A stretch of 64,000 nucleotides of DNA from Tetracentron sinense (lineage: Eukaryota; Streptophyta; Magnoliopsida; Trochodendrales; Trochodendraceae), in assembly GCA_015143295.1 (NCBI GenBank), contig CM026566.1, forward strand, positions 9,535,072 through 9,599,071, in the 5' to 3' direction. Both the position numbers and the translations under genes were made by a program. Shown here one piece after another: positions 1 to 64,000 of this stretch. The notes under the pieces are model-generated. The model was not told the DNA's origin and ran no database searches. It saw only the letters and a program-made list of their open reading frames with translations. Within the stretch, counting starts at the first letter, position 1. Every line of letters starts with the position of its first letter.

Positions 1-872
1 GAAAAGCATAATATATATAATCACCATTTACACTAGAAAACCTAGGTTATTGCTAGGGAAAGTTAGTAGGGTCTACTAACCTTGAATCAAGGCTTGATCC
101 TTGGTAGGGACCTTGATTGAAGCTCCAACTTGAAAGATGAACACCTTTGCTTGAAGGAGATTCAAGTTAGGGAAGAAACCCCTTTCAAAAACGTGCTTGG
201 GTTGCTGCCCTAGCTTGGAGAATGGTTCACACACGAGCTTGAGCCTCGATTTTGAAGCAACTCCAGTTGGGGTGAGCTATGGTTCTTAAACCCCCTTTGA
301 TTTCCTTCTCAAAACCACACCCTAGGTTAGAGCTTTCTCCTTCTCTCTCTCTATCTCTCAAAATCCCTCAATGTTGTAAGTGAGGCCTCAAAGGGTCGAG
401 CAAACCCTTATGGGTAAGGGTTTAACACCCAAAAGACGAAAACGCCCTTACTGAAATTTATGCAAAAACGCGAAGACCAAGCGATCGGTGGTTATGACCG
501 ATCGATCGGTTGCCTACCGAGCGATCGGTGTTTATGACCGATCGATCGGTCAAAAACTCACTCTCTGGAAAATTTCCCCATACAAAATTTCTGACCGTGC
601 GATAGCTACCGATCGATCGGTTATGGACCGATCGATCGCTGACTGGACCGAGGGATCGGTGCTCTGTATGTCTGGACTGTTTTGACCATATCTTTTGACT
701 CGCTCGTCGGATTTCGACGATTCAACTTGCGTTGGGTTCGACTTTCGAAAATGCACATTTCTGACGTTTCGGAATTTCTAATTTCTCCCTTATTTATTAA
801 TTAGACTACGAAAACGGCCAATTAGCTATGAAAGTGCCATTCATTAAAGATGAAAAAGTCCGGGGTGCTACA
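1..872 (-). repeat. 3' LTR of element A (partial, cut by window edge)
   Basis: The LTR starts with TGTAGCACCCCGG at 872 (minus strand), directly after the polypurine tract. It holds the conserved U3 block (minus strand TTTTGACCATATC... region, plus coordinates about 680-740), the palindrome array of CCGATCGATCGG units (about 480-655) and the start of the transcribed region. Compared with the 5' LTR there are only scattered substitutions, for example at 143, 234 and 652. Confidence 0.92.
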
Positions 873-885
873 TTCTCCCCCCCTT
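873..885 (-). other. Polypurine tract of element A
   Basis: The minus strand reads AAGGGGGGGAGAA immediately before the TGTAGCACC LTR start. This is the standard plus-strand primer site for reverse transcription. Just upstream (886-905) is the conserved stretch CGAGGACGAAATTTTTGT seen before the 3' LTRs of several gypsy elements here. Confidence 0.9.
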
Positions 886-982
886 ACAAAAATTTCGTCC
901 TCGAAATTTGGACAATGCGTGCTTTACAAATTTAACAACTTAGCATAACAATTCGAAACAAAATTACAAGTTATACCCAAAA

Positions 983-2068
983 TCATTCAAACAACTCGGG
1001 GTACTTCGCCTTGACTTCGGCCTCACGTTCCCATGTAGCCTCTTCTCGAGCGTGATGTTGCCATTGCACGAGAACTAGCGGAATAGTCTTGTTGCGAAGT
1101 ACTTGGTCTCTTCGATCCAAAATATGAACCGGCTTCTCAACCAAAGTGAGATCCTCTCGAATCTCAACCGGATCAAGCTCGATGACGTGAGAAGGATCCG
1201 GGATGTACTTCCGAAGCTGGGAGATATGAAACACGTTGTGGACCGCCGCCATGTGAGCGGGCAAAGCAACACGGTAAGCCACCTCGCCAACTCGAGTAAT
1301 GATCTCGAACGGACCCACATATCTCGGGCTAAGCTTGCCTCTCTTCCCGAATCGCATAACACCTTTGGTCGGTGAAATCCTTACAAACACAAAATCACCG
1401 ACTCGGAATTCAAGATCCCTCCTTCGGTTGTCGGCATAGCTTTTCTGTCTATCTTGTGCGGTCTTCAACCTCTCCCGTATAAGCTTGACCCTATCCGCGG
1501 TTCGTTCAATCAACTCGGGGCCCAAAATCTTTCTTTCTCCCACTTCATCCCAATACAACGGGGATCTGCAACTCCTTCCGTACAAAGCCTCGAAAGGCGC
1601 CATTTGTATGCTTTCTTGATAACTATTGTTGTAAGAGAATTCCACCAAAGGTAGGTGATCTTCCCAACTTCCCTTGAAGTCTAGCATACATGCTCGGAGC
1701 ATATCTTCAATAACCTGATTCACCCTCTCGGTTTGCCCGTCGGTCTGTGGGTGGAAAGCTGTGCTAAAGTCTAATCGGGAGCCCATTGCACCTTGAAAAC
1801 TTTTCCAAAACCTGGATGTGAATCTTGAGTCTCTATCCGACACAATACTCACTGGCACCCCGTGTAATCGGACTATTTCCTTGATGTATAGCTCCGCTAA
1901 CTGATTGGAGTTGAATGTAGTCCGGTACGGTAAGAAATGAGCGGACTTCGTGAGTCTATCAATAACTACCCATATAGCATCGGTCTTCTTGACCGTCTTC
2001 GGCAATCCCACGATAAAGTCCATAGAGATACGTTCCCATTTCCACTCGGGAATAGGGAGGGACTGCAA
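983..2068 (-). CDS. Integrase core, GPY/F and chromodomain-like C-terminus of element A pol
   Basis: This 361-residue open stretch is the C-terminal half of the gypsy polyprotein. The D,D-35-E catalytic residues are visible: D17 (SMDF), D78 (VSDRD) and E114 (QTER). A GPY/F module follows ([12 protein letters not shown]), then VHNVFHIS and a C-terminal chromodomain-like segment ([12 protein letters not shown] ... VQWQHH ... EEATWE), which places it among chromoviruses. The methionine at 2068 is only the first Met after the interruption; the real pol frame continues across solo LTR S1 into 4524-6759. No stop or frameshift is seen in this part. In the cell it would insert cDNA into nuclear chromatin. 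Confidence 0.93.
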   Translation of the reverse strand: MQSLPIPEWKWERISMDFIVGLPKTVKKTDAIWVVIDRLTKSAHFLPYRTTFNSNQLAELYIKEIVRLHGVPVSIVSDRDSRFTSRFWKSFQGAMGSRLDFSTAFHPQTDGQTERVNQVIEDMLRACMLDFKGSWEDHLPLVEFSYNNSYQESIQMAPFEALYGRSCRSPLYWDEVGERKILGPELIERTADRVKLIRERLKTAQDRQKSYADNRRRDLEFRVGDFVFVRISPTKGVMRFGKRGKLSPRYVGPFEIITRVGEVAYRVALPAHMAAVHNVFHISQLRKYIPDPSHVIELDPVEIREDLTLVEKPVHILDRRDQVLRNKTIPLVLVQWQHHAREEATWEREAEVKAKYPELFE

Positions 2069-2378
2069 AAGTCCAGCCGGTCTTGTAGAGCCCCAGATTT
2101 TTTTTCAAGCTTAATACATGACACTTTCGTGGTCATCTCGCCTTTTAAGAGGTATGATTAATGAATGAAGAAGAACTTTGAAATTTCGAAATGTCAGAAT
2201 TGTTCCTCTTCGAAGTACGAACACAACGCAAGTTGAATCGTCAAAATCGGACGAACGAGTCAAAAGATATGGCCAAAACAGTCTGTACCTGTAGGAAAAC
2301 GTATACTGTGTGCATCCGTTGTACAACTCACCACGGGCACGTTGTACAACTCACCACGGGCACGTTCGTACAGCTCAC

Positions 2379-2720
2379 CACGAGTTGCACTATTCACTCC
2401 ACCACGAGTTTGCACTATTCACGCCACCACGAGTTGGCACTATTCATGGCACCACGAGTTTGCACTATTCACGCCACCACGAGTTGCACTATTCACGCCA
2501 CCACGAGTTGGCACTATTCACGCCACCACGAGTTTGCACTATTCATGGCACCACGAGTTGCACTATTCACGCCACCACGAGTTGGCACTATTCACAGCCA
2601 CCACGAGTTGGCACTATTCACGGCACCACGAGTTGCACTATTCACGCCACCACGAGTTGGCACTATTCACGCCACAACGAGTTGGCACTATTCACGCCAC
2701 CACGAGTTGGCACTATTCAC
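2379..2720 (+). repeat. Tandem array of about 13 copies of a 24-26 bp unit
   Basis: The unit is ACCACGAGTTGGCACTATTC plus a short variable tail (acgcc, atggc or acagcc). It sits where related LTRs carry the GATCGATC palindromes: downstream of the conserved block containing TTGAATCGTC (2235) and upstream of the promoter. The array keeps several frames open by chance, but none is a credible protein. Confidence 0.88.
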
Positions 2721-3635
2721 GGTCCTCGCGTCATTGCAGAAATCCCAGTAAGGGTATTACGGTCTTTTGGTCGGTTTACTCTTACCTTAAGAGTCTTGCC
2801 CGAGCCTTTAGGGCATCATTCGACACTTAGAGAGTCTGAGAGAATAGGAGAAAGGGGAGAAGGCGATTCCAACCTAGGGCTTGTCTTTGGAAGAGAAATC
2901 AAAGGGTTTTGAGACCCTAGATCAACCTCAAGCCCGTTTTCTTCAAGATTTCGGTGCAGGCATTCGTGGAGCTCACGAATCAAGCTAGGGCAGCAACTCA
3001 CAGCCATTTGGAAAGAGGGTTTCTTCCTCATTTCTTCAGGTCGGTACTTTTTACTACCCTCCTAGTTATAGTTCCTCTTTCCCCTTCTTTCCTCTTCATT
3101 TTCTTTCATTTACACATGTGCTATGAGATGGATGAATGGTAAATAGTAAATGGTGAATGGTGAATGGAGATGGGATGGGCGATTGGATGCCAATGGTTGT
3201 GTGTGATGAACAAATGGGGAAGGGCATTGTTCCAATAATGAACGTACATGTATGATTTGAGTAAAACCCATCTAGAAAAGCATGTTGTAGGATAAATCCA
3301 TAATGAACATACCATGTTTGATGAAATGCCAAGGTGAACACAGTGAGCTGAAAATCTGGAAATGCATGCCTAATAAATTATGAATATTGCTAGGCACTAT
3401 GATAGTGTGTTTCCTGCTTTCCCATAATGCTATGAATATTACATTACTCAATCTTTGTTGCTATATGTGTTGTGAAATTACCCAAATGTCATCTTTAAAT
3501 TTGAATGCAAGTATGTACACGGTTCCCACGAGCACGGCATGCATGGCATGATTTATCGAGGTTTTCAAGAGCATGGTTAGAGGTGGGACATATCCTACGA
3601 TATGTTTTACCTCACTTTTCACAAGAAGACAAGAA

Positions 3636-3790
3636 CCAACATTCCACGAGGGGTCTCCCCTCACTCACAAGTGCATATCATGAAGAAGGGTCTCCCTTCC
3701 CTCGCAAGTGCATACATATCATAAAGAAGGGTCTCCCTTCCCTCGCAAGTGCATTGCATAAAGAAGGGTCTCCCTTCCCTCTCAAGGCAT
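3636..3790 (+). repeat. Minisatellite in S1 (GAAGGGTCTCCCTTCCCTC unit)
   Basis: There are about four imperfect units centred on GAAGGGTCTCCCTTCCCTC followed by GCAAGTGCAT. The core is itself a near-palindrome (AAGGGtctCCCTT). Related units are in LTR B (12950-13210) and LTR N (58190-58300). Confidence 0.8.
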
Positions 3791-4113
3791 CTCACAAGGA
3801 CATCTCACAAGAATATCTCACAAGTTACATGATCACAAGCAAGCACGCATGACATGCATGACATGACACGACATACAAGAATCAAGCAAGATAGACATGA
3901 CAAGCTTTCAAGTACAAAAAGATATTTCAAGTCAAGTCAAGTGCACGATATTTCAAGAGGATTTATCGGTTTTCTACGAATTACAAGCATGATTATAAAC
4001 TGCTTTACTTCCTTGGATGATGTGAATTGTTTCCGTTTGACATATATAAATTGCTCCTGATTATGTATTGCCATGTTTATGCTATAATTGTTGGTTAGTA
4101 TTCAGTACTTCTT

Positions 4114-4233
4114 ATGTCGGCAGGTTCTGAGGGAGCTGCTACTCCATTTGATGTTTGTGCTCCTGGTCCATGGGTGGAGGAGGAGTATGTCGAGGAGCCT
4201 TTGGAGGAACCTCCAGTAGAGGGTTACCAATAG
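4114..4233 (+). CDS. LTR micro-ORF, 39 aa (S1)
   Basis: Small acidic ORF starting MSAG at the conserved ATGTCGGCAGGT, with a PWVEEEY core at residues 19-25 and ending EGYQ. The same frame is kept in LTRs A, B, C, G, H and N with mainly third-position changes, which suggests selection on protein. No known domain is recognised and there is no signal peptide or membrane segment. The function is unknown. The GT of the GGT codon overlaps a possible splice donor, so nucleotide-level constraint is a competing explanation. Confidence 0.5.
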   Translation: MSAGSEGAATPFDVCAPGPWVEEEYVEEPLEEPPVEGYQ

Positions 4234-4523
4234 GTGGTTGTAGATTCTGAGTAGATTAGCTGTGGATGAGACGAGAGTCAGATTTATGTATTTTGGCGGG
4301 CATGTCCGCACTTCCTTTTGAATTCTTTTTGTATAAACTTGGATTGATTATGTATATACATAGAGGTTTGGTAGACTTCCGCTATGCCATGTTAGAGCAT
4401 GTTTCCGCTGTTTTGTCCTCTATCGTATATGCTCTGTGGGTTTTGCAGGTTAGTTGTCAAGCAAGTCATGATTATTCGTCCAAAGTTCACTCTAACTCCT
4501 AGGGTGGGTTCTGGGGCGTGACA

Positions 4524-6759
4524 GGTCTCCTGTGTTCGGCTTTGACTTGTTGGCACACCAAGCATTTAGACACATACTCCGCTATTTCTCGCTTCATGTT
4601 CCGCCACCAAAAATGCTTCTTCAAGTCCCTATACATTTTGGTACCCCCGGGGTGAACGGTGTACTTGGACCGGTGAGCCTCGTACAAGATTTCTCGCTTA
4701 AGCTTCTCATCGGCTGGGACACATACTCTTCCCTTGAAAGTGATAATTCCATCTTCCCTCGCCGTAAAGTCCTTCCTGTCACTTTTAACTGACTTGTCTC
4801 GGCAAGAAAGTAGTTCGGCATCCATTTCCTGCAACTCCTGGATCATGCTCAACATAAATGGCCTAACTGTGATGCTAGCCATTACCGGCCCATAGGTAGG
4901 GAGACTAAAACTGATGTCGAGGTTGGATGCATCCTCCAGCAATCTCCACTCCTTCAGCATCATATGCGCCAAAAGTCCAGTAGGCTTTCGGCTAAGAGCA
5001 TCGGCTACTACATTTGCCTTGCCCGGGTGGTATTGAATGGAGCACTCATAGTCTTTCAAAAATTCTACCCATCTTCTTTGCCTCAGGTTCAACTCTTTCT
5101 GGGAAAACAAATACTTAAGGCTTTTATGATCTGTGAATACCTCAAATTGCTCCCCATAAAGATAATGTCGCCAAATCTTCAATGCAAACACAACTGCGGC
5201 GAGTTCTAAGTCATGAGTGGGGTAATTCTTTTCATGCTCCTTCAATTGTCTTGATGCGTAGGCAATGACTTTCTTATGCTGCATAAGGACACACCCAAGT
5301 CCGATATGCGAAGCATCGCTATATACCTCATAACCACCATGTCCGGATGGCACAGTAAGGACAGGGGCTGTGGTGAGGCGTTTCTTCAACTCTTGGAAAC
5401 TTACTTCACATCGGTCACTCCAACTGAACTTTGCACTTTTTCTTGTCAAGTAGGTGAGAGGTGCAGCCAAACTGGAGAATCCCTCCACAAATCTCCGGTA
5501 GTAGCCTGCCAATCCGAGGAAACTACGTATCTCCGTAACGCTCTTGGGCCTCTCCCAACTCATGACTGCCTCAACCTTGGCTGGATCTACAGAAATACCC
5601 TCGGCCGACACCACGTGTCCAAGAAATGCGACTTTCTCTAGCCAGAACTCGCACTTACTCAACTTGGCATATAGCCTATGCTCTCTCAACATCTCCAGAG
5701 CAAGACGGAGGTCTCGTGCGTGATCTTCCCGTGTCTGGGAATACACCAAAATGTCATCAATGAATGCAATCACGCATCGATCCAAGTAAGATCGGAACAC
5801 CCGGTTCATCAAATCCATGAATGCCGCCGGTGCATTCGTCAGCCCAAAAGGCATGACAAGGAACTCGTAATGCCCATACCGAGTCCTGAAAGCCGTCTTC
5901 TGAACATCTTCCGCCTTGATCCTTAATTGGTGATACCCCGATCTAAGATCAATTTTGGAGAAGAATCTCGCTCCCTTCAGTTGGTCAAACAAGTCGTCTA
6001 TCCTTGGCAAGGGATAACGATTCTTGATAGTTACCTTGTTCAACTGACGGTAGTCTATACACATCCTCATAGACCCGTCCTTCTTCTTCACAAAGAGAAC
6101 CGGAGCTCCCCACGGCGAGACACTTGGTTGGATGAAACCAAGTTGTTGTAACTCCTCAATCTGCTTCTTTAATTCTTCAAGCTCTATAGGGGCCATTCTA
6201 TATGGTGCCCTTGAAATCGGAGCGGTACCCGGAGCAAGCTCTATAGCGAATTCGATCTCTCTATCAGGAGGTAATCCGGGAAGTTCTTCCGGGAACACAT
6301 CTAAGAACTCACTCACAACTGGAATAGCCGATGAATTTTGTGCTTCTGGGTGTGCTATACTCAAGGCTGCGAGGCGAGCAATGTCCCTCTCTCTTAATCC
6401 TCGGAAGTGAAAAGGCTTACCCCCTTCCGGCTTGAAATTCACCATCTTTTCAAAACACGCAACATGCCCGTGATGGTTTGCCAACCAATCCATACCAAGA
6501 ATGACTTCAAAGTCTAAATCTTGGAAACCCAGGACGATAAGGTCGGCTAACAATTCATTCTCCCCCACTTGAACCACACTATCCCTGAATATCTCGTCCG
6601 TATCAACCGACTTGCCGAGTGGAGTTGCAATGGTCAACTCCCGCTCCAACGGAGTAGCCTCAGTCGAAAAGCCCTTTGCAAAACTTGGGGAGACAAAAGA
6701 GTGAGTAGATCCTGTGTCTATCAACACTCGAGCGAGACACTCGTTCACTAATAAAGCGC
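4524..6759 (-). CDS. Pol of element A: protease, reverse transcriptase, RNase H, integrase zinc finger
   Basis: Counting from the Met at 6748: aspartic protease DTGS at 11-14 with GMDWL near 85-89; reverse transcriptase with D267 in [12 protein letters not shown] and FIDD at 329-332; RNase H with D478 (YSDAS), E515, D540 (FTDHKS) and D583 (ADALS); integrase HHCC finger H692, H699, C729, C732. All catalytic residues are present and there is no internal stop. The frame actually begins at 6759, just after the intron acceptor, so VQG of gag joins to [16 protein letters not shown]. At 4524 it is broken by solo LTR S1 and resumes at about 2078. Confidence 0.95.
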
Positions 6760-6893
6760 CTGTGCGATTATGTAACTAATATCAGTAGATTTCAAATAGT
6801 AACAAGCATCATACATAGGTAACCCTTAGTATAACTAACCGCATAACAAGCCACAGAAATTTTATACAACTTAAACTCAAAATTCTCGCGTAC
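6760..6893 (-). other. Putative GT-AG intron between gag and pol (element A), 134 nt
   Basis: On the minus strand gag reads GTG CAA G then GTACGC, and after 134 nt ATAATCGCACAG precedes GC GCT TTA TTA GTG. Removing the intron joins gag and pol in frame ([20 protein letters not shown]). A branch-like CTACTGATAT lies about 25-35 nt before the acceptor. Without splicing, translation stops four codons later (REF stop). The same donor, acceptor and frame relation are in elements H and N. Splicing is inferred; no RNA evidence is available here. Confidence 0.75.
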
Positions 6894-8130
6894 CTTGCAC
6901 GACATCGTCGGATGCACGTGCGTCTCTCTCCGATAGAGCAAAAACTCGACCCTGAGTGGCTGGGCGAGGAGGCCGGGCAGACTGTGAGGCCCTCGAAGCC
7001 TGAGAAGAGCTAGGCTGAGATGTCTGCCTAATCGGGGGCCTGCTCCCCGAAGACTGAGCTGGCAATCGACGTCGGGGACAATCCCGAATCATGTGGCCCT
7101 GGTCGCCACAATGAAAACAGCCTCCTGTAGCCTTCCGACATTCCCCTACTGGATGCCTCCTTCCACAAAGGGTGCAGACATCATGTGAATAAGTGAGAGG
7201 AGTATAACCCATAGCCTGAGTCACTGCGGGGCGAGGAGCATACGAGGTAGCCGGGCGAAAAGCCGGTGGAGTAAAAGGGCGGGGGGCCTGTGGTGCCGAG
7301 TACATCCTCTGTGACTGAGCCGGCCCTGCGGACTGATAAGACATAGTCCTAGCTCTCTTCTCCCCTGAACTACTAGACTGTCCCTTCTCTATTCCTCTTC
7401 TCTTAAAGAACTCTTCGGAATTAGACTCGGCCAACAATGCTTTGTCCACAACTTCTGAATATGTCTCATGTCGGAACATTGAGACACGATCCTTGAGGTA
7501 GGCCTTCAACCCCCTCTCGAATTTCCGGGCCTTCATAGCCTCGGTAGCTATCATGTGTGGAGCAAATCGAGATAGCTCTGAGAACTTGACTTCGTAAGCC
7601 GCTACAGACATATTACCTTGCTCCAAGGTAATAAATTAAATTTCTTTCTTTTCTTTCATCCCAACCGGAAAGTATTTCTTGTAGAAAACGTCCAAGAATT
7701 CTCCCCATGTCCATTCTTGGCCTTGCCGGGTCAACTCTCGGGTCCGAAGTGCAGACTTCCACCAATGGTCGGCCTCGCCTTCAAGCATAAAGGCAGCCCA
7801 TGTGACCCTTTCTACTTCCGTAGGTGCCAAAACTGAGAATATCTTCTCAAGTTGCCGAATTCAACCCTCGGCAACAAGTGGATCAATGCTTCCACAAAAA
7901 GTTGGAGGCCTCATCCTCCGGAAAGCTTCTATCCCGGCTTGGGCTCGGTTAGGAGGAGCCGGTATAAGTGCCGCATTAGGCGGGGTGGCCGGTTGCCTTG
8001 CCGCCAACATAGCCAAAGTCTCGGCTATGGATGCGAATGCTTGGGCAAAGTTGGGCTGATCATCACCCGATGGAGCATCACCTCCATTACCCCTCGTGTT
8101 GTACCCGCGACCCCGGGTATTGCGTCCCAT
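6894..8130 (-). pseudogene. gag of element A (two in-frame stops)
   Basis: Nucleocapsid/capsid polyprotein. It starts MGRNTRGRGYNTRGN, aligned with the MRRG... starts of the other elements. The retrotransposon gag core has WWKSALRTREL, FLDVFYKKYFPVG and MSVAAYEVKFSELSRF. Two zinc knuckles follow: a variant CX2CX3HX4C (CTLCGRRHPVGEC) and a standard CX2CX4HX4C (CFHCGDQGHMIRDC). All parts share one frame, but TGA at 7861-7863 (a lost Trp) and TAA at 7636-7638 interrupt it. The 3' end leads into the intron at VVQG. Confidence 0.9.
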
Positions 8131-8442
8131 GATTTCTCCTGAGAACGACAATACAGCATGAGTCTAACTTGGATACGCATTTAGTACAATTTTTCGCAAT
8201 TCACTCAATACATATTCATCAAGCACATTTAATAAGTACAACACCAATAATGTACACATGGTATATAACACAATAGCATAACATACAATCCGTGTTCCTA
8301 GTGTAGGACTCTATGTTCGGTTGAAGTTCAACCCATTTTGACTAAGACTAACTTGTTAGTCTATACTTGGAATACAACTCTCTAAGGTGATTCTAATACC
8401 TTGTTCAATCATCTAAGTGACCCTAGGGACTCTAATACCTAG

Positions 8443-8459
8443 GGCTCTAATACCACTTC
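8443..8459 (-). other. Primer binding site of element A
   Basis: The minus strand reads GAAGTGGTATTAGAGCC directly after the LTR end. It matches the initiator tRNA-Met site (TGGTATCAGAGC) with one C-to-T change. Confidence 0.88.
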
Positions 8460-8739
8460 TGTCACGCCCCAAAATACCCCCTAGGAGTTAAGGGATACTT
8501 TAGAGGTGACTACGTGTACCTGTCAAACCATCCTGTAATGCAAGAGGCTAAACATAATATAATACAATGATAATCAGAGCGCGGAAACTAAACATAAGTG
8601 CGGAAGCATAAGCCAACTTTTTCTTTTCTTCTATTACTCCATATAGTATTCCAAGTTAACATATACTAAATACAATCAAAGTAAAGGTGGACATGCCCAC
8701 CTATCAAAATACAAAAAGGAACTCTCTAACACTCTCCTC

Positions 8740-8880
8740 TCAACAGTAGTCGAGGTATGGCCACACATCCAAGTCCCCATCCTCTTGAGACTGCCATGGG
8801 ATAGGTGGCTCCCTCTCCGCTACATACTCCTCCTCGACCCAAGGCTCGGGGTCGAGGACATCCACGGTACCTGCCGACAT
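8740..8880 (-). CDS. LTR micro-ORF, 46 aa (element A 5' LTR)
   Basis: Starts MSAG; an in-frame upstream ATG (MLSRTF) lies 18 nt before. PEPWVEEEY is at residues 11-19, IPWQSQ at 27-32, and it ends WPYLDYC. It is strongly acidic with one Cys as the last residue. This long form (WPYLDYC end) is shared with LTRs C, G, H and, without an ATG, I. Synonymous third-base differences at PEPWVEEEY and WPYLDYC between families argue for coding. Nothing recognisable by homology; function unknown. Confidence 0.55.
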   Translation of the reverse strand: MSAGTVDVLDPEPWVEEEYVAEREPPIPWQSQEDGDLDVWPYLDYC

Positions 8881-9154
8881 AAAAGTACGGCTGAGCATGG
8901 AATACTCAGCGAGTACAAACTACTAGCTAACCATAACAATAACGAACGCATAACAACAGTGAGCAATACAAGATATTAATTTAAAGCAATAGTGAAAGCA
9001 TAAGATACATAGCCATATCTTGACATACGTATATGAATGCAAAAACCTCGGTAAAACTCATGTCTCGGAAACCTTTTTCGTGTCTCGGTCAAATCATGTA
9101 TGTGTATCGTGTCTTGTCTTGTATTTCATGTCTTGATTTGTTCTTGACTTGTAT

Positions 9155-9575
9155 ACTTGTGAGCCAGAGGCTAGCACCCTTCCTTGGGCTACCAACCTCC
9201 TTGTCATGTTCTTGTTCCATTTCTCTTGTGAGCCAGAGGCTAGCACCCTTCCTTGGGCTACCAACCTCCTTGTCATGTTCTTGTTCCGTTTCTCTTGTGA
9301 GCCAGAGGCTAGCACCCTTCCTTGGGCTACCAACCTCCTTGTCATGTTCTTGTTCCGTTTCTCTTGTGAGCCAGAGGCTAGCACCCTTCCTTGGGCTACC
9401 AACCTCCTTGTCATGTTCTTGATTCATTTCTCTTGTGAGCCAGAGGCTAGCACCCTTCCTTGGGCTACCAACCTCCTTGTCATGTTCTCTCTTGCATTTC
9501 ACTTGTGAGCCAGAGGCTAGCACCCTTCCTGGGGCTACCAACCTCCTTGTCATGTTCTTGATTCATTTCATATAC
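9155..9575 (-). repeat. Six-copy 69-70 bp minisatellite in LTR A
   Basis: The unit includes GAGCCAGAGGCTAGCACCC and GGGCTACCAACCTCCTTGTC, repeated at 9161, 9230, 9299, 9368, 9437 and 9507. Because 69 is a multiple of three, long reading frames open on both strands across it, which I treat as artefacts. The same unit in reverse orientation is in LTR C (six copies) and LTR G (four). Confidence 0.93.
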
Positions 9576-10549
9576 AAATACAATCTTGGAAAAAAAAACC
9601 CGGTTTCATGCATGCATGCGTGCTTGTGTGCTTGTCAATAGTGGTAATCATGATGACATACTTGAATGGGCGGATCACATGACTATGGCATTTCAATCCT
9701 TAACATAGTGGTATGAAAATTTAGGCAACATATAGCACATTTGAGCAATTTATCATTTCTAAGAACATTTACACAATTTCTATTTCCATTTTCTTCATTA
9801 AGTCCATTTATCCCTTGTTTAGTCATTTTATCAAACACCCGGTGGGCCACATTTCTTAGTCCTTCCATTTCCCTTATTTAGTGCGTATTTTTCATCAAGA
9901 CATCAAGGTACATTCGTTATTTGTAAAGTGCCCATCTTCCATTTTCCTTTTCACACATCACACAACATCCATACGGCATCCAATCGCCTCAATCGACATC
10001 CCATCCACACATTTATTCCATTCCCCTTATCTTGTTTATATTTGTTGAGTTAATACAATGCATAGGGAAGGAAAAGCATAATATATATAATCACCATTTA
10101 CACTAGAAAACCTAGGTTATTGCTAGGGAAAGTTAGTAGGGTGTACTAACCTTGAATCAAGGCTTGATCCTTGGTAGGGACCTTGATTGAAGCTCCAACT
10201 TGAAAGATGAACACCTTTGCTTGAAGGAGATTCGAGTTAGGGAAGAAACCCCTTTCAAAAATGTGCTTGGGTTGCTGCCCTAGCTTGGAGAATGGTTCAC
10301 ACACGAGCTTGAGCCTCGATTTTGAAGCAACTCCAGTTGGGGTGAGCTATGGTTCTTAAACCCCCTTTGATTTCCTTCTCAAAACCAAACCCTAGGTTAG
10401 AGCTTTCTCCTCCTCTCTCTCTATCTCTCAAAATCCCTCAATGTTGTAAGTGAGGCCTCAAAGGGTCGAGCAAACCCTTATGGGTAAGGGTTTAACACCC
10501 AAAAGACGAAAACGCCCTTACTGAAATTTATGCAAAAACGCGAAGACCG

Positions 10550-10726
10550 AGCGATCGGTGGTTATGACCGATCGATCGGTTGCCTACCGAGCGATCGGTG
10601 TTTATGACCGATCGATCGGTCAAAAACTCACTCTCTGGAAAATTTCCCCATACAAAATTTCTGACCGTGCGATAGCTACCGATCGATCGGTTATGGACCG
10701 ATCGATCGCTGACTGGACCGAGCGAT
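10550..10726 (-). promoter_or_regulatory. GATCGATC palindrome array in LTR A promoter
   Basis: Perfect or near-perfect palindromes of the form ACCGATCGATCGGT recur at about 10567, 10607, 10678 and 10697, with half-diverged copies (GAGCGATCGGT) between. A spacer with CTCTCTGGAAAATTTCCCC and CATACAAAATTT lies inside. On the element's own strand the array lies upstream of the TTAAACCC promoter region. A regulatory role is inferred from position only. Confidence 0.65.
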
Positions 10727-10942
10727 CGGTGCTCTGTATGTCTGGACTGTTTTGACCATATCTTTTGACTCGCTCGTCGGATTTCGACGATTCAACTTGC
10801 GTTGGGTTCGTCTTTCGAAAACGCACATTTCTGACATTTCGGAATTTCCAATTTCTCCCTTATTTATTAATTAGACTACGAAAACAGCCAATTAGCTATG
10901 AAAGTGCCATTCATTAAAGATGAAAAAGTCCGGGGTGCTACA

Positions 10943-11856
10943 GTAACTGGCCGCGGGGCCGGAAGAGACTCAGGTCGAGGTGCCTGTGGCACGTACTGCC
11001 GGGGTGCTGGAGGCGCATAAGTCGGCCTCATCTGTGGTGCTGGCCATGTATACTGATAAGGACCAGTCCGGGCCCGCCTCTCTAAAGGTACCGAACCACT
11101 AGATTGGCCTCTCGCCAATTCTCTCTTCTTGGACACGGTCTCTAAATTGGTCTCAACCAACAAGGCTTTATCCACTACTTCGGCGTAAGTGGCATGCCTG
11201 AAGACCGACACTTTCTCCATGATGACATCCTTGAGCCCTTGCTCAAACCTCCTTGCCTTCATTGCCTCGGTGGCAATCATATGTGTCGCGAAGCGTGATA
11301 GCTCCGAGAACATGGCCTCATAAGCGGCCACCGACATCGAACCTTGCTCAAGGTTGATGAATTCTCTCTCTTTCTTTTCCCAAGCTCCAACCGGGAAATA
11401 CTTCTTATAGAACGTGTCCTTAAACTCCTCCCAAGTCCACGGTTGACTTTGCATGGTCTAGTCCCGTGTCCTCAATGCAGACAACCACCAATGGTGGGCT
11501 TCGCCCTCTAGCATAAAAACTGCCTATGCCACTTTCTCTTCCTCTGTAGGAGAGAGCACCGCAAATATCTTCTCAACCTGGAGGATCCAAGCCTCCGCAG
11601 TAAGAGGGTCCACACTCCCGTGGACGGATGGAGGCCTCAATCTCCGGAATGCCTCAACTCCAGCTGTACGATGTACTGGAGCTGCAGGCGGTGGAGTAGG
11701 TGCCGCTGATGCCGGTATAGTTTGCCGAGCCGTCAGTATGGCAAGTGTCTCAGCAATGGAGCCTAAGACCTGAGAGAGGTCCGGCTACTCATCCTCATCC
11801 CGTGAAGAAGAGGAAGCTCTGGTATGTGGCCCACGACCCCGTGTGTTCCGTCTCAT
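10943..11856 (-). pseudogene. gag of element B (5' part, interrupted by element A)
   Basis: The minus strand starts MRRNTRGRGPHTR at 11856 and runs through the gag core (PWTWEEFKDTFYKKYFPVG, MSVAAYEAMFSELSRF, VSVFRHATYAEVVDKALL) to PAPRPVT, where the LTR of element A begins at 10942. Several codons in the first third are stops (for example before PDLSQVL, and where W or L is expected). It is closely related to gag of element N (same RRARTGPYQYTWP stretch). The zinc knuckles and pol lie beyond the left edge of the window. Confidence 0.88.
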
Positions 11857-12196
11857 GACTAAAGTCCTGAGAATAATAACACCACATGAGTCTTCTTGAA
11901 ACCACAATTTATCTCGGTACCATTTCACAATAATTCAACTTGTATAAATTTTATAGTACTAGTATACATCACATCAAGTCATCAGAGTGTATCATAATAT
12001 TATACTTATACTTTGGTATTCTAGCGTCCCTAGGACCCGTACTTGGTTGAAACAACCATTTGGACCAAGACTAAAGTTTAGTCTTACACTTGGAATCATG
12101 ACTCGCTTCTGACTTACTTCCTTCCTAATTGTTTCCCAACATATGCTCTTGTCAAGCCGTGGTATTAGATTCTAAGTGACCCTAAAGACCTAAAGC

Positions 12197-12216
12197 CTAA
12201 GCTCTGATACCACTTC
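12197..12216 (-). other. Primer binding site of element B
   Basis: The minus strand has GAAGTGGTATCAGAGCTTAG just after the LTR end GGGTCGCGACA. The tRNA-Met complement is intact. Confidence 0.88.
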
Positions 12217-12519
12217 TGTCGCGACCCAAAACCCACCCTAGGAGTTAGAGTGAACTTTGGATGACTAATCATGGCTTACATGACTTGCTTGACAAACTAA
12301 CCTGCAAAAACCCACAGAGCATATACAATAGAGAATATAGACAGCGGAAACATGCTTTAATATAACACAGCGGAAGACTAACAAACCTCTATGTATATAC
12401 ATACGTAAATCTAAGTTTATACAAAAAGAATCCATAAGAAAGTGCAGACATGCCCGCCAAAATACATAAATCTAACTCTCATCTCACCCACAGCTAATCC
12501 ACTCAGAATCTAACACCAC

Positions 12520-12639
12520 CTACTGATAACCCTCTACGGGAGGTTCCTCCAAAGGCTCCTCGACGTACTCCTCTTCCACCCATGGACCAGGAGCACAAAC
12601 ATCAAATGGAGCAGCAGCTCCCTCAAAACCTGCCGACAT
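12520..12639 (-). CDS. LTR micro-ORF, 39 aa (element B)
   Basis: Short form: MSAG start, PFDVCAPGPWVEEEY core, ending EGYQ. It differs from the S1 copy at only a few residues. A conserved hairpin-like CTGAG...CTCAG block lies about 20 nt upstream. Unknown function. Confidence 0.5.
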   Translation of the reverse strand: MSAGFEGAAAPFDVCAPGPWVEEEYVEEPLEEPPVEGYQ

Positions 12640-12944
12640 AAGAAGTACGGCTGAGCATGGAATACTCAGCGGGTACTAAGCACTAACCAACAGTTATAGC
12701 ATATGGATAGCATACATAAAGCAGGAAACAATTCACACATATAAAGCAGGAATGATTCAAATCATGACAATAAAGTAAAGCAATATAATTCGTCATGTTG
12801 CATTCATAAAAGCCGGTAAAACCTTTGAAATCTTGTGCACTTGACTTGACTGAAATTACCCTTTTTATGCTTGAAACCTTGTCTACCGTATCATGCGTGT
12901 CATGCTTGTATCATACGTATCATGTCATGTCATGCTTGCTTGGA

Positions 12945-13205
12945 AAGTAAACTACTTGTGAGGGAAGGGAGACCCTTCTTCCTAGAATGCTTATGCTTGT
13001 CATGCCATGTCTTGTCATGCTTGCTTGGAAAAGTAACTACTTGTGAGGGAAGGGAGACCCTTCTTCCTAGAATGCTCATGCTTGTCATGCCATGTCTTGT
13101 CATGCTTGTGTCCTTTCACTTGTAAGATGTCCTTGTGAGATGCACTTACGATGGAAGGGAGACCCTTCATATAATATGTATGTACTTGCGAGGGAAGGGA
13201 GACCC
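12945..13205 (-). repeat. Minisatellite in LTR B
   Basis: Units contain GAGGGAAGGGAGACCCTTCTT plus TCATGCTTGTCATGCC spacers; two nearly perfect 77-bp copies and two partial ones. It corresponds by position and sequence to the S1 and N arrays. Confidence 0.82.
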
Positions 13206-14084
13206 TTCTTATGATAATGCATGATTGTCTTGTCCTTGCCAAAAGCGAGGTAAAACATATCGTACGATATGCCCCACCTCTAAACCGTGTTCTTGAAAAC
13301 GCCGATAAAACATGCCATGCATTCGTGCTCGTGAAATCGTGTGCATACTTACATTTGAAATTAAATATGGCAATTTGGGGTAATTCACAAAGCATAACAT
13401 ATAACAAATTAAGTGAGTAATAATCTACACATTTTAAGAAATGTAAGAAACACACTATCATGAACCCTAACAAATTTCAAGAGTACTTAAGCATGGGTTC
13501 CCTTAATTTATCATTTATTTTTTTCACCTTGGCATTTCATCAAACATAGGGTGTGTTGATTATTCACTTAAACCTAGATCATGCTTTTCTAGGTGGGTTA
13601 TGCTCACATCACACTTGTATGTTCATTATTAGTACAATGCCATTTCCCATTCATTCATCACATCATCCACACGGCACCCATTCGCCAACATCCACCTCCA
13701 TTCACCATTCATACCACCAATCTCATAACACATATATAAGTGAAGGAAAACAAGAAGAAATAAAGGAAAAGAGAAGCTATAACTAGGAGGGTAGCAAAGA
13801 GTACCAACCTTGATAGGGAAGAAAACCTTTGCAAAAACGTGCGTGAGATGCTACCGAGCTTGGAGAACGTGGTCCTCCCGAGCTTGACCGAAGCTTGGGG
13901 TGATCTAGGGTATCAAACCCTTGATTTCTCCTTCAAGAACAAACCCTAGGTTAGGATCCCCTTCTCCTTTCTCGCTAACTCTCAAAATACTCTAGGTGTG
14001 TGAATGAGAGCCCTAAAGGCTAAAGCAACCTTTATAGGTAGTGAAGAAACCCTAAAAATCCGATTAAAATTTCTGGATTCGCGA

Positions 14085-14255
14085 TCTACGATCGATCGTA
14101 GGTTGTACTACGATCCATCGTAAATTATCCACGATCGATCGTATATCGACCCGAAACTTTTGTCAATTCCTGAGATTCTACGATCGATCGTAACCTCTAC
14201 GATCGATCGTAACTCACCTACGATCGTTCGTAGGGTGTGTACGATCGGTCGTAAC
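14085..14255 (-). promoter_or_regulatory. TACGATCGATCGTA palindrome array in LTR B
   Basis: At least five palindromes of the type TACGATCGATCGTA occur at about 14088-14255, just upstream (on the element strand) of the TATA-like box at 14029-14036. The base sequence differs from the CCGATCGATCGG version in LTR A at the same position. Confidence 0.62.
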
Positions 14256-14480
14256 TTGCAGCAAAATTCCATATTTTTCCTCCTTCTTGTTTCGGCCATA
14301 ACTTTTGACTCGCTCGTCGGATTTCGACGATTCAACTTGCGTTGGGTTCGTACTCCGAAAAGGAACATTTCTGACATTTTGGAATTTCCAATTTCTTCCT
14401 TATTTATTAATTGCACTACTTTAAAGGAAAAATGGCTACGAAAGTGTCATGCATAAATGTCAAAAGTTCGGGGCTCAACA

Positions 14481-15485
14481 TAAGCCTTTTCACTTCCGAG
14501 GATTAAGAGAGAGGGACATTGCTCGCCTCGCAGCCTTGAGTGTAGCAAACCTAGAAGCACAAAACAATCGGCCATTCCAGTCGTGAGTGATTTCTTGGAC
14601 ATGTTTCCGGAGGAACTTCCCGGGTTACCTCCGAATCGGGAGATTGAGTTCGCTATAGAGCTTACTCCGGGCACCGCTCCAATTTCAAGAGCCCCATATA
14701 GAATGGCCCCGATAGAGCTTGAAGAATTGAAGAAGCAAATTGAGGAGTTACAACAACTTGGTTTCATCCAACCAAGTGTGTCACCGTGGGGAGCTCCGGT
14801 CCTTTTTGTAAAGAAGAAAGACGGGTCGATGAGAATGTGTATAGACTATCAAGAGAGCATACAAATGGCGCCTTTCGAGGCTTTGTACAGAAGGAGTTGT
14901 AGATCCCCGTTGTATTGGGATGAAGTGGGAGAAAGAAAGATTTTGGGCCCCGAGTTAATTGAACAAAGCGCGGATAGGGTCAAGCTTATCCGGGAGAGGT
15001 TAAAGACCGTACAAGATAGACAGAAAAGCTATGCCGACAACCAAAGGAGGGATCTTGAATTCCGAGTCGGTGATTTTGTGTTTGTAAGGATTTCACCGAC
15101 CAAAGGTGTTATGCGATTCAGGAAGAGAGGCAAGCTTAGCCCGAGATATGTGGGTCTGTTCGAGATCATTGCTCGAGTTGGTGAGGTAGCTTACCGGGTT
15201 GCTTTACCCGCTCATATGGCGGCGGTCCACAACGTGTTCCACATCTCCATGCTCTGGAAGTATATCCCGGATCCTTCACATGTCGTCGAACTTGATACGA
15301 TAGAGATCCGAGAGGACCTCACGTTGGTTGAGAAGCCGATTCACATATTGGATCAAAGAGACCAAGTGCTTCGCAACAAGACCATACCGCTAGTCCTAGT
15401 GCAATGGCAACATCACTCGAGAGAAGAAGCCACGTGGGAGCGTGAAGCCGAAGTCAAAGCAAAGTATCCCGAGTTGTTTGAATAG
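14481..15485 (+). pseudogene. Element C pol remnant with internal deletion (protease end / RT start fused to integrase C-terminus)
   Basis: The plus strand begins inside the protease-RT linker ([16 protein letters not shown]). A single-base frameshift lies near 14563, then the frame runs from [11 protein letters not shown] to MCIDY, where it jumps directly to [13 protein letters not shown] of the integrase. About 2 kb encoding the RT catalytic core, RNase H, HHCC finger and integrase DDE core is missing. The C-terminus (GPY-like [14 protein letters not shown], chromodomain-like EEATWE) is intact to the stop at 15485. A polypurine tract and 3' LTR follow. Confidence 0.92.
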
Positions 15486-15563
15486 ACTTGTGCATATGGC
15501 TTGTAATTTTGTTTTGATTTTGTGCATGAATGTATTGTCCAAATTTCGGGGACGAAATTTTTG

Positions 15564-15577
15564 TAAGGGGGGGAGAA
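15564..15577 (+). other. Polypurine tract of element C
   Basis: AAGGGGGGGAGAA directly before TGTAGCACCCCGG; preceded by the same GACGAAATTTTTGT motif as in element A. Confidence 0.9.
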
Positions 15578-16944
15578 TGTAGCACCCCGGATTTTTCTAT
15601 ACTTAATGAATACCGTTTTCGTAACTAATTGGCCTTCCTCATAGTCTAATTAATAAATAAGAGAGAAATCGGAAATTCCAAAATGTTAGAAATGTGTGTT
15701 TTCGAAAGACGAACCCAACGCAAGTTGAATCGTCAAAATCCGACGAGCGAGTCAAAAGATATGGTCAAAACAGTCCTAACATACAGAGAATCGATCGCTC
15801 AGTCCAGTCAGCGATCGATCGGTCCATAACCGATCGATCGGTAGCTATCGCACGGTCAAAAAATTTGCATGGGGAAATTTTCCAGAGAGTTGATTTTTGA
15901 CCGAGATCTCGGTCAATCAACCGATCGATCGGTCATAACCACCGATCGCTCGGTCCTCGCGTTTTTGCAAAAATTTCAGTAAGGGCGTTTTCGTCTTTTG
16001 GGTGTTAAACCCTTACCCATAAGGGTTTGCTCGACCCTTTGAGGCCTCACTTGCAACATTTGAGGGATTTTGAGAGATAGAGAGAGAAGAGGAGAAAGCT
16101 CTAACCTAGGGTTTGGTTTTGAGAAGGAAATCAAAGGGGGTTTAAGAACCATAGCTCACCCCAACTCGAGTTACTTCAAAATCGAGGCTCAAGCTCGTGT
16201 GGGAGCCACTCTCCAAGCTAGGGCAGCCATCTCACGTACGTTTTGAAAGGGGTTTCTTCCCCAACTCAAGTCTCCTTCAAGCAAAGGTGTTCTTCTTTCA
16301 AGTTGGAGCTTCAATCAAGGTTTCTATCAAGGATCAAGCCTTGATCTAAGGTTAGTACACCCTACTAACTTACCCTAGCAATAAATCTAGGTTTTCCTTA
16401 TGAAATATGATTCTTGTTAGTATGTTTTATTCCTTGCAAAATGTGTCATCTATAATAAATATAAACAAGATAAAGAAAGGGTAGGGATGCTTGGATGGAG
16501 GTTGGATACGGCGATTGGATGTCGAATGTGTGATGTATGATGTGTGGGTTGTGGATTGGAAAATGGAGGATGGGCATAGTACAAATAACAAACTTACCAT
16601 TGTGTGATTGAATGGAAAATATGCATTTAAAAGAAGGAGATAAACTACTAAGGAATAATGTATGAAAGTGTTTGACAAAATACCTAAACTATGAATAAAT
16701 GATCTCAATAAAGAATATAGAAATGAGTTTTATGCATGCGTTCTTATAAATGATAAATTGATCAAATGTTATGCAAACTACTTATGTTACCTATGTTCAT
16801 ATCATGAATTGAATTATAATGTCATATTTTGGTTATTCCCATTATCATGATTGTCACTATGGACACGTACACGAGCACGCATGATAGCATGAACCGTGAT
16901 TTCAAGAGCATGTGCATATAATAAACAACAAGAAAATATTGCAT

Positions 16945-17358
16945 GTCAATGAGGTTGGTAGCCCAGGGAGGATTCGGGTACTAACCTCTGGCTCACAAGA
17001 TAACCCCTAAAACACCTATTGTCAAGGAGGTTGGTAGCCCAGGGACATTCGGGTACTAGCCTCTGGCTCACAAGAAAACTAAACAAGTAATAAAAATCAC
17101 CTATTGTTAAGGAGGTTGGTAGCCCAGGGACATTCGGGTACTAACCTCTGGCTCACAAGAAAACCATGCATTTCATAACAAAGAGGATGGTAGCCCAGGG
17201 ACATTCGGGTGCTAGCCTCTGGCTCACAAGTGCATTGCATATCAAGGAGGTTGGTAGCCCAGGGACATTCGGGTGCTAGCCTCTGGCTCACAAGTGCATT
17301 GCATATCAAGGAGGTTGGCAGCCCAGGGAGATTCGGGTGCTAGCCTCTGGCTCACAAG
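16945..17358 (+). repeat. Six-copy minisatellite in LTR C
   Basis: Unit: GAGGTTGGTAGCCCAGGGA, then a variable GTACTAACCTCTGGCTCACAAG or GTGCTAGCCTCTGG, period about 60-80 bp. It is the reverse complement of the LTR A unit, as expected from opposite element orientation. Confidence 0.9.
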
Positions 17359-17646
17359 TTACAAGATGGAGGTTTACAAGATGATGATCATGCATTCATG
17401 CATACACGCATACATGATTTCTACGAGGCATACTGGGACATGACAGGGGTTTTCAAGCATGAGTTTTATCGGCGTTTTCGCAGTCATGTACACACGTCAG
17501 GATGCTTGTATTGTGTCATGCCCTATACTGTTTCTTTGTGATGTTTCTATTACTGCTTGTATGATATTACTATTGTGTGTTTTATTATTGTTATGGTCTG
17601 CTAGTAGCTTGTACTCGCTGGGTATTCTATGCTCAGCCGTACTTTC

Positions 17647-17787
17647 ATGTCGGCAGGTACTGAGGGAGCCCTCGACCCGGAGCCTTGGGTCGAGGAAGAG
17701 TATATAGAGGAGAGAGAGCCGGCTATTCCATTACAGTCTCAGGCGGACCGAGACCTCAATGCGTGGCCATACCTCGACTACTGTTGA
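17647..17787 (+). CDS. LTR micro-ORF, 46 aa (element C)
   Basis: MSAG start with an in-frame upstream ATG at 17629 (MLSRTF). PEPWVEEEY at residues 11-19, IPLQSQ at 27-32, WPYLDYC end. Possible splice donor GT at 17657 lies inside the fourth codon and a matching acceptor ends at 17998 (342 nt). Confidence 0.55.
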   Translation: MSAGTEGALDPEPWVEEEYIEEREPAIPLQSQADRDLNAWPYLDYC

Positions 17788-18071
17788 GGGGAGAGTATGA
17801 GAGGGTCTTGTGTATTTTGATATTTTGATAGGTGGGCCTATCCACCTTAGACTTAGACATGTCTTGTATTTATGTTAACTTGGAATACTATTTTGGATCA
17901 TCAGAAGAAATGAAAATTTGTTTACGCTTCCGCATATATGATAGCTTCCGCGCTCTAATTATCGTTGTTAGTATTGTATTTTATCTTGTGCATTACAGGA
18001 TGGTTTGATAGGTACGCAGTGTGACACCTAAAATATCCCTAAACTCCTAGGGGGTATTTCGGGGCGTTACA

Positions 18072-18092
18072 CTTTAAGGGCAAGTGGGTGAT
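18072..18092 (+). other. Polypurine tract remnant of copia element D
   Basis: AAGGGCAAGTGGGTGAT directly before TGTTGGACAT is the typical polypurine tract of plant copia elements. All that remains of the internal region of D on this side is about 20 bp, because element C inserted here. Confidence 0.75.
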
Positions 18093-20261
18093 TGTTGGAC
18101 ATTATGCCATAAAAGTCATTTAGATTGTAAGATTTTTATTTATTAGATTAATACAGACATCTTCTTTATCTATTGAGAATTCATAATGGGTAATTGACCA
18201 TGATCATGAGATGATCTAAATGATATGAGATATCGAATAAGGTCCCTAGGATATATTGTTGGAAAGCTATGTGATTGGTTAGGACTATGATAGGGAGATA
18301 TAGCTTTCTAGTTCCTTATACCTTATAGAGTCATAGCTATGGGTGAAGCTGGGCATTTCACTTATATGGCTGCCACAATGCTTAGATGTTCTCAATGGTT
18401 GAGATGTAGTTTTATCTCAAACTATTGTTGTGAAGACTACACATCGGCATATGGGTGCTTAAATATACATTGACTGATTGCATGCAATGAGAGACCTCTT
18501 GCATAAACATACTATCAGATAGTTGGTCTCTCATTCACATTGAACAGTTTTGATGATCCTAAGATCTGATGAGTTCATTTATAACTGAACAGTGATCTAA
18601 CTGTTTTGATTGCACCTAAGTACTCTCTACCTAAGAGACTACGATAAGGTGACAGTTGCATAATTAGAAAGTTGTTCGAGTCATTATGAATTTCAAACAA
18701 GAAATACATACTCATTAAATTGAGAGATTATCCAAGTTCCGAGGTAAGACAGTCCATTAAGCTTAAAGCCTGCGTAGGTGATTTTGAGATCAAATATGTT
18801 AGAAATATATTTTAATAAAATATATTATATTAAATAAAAGATTTTTTTCAAAATATTTTAACATGAGAAATAGTTTCTCATGGCTTAATCAAATGTCTTC
18901 GAAACCCGGATGATGTACAATGGGCTATGAGTTAGATAGTATATTAATCTCGAAGGCCTATTAGGGATAATATTATTAGAAGGATCAATCGAATGCATTA
19001 GTTCATGTGGTGGGATCCTTATTGGTTTATGTTCTTATGCTGGGATTCAATTACAACATGGATATCTCACGTCACTTGCAATTCCAAAGTCCTCCTTCCT
19101 ATTAAAGGGTCAATGTGATAACACTGGGTAAGCCAGGGTAAGAATGTCCCAGAGCAATCTGTGGAGATGCTCATAAAAGAAATACATGCTCGCAATAAAA
19201 TAGATTAAATGTTAATCTATAGTTTAGAATAAATGTTAATCTAATTTAAAGGACAATAATAATTATTATTTAATCAACCAAATATAAGGGAATATGAGTT
19301 TTACCCATATTCCTAAAAGCCCATATAAGATGGACCTTATTGGTGGGCCCAAAGCCCATGGGATAGAACCCCAAAGTGGCGCCTACTTTATTGATCCCTA
19401 TGTTTAAGGGACTTTGGTTAGTAGATAATTATTAATTAATTATACCTTTTCTAATTTGATTATAACATTATTTGGCTTTGAAGAAACAAAACAGATAAGG
19501 ATAATCCCTTATCCCTACATTGTAGCTCACCCCCCCCCCCCCCCTCTTGTGGTTAATCTAGATTGTCTAGATTATTTAATCCCTATTTATTAGGGAGTTG
19601 GTTAGATCCCTATCTTTTAGGGAGTTAGTTATATCCCTATTATTTAGGAATCCCTTTTGGAAAAGGAAACCTAAATTAGAAGTTTTGTGAAAACAATCTA
19701 CTGTGGATAAACTAGAATCTATTAATGATAAGTGTTATCATTATTAGAAACTCTAAATGATAAGGGTTATCATTATAAGATAATGATCAAGATGTGGATT
19801 AGATCCACATCTATAAATACCAACCAAACCGTGAGGGAGAGAGAGATTAATAAATCATTCAAGATTTTCATGAGCTAGAGGAGATCATCCAACAAGGGCT
19901 TTTTGTGAGGAAAGGTATTCACCCAAGGGATTTTCGTGGGTTTGCTTGTGGGGTTCGAAGTTGTTAGAACTCCATAATCTCCTTCATCTCCTTTTGATCC
20001 AAGGATTATTTTGTTCTTCTAAAGCCAAGAAAAGATTCAAAAGCTTCGTAGAGATAGCAAAGAGTGAGGATCGACCTTAAAGTATTTATTCGATAAATCT
20101 CTACAAAGAGTTATGAAGTTCTATCATTTTTGTGCGACACCGGTGAACATCATTCACCGAGGTATTCTTCTACTCTCATGTAGATTATTTTAAATGCTAT
20201 CTTTGGTGTAAAGATCTTCAGGATCCAGTATTCTGCATATTTTTTATCTTGATTCCCTTCA
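18093..20261 (+). repeat. 3' LTR of copia-type element D
   Basis: Starts TGTTGGACATTATGCC and most likely ends GATTCCCTTCA (20261), the usual copia LTR end. A TATA-like TATAAATA is at 19812-19819, followed by a leader-like region. It shares its start and layout with solo LTR J. A run of C bases lies at about 19530-19546. No ORF of note. Confidence 0.8.
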
Positions 20262-20724
20262 AAAGGATGGGTCAGCCACTATGATTGCCCATGCCCATCT
20301 ATGGCCTGATCTCAGTACTCCGATCCCCAACTCTCGATCCGACGGCCGATCTTCCTCTAATTCATGATCCAATAGTTTATCTTCATCATAAACAAAATCC
20401 AATGATTTGATGTCCGCATCAAATGGCCATGCCCTTTTTGGTTTGATTTGAATAGGGCTTTAGATGAGGCAAATTATCCACCATCTATGTCAACATTATA
20501 TTATCTGAACTATCAACATCAAAGTCCCAGTAAAAAAAGATCTGTGAAATGAAAGTTTGAAGTTTTTTGTCAATGGTGCTTTTGTATTGCAAGTTTTTGT
20601 TGAGAAATTTATTTCCTTGGTATTCGTGCTATTTAATTAATTCCCTAGAAAAATGTGTTTAATGTGGAATTTTTAGAAGTGAAAACCCAATTCTTTCGTT
20701 CGTTATTAGTCCTTTTTATGATTT
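20262..20724. other. Unassigned intergenic segment
   Basis: No coding signal, RNA gene or repeat unit recognised. It lies between the copia LTR end and the AAGTG duplication of solo LTR E, so it is probably older host sequence or a decayed element. Confidence 0.5.
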
Positions 20725-20988
20725 AAGTGTGTTGCGACCCAAAATACCCCTTAGGAGTTAGGGATACTTTAGCTCATGACCGCCGTGACATACCATCCTA
20801 TATGACACATAAGGCATAGTAAATAGTGAACCTGAAAATTTCTTCTATGTAATAAGGTTCCATGTACAAGAGTCAACTAGGACTAAATGAGAACTAAACC
20901 TTTTATACAAAATCCATCCCTTGAGTTACCAACTCAAGTCCGATGCAAAAACCCCCAAAATGAAAACCTAAATACATGTCGCTCTCTC

Positions 20989-21093
20989 TCAACCAGAAGG
21001 CCACATGTCCAGGCACCTATCATCAACATGATGATCCCAAGCAAGCTCCTGCTCGACCCTCAGTTTCGGAGCACGATCATCCAACCTGGAACC
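20989..21093 (-). pseudogene. Decayed LTR micro-ORF (LTR E)
   Basis: Frame corresponding to the micro-ORF: VGS start region without ATG, RVEQE where PWVEEEY is expected, and a WPSG end where WPYLDYC is expected. Related but diverged. Confidence 0.4.
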
Positions 21094-21436
21094 TACCAAA
21101 ATAACAATTTGGCTGAGCATTGAATACTTAGTGTATACAAACTACTAACTGACAATGTTATAAAACATTAACATGTCATACAGAGTACAGTTCAACAGAT
21201 TATATGCATAGTCAGAGTGCGGAAGTTTAAGACAATATAACAATTGCATATTCCAAAAAAGCATCCTTTAAACCATAATTGAGTTCGTACTTTAACAAAA
21301 CACATTTCAAATATCTTATGATTCTTGAAAGTTCATTATGAGTTTCTTATGCGTTGCTTATGAGAGTCTTATGAGCTTATTAGCATCTTGTGAGTTCTTA
21401 TGAGACCATACTTTTCACTTATCTTATACTTATTTA

Positions 21437-21670
21437 GAGACAAATGCTAGTACCCGTACCTGGTCATAGTATACTAACATTCTCTCTTGCTTTCATGGAA
21501 TAGATAATAGTGCCCGTACCTGGTCATAGTACACTAAAACATCCTTCCTTAATTCTTGGAAACAGATACTAGTGCCCGTACCTAGTCATAGTACACTAGA
21601 TCCTTTCATATTCTTTATTTTACTTGGAGACAGATACTAGTACCCGTACCTGGTCATAGTATACCAGTAT
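21437..21670 (-). repeat. Four-copy minisatellite in LTR E
   Basis: Units of about 60 bp with GCCCGTACCTGGTCATAGTA (also ACCCGTACC and CCTAGTC variants). It lies in the same position as the other LTR minisatellites but has an unrelated sequence. Confidence 0.85.
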
Positions 21671-22864
21671 CCTCTCATACTTACTGTGAACTTTTGAGCA
21701 TTTTCTTGTGAGTCTTATGAGCTTTTACTTTCTTATTCTTATGAGAAATCTCGGTCATACACGTCATACATGTGCATAGAGTGCTTGTGAGCATCATCGA
21801 GTGCATGTAAGCATCATAGAGATCATGGAAAGCTTTTAAACATTTATTCATATGCATAGAATACTTATGAGCATCATAGTAGAGAGTATTGAAAACATTG
21901 TAATAGATCATGGAATTCACTTATGTAGTTATCATAGCATATACATGGGTTACTTAGCCCATTTTGTCAAATCATAATTATAAACTTACTTTTAGGTAAA
22001 ACCACCCTTTTGATACTTATACTTAACACAAAATTTATCATAAAAGCATGGTGATGATATACATCATTTGTGATCAATAGGTTAAGCAAGGAAATCATCA
22101 TGTATAGTAAAATTCCCAATTTCACTTCATTTCTTCAATAGTATATGCATATAAGGCTATATGCCTTAATTTTCTCAAAAACATACATCAATACCTATTA
22201 TTTCATTTCATTCATGTCAATAGTATATACATACAACCCAAAATCATGCATCTAAGCCTACAAGGTAGCAATGAATCATACAAGATAGTTAGTAGAGTGT
22301 ATGTACACTCTTTGCATCAAAACCCAAGCCTTTAATCTTACTAAGTATAAGGAAGGTTTAAAAATCCAAGTAGGAGAGGGTATTCACACTCTCTTATCAA
22401 AACCCCTCTCTTTTAGCTTTCCTTTATATACATATAAGGCTACAAGCCTTGGTTTCCTCAAATATCATGCAACAAGGCTTACTAACAAGGCTATACGCCT
22501 CAATTTCTACCAAAAACTATGCTTTAATAAGCACTAAGCATGAATGAATCATAAAAAAATGGTTAGTAGATTGTTCTACCTTTCCTAGATCAATCCCTTG
22601 ATCTAATTCACTTGAGAATGCACCGAGGAAGTGAAGATCGCACTTCTAGAAGCTAAACAAGCTTCACTTTAGCTTTGGCAACCACCTTTAGCAAAACCCC
22701 CTTCACAAACCCTAACTTCTCTCTCCTTTCTCTCAAAACCTTCTCTAAGGGTTTTGTATACCCTTACCCACGAAAATAGGTGCTTAAATAGGCTAAGGGG
22801 TTGGTAAAAGACCCCTAAACCTCTCAGAAAGATCTCCCAAGGTCAATTTAGGCACCAAAAAGCA

Positions 22865-23000
22865 TGGAGTGGTCGACCGGAGGTGTGACCGGTCGACCAG
22901 TTGTATTTGGGGGGTTCTGGAATAAACCCCCATACAAAAAAGTGCTGGAGCGGTCGACCCTTGGTCTGACTGGTCGACCCTTAGTGGAGGGGTCGACCGC
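22865..23000 (-). promoter_or_regulatory. GGTCGACC palindrome array in LTR E
   Basis: Five GGTCGACC palindromes (at about 22872, 22892, 22952, 22972 and 22991) with the conserved spacer TTCTGGAATAAACCCCCATA between them. On the element strand they lie just upstream of CCTATTTAAGCACC (about 22782-22795). Confidence 0.6.
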
Positions 23001-23646
23001 TGGTCTCCTGCTCATGCTTCCCTGTTTTGTCTACCTCAGTGTTTCAGACATAACTTTTGACTCGGTGATCTAATTTTGACAATTCAACTTGAGCTGGATT
23101 CTACGTTCAAAGGGGAACAACTTTCATGTTTTGAACAAATCCCAATTCTTAGTTTTAAGGGGTCAAAATGAGCTCACAAGTGGACTGGTCCAAACTGTTC
23201 CAGGAATTCTCAGCAGACCAGTTTCCAGAAATTCCATGTTTGAACTAACTTCGACTCAAAATCTGAAAAAGTGATAAACATAAAACTGAAAGAGGGTTTC
23301 AACATCTTTCTAGTGACTCAATAATTACTCAATTCCAATGAGTGGTGACCAAAATAGAGCTTCCACAAGTTGAGGGTATGTGAAGAAATCCCTCTTCTTT
23401 GATACTTAGAGTATTTGATACTCTAGTTCCTTCATCCCTAAACACCTATAACAATACCACCCACACTTTAAAACACTCACCTACTCAACACTTAGGGTCA
23501 TAGTAAAACCCTCATTTATGAAATGAATTACCAAGGTCACATAGAAGACCTTGGCTCGAACAAGCCTTGTGCAAAAGCACTATTTACACACTATTCACAG
23601 CACTATTCATAGGCTATGAAAGTGAGATCTGGGGTTCTACAAAGTG

Positions 23647-23973
23647 CATGATAATGAAGCAATTAAGAAAATAGCAAAAAAAAAAATTATTAAAAACCTC
23701 GTAGCGATCGATCGCAGGCGTTAGATGATTGATAGCATGAATAACAGAAAGTTGTCTCAAATTTAAATTGAGCTTTTTCCCGAAAAAAATTAAATTATCC
23801 CCTCTTGTGCTTCTTTTTTCCTCTCTCTCTCTCTCTCTCTCTCGTTTGCCTATTTAGCCATTTTCTGATCCATTTTCTTCTCAATCAAGTCTTCTTCTAT
23901 ATTTGGTCCTGAGATAGAGAGGTAAAAGAAAAAAAAGAAAAAAGGGGGAAATGGTAGATTGGGAATCAGTGGT

Positions 23974-24010
<37 letters not shown>

Positions 24011-24512
24011 ATGAATAGATTTCTGATTCCCAAAAACATCGAATTCTTTTAAAATTGAAAAATGAGATTGAAACCCCACAAGGGCCCTTGTTGGAAACCA
24101 AACCAGGCCACCATATTGGAATGCTTTTGCCTAAACAGCATCTCTTGTTTCAAATATTCTAATCCCCACACTCTCTTTCGCTCGGCAACTATTCTAGAAA
24201 CCCTAGAGAGCGGAAATTCGCCATTACTCTTCAAATAGGAACTGGAAATCGTGCCAAACGAAGAAACGTGAGGGTTGTATTTAAAAAAATCAGTTTTAGG
24301 GATGGAAATTTTCTATCCCTAAAAGTAAATTCAAATTCCATCTCTAATTCTCTTCGACTAAAATCAACCCACTAGTGACGGAAATATTCCATTGCTAATT
24401 AGTGACGAAAAATTATTACCGTCTCTAAAACCCATTAGCCACAATCTCATCAGAACGGACAAAATTTTCGTCACTAATACCATTAGCGACGAAAAACGGA
24501 CTTTTAGAGATG
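23647..24512. other. Intergenic segment with CT microsatellites
   Basis: No gene recognised. CT/GA runs lie at about 23819-23843 and 23973-24006. One GCGATCGATCGC palindrome is at about 23703. The last 270 bases (24270-24512) carry repeated GACGGAAAT / GACGAAAAA / TCGTCACTAAT words of the sort found in the subterminal regions of CACTA transposons. Confidence 0.5.
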
Positions 24513-24789
24513 GAAATTTTCACGACCCAAAATACCCCCTAGGAGTTAGGGATACTTTGAATCATGATGTGCCGTATCCGATACCAAACCATTCTGCAAT
24601 AATACCTAAGGCATGACATAATGAAATCATAAAGTAATGCGGAAGCTTATATCAAAGTGCAGAAGCTTAACCCAAAAATTTCTTTTTCTATATATACTCT
24701 GTATTCCAAGGTTGTACATACATAATCAAAAGTAAAGGTGGACATGCCCACCTATCAAAATACAAAAAGAAACCTCACAGTCTCTCCAC

Positions 24790-24921
24790 TCAGCAGTAGT
24801 CTAGATAGGGCCACCTATTTAGATCTCTATCCTCTTGTGACTGCATCGGGATAGGCGGATCCTTTTCTTCTTCGTACTCTTCTTCAACCCATGGTTCCGG
24901 GTTACGAATGTTAAAGGAACC
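24790..24921 (-). pseudogene. LTR micro-ORF of element H 3' LTR, split by LTR G
   Basis: The frame GSFN ... PEPWVEEEY ... IPMQSQ ... RWPYLDYC stop is intact on this side. The first three codons lie beyond the insertion at about 27289-27298, with ATG present. It confirms the 46-residue long form in the H family. Confidence 0.45.
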
Positions 24922-25132
24922 TGTAGCACCCCGGACTTTTTCATCCTTAATGAATAGCACCTTCGTAGCTAATTGGCCGTTTTTGTAGTGTAATTAATAA
25001 ATAAGGGAGAAATCGGAAATTCCGAAATGCTAGAAATGTTCATTTTCGAAAGACGGATCCAACGCAAGTTGAATCGTCGAAATCTGACGAGCGAGTCAAA
25101 AGATATGGTCAAAACAGTCCAGACATACAGAG

Positions 25133-25318
25133 CACCGATCGCTCGGTCCAGTCAGCGATCGATCGGTCTATAACCGATCGATCGGTAGCTATCGCACGGT
25201 CATAAATTTTGTATGGGAAAATTTTCCAGAGAGTGAGTTTTTGATCGGTCGATCGGTCATAAACACCGATCGCTCGGTAGGCAACCGATCGATCGGTCAT
25301 AACCACCGATCGCTCGGT
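25133..25318 (+). promoter_or_regulatory. GATCGATC palindrome array in LTR G
   Basis: Palindromes CCGATCGATCGG at about 25155, 25175, 25245 and 25282, with GAGCGATCGGT half-copies. Near the middle is the spacer TTTGTATGGGAAAATTTTCC. Confidence 0.62.
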
Positions 25319-26304
25319 CTTCGCATTTTTGCAGAAATTTCATTAAGGGCTTTTTCATCTTTTGGGGGTTAAACCCTTTCTTCTTAAGACTTGCCCGAGC
25401 CTTAGGGATCATTTCCAACATTTGAGAGATTTTGAGAGATAGAGAGAGAAGAGAAGGAAGCTCTAACCTAGGGTTTGGTTTTGAGAAGGAAATCAAGGGG
25501 GGTTTAAGAACCCTAGCTCACCCCAACTCGAGTTGCTTCAAGTTCAAGGCTCAAGCTCGTGTGGGGACTCATTCTCCAAGCTAGGGCAGCGATCCTACGG
25601 CGTTTTGAAAGGGGTTTCTTCCCCAACTCAAGTCCCCTTCAAGCAAAGGCTTCCTCCTTCCAAATAGAGCTTTTGTTTCAAGGTTTCTTCAAGATCAAGC
25701 CTTGATCTAAGGTTAGTACACCCTACTAACTTACCCTAGCAATAAATCTAGGCTTTCCTTATGAAATATGATTCTTGTTAGTATGTTTTATTCCTTGCAA
25801 AATGTGTCATCTATAATAAATATAAACAAGATAAAGAAAGGGTAGGGATGCTTGGATGGAGGTTGGATACGGCAATTGGATGCCAAATGTGTGATGTATG
25901 ATGTGTGGGTTGTGGATTGGAAAATGGAGGATGGGCATTGTACAAATAACAAACTTACCATTGTGTGATTGAATGAAAAATATGCATTAAAAAGAAGAAG
26001 ATAAACTACTAAGGAATAATGTATGAAAGTGTTTGACAAAATACCTAAACTATGAATAAATGATCTCAATGAAGAGTATAGAAATGGGTTTTATGCATGC
26101 GTTCCTATAAATGATAAATTGATCAAATGTTATGCAAACTACTTAAGTTACCTATGTTCATATCATGAATTGAATTATAATGTCATATCTTGGTTATTCC
26201 CACTATCATCATTGCCACTATGGACACGTACACAAGCACGCATGATAGCATGAACCGTGATTTCAAGAGCATGTGCATATAATAAACAACAAGAAAATAT
26301 TACA

Positions 26305-26572
26305 TGTCAAGGAGGTTGGTAGCCCAGGGAGGATTCGGGTACTAACCTCTGGCTCACAAGATAACCCCTAAAACACCTATTGTCAAGGAGGTTGGTAGCC
26401 CAGAGACATTCGGGTGCTAGCCTCTGGCTCACAAGTGCATTGCATAACAAGGAGGTTGGTAGCCCAGGGACATTCGGGTACTAACCTCTGGCTCACAAGA
26501 AAACCATGCATTTCATAACAAGGAGGTTGGTAGCCCAGGGACATTTGGGTGCTAGCCTCTGGCTCACAAGTT
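26305..26572 (+). repeat. Four-copy minisatellite in LTR G
   Basis: Same GAGGTTGGTAGCCCAGGGA ... CTCTGGCTCACAAG unit as LTR C, with fewer copies. Confidence 0.9.
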
Positions 26573-26857
26573 ACAAGATGGAAGTTTACAAGATGATGAT
26601 CATGCATTCATGCATGCACGCATACATGATTTCTACGAGGCATACCGGGACATGACAGGGGTTTCCAAGCATGAGTTTTATCGGCGTTTTCGCATTCATG
26701 TACGCACGTCAGGATGCTTGTATTGTGTCATGCCCTATACTGTTTCTTTGTGATGTTCTATTACTGCTTGTATGATATTACTATTGTGTGTTTTATTATT
26801 GTTATGGTCTGCTAGTAGCTTTTACTCGCTGAGTATTCCATGCTCAGCCGTACTTTC

Positions 26858-26998
26858 ATGTCGGTAGGTACTGAGGGAGCCCTCGACCCGGAGCCTTGGG
26901 TCGAGGAAGAGTATATAGAGGAGAGAGAGCCGACTATTCCATTACAGTCTCAGGCGGACCGAGACCTCAATGCGTGGCCATACCTCGACTACTGTTGA
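26858..26998 (+). CDS. LTR micro-ORF, 46 aa (LTR G)
   Basis: MSVG start, PEPWVEEEY at 11-19, WPYLDYC end. It differs from the LTR C copy by very few residues. Confidence 0.5.
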   Translation: MSVGTEGALDPEPWVEEEYIEEREPTIPLQSQADRDLNAWPYLDYC

Positions 26999-29132
26999 GG
27001 GGAGAGTATGAGAGGGTCTTTGTGTATTTTGATATTTTGATAGGTGGGCCTGTCCACCTTAGACTTAGACATGTCTTGTATTTATGTTAACTTGGAATAC
27101 TATTTTGGATCATCCGAAGAAATGAAAATTTGTTTACGCTTCCGCATATATGATAGCTTCCGCGCTCTGATTATCGTTATTAGTACTGTATTTTATCTTG
27201 TGCATTACAGGATGGTTTGATAGGTACGCAGTGTGATACCTAAAATATCCCTAAACTCCTAGGGGGTATTTCGGGGCGTTACAGAACCTACCAACATAAA
27301 ATGTACGGCTAAGCATGGAAAACTCAGCGAGCCAAAACTACTAGCTAACAGTGATATCATAATTGTAATATTAAATACAGGTGCAAGAGGAAATACAAAT
27401 CATAAGTTCATCCTTAAAAACTCCGTCATGGAAAATATTTCATTAAACTTGTTCTTTTCAAGGAAAACAAACCGTCTTATGCATGCTTATGAATTCTTAT
27501 GAATGCTTCTGAGTCTTGTGTTTTCTTATGAGTTCTTATGAGCTTTCGAGTTCTTATAACGTTTCTTGTGTGCATACGAGTTCTTATGAGTTCTTCACTA
27601 GTGGTGCCCTTCGTACCACCCACTAAACACCCACCTAAAGTAGCTTGGGAATATCAGATGGTTAGTGGCGCTCCTCGGGCCATCCCACTAGCTTACGAGT
27701 TCTTACGAGTTTATTCTTGTGAGCTTATGATCCTTGGAGATATATGCAAGATCTTAGACTTAGGAAATTCTTATGAGTTCTTGAAGTGACCGATCTTAGA
27801 AATACCAACCCAAAGTTTGGCTTTGTCAAATGCTTATGCAAAAACTCGATCATGCAAAACTTATCGTGCGTGGAGTGCATGTGAGCATTCTCATGTCCAT
27901 ATGGAAAGCCTTAACAATTCACATAAATTCATACAAGACATGTTCGTATTATAGTATACTTTAATAATTCTAGAAACATAGCATATTTCCCATTCATTTG
28001 ATCATATCATCAAAACCATGGCTTTTAAGTCTAATTCATCACATCATACTTAAAATCATGGTTTATTTAGAGATAATAACCTTTACTTAAAGACATAGTC
28101 ATATTAATCATCTTTTCCGATCTTGGTATGATAACAAGGCTAGATAGTAGGTTTACTTAATTGCGAGGCTCAAATCTTGGCTTGGAAGGACGATTGAACA
28201 CAAGCTTGAGCTTGAAAATGGATATCCACACTCAATGATGAAGATCCAAGCTAGTGGAAGCTTGGATCTGACCTCCACTTGATAACCCAAACTCCCCTTG
28301 AGAAAAACCCTAACTTCTCCCCTTCTTCCTCTCTAAAATCTCTCCAATTTTGTCTTAGAGGGTTTATGAACCCCTAACCCACGAAATTTGGGTATATAAG
28401 GGCAATGGGGTGGTCAACGACCAACATACCCTTAATGAATTGGCTTAAAAATGACCAAAAATGGCCAAAATTGCGAGGTTTGGTCAATCGATTCAAAATA
28501 GGCTCTCTGGAATAATTTACCATACAATTTTTGGTCGGTTTGGTTAACCGGTAGTGAGGTTCGGTCGACCAGATAGGAGGGTCGGTCGACCGGATTTGTG
28601 TTCACTATCAACTGGTTGCTGACCCACTTTGGTATTTTAGCCATAACGTTTGAATCGCTACTCGGATTTTAACGATTTAACTTGCGTTGGCTTCATTATT
28701 AAAAGGGGAAAAATTTTGTATCTAATGTCCAAATCCTAATTTTTGAGTTTTTAATTACCTTAATGGGCTCTAAATCCAACTGGTCTGGAAATGGGTTTCA
28801 GCAACTTGTATTTTTAGCAGATCCGACTTTGGAAATTGGACTTTTGACTCATCCCCAACTCAAAATCAGGAAAAGGGATCAACATGAACCTCAAATATGG
28901 TTCTAATAACTTTCGAAAAATTCAAGAATCGCTCTTTTCTGATCAGCGGTGAGAGAATTAGAGCTTTTCAAAGTTGAGGGTATGCAAAGGCATAACCCTT
29001 ATTGATACTTAAGAGTATTCTATACTCTTATATTCTTCATTCCAAACACCCATATACCAAAAATATATTCTTAAGGCTTTTAATACATGATATCATTCAT
29101 CATACTAGGCCATCAAGATTCGGGGTTTTACA

Positions 29133-29146
29133 TCCTCCCCCTTACA
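29133..29146 (-). other. Polypurine tract of element H
   Basis: The minus strand reads GTAAGGGGGAGGA before TGTAAAACCCCG. The upstream motif CGAGGACGAAATTTC is again present. Confidence 0.88.
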
Positions 29147-29214
29147 GAAATTTCGTCCTCGAAATTTGAACGATACATAGGAATGATAAAGAACAAAATT
29201 TACATAAACATCGA

Positions 29215-32200
29215 TTATACAAATAAATGGGGATACTTTTCCCTCACTTATGCTTCGTGTTCCCATGCAGATTCTTCCCTAGAGTGATGTTGCCACCGAA
29301 TGAGAACCAAGGGAATAACCTTATTGCGCAAAACTTGATCTCTACGTTCCAAAATCTGAACCGGCTCTTCCACTAATGTGAGATCCTCCTGGATTTCCAA
29401 CGGATTAAGATCAATGACATGAGATGGATTTGGGATGTACTTTTGGAGCATGGCCACATGGAAGACGTTGTGAACCGCCGCCATGTGAGTGGGTAGAGCA
29501 ACCTAATATACAACTTCACCAACTCGGGTGACAATCTCAAGCGGACCCACATACCTCGGGCTGAGCTTTCCTCTTTTTCCAAACCTCATAACACCCTTTG
29601 TCGGTGAAACCTTCACAAATACCATATCGCCAGCACAAAACTCAAGATCTCGTCTATGGGTGTCAGCATAGCTCTTCTGCCTGTCCTGAGCCGTCTTCAA
29701 TCTTTCTCTAATGATCTTGATCTTATCCACGGTCTGCTCGACCAACTTCGGGCCCAATATATTTCTCTCTCCAACTTCATCCTAATATAGGGGAGATCTA
29801 CAATTTCGACCGTACAAGGCTTCGAAAGGTGTCATTTGGATGCTCACTTGATAGCTGTTATTGCAAGCAAACTCAACCAATGGTAAATGATCCTCCCACT
29901 GCCCTTGAAGTCCAACATGCAAGCTCAGAGTATGTCCTCTATAATCTAGTTCACCCTCTCAGTCTGCCTATATGTTTGAGGATGAAAGGCGGTGCTAAAG
30001 TCCAAACGGGAACCCATAGCGCTTTGAAAGCTCTTCTAGAACCTAGAAGTGAATCTCGGATCCCTATCTGAAACAATGCTGACTGGAACCCTGTGCAATC
30101 GAACCACTTCTTTGATGTACAATGCAACCAACTGGTTCGCATTGAACGTAGTCCGATAAGGCAAGAATTGGGCAGACTTTGTCAAACGATCAACCATTAA
30201 CCAAATTGCATCGGAGTTCTTCACCGTCCTTGGCAATCTAACTATAAAATCTATGGAGATGTTCTCCCATTTCCACTCAGAATAGGAAGGGATTGCAAAA
30301 GCCCTGCTGGCCTCATATGTTCAGCTTTCACCTGTGGGCATATCAAGCATCTTGACACATACTCGGCAACTTCGCTCTTCATGTTCCGCCACCAATAGTG
30401 CTTCTTTAGATTCTGGTGCATCTTAGTACCACCAGGATGAACAGTGTCTTTGGACCGGTGAGCTTCATCTAGGATTTTTCTCTTCAACTCCACATCCGTA
30501 GGAACACACAACCTTCCTTTAAATGTTATCGCTTTGTTACCGTTCAAAGAGAACTCATCACTGCCCTTGCTAACGGCCTTATCTTTGTAAGCAAGTAGCT
30601 CCGCATCCGAATCCTGCAACTCTCGGATCCAAGCTAGGATATAAGGCCTGACTGTGAGATTAGCCATGACTGGCCCAAATGTAGGAATACTGAAGCTAGT
30701 ATCGAGATTTTCCATGACCTCCAACATCTTCCATTCATGAATCATCATGTGGGCTACAAGTCTATTAGGTTTTCTGCTCGAGGCATCTGCCACCACATTA
30801 GCCTTACCCGGATGGTACTAGATAGAACATTCGTAGTCCTTTAAGAATTCCATCCATCGGCACTGTCGTATATTCAATTCCTTTTGAAAAAATAGATATT
30901 TTAAGCTTTTGTGATCCGTGAAAACATCAAATTCTTCCCTATAAAGGTAATGCTGCCAAATCTTTCATTCGAATACCACCGCGGCCAACTCCAAGTCATG
31001 AGTAGGATAGTTCTTTTCATGGTCCTTCAACTGTCGGGAAGCATAGGCGATGACATTCCCGCGCTGCATAAGAACACATCCTAGCCCAACAGTCGAGGCA
31101 TCACTGTAGACCACGACACCTCCACTCCCAGATGGCACTATGAGAACGGGGGCCATAGTAAGCCTCTTCTTCACCTCCATGAAACTCACTTCACATTTGT
31201 CACTCCAAGCGAACTTGGCATTTTTCTGCATCAAATACATGAGTGGTGCTGCTAAGCTGGAGAATCCCTCTACGAATCTCCTGTAGTATCCACCCAAACC
31301 GATGAAGTTGCGTATCTCGGTAACACTCCTAGGTCTCTCCCATTTCATCACTGCTTCTATCTTTGCTGGGTCCACTGAAATACCCTCGCCAGATACCATC
31401 TGGCCAAGGAACGCCACTTTCTCCAACTAAAATTCGCACTTACTCAACTTGGCATACAGTCTATGCTCTTGAAGAGTCGCAAGTGTAAGGCGAAAGTCTC
31501 GATCATGATCCTCCCGTATCGGGGAATACACTAAGATATCATCAACAAAGATGATAACACATCTGTCGAGACAAGGCTTGAACACCCGGTTCATCAAATC
31601 CGTAAATGCTGCCAGTGCATTCGTTAGACCAAAAGGCATGACCAAGAACTCGTAATGTTTGTACCGATTCCTAAAGGTAGTCTTTGGAACATCTTTGGCC
31701 TTGATCTTCAACTGATAATAACTTGATCGTAGATCAATCTTGGAGAAGAACCTTGCTCCCTTCAGTTGATCAAACAAATCGTCTATCCGTGGTAATGGAT
31801 AACGATTTTTTATGGTAAACTTGTTCAATTGTCTATAGTCGATGCACATCATCATTGACCCATTCTTCTTCTTCACGAAGAGTACCGGTGCTCCCCACGG
31901 TGAGACACTTGGTCAGATGAAACCAAGTTGTTGCAACTCTTCAATTTGCTTCTTCAATTCTTTAAGTTCAATTGGGGCCATTCTGTATGGAGCCTTAGAA
32001 ATCGGAGCCATTCCTAGAGCAAGCTCTATTGCAAACTCTATCTCCCTATCTGGAGACAACCCCAGTAAGTCCTCAGAAAATACATCCAAATACTCACTCA
32101 CAATTGGGATGGCTGAGGAGTCTCGTGCCTCTGGATTTGCAAGACTTAGAGCCACTAGACAGGCTATATCTCTCCTTCGAAGTCCATAAAAGTGGAATGG

Positions 32201-32544
32201 CTTGACACCCTCTGGCTTAAACTTCGCCATCTTCTCAAAACAAGCCACATGCATGTGGTGTGCAGCTAGCCAATCCATTCCAAGAATAACATCGAAGTCC
32301 AAGTCTTGGAACTCTAGGATGATTAGATTGATCAGCAATTCATACTGCCCGACTTGAACTATACAGTTTCGGCATCCTCAGTTTGTATAAACCGACTTGC
32401 CAAGCGGACTCAAAATGGTTAACTTATGACGTAGGCGACTCGGCTCAAACGTGAAACCTTTGGCGAAGCTAGGTGACACAAAGGAATGTGTCGATCCCGT
32501 GTCGATCAACACACGAGCTAAACACTCGTTCACTAGCAAAAAGC
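29215..32544 (-). pseudogene. pol of element H (PR-RT-RNase H-IN-chromodomain), decayed
   Basis: After the intron the minus strand reads [16 protein letters not shown], then [11 protein letters not shown] with SKIDLRS and FVDDILVY (both catalytic Asp present), RNase H (YSDAS, TDHKS), HHCC finger (AHRSKDTVHPG ... CLICPQVK), integrase VSDRDPRF and QTER, and the chromodomain-like end [12 protein letters not shown] ... SREESAWEHEA. Stops include lost Trp codons (TGG to TAG after KCEF, before LEKVAF) and one in the YTN region. Frameshifts lie near 30270 (after LLQSLP) and near 29900. The end is at about 29215. Confidence 0.92.
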
Positions 32545-32684
32545 CTGTGCATTATAATTAACTATATCAATAGATTTCAAGCAAAACATACATCAAGTAT
32601 AGGTGGAATAATATACACGTAAACAGACATATAAAATATAATACCCATTAATTCATACTTCAATAATTTAGAAATTTAGCGTAC
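32545..32684 (-). other. Putative GT-AG intron between gag and pol (element H), 140 nt
   Basis: Donor CAAG/GTACGC and acceptor ATAATGCACAG/GC; joining gives [20 protein letters not shown] in frame. The branch-like region GAAATCTATTGATAT matches that of element A (one base differs), although the two introns are otherwise diverged. Confidence 0.72.
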
Positions 32685-33945
32685 CTTGCACAACATCGTC
32701 TGATGCTTATGCGTCTCTCTCAGTCAAGGCAAAGACCCGACCCTGGTTCGCCTTACGAGGCTACTATATGATTTGAGTGGGCCACGCGTGTCTAAATATA
32801 GAAGCCTATGAAGACCCTTGCGGAGCATTCTGCCGAACTAGGGGCCTGCCTCCCTGAGGTTGAACCCTTGACTGTCGGCGTAGGCAATCTCTCATCATGT
32901 GGCCTTGCTCGCCACAATGGAAGCATCCTCCCAATGATCTCTAACACTCTCTAGTCGGGTGTCTTCGACCACAATAGTCACACTCCTCAAAAGATGAAGA
33001 GGATGCAGGCAGCACATGTCTAGTGCCCTGAGAAAAAGCAGGGTGAGGTGCATGTGAAGTAGTAGGACGAGGTGCTGTCGGTGCAAGAGAAGGCCTCTGT
33101 GTCAATGTAGGCCTAGGAGCTGGGTACGGGGACATCCTAGCTCTCTTCTCCAGTAGTGCTGAGCCACTAGAATGACCCTTCTGCATAACTCTCCCATATC
33201 CGCTCTCTCTTCTCTTAAGAAACTCCTCTAAGTTCCTCTCGGCGATCCTTGCCTTTCCCACAATCTCCCTCCAAGATTCCACCTGGAGTATAGAAACTCG
33301 GTCCTTGATGAAGGGTTTCAACCCATTCTCAAATTTCCGGACTCGCATCTCCTTCGTCGTGATCAAGTGTGGTGCGAATCGGGATAAGTCAACAAACTTG
33401 GCCTCATACTCGGCCACACTCATGTCTCCTTGTACTAAGGTCATGAACTCCATCTTTTTTTGTTGTCTGACGATCTTGGGAAAGTATTGCCCATAGAAGG
33501 CATCAAGGAATTCACCCTAAGTCCATGGCTCTCCCGCCCTAGCAGTGTCTTTCTGCCTCAACGTCGCTCTCCACCAATGATCAGCCTCTCCTTCCATCAT
33601 GAAGGTAGCCCAATCTACTCTTTACTCATCTGTGCAGCGAAGAGCACGAAAGATCTTCTCCAGTTGCATGATCCATGCCTTTGCCACCATGGGATCTGTA
33701 GTTCCATAGAAGGTAGGTGGATGAAGCCTTCGGAATGCCTCGAGTCCCGAAGTGTGGTGAGGCGGATGTGGATGCACCAATGCAGTAGTAGCAGCAGGCT
33801 GTCGGGCTGCTAGTAAGGTTATGGTCTCAACCATAGTATTTAGCAACTGAGATATGTCAGGTTGATCATCACCCGAGGAAGGGTCTCCTCCATTACCATT
33901 GCCCCAAGTTTGGTAACCGTGACCCCATCCACTGCCACGTCTCAT
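32685..33945 (-). pseudogene. gag of element H, decayed
   Basis: Starts MRRGSGWGHGYQTWGN at 33945; core motifs LEKIFRALRC, WWRATLRQKD, MSVAEYEAKFVDLSRF; zinc knuckles CDYCGRRHPTREC and CFHCGEQGHMMRDC. Several stops in one frame: after ALRCTDE, at the Trp of PWTWGEF, after PTREC, and more near the C-terminus. Ends DDVVQG at the intron donor. Confidence 0.9.
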
Positions 33946-34240
33946 GATAAATCCTGAGAACAGTAGATGAACATGATTCTAACTTGGAAACCAATTTCAT
34001 TTCAATCAAAACTTCAAACTCATTCTACATTCATATGATACATAATAGTAATACATTGCAATAGATAAACATACAATGTGTGGTTCTAGCATAGGGTACT
34101 AAGTTCGGTTGTAACCCAACTGGCTATGGACTAAGACTAAGTGATTAGTCTATACTTGGAATACAACTCATTCCTTATTCTAATGCCTGATTTAAATCAT
34201 CATATTGGATTCTAAGTTACCCTAGGAGTTCTAATGCCTA

Positions 34241-34257
34241 AGCTCTGATACCACCTC
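34241..34257 (-). other. Primer binding site of element H
   Basis: The minus strand reads GAGGTGGTATCAGAGCT after the LTR end GGGTCGCGACA. Confidence 0.88.
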
Positions 34258-34529
34258 TGTCGCGACCCAAAATAGCCCCTAGGAGTTAGGGATACTTTGA
34301 CTCGTGATGTGCCGTATCCCATACCAAACCATCCTGCAATAATACCCAAGGCATAACATAATGAAATCATAAAGTAATGCGGAAGCTTATATCAAAGTGC
34401 GGAAGCGTAACTCAAAAATTTCTTTTTCTTTATAAACTCTGTATTCCAAGTTTGTACATTCATAATCAAAAGTAAAGGTGGACATGCCCACCTATCAAAC
34501 CACAAAAAGAAACCTCATAGTTTCTTCAC

Positions 34530-34670
34530 TCAGCAGTAGTCTAGATAGGGCCACCTATCTAGATCTCTATCCTCCTATGACTGCATCGGGATAGGCAGAT
34601 CCCTTTCTTCTTCGTACTCTTCTTCAACCCATGGTTCCGGGTAGCAAAAGTTAAAGGAACCTACCGACAT
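34530..34670 (-). pseudogene. LTR micro-ORF of element H 5' LTR with one stop
   Basis: MSVG start, PEPWVEEEY at 11-19, RWPYLDYC end. A TAG replaces the Gln codon after MQS that is CAA in the 3' LTR copy. Confidence 0.45.
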
Positions 34671-35654
34671 AAAATGTACGGCTGAGTATGGAATACTTGG
34701 CAAGCCAAAACTACTAGCTAACAGTGATATCATAATTGTAATATTAAATGCAAGTGCACAAGTTCATGCTTAAAAACCCTATCATGGAAAATCTTTCATA
34801 AAACTTGTTCTTTTCATGGAAAGCTATAGAGCCCCAAAATTTGGGTTCACTGTGCTATGAATAGTTTTAGTGAATAGTGTCCTTGTATGGTGTATGTAAA
34901 GGCTTAGAGCCTTCCATCTTGTTCTTGGTTGTATGGTGAGTCAAGTAAGTATTTTAGGTATGTGTGCAGAGTATGAGTAGACTCTAAGTGGGTAAAAATC
35001 AAGGGTATAAAATACCCTAAGTGCTTAAAGGGTCATAAGTAAAGAGTGCGGTGAATAGTGCTGTGAATAGTGCTTGTGAGGCTCAAAGTTCTCTATGTGC
35101 TTGTGAATTAGGTGACGAGTTTATTAAGTCAATGAGTATAGGTTTTATGGTGTGTGTGGGTACTAAATAACCATCCTTGATGTTTATGGGTGTTAAAATA
35201 AAAAGGGGAAATGTTTTAAGTGTTAAGAGGGTAGATTTCTTACCATAACCTCAACTTGAGGGAGCTCTAGTTGGGTCATATCTTATTGGAATCGAGAGAT
35301 TCTTAAACCATTAGAAATATATTGAACCCCTCTTTAAAGTTCATGTTTATCACTTTTTTCAATTTAGAACAGAAGTTAAGTCAAATGTGGGATTTCCGGA
35401 ACTTGGTCTGCTGAGAATTCCTGGAACAGTTTGGACCAGTCCACTTGTGGGATCATTTAGACCTTTTAAAACTCAGAATTGGGCTTTTTCTAAAACATTA
35501 AAGTTGTTCTACATTGAATGTAGAATCCAACGCAAGTTGAATCGTCAAAATTAGATCACCGAGTCAAAAGTTATGGCCAAAACATCGAGACAAACAAAAC
35601 CGAACAGCATGAGCGGGAGACGAGCGGGAGACGAGCGGGAGACCCCTCCACTAA

Positions 35655-35760
35655 GGGTCGACCGGTCAAACCAGGGGTCGACTGGTCTCGCACTATTTTG
35701 TATGGGGGTTTATTCCAGAACCCCCTAATTGAACCGGTCGACCAGTGGACACCTCTGGTC
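35655..35760 (+). promoter_or_regulatory. GGTCGACC palindromes and TATA box of LTR I
   Basis: GGTCGACCGGTC, GGTCGACTGGTC and ACCGGTCGACCAGT lie around the spacer TGTATGGGGGTTTATTCCAG. A clear TATATAAA is at 35846-35853, about 85 bp downstream. This copy shows best that the palindrome slot is promoter-proximal. Confidence 0.65.
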
Positions 35761-36579
35761 AATCCCTCCATGCTTTTTGGTGCCTAAACCGACCTTGGGG
35801 GAGATATTTTGAAGGGTATATGGGCTTTTTGACAACCCCTTTGCCTATATAAAGCCCCACACTCGTGGGTAAGGGTTTACACAACCCATAGACCAGATTT
35901 TGAGAGAAACGGGAGCGAAGTTAGGGTTTATGAAGGGGGTTTTGCTAAAGGTGGTTGTCAAGGGTTAGAGTGAAGCTTGTTTAGCTTCTTGAAGTGCGAT
36001 CTTCACTTTCTCAAGCTTTCCCAAGTTGGAATTGATTCCACAAGCTTCCTCAAAGCTTTCTCTTGCTTCTACGGAGTATTCTTAAGCGAGTAAACCGTAG
36101 GGAATCGGTTTTGGTGAGGTAGATATAATCTACTATCTAGCTTTGTTATGAATTCCCTTTGTTTTTCACTCTATGATGTTTCCTACAAAATAAATCCTCT
36201 ATGTTTAAGAAATTTTAGATTTCAATGATGTATGATACTTTATGCGTATGCCTCAATTCTATTAAGTTATTTTATGATTTTCATGATACTTACAAGAGCT
36301 ATGTGCTATGTTTAAGAGATTCTAAGTCTAACATGATACTCAAAGTTCTCACACGTTATATTCCAAGTTTTCAAAGGATTACGCTATTATGTCAAAAGGT
36401 TTTCTAAGTTTACTATAGATGTTCATATGTCTCGCATGTACACTAGTCTCGCATGAATCGGATTTCTCATAAGTTGGATGTTTCAAAATTCATAAGAATT
36501 GTTTAAGAAAACCTCATAAGAACTCATAAGTGATTTTCCGGGATCATACATGCTCAAAAGTATCTCAAAAGCTCATTCA

Positions 36580-36750
36580 TATCTCGCAAGGCATCATTCA
36601 TATCTCAAAAGGCATCATACATATCTCACTAGGCATCATTCATATCTCACAAGGCATCATACATATCTCACAAGGCATCGTTAATATCTCGCAAGGGATC
36701 ATTCATATTTCGCAAGGCATCATGCATATCTCACAAGGCATCATATGTGG
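36580..36750 (+). repeat. Tandem 20-21 bp repeats in LTR I
   Basis: About eight units of AAGGCATCATTCATATCTCA with small changes; the 3' LTR has a shorter array (about 41240-41345). Confidence 0.88.
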
Positions 36751-37018
36751 CTCGCACGACTCATAAGGTTTCATTAGTACTCATAAGCACTCTTAAGAAC
36801 TCATAAGCAACTGATTTACAAACGACCTCATAAGATACGTTTTGTTTTAATGAAAGCTCAAAAGATAAGGTTTAAATGTAAAAGTATGATTTCCTAGTTC
36901 GGTTTAAAGCATGAAATATGAATTGTTAACCCTTTATGTGCTCACATGATATTGTTGCTTTATAACACTATTAGCTAGTATTTTGTACCCACTATGTATT
37001 CCATGCTCAGCCGAATTG

Positions 37019-37156
37019 TTGACTTCGGTAGGTTTTGTGGATGTACCTGCTCCCGAGCCTTGGATAGAGGAGGAGTACTACGAGCCTGAGCCTGCAATGG
37101 ATCACTACCAAGATGACGGAGCTCTAGATAAGGGGCCCTATCTAGACTATTGTTGA
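37019..37156 (+). CDS. LTR micro-ORF relative, no ATG at the usual place (element I)
   Basis: The frame reads TSVGFVDVPAPEPWIEEEY, then MDHYQDD, and ends GPYLDYC stop. The PEPWxEEEY core and PYLDYC end match the long form with different codons, but the ATG of the other families is absent (TTG ACT TCG). The 3' LTR copy (41630-41755) has TGG to TAG in the core. Confidence 0.4.
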   Translation: MTSVGFVDVPAPEPWIEEEYYEPEPAMDHYQDDGALDKGPYLDYC

Positions 37157-37466
37157 GTGATGTGAGATAGAAGGTCATGTATTTTGAAAGTGGGAAATGT
37201 CCACTTCAGATTATGTATTTTGAGAGTATTGAGGGTGGGACTTGTCCACTTCCTACTTAAAGTTTACTATGTTCTGTGGTTCAAACTTGAACCTGATAGG
37301 AGTACGTTATTTTGAATTACTTCCGCTATGTTTTAGTTCTATGTATAACTTGTGCACTCTGACAGGGTGTTAAGTATGCCTTATGTGTCATACAGGATGG
37401 TTTGACACGGTGGTCACGAACTAAAGTATCCCTAACTCTTAGGGGGTATTTTGGGTCACGACAAAC

Positions 37467-37480
37467 TTGGTATCAGAGTT
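37467..37480 (+). other. Primer binding site of element I
   Basis: TTGGTATCAGAGTT starts four bases after the LTR end; complement of tRNA-Met. Confidence 0.87.
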
Positions 37481-37991
37481 TAGGCATTAGACCCATAGGT
37501 ATTTAAGGGTGTTCTTTGAGTTGAACTTAGAACTCAGATGAATCCTACCTTATATGTTGATACTAAGACAAGATTTGTATCAATACTTAGGAATTTGAAT
37601 CCCTAGGGTCGAGGTTGTTCTTCAAGGAAAACATATCTCCTTCGAATTTGAGTTTGTTCTTATTGTAGGTTGAGATAGCAACATAGTGGGTGTCAAGCTA
37701 AGGAAATTTGGTTTCCTTGGGTTAGGCTGTCTTCTAAGCGGAGAGGAAGTTAGGAGTCGTATTCCAAGTATCAACGAATATTTAGTCTTAGCCGTAAGTC
37801 AGTTAATGTCTTAACCAAACGTGAGAACTTAGCATCGCTAGGAAACCAAGTTGTATGATTATACTATTATGTGTATACCTTGATGTATACTATGCGCTTA
37901 TATAGGCGAGATATGCTCGTTGAATTGCTATGTTCAAAGAGCTTAATTTCCCGTTCGACTCACGCTTTGCTATTGTCCTCAGTATTTGATC

Positions 37992-39232
37992 ATGAGGCGT
38001 GGCATCCGAGGTAGAGGGTATCAGACCCGAGGAAATAGGGGTGAGATTCCAGTGGGAGATTAGCAGCCAGACTTGACTCAAATCCTTGAGGCTATAGCAG
38101 CGACTATGGCTATGCTTGTAGATAGGGCTAATACTCCTATTGTAGCTGCTGCACCTACACCTCCTCCTGTACACCACACAAAAGGACTCGAAGCGTTTAG
38201 GAGATTGAAGCCTCCTACCTTCTATGGGACTCTTGATCCCACGACTGCAGAAGCATGGATCATGCAACTGGAGAAGACTTTCACAGTGCTCCACTGTACT
38301 GATGAGCAGCGCGTTGAGTGGGCTTCCTTTGTGATGAAAGGTGAAGCCAAGCACTGGTGGAGAGCTGCCCAGAGGCAGAGGGATACCGCAAAGGCAGGGG
38401 TAACCCTGGACATGGGGAGAGTTTTTGGATATGTTCTATGAGCAGTACTTTCCCAGGTTTATCAGGGAACAAAAGGAAAGAGAATTTATGCTTTTGGAGC
38501 AGGGAGAGATGAGCGTAGCCGCGTATGAGGCTAAGTTCATCGGCTTGTCGAGATTTACTCCGCATATGATCGCTACAGAGGGTATGCGGGTCAGAAAGTT
38601 CGAGACGGGGCTGAAATATTTCATCCGGGATCGGGTTTCCATTCTTCAGGTAGAAACCTGGAAGGATATTGTGGGCAAGGCAAGGATTGCTGAGTGGACT
38701 TCCGAGGAGTTGCTCAAGAGGAGAGACAGTAGTCTAGGGAGAGGCATGTTTGAAGGACTGTTCATTGGCTCAGCACCGCCTGAGAAGAAGGCCAGAACTG
38801 CTCCCTTTCAGAATTCTCCACCTACTAAGGCTCAGAGGCCTCATTTTGTTCCACAGACACCTCGCCCCTCTATGACGCAAGCCACTGGATATGTGCCGGC
38901 CGCAACCTCAGCATTTTCATTAGAGGTTTGCACATCTTGTGGCAAGAGGCATAAGGTTAGAGACTGCCGTAGACTCTCTGGTGGTTGTTTCCACTGTGGC
39001 GCTTTGGGGCACATGATCAGAGATTGTCCAAGGAGGCAGATGCAGCCAGTCCATTCTCAGGGAAGTAGGCCCCCAGTTCGACAGGCCCCACAACAGGGGT
39101 CTTCTCAGACTTATAAACCATTGCAGCCAACCCAGCAGCCTCAACAGGCGAGTCAAGGCAGAGCCTTCGCCTTATCTAGGAGAGACCCACATGCATCTGA
39201 GGATGTTGTGCAAGATACACTTAAGTCAGAGT
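37992..39232 (+). pseudogene. gag of element I (one stop, one frameshift)
   Basis: Starts MRRGIRGRGYQTRGN. A TAG at 38061-38063 and a one-base insertion near 38400 (before PWTWGEF) break the frame; the second part runs from 38402 in another frame. Core: MSVAAYEAKFIGLSRF, VSILQVETWKDIVGKARIAEW; zinc knuckles CTSCGKRHKVRDC and CFHCGALGHMIRDC. It ends EDVVQDT, where the intron donor GTACGC of other elements is ATACAC. The following AT-rich stretch resembles the intron, then the polypurine region follows; pol is absent. Confidence 0.9.
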
Positions 39233-39516
39233 TGTTGAACTGTAAATTATTGATAGTATGTGATATATGCTTATATGTGTGTATGAACATGCTACGTATA
39301 ATCTATGTGTATTTGATATGCATTGTTGAAAATTTTGTGTGTAACGTGTGCTTAGCCGGGCGACTGGCTGACTTGAGATTGATACATCCTTTTGGTTATG
39401 TGTGACATTGTCAAGTTAGTATGCTCAGTTGAGCAAGGTGAAGTGTGGGAAAGAATCCTCGCTTGCTTGTGTGTTGTCTTAATTTCGCGGAAGAAATTCT
39501 TATAAGGAGGGGAGGA
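39233..39516 (+). other. Non-coding 3' internal part and polypurine tract of element I
   Basis: AT-rich relic of the gag-pol intron region, then ATTTCGCGGAAGAAATTC and the polypurine tract AAGGAGGGGAGGA (39504-39516). Nothing of pol remains. Confidence 0.7.
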
Positions 39517-42062
39517 TGTAGAGCCCCGGAATTTGGGTTCACTGTGCTATGAATAGTGTCAGTGAATAGTGTCCTTGTATGGTGTGTGTAAAGGCTTAGA
39601 GCCTTCCATCTTGTTCTTGGTTGTATGGTGAGTCAAGTAAGTATTTTAGGTATGTGTGTTGAGGCTCAAAGAGAGAGTATGAGTAGACTCTAAGTGGGTA
39701 AAATTCAAGGGTATAAAATACCCTAAGTGCTTAAGGGGTCATAAGTAAAGAGCGCGGTGAATAGTGCTTGTGAGGCTCAAAGTTCTCTTTGTGCTTGTGA
39801 ATTAGGTGACGAGTTTATTAAGTCAATGAGTATAGGTTTTATGGTGTGTGAGGGTACTAAATAACCATCCTTGATGTCATGGGTGTGAAAGTAAAAAGGG
39901 GAAATGTTCTAAGTGTCAAGAGGGTAGATGTCTTACCATAACTTCAAATTGAGGGAGCGCTTATTGGGTCATATCTTATTGGAATCGATTGATCCTTGAA
40001 CCATTAGAAAGATATTGAACCCCTCTTTAAAGTTCATGTTTATTACTTTTTGAGATTTAGAATAGCAGTTAAGTCAAACGTGGGATTTCCGGAACTTGGT
40101 CTACTGAGAATTCCTGGAACAGTTTGGACCAGTCCAATTGTGGGCCCATTTAGACCCTTTAAAACTCAGAATTGGGCTTTGTGTAAAACATGAAAGTTGT
40201 ACTTGTTTGAATGTAGGATCTAACACAATTTGAATTTTCAAAATCAGATCACTGAGTCAAAAGTTATGGCCAAAACATCAAGGCAGACAAAACCGAACAG
40301 CATGAGCGGGAGACGAGAGGTCGACCCCTCCACTAAGGGTCGACCGGTCTCGCACTATTTTGTATGGGGGTTTATTCCAGAACCCCCTAATTGAACCGGT
40401 CGACCGGTGGACGCCTCCGGTCGATCCCTCCATGCTTTTTGGTGCCTAAACCGACCTTGGGGGAGATATTTTGAAGGGTATATGGGCTTTTTGACAACCC
40501 CTTTGCCTATATAAAGCCCCACACTCGTGGGTAAGGGTTTACACAACCCATAGACCAGATTTTGAGAGAAACGGGAGCGAAGTTATGGTTTGTGAAGGGG
40601 GTTTTGCTAAAGGTGGTTGTCAAGGCTTAGAGTGAAGCTTGTTTAGCTTCTTGAAGTGCGATCTTCACTTTCTCAAGCTTTCCCAAGTTGGAATTGATTC
40701 CACAAGCTTCCTCAAAGCTTTCTCTTGCTTCTACGGAGTATTCTTAAGTGAGTAAACCGTAGGGAATCGGTTTTGGTGAGGTAGATATAATCTACTATCT
40801 AGCTTTGTTATGAATTCCCTTTGTTTTTCACTCTATGATGTTTCCTACAAAATAAATCCTCTATGTTTAAGAAAGTTTAGATTTCGATGATGTATGATAC
40901 TTTATGTGTATGCCTCAATGCTATTAAGTTATTTTATGATTTCCATGATACTTACAAGAGCTATGTGCTATGTTTAAGAGATTCTAAGTCTAACATGATA
41001 CTCAAAGTTCTCACACGTTATATTCCAAGTTTTCAAAGGATTACGCTATTATGTCAAAGGGTTTTCTATGTCTACTATAGATATTCATAAGTCTCGCATG
41101 TACACTAGTCTCGCATGAATCGAATTTCTCATAAGTTGGATGTTTCAAAATTCATAAGAAGTGTTTAAGAAAACCTCATAAGAACTCACAAGTGATTTTA
41201 CGGGATCATACATGCTCACAAGTATCTCAAAAGCTCATTCATTTCTCGCAAGGCATCATTCATATCTCAAAAGGCATCATACATATCTCGCAAGGCATCA
41301 TTCATATCTTGCAAGGCATCATTCATATCTCACAAGGCATCATATGTGGCTCGCACGACTCATAAGGTTTCATAAGTACTCATAAGCACTCTGAAGAACT
41401 CATATGCGACTAATTTACGAACGACCTCATAAGATACGTTTTGTTTTTACGAAAACTCAAGAGACAAGGTTTAAATGTGAAAGTATAACTTTCAAGTTCG
41501 GTTTAAAGCATGAAGTATGAATTGTTAACCCTCTATGTGCTCGCATGATATTGTTGCTTTATAACACTCTTAGCTCGTATTTTGTACCCACTGAGTATTC
41601 CATGCTCAGCCAAATTGTTGACTTCGGTAGGTTTTGTGGATTCACCTGCTCCCGAGCCTTAGATAGAGGAGGAGTACTACGAGCCTGAGCCTGCTATGGA
41701 TCACTACCAAGATGACGGAGCTCTAGATAGGGGGCCCTATGTAGACTATTGTTGAGTGATGTGAGACAGAAGGTCATGTATTTTGAAAGTGGGAAATGTC
41801 CACTTTAGATTATATATTTTGAGAGTATTGAGGGTGGGACTTGTCCACTTCCTACTTAAAGTTTAATATGTTCTGTGATTCAAACTTGAACCTGATAGGA
41901 GTACGTTATTTTGAATTGCTTCCGCTATGTTTTAGGTCTATGTATAACTTGTGCGCTCTGACAGGGTGTTAAGTATGCCTTATGTGTCATACAGGATGGT
42001 TTGACATGATGGTCACGAACTAAAGTATCCCTAACTCCTAGGGGGTATTTTGGGTCACGACA
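39517..42062 (+). repeat. 3' LTR of element I (2546 bp)
   Basis: Starts TGTAGAGCCCCGG and ends GGGTCACGACA. TATA box at 40508-40515. Differs from the 5' LTR by scattered substitutions and several indels, including a shorter palindrome region (40320-40430) and a shorter repeat array. Confidence 0.93.
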
Positions 42063-43004
42063 AAAGCAAACCGTCTTATGCATGCTTATGAATCTTATGA
42101 ATGCTTGTGAGTATCGTGTTTTCTTATGAGTTCTTGTGAGCTTTCGAGTTCTTATAACTTTTCTTGTGAGCATACGAGTTCTTATGAGTTCTTCACTAGT
42201 GGCGCCCTTCGTACCATCCCACTAAACACCCACACAAAGTAGCTTGGGAATATCAGATGATTAGTGGCGCTCCTTGGTCCGTCTCACTAACTTACGAGTT
42301 CTTACAAGTTCTTCCATAGTGGCGCCCTTCGTACCATCCCACTAAACACCCACCCAAAGTAGCTTGGGAATATCAAATGGTTAGTTGCACTCCTCGGGCC
42401 GTCCCACTAGCTTACGAGTTCTTACAAGTTCTTATGAGTTTATTCTTGTGAGCTTATGATTCTTGGAGATATATGCAAGATCTTAGACTTAGGAACTTCT
42501 TATGAGTTCTTTAAGTGACTGATCTTAGAAATACCAACCCAAAGTTTGGCTTTGTCAAATGCTTATGCGAAAACTCGATCATGCAAAACTTATCATGCGT
42601 GGAGTGCTTGTGAGTATTCTCATGTCCATATGGAAAGCCTTAACAATTCACATAAATTCATACAAGACATGTTCGCATTATAGTATACTAGAATAATTCT
42701 AGAAACATAGCATATTTTCCATTCCATATCATCAAAACCATGGCTTTTAAGCCTAATTCATCACATCATACTTGAAATCATGGTTTATTTAGAGATAATA
42801 ACATTTACTTAAAGATATAGCCATATTAATCATCTTCATGGAAAAACCCCCAATTCATAAACCCTTATTTACATCATTTGATCATAATCTAGTTTACCCA
42901 TAATCCCTCATTTACCATTTCTAGCATTTAAAGCTAAAATCACCTATTTAATCATCTTTTCCCATCTTGGTATGATAACAAGGCTAGATAGTAGGTTTAC
43001 TTAC

Positions 43005-45192
43005 TGTTGGACATATATGCCCTCGAAAGCCAATAAGAGACTTTTCTATGTTGATTAGACAAACATCATATTCACACAACCAACTATAAAGGGTATTTAT
43101 ATTAATTACTGTCTCATATGATGATGACATAAAGTTCCATAGGTAACATTGTAGGAAAATCATGCAAAGGTTGCGAGGAGATATGATTTTCCGGTTCCTT
43201 GTAAACCTAATATTGTTCGAAGCCTCTAGAGTACTGGTTGGGCGCCGTACTTCATCATGGCTTGCACATGTGTAGTTCTATGAGATAGTGTGATGAATCT
43301 CATTCACAGAGAGTGGTAACTCTTGACTAACATGTGAGTATATGTAGCAAGTACATAATACTGAACGGGGTCACTAGTGGATACCCTATGGAATACACTG
43401 TCAGATTGTATTAGGGTTATCCATTTGAAAAATTGTCCTTAGACCTGAGAGGTTAACATCTTCTCAGACATTTGTCTATATGGCTTTGATGTGCCAATCG
43501 GCAATGTCCAATACACAGGAATAACTCCGGGTACGTTGGGTCATGTACACTATGTTTGGAGAAGTGTGTAAACACTCAATAAGGAATCCACAACTCCTTA
43601 ATTGGAGATAATGATATCAAGGTGATACTTGTTGAACTGAACTGTTAAATCCAGTACTGGTGCTTTTCGGTAAAATGGTCTTTATTGAAGTTGATATTTT
43701 TAATATGGAAAAGTATATATATAAATATATATGTCAGTTCTTTTCTAATGTTTTCTTCAAAAATGTTTTGGAGGTTCAGTTCAATGAAAAGTAATCATGA
43801 GAAAGAGTTCTATTCATAAGCTAGGGACTAAGACAGTGGAATAGTTCCAATCCCGGAAGCTTACAAGTGATATCGGAATGTGGAATGATTTATTTGTAAA
43901 TATATTGTGAGATGGTACTTACAAGCAATTCTCTAATTTCTGGAGGTTAATCACATTGTGTTAATGGACATTAATTGTGATTGGTGGAAGTCCAGGGACT
44001 TAGATAACATTCTATGATCCTAATGGAGTTTTAGGAAAGGTGTTTCCTAGTAACAATGCTTCAACCAAAAAGGTGAAGTACTTGGTCCCACAACCGGAAA
44101 TAGGAGATCCCTTTAGATCCCACACACAAGGACCTTCTTAAAGTATTTAATTTAATTTATAATTAAATTAATTAATTTCTCTAAGTAATCACTATATGGT
44201 ATAGTGAAGCTCTAAAAGGTGGAATCACATTAGATGTGAAAAACCAAATGGGTAGGACCCATTGGGAATTATTATAAAAGAATAATTCAAGTGACCAAGA
44301 GGGTTTTGGAAACCCTTTAGGCGTGTAGGGTGGGACCCACCTAGGGTGGGACGCCCACTTCAAGGAGGAATAATAATTGTTATTATTTTAATTAGTTTCT
44401 AATTAATTAACACCTTATTGGATAAGGTTAGTTAGTTAGTTAGTTACTAATTAAAGATTCCCTAATTGTTAGGGATTCCATTAGTTAGTTACTAATTCAA
44501 GATTCCTTATTGGATAAGGATAAGATTGGTTAATAATGGATAAGGTTGGTTTCTTTTAAGATTAATCCTAATTGGATTAGGAGAATAATCAATAAAGGAA
44601 ACTATTGAGGAATCCTAATTGGATTAGGATAAGGTTAATGAATTATAATTGGATTACAATTCAAGCAACCAAGAGAGAACTTATATAAAGGATTGGATGC
44701 CCAGCCCTTTAATATACATAATTCTCCAGAATTTTTTCTTCTCTCCCTCTCCTAAAAAACCTCACACCCTCCCCTCTCTCTCCTTGAGGTGTACGGTCAC
44801 ACCCATCTCTCTCTTCTTTTGTCTTCTTGATTGGATCTTGAGGAAAAGCAAGAATTCCATCTTGTTCATCAAGAAAAGTTCTTGATCAATAAAGATTGGA
44901 TCTTTATTCAAGATTCCTAGAGCTGGAAATTTGGAAGGGCCATTAGCTTCCATTAGAGAAAGCTTTAAAGGAAAAAGAAGGTTCGTGTGAATCGACAGGA
45001 GACTTGACACTTGTGAAGTTTTGCGAGTACTATTCTAACGTGGATTTGACTTAACAATTTCAAAGTCGCAAAGGTGAATGTTATTCTAACCTTCATTGAA
45101 TAAAAATCAATTAGAATCTTAGTCAGATCTTGGGATTCGATGTATGCCCCCCAAGAACTGTGTTTCTAAAATTAAAAAGAGGCATACTTTCA
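43005..45192 (+). mobile_element. Solo copia-type LTR J with CTTAC target duplication (2188 bp)
   Basis: Starts TGTTGGACATATATGCCC, ends GGCATACTTTCA, flanked by CTTAC at 43000-43004 and 45193-45197. The undisturbed site is seen in the 3' LTR of H near 28163. TATA box TATATAAA at 44682-44689. Shares its start and layout with copia LTR D. No internal region. Confidence 0.9.
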
Positions 45193-45757
45193 CTTACTTG
45201 CAAGGTTTAAATCTTGGCTTGGAAGGACGATTGAACACAAGCTTGAGCTTGAAAATGGATATCCACACTCAACGATGAAGATCCAGGCTTGTGGAAGCTT
45301 GGACTTAACCTCCACTTGATACCCCAAACTCCCCTTGAGCAAAACCCTAACTTCTCCCCTTCTTCCTCTCTAAAATCTCTCCAATTTTGTCTGAGAGGGT
45401 TTATGAAACCCTAACCCACGAAATTTGGGTATATAAGGGCAATGGGATGGTCAAAGACCAACATACCCTTAATGAATTGGCTTAAAAATGACCAAAAATG
45501 GCCAAAATTGCGAGGTTCGGTCGACCGGTTCAAAATAGGCTCTCTGGAATCGCTATTTTCCAATCAGCGGTGAGAGAACTAGAGCTTTTCAAAGTTGAGG
45601 GTATGCAAAGGCATCACCCTTATTGATAGTTAATAGTATTCTATACTCTTACTTTCTTCATCCAAACACCCATATACCAAAAATATATTCTTAAGGCTTT
45701 TAATACATGATATCATTCATCATACTAAGCCATCAAGATTTGGGGTTTTACAGAAAT

Positions 45758-47158
45758 CGTCTGTAATCATCCGTTGCTGATCGATAAATTTGTTCTAGTG
45801 ATTACTTATATATACTTGGTTGAGCTCCCCCTCTTATTCTCTAAACTTTCTCACATCCACTTTCTTCCTCTTCACATTCTCTTCTTAGTAGATTTTATTT
45901 TTTATTTCTCTTTCATATGAGTTTTGTTATGAAATTCGTAATTATTTTTTTTTGCATAGTTATATTAGTATGATATTTTCAAACTCGGGCTCAATAGATT
46001 CTTTGGAGTTGATTCTATGATCAACTTGAGCCACTCATTGGCTATAATGAGATGAGGTCTCATACATTTGAAAGGTTTACTTTCGGCATTTCCAAACGGG
46101 TTCTAAGAACAGAACTATTCAAAAAAATCCAGATTGTTCCAAGGAACAAAATCAGTTTCTAATCCGGAACAATGCCAAACGGGCCCTTAGATGCTTCAAA
46201 CAAAATCTTTTGGGTCACACCAGTCCAAGCAATTGGTTCATCTCGAGTCACACCTTTGACCCATAAAAAGTTTGAACTAGACCCTTGAGGTGTTCGTGTC
46301 CTGTGTTGGTCTAGGTTTTCAAAATACTAAAAAAAAAAATTTCTCCTTTGCAAAACTTAAATTTCGGTGCCAAGTAGAACATTATAATATAGGAGGGCCA
46401 ATTTTGTCCTCAACATATATTTTTTTGTGGGTAATTTCAGCAGATGTTTTGAAGAACAATTTTGTACTCTTATAGCACGTGGAATTTAAGAACCCCCCCC
46501 TATTTTTTTTTGAAAGGTGGATTTAAGAACCCCTGTTCAATTGCCAAAGACCACAAAATAAAAAGAGATATAAAAGCTTCTATTCTATTCCTCGCCTGGT
46601 CACTTGGACGAAATTGTTAAGCCAGAGGGCTTCGATTCGTCACTGGCTCCCCTGCAATAACGGCTGCATGGGGTGGGGGGTATTCCCTATTTAGCCCTGT
46701 GAACTAGCTGAGCTTTCAAGGCCTCAGGATATCACCGGTATCAAAAAAGATATATGTTTGTTTGAATTTCCAACCATATTCCTCATGTGACTTCCCTTCA
46801 CATAAGTGTTTTAATTCAGTGCCTCTTCCCCATAATGAGTCGCCCACTTTTAAGGTCCGAATTGATAGTGTTTTCAATCCTGTGTAATCAACTCTAATCT
46901 CTAATATCCACACCAAAAGAGAAATCGTTAGAACCATCTCTAATAATCCATCTAATACATTTGAGACTAGGATCTGGTCATAATAATGAAAATTTTAACA
47001 TTAAATAGAAAGTCTAGGCAAATTTAATCATTAGGGAACGCATGGCCAGTACGAATTCCTCACTTATAAATGATTTTGTACCTCAACTTATATGAGGTTC
47101 ATTACGCGCTCCCAATTTAAGAAATTTTCCACTTGTTTTTTTTTTTTGTTTGGTTCAG
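45758..47158. other. Unassigned intergenic segment
   Basis: No coding region seen. TATATATAC (about 45807) followed by a CT-rich stretch (45825-45895) looks like a plant promoter and 5' leader but is not followed by a plausible ORF. Two direct copies of CCAAACGGG (46093, 46172) are present. Confidence 0.45.
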
Positions 47159-47252
47159 NNNNNNNNNNNNNNNNNNNNNNNNNNNNNNNNNNNNNNNNNN
47201 NNNNNNNNNNNNNNNNNNNNNNNNNNNNNNNNNNNNNNNNNNNNNNNNNNNN
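47159..47252. other. Assembly gap (94 N)
   Basis: Run of N; reading frames crossing it are meaningless. Confidence 0.99.
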
Positions 47253-47529
47253 ATAGCGACGATAGCCCGACAATTTACCACCCGTTTTGTCAGTGGGGAA
47301 TGTCATGGTGCTTCGTAATCGGCATAAAAACCCTTAAGTTCATTAAAAACATCACGCGCTGGTGTAATCTTGAAAACCGACTCTTAGACTACTCCGGCTC
47401 GTGGATTCCCAGAGACTTTAAGAGACAATGGATTAAAACTGGCAGTTATCAATATCAATTCATGAATAAGCATTTACTCTATCAACATGCCATTTTAGGA
47501 ACCAGATTGCACAATGACATTTTCTAATA

Positions 47530-48761
47530 ATAAACTCATGTCTGTCTATCATTTGTGGCATTCACACATGGTATTTCATTACTGATCAACCTAACTTCGT
47601 GCATTTACTAGTGTTTTTAATGCTCGCACCCATTGGTTGATTCTTAGTCCTACAATTTCCCTTACCATTTCGTTCATCCCAAAGCACAGGCATCCTGCGC
47701 GCCCATTAACTACAACATCCCCAACCCCTAACCCTGACCCTTCTTCAGCTCCTCTTATCTTACTTTAAATGTCAGGGCAGACTAAATCATAAAATTGGGC
47801 AACACTGACGGTTGAGACCGAACTAAGTAAGACGCGTTACCTCATGCATGGAATGAAAACCCTTGTGTGAGTCCCCAACTGGGAGACCCCTCATCTGGGT
47901 TTGAGACTCGAGTTGATTTTGGGGAAGATCTTCCCTTGCAAGCGCAGATTGAACTGCAGTGCTCCTCCATCAAAGCCCTCTTTTGGTTTTTAACATCTCC
48001 TCGTCCTCCTTTCTCTTCCTCTTTTCCTTCTCTAGGTTAGAATCCCCCAATGAGGATCCTCTAACAAAGTCAATGTGCTTAAGAACCTCAATCTCTGGCA
48101 GCATTTACTGCATGGCGATCGCTGTCACACACCTTATCTGCTATCGATCATAGATAGTGTGGGGAAGGCGATCGATTGTTCACATTTAAGTCATCTCGCA
48201 CATACACCACACATTGTCTTATTTCCCCTGTATGCGATCTCATCCTCTTCTCCACACAATATTACGATCGATCGCAGGTCTTTCGATCTTCGCACTTGGG
48301 ATCCATTCTTATCCCTCATAGTGCCCAATAGTTTTAAAACCCCATCTTTGCTGAAGCGCTATATTTGGCCCCTGAGCTTCGCGTCTCCGCATCCATCTAA
48401 CCCTTCCCAGTTTCTCTTTTGTTTTTTTTCTCCATTTTTTTCCCTGCAGCTTATGTGTATTCGCACCATAACTTTTGCCTCATTGCCGTTTTGACGATTC
48501 GTTGCTTGGGATTCTCTTTCGAGGGGAACTTTCGGAAATTTAGAATTTTCCATGTCTTCATTATTTTATTGACCAACTGCTCCTAATTGACTGTCTTCCC
48601 CAAATGGGTCTTTCGTAACTTAGGTTTTCTCTATCCGAACCTAGGATCCCACTCTTTCCCACTTAGTCTTTTAAATTTCTCAGTTATAGACAGAAAATAC
48701 AAAGGCTTCAATGCCTTGGCATCGGGTTCCACACCTTATACACAAAGTTCCGGGGCTCACA
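47530..48761 (-). repeat. Decayed gypsy LTR K
   Basis: Minus-strand start TGTGAGCCCCGGAACTTTG at 48761; the conserved block ATAACTTTTGCCTC ... TTTTGACGATTCG (48470-48500) and GCGATCGATCGC palindromes (48115-48280) follow in LTR order. The layout then follows LTR B down to about 47530. The other end is unclear; it may be lost or in the gap. Confidence 0.6.
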
Positions 48762-51599
48762 TTGGTGGATAGAAACGGATCTAGAAGGACTGAAGAGGGC
48801 TGAAGGAGATATGGATGTTCTGGATTTTGGGAACCTACTTCCTAGACTCATCGAAGTGTCACCCAACGCATGATTGTCGCTTTAGAGTGTGAACATCGAT
48901 GTTAACAAATTGATTTTTATCTTCATATACAACTAGCAGGAATTTTGAAATGTTTCATTCTAGTGGGAACTGTAACCCGATTGGTGTACCCCACTCCCGA
49001 TCATGATGACCCCTGAGGAATATATAAAATGCTTAAAGAGAGAGTCTCACTATTTAGATTGTTATAGGAAATAGTTCCCTGAAAGGCCTGATATGCCTTG
49101 TGCTGGAATAGTTCAAGTTAAGTAATTCATTTTACTTCGGGGAAGTGGTTAGGCATCCCTACTCCAACTTCGATATAGTTACCTACCGATGCATGATTAG
49201 CTGGGGAACAAATAGGCTTGAAGTGTACATACATAAACACTGTTTGATATGTGTATTGTCAAGTTGTGTCATGTAAAATCAGGGACATGATGGTCTATAT
49301 AGGTTAGCTAAACCCGATCATGGGTTTCCTCGTGCCATTGTTAGTGATCAAGCCACAGAGGCCAGATGTAGTTGATGGTGTGGTTGTTGCGGGGTTTTAT
49401 ATCTCGATTTGTCTTGTAGCATGTTGGCGTGTTTCGTGATTTGGCTCCTATTCGGAAGCGCTTAGCTTTTTAATTCTTGCCAAGAGCTTTGGATGTTTAG
49501 AGCATTCGGAGCAGTGGTTGGGTACGGGTCTAACTAGGGTGGGAGGCAAGTTCGACAGAGTTCGCTATGCAAGTGGTGTAAACCGGGTTCGGCCAGGGGT
49601 TCGACTGGGTTGCAAGTTTTGACCGAGTTGACCAAGTTTGGGACAGGTTCGGGTAAGTTGGATTTGAACCGGGTTTGAACCGAGGTTCAGGCAGGGGGTT
49701 CGACGGTAGCTTGTTTAACCAAGGTCGGGCATAGGTCGAAGTGGTAGTCCTACGGTGTGAACCGAAGTTCAGGCAGAGGTTCGCCAGGGTAGGCTAGTTT
49801 ACAATTAGAGTGAATGAAAAAAAGAGTTGCGCTTCTTGGAACCGAGTTTGTGTGAAGACTTAGGTATGCTGTTCGACATGGTAGCTAAGTTGATAAAACA
49901 CTGGTCTAGTGAGCATATATATATTATACGTTTTTATAGAGGGTAGCTAGTTTGAACCCGATAGGTAGAGAGGTTCGAGAGGGTGGCGATGGGGAACCGA
50001 GTTGTCGGGCGGAGTGTCGCGTGGTGGTAGATGGGACAGAATTCTGGCAGGAGGGTCCTCCGCCTTAGATTTCTACACATCTTTTGAAGTTTATAATCGG
50101 CATGGGTTGACCAGGGCAACTCTAGTTTTAAACATAAATAGTAACTCTAAATCTAACAAAACCATGAGGAGTTTTTGACATTCCGGAACCAAAGGTCTTT
50201 TTTAAATAAGTGCCCCGAAATGGTCTTCGAAATAAATTCCACGGGATTGCAAACGGAAAGGGATTTTTAAAATGGAAGTTGTAGAGTGGAATACTAGAAT
50301 GAGGATGGGGTGGGTTTTTATATTTTTCAAATAGGGGGGTGCTAATTTTCAGTAGCGCCTATATTTGGATAAAAACCGCAAAACGCAGGCGTTAGGAACA
50401 TAAGCGCACACTACCGAACTGGGGGGCACGTTTTGAGTAGCGCCCTAAAAAAAGCCCCGTTATATACAAATAGCTTCCCGCATGCCCGCAGAATCGTGCC
50501 TCGAGGGCGCTGTTTGAATTGCCCTGTGAGGGCCAAAAATCATTTATTTTTATTTTGCTCGACATTGTCGTGCTATCCGTTCGTCGAAAAGATTTTTCGT
50601 TTAGCCCTAAAATTTCAGACTTGAACTGATAAATCGAGAAATATTTGACAAATGAATTTTCACACTTTTTAGGGCATTTTGGTCATTTTACTTCCGCGGG
50701 CATTTCCGTCATTTTCCTTCGGTGGTTCAAGTTCCAAAACACCAAAAGTGAGTCTAAAAATTTTGCAAAAGTCAGTATTCTTCGCACCAATATACCGATC
50801 ACAATCCGATCTTCTCTCGGTTGGTTCAGGGGTAGCGCCGCGTGAATAATCCGCTGAGTTTGCAACCTGGGGGGGGGTTAACTGTGCGCTTTTGGGGAAT
50901 TTTGAAAAGCGGAGGCGATTTGAGGAAGCACGAAGATGTGAAAAAGTTTAAAGAGGGTTTGGGAAAGGGTTTTTTAAAGTGTGCAAAGGAAAGGGGTGCA
51001 AAAGGGGGGGGTGAAACAAACCAAAGAAGAGCCAAGAGTCTCTTGGAAGCAGCAACATGACATCATAATGATAAGGGAGGGTCAGTGTTTTTGGTAGTTA
51101 GAAAACACCATAGGATACAGCAAAGTAGTGAGGAGTCCGACCCTCCACCCGTAGGACTATGTTATAGGTATATATGAGACGATCTAGCAGCAAAGGGTGG
51201 AGTCCTTGAGCTTGGAGAATTAGGTTTTTGGGGGTCCTGTTTACACACATTATGTTTAGGCTTCATGACTCAAACCCTTCATGTGTAAACCACTAATTGT
51301 GGGAATTCAGGAATTCCCCAGTTTAGGCTCTGAGAATTGATTGAGTTTAGTTCGAGAAAGAATAATTATACTATGAGCATATAATTGAAGATTTGGGATT
51401 GTGCATATGAAAGGTGGAATAGAATTGTCGAATCAAATCATGGTACCTGGGTTTCACGAAAATTCAAGCAAGTGAATCCATTTGAGGCTTGAATTAGAAG
51501 TAATACATCTTAACCATATTTCTTTGAATCAAGCAAAATCGGACTTGACCCAAGATTGGAACTGCTTGAAAGATTTGCTTGTATTTTCCTCCAGCCTTC
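48762..51599. other. Unassigned intergenic segment
   Basis: No credible gene. 49530-49800 has loosely repeated AACCGGGTTCG / CAGGGGTTCGAC words. 50335-50450 has two direct copies of a G-run followed by TTTTnAGTAGCGCC. Decayed elements are likely but not identifiable by eye. Confidence 0.4.
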
Positions 51600-52010
51600 T
51601 TGTATTTCAGATTTCGAGACCCTCCTGATGGCTAACACCCTTCTCATCCCTCCTTGTTGTAGACTTCCTAGGAGGCTCTCTCTCGTGCAGGCGTTGTAAG
51701 GACTCGTTTGTGCGTGGAGCCATGCTCACGTCATTGAGAGATTTGTAGGGTTTGGATGAAGTAGGATTTGAATGAATGATGAGGAGAATGGAAGGGGTAT
51801 GAGGAGGTTGGAAAGTGAGGAAGGTGGATTTGGAAAGAGATGAAAATGGATGATTGGGGGTTTTCCAAAACACATTTATTTATCCCGCATGCACTCGTCA
51901 AAAGTATGTTAGACTCGTCTTCTGAGTGGCAAATAGAACCACTCGTTTTGTGAGTGTCACGTTCTATTTGGTACAGTGACTCGTCGCCGAGTCCAGACAT
52001 AATTTTTAAA
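51600..52010 (-). promoter_or_regulatory. Promoter-like palindromes, TATA-like box and short ORF start (tentative)
   Basis: Three palindromes with GACTCG/CACTCG...GAGT arms lie at about 51912, 51940 and 51978. The middle one is enclosed by AAATAGAAC (51931) and its perfect inverse GTTCTATTT (51961). On the minus strand they are followed by GATAAATAAATG (about 51876-51887), a C/T-rich leader and ATG GCT CCA CGC (MAPRTNESLQRLHERE, from 51720). It lies just downstream of a copia-like pol in the same orientation. Confidence 0.35.
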
Positions 52011-52199
52011 AATCTTGAATTTTTCGTTTCAAATTTGAATTTCTTATGCTAAACCTTTTTTTATTAGTTAATATTAATCTTAACACTCAATCCTCATTCC
52101 AAAGAGATATACTAATTAAGCACATTCCATCATTCATCAGTATCATCATTTAGCACTTTCAAACATGATTTTCAATTCAGATTTAGGCATATTTTTATT

Positions 52200-53955
52200 T
52201 AATATCACATAGTTTAGCCATGCCTAATTCTCTTCTAAGGTTCTGAATCTATCATAAGGGAGGGGTTTAGTAAATATATCAGCTAGTTAGTGATTGTTTC
52301 AACAAATTCCAATACTACATTCCCTATTTTGAACATGGTCCCTTATAAATGATATCTGACTTTAATATGCTTAGTTCTAGAATCTTGAATAGGATTTTTG
52401 GTCATACATATTGCACTTGTATTATTATATTTAATAGGGATTTTATCATAGTATAGCTTGAAATCTTCTAATTGTTGTTTCATGTAGAGAGTTTGAGTAC
52501 AACAACTCCCAACTGCTACATATTCAGTCTCAGCTGTATATAGAGGAACTGAGTTTTGTTTCTACTAAACCATGAAACTAATGAGTGTCTTAAGAAGTGA
52601 AATGTGCCACTAGTGCTCTTTCCATCAATTTTGCACTCAGCAAAGTCAGCATCAGAATAACTAACTAGTTCTAATGAAGTGTTCTTAGGATACCATAGTC
52701 CTATTTCAATTGTTCCAAGTAGATATTTGAATTTTTTTTTACAGCAGTCATATGTGATTCTTTAGGATTAGCTTGAAATCTAGTACATATGCATACACCG
52801 AACATGATATCAGGTTTACTAGCAATTAAATATAATAAACTACCAATCATACCTCGATATTTAGTTTCTTCCACACTTATGCCCTTTTCATCTTTATCCA
52901 GTTTTGTAGATGGACTCATGGGAGTGTTAGCTTCCTGGGAGTTGTCCATCCCAAATTTCTTGAGAAGCTCTCTTGTGTACTTGGCTTGATTGATGATGGT
53001 TCCTTCATTGTATTGCTTGATTTGAAGTCCAGGGAAGAAGTTCAACTCTCCTATCATGCTCATTTCAAATTCATCTTGCAATGTCTTAGCAAATTCTTGA
53101 TAAAGAGTTTCATTAGTGGAACAAAACAAAAAATATTATCATCTACATAGATTTGCACAATGAGCATATCATCATTTTTGATTTTTATAAACAATGTAAT
53201 ATCAATTTTTCCTCTAATGAAATCATTTTCAAGTAGGAAGCCACTTAACCTATCATACCAAGCTCTAGGAGCTTGCTTTAAACCATATAGGCTTTAGTGA
53301 GCTTGAAGATATGATTAGGAACATATTATGATTTTCAAAGCAAGGAGGTTGTTCAAACATAGACTTCCTCCAGAATAAATCCATTCAAAAAAGCACTTTT
53401 AACATCCATTTGATATAATTTAAAATCTTTATAACTAGGATATGTAAGGAAGATTCTAATAGCTTTAAGTCTAGCAAGCAGGGAAAAGGTTTCTTCATAA
53501 TCAATTCTCTCTTCTTGGTTGTATCATTGAGCTATTAGTCTAGCTTTATTTTTAATAATGTTACCATTTTCATCATTCTTATTTCCAAAGATCCACTTAG
53601 TACCAATTATGGATTTACTTTTAGATCTAGGTACTAAGTTCCACACTTGGTTTCTTTCAAATTGATTAAGTTCTTCTTACATAGCAATTCTCTAATATTC
53701 ATCATTAATTGCTTCAATTGTATTCTTAGGTTCGATTTGTGAGATGAAGACAAGGTTATTACAAATATTTCTAATTGTTCTTACACCTTATTCCATATTC
53801 CCAAGTATGAGTTCTTTAGGATGATCTTTTACTAATCTCCATGCCTTAGGAAGTTGATATTCATTTTCTACTTCATTTTCATCTAAGTTTTCAACTTCTA
53901 AGGTTTTATCATCATCATTGACTTGATTTTCATTATTGAAATTACCCTGATCGAT
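52200..53955 (-). pseudogene. Decayed copia pol (RT and RNase H region), SIRE-like
   Basis: The minus strand gives diagnostic copia RT text in pieces: KSIIGTKWIFGNKNDENGNI, LYQMDVKSAFLNGF, HIFKLTKAYMV, then LGLQIKQ-like FFPGLQIKQYNEG, KYTRELLKKFGM, ANTPMSPSTKLDKDE, YRGMIGSLLYL, ASKPDIMFGVC. The longest clean stretch is 53129-52701 (142 aa). Stops and frame changes are frequent. Upstream (toward 53955) comes the acidic linker DDDKTLEVENLDENE before RT. The integrase side is lost at the junction with LTR L. Confidence 0.88.
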
Positions 53956-55261
53956 GATTTCTAAGACCTAGAGGGGGAGTGAATAGGTCTATCTAAGAAT
54001 TTCTAACCAATTTTAAAATTTAAGTTATTTGTTGAGAAATCAATAAGTGATTCACACAAACAAACTACATAAATCTAACACATCAGATTTTTACGTGGAA
54101 AACCCTTATGGGAAAAACCACGGGACCTCGTCCAGTAACAAACTTCACTATAAGAAGAATTCAAGTACAAGACAAGACCTTACCCAAACCGGACACGACG
54201 TTCCTAGGTACAGACTCTTACTCTTGATTTCCACAAACCAGTAGGTTCGATCTCTGCCGTAGCAACTTCGGTTTCACACTAAACAAATCTTCTCAAGCTA
54301 CTTCAATACCACGATCTCAAACGATCAATCTCCTTCTGAGAAGGCTCCGGATCATACACCGGACACACACACAAGGTGTAGGGTTGTAAATCAATTTAGA
54401 ATAATTCAAACCCTAGAGGGATCTCATAAAGATCTGAGATCACACAATGCAAGATTAAAGGAATAGATCTATACTTGAATTCTCTAGGATGATTGAAAGA
54501 GGAGGGATCAACAAAGATCAAAAGATAAGAATGGATAAAACCCTAGATAGGTTTCTCAGACCTCTACTCTTTCAAAAATAAACAGTGGATACGAATTAGG
54601 TCTCCAAAAGTTGTTTACATAGGGTTTAGAAAAGAGTCCAAAAAATTAAAAAATCCTATTTACGGGGACCGATCGATCGGTGCTCATAACCAATCACTCG
54701 GTTCAAAAGGGATCGATCAGTCTTCACATCGAGAGATCGGTTAAAAATAACCTCTCTAGAAAAATACCCCATACAGAATTTTAGACTAGTCAATAGCCAC
54801 CGATCTATCGGTAGGCCACTGATCGATCAGTATATATGACCGAGCGAGCAGTCCAAAAACAACTCTCTAGAATTTTAGCCCATACAAAAATGATCACCAG
54901 TCGGTAGCCACCGATCTCTCAGTAGGCCATCGAGCGATCGGTCTTAACACCGAGAGATCGGTGGAGACAAAATTTCGGCCAATATTTTTTTCGTTTAATT
55001 TTTGTTTGATTCAATTAAGACCAATAGTCATTGTTAGGCTTAAAACTATCCTCCTAGGTATGTTTAAGGTTATCTAAGTCAAATCCAATCTAGGTAGGGG
55101 TCTCTAAGTCCATTACCTGTCTAGATCCGGAGTAAAAGCTTTTTTTTCAGTTTCTTCACTCTTCTTGTAGCTTTAGCTCTTATGACGAGTTGAACAAGAC
55201 TCAACACACATGACCTATCTAATGATCACGGAATTTGCCAACACCTAAATAGGGATTTACA
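53956..55261 (-). repeat. SIRE-like copia 3' LTR L
   Basis: The minus strand starts TGTAAATCCCTATTTAGGTG at 55261, directly after a GCCAAAGGGGGAGAT polypurine tract. The far end near 53956 is approximate. It contains the plant-typical TTTACGTGGAAAACC and ACCACGGGACCTCGTCC text. It also carries a GATCGATC palindrome array (54668-54965) very like the gypsy LTRs. Confidence 0.72.
54668..54965 (-). promoter_or_regulatory. GATCGATC palindrome array in copia-like LTR L
   Basis: CCGATCGATCGG (54669) and variants CTGATCGATCAG (54816), CCGATCTATCGG (54800), CGAGCGATCGG. Two copies of the spacer with CTCTCTAGAA and CCCATACA (54760-54780 and 54865-54890) match the spacer of gypsy LTR A in the same order and orientation. 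Confidence 0.65.
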
Positions 55262-55262
55262 A

Positions 55263-55276
55263 TCTCCCCCTTTGGC
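55263..55276 (-). other. Polypurine tract of SIRE-like element L
   Basis: The minus strand reads CCAAAGGGGGAGAT before TGTAAATCCC. Confidence 0.75.
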
Positions 55277-55794
55277 AATTTCGGGACAAAACAAGACTGA
55301 CTCACATACTAGGTTCAAATTTTTCCAAATGATTCAAAAATGGAAATTTGACCTTTACATGACTTAATACAAGTATAAAATATATGACACTTCAACTTGT
55401 CATGTTTCACCATTTCTAGAACCTGTTTGCCTGCACATGCTCAATAAAAACCTGTGAAGCATGGGAAATTAAAAAAAAAACAGGTATAACCACATATGAA
55501 GGTATATAACCATATGAATGTGAGCTCATCACTCTCCCCTTTTGGCTCAAAATACCAAGGGTAAAAATATTAATAGTAGAAGGAAAGTAAAATCATCATA
55601 TGAGAAGATAACAAATGATAAACAGAGTAATTATGAACATCATCTCTTATATATCAAACCATCCATGACAATAACATCCATATGAACATCCAAGACAAAA
55701 TACATCCAATGCATCAAAATAAAACTAGGACTACAATAAACTCCAAAAGATAAAAATGAAACAAAAGGAGTATCCTAGTACATTAATCTAACTC

Positions 55795-56547
55795 TCACTT
55801 CTCCTCATCATCAGAAGTGAGCTGAGACTCATAGTATGCTCTAAAATCACGAACATCTCGTTGCACTTCCAGTACTGCTGCATCAAGTGATCCAAGGCGA
55901 CCACAGATCTCTGTAGTAAACTCCTAGTAGGAGGCAACATGGGTCCTGAGATCCATCTGCATCTCTCTCATCATACTGGCAAGATCATCAATTGAAGTCG
56001 GAGGAGGACGAGACGAACCTTCACCACCTTCAGCATCCTCATCAGTATCTCAAACTGAAGCATGTGAGAAACTCTGAGCTAGGGTCTTTTTGTTGATTGG
56101 ACCCTTAGGAATGCGAGTAGGAGCACCAGGAGGAGCAATAACCCCTTGAGCACCAAGGAGTTTAGTAATTAGGGAACCAAATGGTAGATCTCCAACAACA
56201 GTATCGGCACAATGAGCTTGTATCATCAGATCAATAATGGGCGTGGCAAGATCAATATCATGGCCACGTAGAAGACTGAACAAGAATCGAGCTCTATCTT
56301 CCCTAAGGTCCGCAGTATGAACCTTCGGATGGATATTGGCACTCATGACTAGGTTTACAAGTCTTGCATCCCTAGTGAGCTTAGACACGGCAATGAGAGA
56401 GCCAACCCAAAGTGTAGGAGCATCACAAAGAAAGGTGACTACATTTTCTATGGACTCCTTTTCCTCATCTGTCTTATATTTATAAGGATAACAGGCATCA
56501 GGAACTCGAAGACAACCAAGAAATTTTGCAATAATAGTAGGGTTCAT
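55795..56547 (-). pseudogene. Env-like / putative plant transposon protein ORF of SIRE-like element
   Basis: The open part (56547-56050, 165 aa) has DLREDRARFLFSLLRGHDID, PIIDLMIQAHCA and LPFGSLITKLL, resembling the plant 'putative transposon protein' family found next to copia SIRE pol genes. The frame continues with one stop after SHASV through an acidic EDAEGGEGSSRPPP stretch, another stop, a coiled-coil-like region (LGSLDAAVLEVQRDVRDF) and ends SDDEEK at 55795. The N-terminus is cut by the insertion of element N at 56573. Confidence 0.62.
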
Positions 56548-56872
56548 GACAACTGATTTTTCTAAAGACCGGGTGTCGCGACCCGAAACCCACCCTAGGA
56601 GTTAGAGTGAATCTTGGATGACTAATCATGACTTGCTTGATAAACCATCCTGCAAAAACCCACAGAGCATATACAATAGAGGACGTGATTAGCGGAAACT
56701 TACACTAACATGGTACAGTGGAAGACTAACAACCTCTATGTATATATACATATATGATCCAAGTTTAATACAAAAAGGAATCACCAAAAGAAAGTGCGGA
56801 CATGCCCGCCAAAATACATGGATATCTCTCTCTCAACTCACCCACAGCTATCCACTCAGAATCTCCTACCAC

Positions 56873-56992
56873 CTAATAGTAACCCTTGGCCGGAGGTTCC
56901 TCCAAAGGTTCCTCGACGTACTCCTCCTCCACCCAAGGGCTCGGAGCACAGACATCAAATGGAGCGGTAGGTCCCTCAGTACCTGCCGACAT
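56873..56992 (-). CDS. LTR micro-ORF, 39 aa (inverted arm of LTR N)
   Basis: Short form MSAG ... PWVEEEY ... GYY, differing from the copy in the direct arm by two or three residues (P for A, AK for VE). Confidence 0.42.
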   Translation of the reverse strand: MSAGTEGPTAPFDVCAPSPWVEEEYVEEPLEEPPAKGYY

Positions 56993-57179
56993 AAGAAGTA
57001 CGGCTGAGCATGGAATACTTAGCGGGTACCAAGTACTAACCAACAGTCATAGCAGCACCATAGCAGTATAGGAAGCAGGAAGCAGTTCTCATATATGAAG
57101 CAGGAACAATTAACATCATGACAAGGAAATAAAGCAATTTATAATCATGCAGGCCAAATGGGTCCCAAACTCTCGGGGT

Positions 57180-57375
57180 CATATGCGATAGATGGATCCC
57201 CAGGTGCGATAGATCGCAAGGATCTGCGATCGATCGCAAGAGTGTGCGATCGATCGCATGCAGGGGGAAATCAGAAGAAAGGTTCGGGTTCATGTGAGAT
57301 AGATCACATCCAGGTGCGATCGATCGCAAGGACCTGTGATCGATCGTAGATAAGTGTGCGATCGATCGCATGTGG
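57180..57375 (+). promoter_or_regulatory. GCGATCGATCGC palindrome array in LTR N
   Basis: Palindromes TGCGATCGATCGCA at about 57226, 57246, 57317 and 57357 with decayed copies between. The motif differs from element B although the two gag genes are close relatives. Confidence 0.6.
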
Positions 57376-58189
57376 TAGCAGATTCCGGATTTGAGGATTT
57401 TAACCCTTGATCTATTTGAGGGTTTTCATTTGGGGCTTTTGCTAACCTAGAGGAGAGGAAGAGAAGGGAGAGGAAAAAGGGGGTTTCCAAGAGGATTTTG
57501 GATTGGAGTGAAGGATTAACTCCACATTTCTTCCCCAAATCTCAAGGTCTTCCTAATCCAAGCTCAAGCACCACGTGGAGTTCTCCTCCAACCTAGGCAA
57601 CGCATACCACGAGCTACTTCGAGGGTCTTCTTCGCTCTATTGAGGTCGGTACCCTATACTAACCTTCTAGTTCACCTATTCTCCTTGTTTTTCTTTCATT
57701 TGATGATTTTCCCTAAATTTATAAACAAGATAAGGAGAATGGATGGATGGATGGATGGATGTTGGATGTGAATGGGCGATTGGATGCCATGTGTTTGTTG
57801 AAATGAATGAAATGGGAAGGGCATTGGACCAATAACAAACGTACATGTATGCTATGAGCTTAACCTACCTAGAAATCCAAGATTTAGGTATTAACCATAA
57901 TGCGTATACCAAGTGTTTAATGAAGTGCCTCATTGAAGAAGATGATGCTTTATTTTAGAAAATGTATGTGTGAACTTCTTGATAGTTTAAATGTTTATTG
58001 GTTTGATTTAATTATTGATCAATTGAAATGTTCTCGATACAATTGTCATACTAAATTGTACACGGTCCCACGAGCACGGCATGCATGACATGTTTTATCG
58101 GTATTTTTAAGAACGAAACTCAAAGGTGGGACATATCCTACGATATGTTTCACCTCGCTTTTGGCAAGAACAAGACTATCATGCATTTA

Positions 58190-58310
58190 TGAAGAAGGGT
58201 CTCCCTTCCCTCACAAGTAGTTTACTTTCCAAGCAAGCATGACATGACATGGGCATTTAGGAAGAAGGGTCTCCCTTCCCTCACAAGTAGTTTATTTTTC
58301 GAGCAAGCAA
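58190..58310 (+). repeat. Minisatellite in LTR N
   Basis: Two near-identical units of GAAGAAGGGTCTCCCTTCCC plus TCACAAGTAGTTT. Confidence 0.8.
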
Positions 58311-58589
58311 GCATGATACAAGCATGACACGCATGACACGATAGACAAGTTTTAAATCACGAAAAGGGTAATTTCAGTCAAGTCAAGTGCACGATGTTTT
58401 CAAGGGTTTTATCGATTTTTATGAAATGCAAGCATGATTATAAATTGCTTTATTTCCTTGTCATGATGTTAATTGTTCTTGCTTCATATATGTGAACTAC
58501 TTCCTACTTCCTATACTGCTATGGTGTTGCTATGACTGTTGGTTAGTACTTGGTACCCACTGAGTATTCCATGCTCAGCCGTACTTCTT

Positions 58590-58709
58590 ATGTCGGCAGG
58601 TACTGAGGGAGCTACCGCTCCATTTGATGTCTGTGCTCCGAGCCCTTGGGTGGAGGAGGAGTACGTCGAGGAACCTTTGGAGGAACCTCCGGTCGAGGGT
58701 TACTATTAG
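58590..58709 (+). CDS. LTR micro-ORF, 39 aa (element N)
   Basis: Short form: MSAG start, PFDVCAPSPWVEEEY, ends EGYY. GT at 58600 and an AG ending at 58932 form the putative leader splice pair (333 nt). Confidence 0.5.
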   Translation: MSAGTEGATAPFDVCAPSPWVEEEYVEEPLEEPPVEGYY

Positions 58710-59021
58710 GTGGTAGGAGATTCTGAGTGGATAGCTATGGGTGAGTTGAGAAAGAGATATCCATGTATTTTGGCAGGCATGTCCGCACTTTCTTTTGGTG
58801 ATTCCTTTTTGTATTAAACTTGGATCATATATGTATATATACATAGAGGTTGTTAGTCTTCCGCTATACCATGTTAGTGTAAGTTTCCGCTAATCATGTC
58901 CTCTATTGTATATGCTCTGTGGGTTTTTGCAGGATGGTTTATCAAGCAAGTCATGTAAGTCATGATTAGTCGTCCAAGATTCACTCTAACTCCTAGGGTG
59001 GGTTTCGGGTCGCGACAAGAA

Positions 59022-59034
59022 GTGGTATCCGAGC
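59022..59034 (+). other. Primer binding site of element N
   Basis: TGGTATCCGAGCC shortly after the LTR end, one mismatch (A to C) to the tRNA-Met site. Confidence 0.85.
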
Positions 59035-59370
59035 CTAGGCTTTAGGTCTCTAGGGTCACTTAGAATCTGTCACCACGGCTTGACGAGAGCATATGTTAGG
59101 AAGCAAGTTAGGAAGGAAGTAAGTCAGAAGAGACTCATGATTCCAAGTGTGAGACTAAATGTTAGTCTTAGTCCAAAATGGTTGTCCCAACCAAGTGCTT
59201 CTCTAGAAATGCTAGAACACTAAGTCTCTTATGTATACACCGATGGGTATGATGCAATGTATACTAATACTATATCAATAGTACTACTTGAATTAGTGTG
59301 AAATGAAAGTATGAAGAATTTTGATTCCAAGTTAGACTCATGTGGTGCTATTGATCTCAGGACAGTAGTC

Positions 59371-60643
59371 ATGAGGCGGGGCACACGGGGTCGCGGACCA
59401 CACACTAGGGCTTCATCTTCTTCTCGAGATGAAGGTGAGCAGCCGGACCTCTCTCAGGTTCTCGGTTCTATTGCAAAGACTTTAGCCTTACTAGCGGCTA
59501 GGCAGGCTACTCCATCGTCTGCATCACCTACTCCACCGCCTACGGCTCCAGTACATCATACAGCTGGGGTTGAGGCATTCAAGAGATTGAGGCCTCCATC
59601 ATTCCATGGGAGTGTGGACCCTCTTGCCGCGGAGGCTTGGATCCTCCAGTTAAAGAAGATCTTTGCGGTCCTCTCGCCTTTAGAGGAGGATAGAGTAGCA
59701 TGGGCAGTTTTCATGCTTGAAGGTGAGGCACACCACTGGTGGTTGTCCGCCTTGAGGGCTCGAGAGTTGATTATGAAAGGTCAACCCTGGACTTGGTAGG
59801 AGTTCAAGGACACCTTCTACAAGAATTATTTCCCAGTTGGAGCTCGGGAAAAGAAAGAGAGAGAATTCATCAACCTAGAACAAGGTTCGATGTCGGTGGC
59901 GCAATATGAGGCCAAGTTCTCGGAGCTGTCATGCTTCGCGACTCATATGATCGCTACCGAGGCGATGAAGGCGAGAAGGTTTGAGCAAGGGCTCAAAGAT
60001 GTTATTATGGAGAGAGTCTCGGTCTTCAGGCACGCCACTTACGCCGAAGTGGTGGATAAAGCCTTTTTGGTTGAGGCCAATTCAGAGACCGTGTCCAAGA
60101 AGAGGGAATTGGCGAGAAGCCAAGCCAGTAGTTCAGCACCTCCAGAGAGGCGGGCTCGTACCGGCCCTTATCAGTACACATGGCCAACACCACCACAGTA
60201 TGCGTGGCCAGCACCACCACCGAGGCCATCTTATGCGCCTCCAGCTCCACGGCAGTATGCTCCTCAGGCGCCACGACCTCAGGCTCTTCCGGCCCCACGG
60301 CCCGTTGCACCTCAGGTAGCGAGGCATGCTCCACCTCCGGTCCCTCCGACTTACACATATGAGATCTGCATGTCTTGTGGCAGAAGGCACCCAGCAGGAG
60401 ATTGTCGGAAGGCATCGGGTGGATGTTTCCATTATGGTCGCCAGGGCCACATGATTAGGGATTGTCCGACGAGGCATCTGCCAGGCCAGTCACAGGGGAT
60501 TAGGCCCCCAGCTAGTCCAGCAGGATTATACTAGGCGTCCTCCCAACCTGCACGGTCTACACCTCTGCCTCGCCAGGCGAATCAGGGGCGAGTTTTTGCC
60601 TTGACAGAGGGTGATGCACTTACATCTGACGATGTAGTGCAGG
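59371..60643 (+). pseudogene. gag of element N (two in-frame stops)
   Basis: Starts MRRGTRGRGPHTRASSSS. One frame throughout, with TAG at 59797-59799 (Trp of PWTWEEF) and TAG at 60532-60534. Core MSVAQYEAKFSELSCF, VSVFRHATYAEVVDKAF; Pro/Ala/Tyr-rich linker; knuckles CMSCGRRHPAGDC and CFHYGRQGHMIRDC, where the second Cys is Tyr. Ends SDDVVQG at the intron donor. Confidence 0.92.
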
Positions 60644-60786
60644 GTACGCAGTTGTAATTTATTTAATTAGCCATAAATTGAATTGTTATGTATTATTCTT
60701 TGTGTACGTATATGGCATGTTATATATAAATACCTATATGTATACGCTGTTGATGTATGTATTGACTTAGCTAGCTAAAATTTCAA
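60644..60786 (+). other. Putative gag-pol intron (element N), 143 nt, acceptor mutated
   Basis: Donor CAGG/GTACGC is intact; the acceptor reads TTTCAA/GA where CAG/GA is expected (one G-to-A change). Joining gives [12 protein letters not shown], the expected gag-pol text. Unspliced RNA stops at 60655. Confidence 0.65.
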
Positions 60787-63016
60787 GAACCTTACTAGTC
60801 AATGAATGTTTGGCTTGAGTATTAATCGACAAAGGGTCTACTCATTCATTCATATCGCCGAGTTTTTCAGAGGATGCTTTTCTGTGGAGCCTAGCCAGTT
60901 GAAATCGGAGTTGGCCATTTTGACTCCTCTCGGCAAGACAGTAGTAGCAGATAAAGTGTGGAGAAATAGTGTGGTTTAAGTGGGGAGCCACGAGTTGGCA
61001 GTTGATCTAATCGTCCTCGGATTCCAGGACTTTGACGTTATTTATGGGATGGATTGGTTAGCAGCACATCATGGGCATGTAGCTTGCTTCGAGAAGATGG
61101 TACTTTTCAGACTAGTGGAAGGCAAGCCATTTCATTTTCGGGGGTTGAGAAATAGAGATATTGCCCGTTTTACGGCATTGAGCTTAGCGAACGCCGAGGC
61201 AAAGGACTCTTCGACTATCCCGGTCGTGAGTGAATTCCTGGATGTATTTCCAGAGGAGTTGCCAGGATTGCCTCCAGACAGGGAGATTGAGTTTGTGATC
61301 GAACTTGCACCAGGCACAGCTCCTATCTTCCAAGCTCCATATAGAATGGCCCCTATTGAACTCAAGGAGTTGAAGACTCAGTTGGAGGAATTACAAGGCC
61401 TTGGTTTCATTCGACCAAGTGTCTCACTGTGGGGTGCCCCGGTTTTGTTTGTCAAGAAGAAGGATGGCTCGATGTGGATGTGCGTCGATTACCGTCAATT
61501 GAACAAGGTCACTATAAAGAATAGGTATCCATTGCCTAGGATTGACGACTTGTTCAATCAGTTAAAGGGAGCAAGATTTTTCTCAAAGATCGATCTTCGG
61601 TCGGGTTATCACCAATTGAAGATTAAGGCCGAGGATGTGCCCAAAACTGCTTTCAGGACTCGATACGGACACTATGAGTTCTTGGTGATGCCTTTTGGTC
61701 TCACGAACGCCCTGACAGCTTTTATGGATTTGATGAATTGGGTGTTCCAGCCATATCTAGATCGATGCGTGATCGTGTTTGTCACGATATCTTGGTGTAC
61801 TCCCAGACACGGGAAGATCACATGCAAGATCTTTGCCTTGCTTTGGAAATGCTGCGAGAGCACAAGCTATACGCCAAACTCAGTAAGTGTGAGTTTTGGT
61901 TGGAAGAGGTGGGATTCCTAGGCCACGTCGTCTCTGCGGAAGGCATATCGGTAGATCCAAAGAAGATAGAGGCAGTCATGAGTTGGGCGAGGCCCAAGAG
62001 TGTCACAAAGATACGCAGTTTCCTTGGGTTGGCAGGCTACTACAGGAGATTCGTAGAGGGTTTCTCCAGCCTTGCAGCACCGCTTACATATTTGACAAGG
62101 AAGAACGCAAAGTTTGTATGGAGTGACAAGTGCGAGATCAGTTTCACGGAACTGAAGAAGAGACTTACCACAGCTCCTGTCCTTACAGTGCCATCCGGAC
62201 ATGGTGGTTATGAGGTGTACAGTGATGCCTCACATGTTGGACTTGGGTGTGTGCTCATGCAACACAAGAAATTCATTGCCTATGCCTCCAGGCAATTGAA
62301 GGAGCATGAAAAGAATTATCCCACGCACGACTTGGAGCTTGCGGCAGTCGTGTTTGCACTCAAGATTTGGCGACACTACCTTTACGGAGTAGAATTCTAT
62401 ATGTATACGGATCACAAAAGCCGCAAGTATCTCTTTTCCCAAAAAGAGCTAAATCTAAGGCAACGGCGTTGGATGGAATTTTTGAAAGACTATGATTGTA
62501 CCATTCAATACCACCCGGGTAAAGCAAATGTAGTGGCTGATGCTTTGAGTAGAAGACCTCCGGGGTTATTAGCACACATGTTGGTGCAAGAATGGAGATT
62601 ATTGGAGGATTTGACAAATATGGACATTAGTGTGAATGATACGGTTCGCGGTCCTATTTTGGCAAATGTCACAGTTTGGCTATACAATATAGATCTAATC
62701 CAAGAATATCAAGCTGTGGATGCTGAATTGTTGGCTTATCAGGACAAGGAAGTTGCCAAGGGTAGTGAAGACTTTTCTCTCACTAGTCGAGGTGCTATTA
62801 CGTTTAAAGGAAGGCTGTGTGTTCCGGCCAATACAGATCTTCGACGAGAGATCATGGATGAAGCACATTGTTCGAGGTACACAGTGCATCTTGGGGGTAC
62901 AAAAAGATGTATCGGAACCTTAAGAGTCACTTTTGGTGGCGGAATATGAAGAGGGATGTTACGGAATATGTGGCACGGTGCTTGGTGTGCCAACAGGTGA
63001 AAGCAGAACACATGCT
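60787..63016 (+). pseudogene. pol of element N, decayed and interrupted by LTR O
   Basis: Protease: stop TGA at 60816, DTG changed to DKG (60828), a frameshift near 60870 and TAA at about 60977. RT (60980-61790) keeps [12 protein letters not shown] but a one-base deletion near 61783 destroys the VDD catalytic site. RNase H and integrase finger continue to 62949 (YSDAS, TDHKS, VHLGGT); a one-base insertion near 62905 precedes the CLVC knuckle. LTR O interrupts at KAEHM. Confidence 0.93.
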
Positions 63017-64000
63017 GTAGCACCCCAGACTTTTTCATCTTTAATGAATACCACCTTCGTAGCTAATTGGCCGTTTTTATAGTCTAATTAATAAATAAGG
63101 GAGAAATCGGAAATTCCGAAACGTCAGAAATGTGCGTTTTCGAAAGACGAACCCAACGCAAGTTGAATCGTCGAAATCCGACGAGCGAGTCAAAAGATAT
63201 GGTCAAAACAGTCCAGACATACAGAGAACCGATCGCTCGGTCCAGTCAGCGATCGATCGGTCCATAACCGATCGATCGGTAGCTATCGCGCGGTCAGAAA
63301 TTTTGTATGGGGAAATTTTCCAGAGAGTGAGTTTTTGACCGGTCGATCGGTCATAAACACCGATCGCTCGGTAGGCAACCGATCGATCGGTCATAACCAC
63401 CGATCGCTCGGTCTTCGCGTTTTTGCAGAAATTTCAGTAAGGGCGTTTTTGTCTTTTGGGTGTTAAACCCTTACCCATAAGAGTTTGCTCGACCCTTTGA
63501 GGCCTCACTTACAACACTTAGGGATATTTGAGAGAGAGGGAGAAGAAACTAGGGTTCCAAAACCCCCTTTCCATTGAGAGTAAGATCAATGGTTTAAGCA
63601 CCCCAAGAGCATCCCTAAAAGCTTGGATTTCGAAAATCCAACCTCAAGTTCGTGTGGGACTCCTTCTCCAAGGTAGGGCAGCGTTTTCTACGGCAACTTC
63701 AAGGTTGTTTTCCCCACACTAAGCCTTCTTCAAGCAAGGATCTTTCTTCTTGCGAGTTGGAGCTTCAATCAAGGTTTCTACTAAGGATCAAGCCTTGGTT
63801 CAAGGTTAGTACATCCTACTAACTTACCCTAGCAATAAATCTAGGTTTTCCTTATGAAATGTGATCTATGCTATTATGTTTGCCTCCCATATGAAATGTA
63901 TCATCTCCAATGAACCTAAATAAGATAAGAAAAAGGTATGGATGTGTGTGGGTGTTGATGTGGCGATTGGATGCCGAGGTGTATGTTGGGTGATGTTTGT
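63017..64000 (+). repeat. LTR O (partial, cut by right edge)
   Basis: Starts TGTAGCACCCCAG at 63017 after the flank catgc. Same subfamily as A, C and G, with the U3 block, CCGATCGATCGG array (63229-63415), TTAAACCCTTACCC promoter region and start of the leader. The micro-ORF region would lie beyond the window. Confidence 0.92.
63229..63415 (+). promoter_or_regulatory. GATCGATC palindrome array in LTR O
   Basis: Same order of palindromes and CATA/TCTGG spacer as LTRs A and G, with few changes. Confidence 0.62.

What the first reader, a model, noticed from the sequence alone, without database searches (positions are those of the whole stretch)
8740..8880. A conserved micro-ORF inside the LTRs (MSAG...PWVEEEY...PYLDYC)
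LTRs A, B, C, G, H, N and S1 each hold a 39- or 46-codon ORF starting ATG TCG G(C/T)A GGT just after a conserved hairpin-like block. LTRs I and E hold the same frame without the ATG. The core PWVEEEY and the end WPYLDYC (A, C, G, H, I) or EGYQ/EGYY (B, N, S1) are kept while third positions vary: the PEPWVEEEY codons differ between C, H and I, and WPYLDYC uses different Tyr, Leu and Cys codons. The flanking LTR sequence is far less alike. This is what selection on a small acidic protein would look like, in a place (LTR leader) where no protein is normally annotated. Copies: 4114-4233 (+), 8740-8880 (-), 12520-12639 (-), 17647-17787 (+), 26858-26998 (+), 34530-34670 (-), 37019-37156 (+), 56873-56992 (-), 58590-58709 (+).
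Basis: seen in the sequence. Interest (0 to 1): 0.86.

Follow-up and report, generated by a model that had tools for sequence, protein, structure and literature searches.

The report
Hidden Gag exon inside retrotransposon LTR
The short reading frame in these plant retrotransposon LTRs is under strong protein-level selection, but it looks less like a free-standing mini-gene than like a splice-dependent last exon that would give the capsid protein Gag an acidic tail.

Summary
The frame is real and protein-coding. Among 28 representatives pN<pS in all 373 pairs compared; median dN/dS is 0.28 in the 251 usable pairs. Shifted frames lack the signal, except an antisense frame sharing the same third positions. 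It is not a plain ATG micro-ORF: 8 of 23 genome representatives lack the ATG, and an ATG-less clade still shows dN/dS 0.07-0.20 in 5 of 6 pairs. What stays is YAG|GT before the frame, like a splice acceptor in phase 1. The elements look spliced: a leader almost free of ATG (2 in 1,805 nt, 34.7 expected), an acceptor before gag (12 of 13 leaders), and a phase-1 donor at the gag end with a 134-140 nt intron before pol. That intron is really lost in 28 genomic copies, control 0. Best reading: the LTR frame is an alternative last exon of Gag, spliced from the gag donor into the 3' LTR, skipping pol. That junction itself was not seen. Relatives exist in another source; the one tested is at most 67% identical to copies here. 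RNA data would decide.

The parts
4114..4233 (+). LTR exon/ORF, short type (..PWVEEEYVEEPLEEPPVEGYQ)
8740..8880 (-). LTR exon/ORF of LTR A (5' LTR of an element on -); inferred exon starts at 8870 after CAG
12520..12639 (-). LTR exon/ORF, short type
17647..17787 (+). LTR exon/ORF of LTR C, a 3' LTR directly behind pol (14484-15485); inferred exon starts at 17657
26858..26998 (+). LTR exon/ORF of LTR G
34530..34670 (-). LTR exon/ORF copy with in-frame TAG
37019..37156 (+). LTR exon/ORF of LTR I, no ATG
56873..56992 (-). LTR exon/ORF, short type
58590..58709 (+). LTR exon/ORF, short type
24790..24921 (-).
41631..41755 (+).
8890..8910 (-). Conserved palindrome GCTGAGTAT-TCC-ATGCTCAGC before the acceptor (copy of LTR A)
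   Evidence: covariation inconclusive
10151..10454 (-). Inferred non-coding leader exon 1 of LTR A, no ATG; its start is inferred from a weak TATA-like string
8871..10150 (-). Stretch between the leader donor AAG|GTTAGT and the acceptor CGGCAG|G (56 ATGs)
16351..17656 (+). Same stretch in LTR C (54 ATGs)
8444..8455 (-). Primer binding site of element A
8128..8149 (-). Acceptor GTTCTCAG|GA followed by the gag ATG (8130-8128) of element A
6760..6893 (-). gag/pol intron of element A: donor CAAG|GTACGC, acceptor CGCACAG|G, both phase 1
32545..32684 (-). gag/pol intron of element H, phase 1
60644..60649 (+). gag donor of element S1 (AGG|GTACGC)

Best explanation
The LTR frame is an alternative, terminal coding exon of Gag. 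The element is transcribed from a promoter inside the LTR. A leader exon almost without ATGs can be spliced to an acceptor 6-11 nt before the gag ATG, removing U5, PBS and leader, to give a translatable Gag mRNA. At the end of gag a phase-1 donor (VVQ-G|GT) has two possible partners: the acceptor 134-140 nt downstream, which yields Gag-Pol, or the YAG|GT acceptor in the 3' LTR, which skips pol and puts the acidic tail (..PW[V/I]EEEY .. WPY-stop in most types) on Gag. Unspliced RNA gives Gag with a short unconserved tail and serves as genome. The tail most likely serves particle assembly or a host contact of Gag. Shown here: protein selection, the splice-site anatomy, and genomic copies from which the gag/pol intron is exactly missing. 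Inferred: promoter and start site, leader splicing, the gag-to-LTR junction, and the tail's function.
For: Protein selection: pN<pS in 373 of 373 pairs, median dN/dS 0.28 over 251 usable pairs, 121 saturated; median pN/pS 0.45 in the frame, 1.01 and 1.40 in the other sense frames. Selection without ATG: L023/L051/L078/L044, dN/dS 0.07-0.20 in 5 of 6 pairs, the sixth saturated. Spacing from the palindrome to the frame varies by non-multiples of three (36-41 nt, 22 of 23 genome representatives measured), so the frame does not run on upstream. Blind codon scan of the last 1,450 nt: the frame is the top signal in 3 of 4 clades and second in the fourth. Donor CAAG|GTACGC (AGG| in S1), phase 1, in 5 loci of 4 families (the site was chosen because all five keep it); phase-1 acceptor in 4 of 5, the fifth too decayed. 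28 genomic copies with the exact gag|pol junction, control 0; 6 of 28 read, all in frame VVQG-[A/S]LLVNECLA. Leader: 2 ATG against 34.7 expected in 8 LTRs. Acceptor before gag in 12 of 13 leaders.
Against: The gag|LTR junction was not found: 0 matches (A/C type only); 1 unrelated match against 2 control matches. No fused protein: only P0003, not fused, came back. Such an RNA would lose PPT and U3, so retrocopies are not expected, but this is no support either. Phase agreement alone has a chance of 1 in 3. 15 of 23 genome representatives do have an in-frame ATG at the right place. The LTRs are mosaics, so part of the protein pattern of ATG-less families could have arisen in families with ATG. 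The leader intron is hardly more T-rich than its exon in LTR A (0.26 against 0.25) and only slightly in the others. A stricter donor comparison of internal regions found nothing. The 28 copies need not be 28 events. In Beta chromoviruses gag and pol form one continuous ORF (PMC3605345, passages), so the intron is not general. Leader splicing is not shown by retrocopies: the pattern was mistyped, the other (exon 1|LTR frame) did not complete. No RNA data.
Confidence: 0.68

Rival explanations
1. A free-standing acidic micro-protein or conserved upstream ORF, translated from the LTR leader from ATG TCG.
For: 15 of 23 genome representatives have the ATG in frame; the frame is short, as conserved uORFs are (recalled).
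Against: 8 of 23 representatives lack the ATG, one type has TGA there in all 6 copies of the sample, yet dN/dS in its clade is 0.07-0.20 in 5 of 6 pairs. In the unspliced leader the frame lies behind 32-56 other ATGs in the seven LTRs where both ends of that stretch were found.
Confidence: 0.14
2. A coding exon, but joined to the leader exon or to an exon I did not find rather than to gag.
For: The leader donor (AAG|GTTAGT, AAG|GTAGAT, AAG|GTTGGT) is conserved and lies upstream in the same LTR.
Against: The leader has almost no ATG, and its frame is closed by a stop 0 to 3 codons before the junction in 5 of 8 LTRs. No conserved ATG-to-donor frame in phase 1 in the LTRs of four ATG-less copies aligned.
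Confidence: 0.13
3. Constraint on DNA or RNA (splice site, hairpin, regulatory element), not on a protein.
For: The block just before the frame is conserved as sequence.
Against: Third-position excess and frame-specific pN/pS inside the frame; the covariation test of the hairpins is inconclusive.
Confidence: 0.03

Closest known systems
BARE1 (Ty1/copia, barley) spliced Gag RNA; PMC3735527, abstract and section 11 read
   Same: GT-AG intron near the gag end; splicing sets whether Gag alone or the longer product is made; separate RNA pools.
   Different: [quoted passage not shown] here removal of the gag/pol intron joins gag to pol. No LTR-encoded exon is mentioned in what I read.
Ogre (Ty3/gypsy, Tat lineage) intron; PMC6317226, section 13 and passages read
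   Same: Intron spliced from a subset of transcripts to open the polyprotein.
   Different: [quoted passage not shown] no LTR exon mentioned. That section names only Bianca and Ogre as having two ORFs set apart.
EVADE shGAG (Arabidopsis); PMC12786077, passages seen
   Same: Alternative splicing yields a short Gag mRNA that skips part of pol.
   Different: Ends by frameshift soon after the junction, not in a conserved exon located in the LTR.
Cer1 CERV (C. elegans, Ty3/gypsy); PMC10309623, passages seen
   Same: Spliced mRNA joins exons in the gag frame to a separate exon for the C-terminal half.
   Different: CERV is 517 aa from five exons, one in another frame; nothing in the passages puts its last exon in the LTR.
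Retroviral proteins that reach into the LTR (MMTV Sag, lentiviral Nef; recalled)
   Same: Coding sequence carried by the 3' LTR.
   Different: Separate proteins, not an isoform of Gag.

Membership tests
Plant chromovirus (Ty3/gypsy) | gag, protease, RT, RNase H, integrase | tested here: met
   Pfam hits on window frames, integrase by its zinc-binding domain only
Plant chromovirus (Ty3/gypsy) | Chromodomain at the end of integrase | tested here: inconclusive
   PF00385 E 8e-5, 22.9 bits, below the curated cut-off of 25.1, in one frame, 14484-15482
Tekay/Del clade of chromoviruses | Placement by RT phylogeny | not tested
   Suggested only by LTR length and PBS (recalled)
Elements with a gag/pol intron (Ogre-like strategy) | GT-AG intron whose removal keeps the frame | tested here: met
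Elements with a gag/pol intron (Ogre-like strategy) | Partial splicing seen in RNA | not testable with these tools
   no RNA data; intron-less genomic copies only
Conserved-peptide uORF | Start codon kept together with the peptide | tested here: not met
   8 of 23 genome representatives lack the ATG
Known protein domain family | Match in Pfam, NCBIfam or PDB | tested here: not met
   one chance-level Pfam match, E 0.1 in 1 of 17 members; none in PDB or NCBIfam

The most novel reading that the evidence does not exclude
A widespread class of plant chromoviruses keeps a protein-coding exon of Gag inside the LTR itself, so that the 3' LTR is promoter-bearing repeat, poly(A) region and last coding exon at once. 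Alternative splicing from one gag donor chooses between Gag-Pol and a tailed Gag, and the tail is a conserved accessory domain that matches no family in the libraries searched.
Probability: 0.62. Interest if true: 0.87.

Novelty: new variant of a known kind. Interest (0 to 1): 0.82.

Why it matters
LTRs are usually treated as non-coding. If a conserved Gag exon sits in the LTR, element annotation, the assumption that LTRs evolve neutrally and LTR-based insertion dating need care, and how these abundant elements balance Gag, Gag-Pol and genomic RNA becomes testable by RT-PCR over a named junction. None of the titles and abstract starts listed by my ten searches (several lists capped, empty) reports an LTR-encoded Gag exon; of the papers I read only passages or sections.

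Tried and rejected
Hairpin ATG as start: its spacing to the frame is not constant, so it is in frame in some families only. Leader exon as coding: no codon signal there (low power) and in-frame stops. Cassette exon with an ATG in the LTR: none conserved in four ATG-less copies. Donor at the LEQG motif of gag: not kept (L044 CAAGGG, I CAGGGA). Donors near the pol end: none common to the pieces printed. gag N-terminal CGGGGTCG as donor: poor donor, absent in L043 and L037 (sequences). Accelerated synonymous change: pS exceeds the upstream flank divergence up to about fivefold in several close pairs, but not in all (L047/L102 0.07 against 0.07); identity profiles show mosaic LTRs, so recombination can explain it, and distant pairs are inflated by free gaps. 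RNA hairpins: covariation not clearly above shuffles. Gap lengths modulo 3: 37% multiples of three inside, 22% in flanks, too noisy to use. IMG/VR: no relative by tblastn. Rfam on 15578-18080: none. The pattern was mistyped by one base and says nothing.

Dropped rows: 10 of the 100 listed places were not fetched; 20 of 90 LTRs failed the frame filter; pairs with fewer than 20 or 25 shared codons were left out; wG was skipped because its TATA string was not found, and L040 had no acceptor string there. The search with P0004 did not complete, so only P0002 was compared with this genome.

Full report
What was checked. The nine copies exist as described, with two corrections: the copy at 34530-34670 has an in-frame TAG and the copy at 37019-37156 has no ATG. 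Two further copies, both damaged, are in the window. The window lies in a 1.16 Gb genome. Its elements carry gag, protease, RT, RNase H and the zinc-binding domain of integrase, and one frame has a chromodomain match below the curated cut-off.

Sample. To avoid choosing LTRs by their ORF, I searched for the LTR end followed by the primer binding site: 4,741 places. I read 90 of the 100 listed, all on one contig. In 70 of 90 the frame starts directly after AG|G and holds the core (the filter asked for the AG). After adding eight window copies and clustering at 93% there were 28 representatives, 23 of them from the genome sample.

Protein selection. Over 373 pairs pN is below pS every time; the median dN/dS is 0.28 in 251 usable pairs, 121 being saturated. 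Third positions hold 48% of differences; the other two sense frames show median pN/pS 1.01 and 1.40. One antisense frame, which shares the same third positions, shows 0.55, against 0.45 for the real frame. A scan that did not know the frame found it first in three clades and second in the fourth, behind a T-rich window. Two motifs stay: PW[V/I]EEEY in nearly all types and WPY or similar near the end in most. No known domain matches. Four proteins from short ENA contigs match. The best match of the one I could compare, P0002, in this genome is 67% identical (the search with P0004 did not complete), so it very likely comes from another species. I saw no DNA for these four; three of them read AGEQL at the place of the boundary, the fourth ASEQL, and an ATG precedes at different distances.

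Not an ATG micro-ORF. Eight of 23 genome representatives lack the ATG. In the clade of L023, L051, L078 and L044 it is TCA or TGA, yet dN/dS among them is 0.07-0.20 in five of six pairs, the sixth being saturated. The spacing between the frame and the palindrome upstream changes by non-multiples of three. So the frame most likely begins at the YAG|GT boundary, which looks like a 3' splice site. A caveat: LTRs are mosaics, so part of this pattern could predate the loss of the ATG.

Spliced architecture. LTRs A, C, G, I and B of the window and ten of the 90 sampled LTRs show a leader donor (AAG|GTTAGT, AAG or GAG|GTAGAT, AAG|GTTGGT) at the base of a small inverted repeat; most sampled stretches, 1.5-1.7 kb long, may end before the site. 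A TATA-like string precedes it, clear in some families and weak in A and C. In eight LTRs the leader has 2 ATGs in 1,805 nt where shuffling gives 34.7, while the following stretch holds 32-56 ATGs in the seven LTRs where it could be delimited; its T content is only slightly higher than that of the leader. The start site is inferred. Just before gag, 12 of 13 leaders keep an acceptor such as TTCTCAG|GA, 6-11 nt before the start codon (ATT in one of the 12, L037); the 13th, L042, reads CAT there. The leader cannot supply the start of the LTR frame, because its frame is closed by a stop 0 to 3 codons before the junction in five of eight LTRs.

The gag donor. A comparison for any donor kept across families found none in leader plus gag and one in the gag/pol region, CAAG|GTACGC (AGG|GTACGC in S1); a stricter comparison before had found none. 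It splits the codon after VVQ in phase 1 in the five loci of four families. A phase-1 acceptor follows 134-140 nt later in four of five; the fifth is decayed. Read straight on, gag would end after 3 to 13 residues that differ between families. That this intron is removed is shown by 28 genomic copies with exactly the junction, against 0 for the control pattern; these are copies, not necessarily separate events. Six of the 28 were read: all are in frame at the junction, and five show the gag start, with the sequence before it unspliced. The number of copies that keep the intron was not obtained (and repeats unanswered).

Putting it together. The LTR acceptor is in the same phase as the gag donor, the LTR frame needs no ATG of its own, and in an element such as the one ending in LTR C (pol 14484-15485, LTR 15578-18071) the copy that can be reached lies downstream of pol. 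The simplest account is an alternative terminal exon of Gag in the 3' LTR. The junction itself was not found in the genome (0; one unrelated match against two in the control) nor as a fused protein. A retrocopy would not be expected, since the splice removes PPT and U3, but the step stays inferred. The function of the tail is unknown; a C-terminal acidic domain of Gag used in assembly or in a host contact is my guess, and a role in RNA export like that of CERV in Cer1 (PMC10309623, passages) is possible.

Known relatives. Splicing that sets Gag against Gag-Pol is known from BARE1 (PMC3735527, abstract and section 11), EVADE (PMC12786077, passages) and Ogre (PMC6317226, section 13 and passages). 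That section 13 names only Bianca and Ogre as having two ORFs set apart, and Beta chromoviruses are described with one continuous gag-pol ORF (PMC3605345, passages), so the gag/pol intron here is not general in chromoviruses. A study of Del LTRs (PMC4029996, abstract, section 15 and passages) notes a highly conserved region in the 3' part of some LTRs; the words intron, splic* and open reading frame do not occur in it. A machine-learning study of plant LTRs (PMC11656987, passages) holds neither ORF nor splice. My ten literature searches (several lists capped) listed no report of a Gag exon inside an LTR.

Other points. The LTRs are mosaics: L033 and L035 are 93-94% identical from 600 to 240 nt upstream of the frame but 56% identical in the frame, so the exon appears to be exchanged between families, and its high synonymous divergence relative to the flanks in several pairs needs no special explanation.

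Noticed in passing
6760-6893 (-) and 32545-32684 (-): A gag/pol intron in chromovirus-like elements, with 28 intron-less genomic copies; the 2019 survey section I read names only Bianca and Ogre for separated ORFs.
   Followed up: yes
9155-9570: Tandem repeat of 69 bp inside LTR A, within the inferred leader intron; LTRs C and G hold related repeats, with GAG|GTTGGT donor-like sites.
   Followed up: partly
L033 against L035, L017 against L036: Mosaic LTRs: identity drops sharply around the frame while stretches further off are nearly identical.
   Followed up: partly
8890-8910 and equivalents: A nine-pair palindrome with a three-base loop stands just before the acceptor in most of the 20 families aligned; covariation could not confirm an RNA structure.
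   Followed up: partly
10150 (-), 16351 (+): The leader donor sits in a small inverted repeat (GTTAGTA..TACTAAC; GTAGA..TCTAC in other families).
   Followed up: no
34827-42064: LTR pair I (about 90% identical) flanks only about 2 kb with a partial gag: an internally deleted element.
   Followed up: no
about 10540-10742 (-), 15778-15978 (+), 14060-14217 (-): The 5' parts of LTRs A and C hold several CGATCGATCGGT-like palindromes; LTR B holds ACGATCGATCGTA-like ones.
   Followed up: no
47159-47252: Run of 94 N.
   Followed up: no
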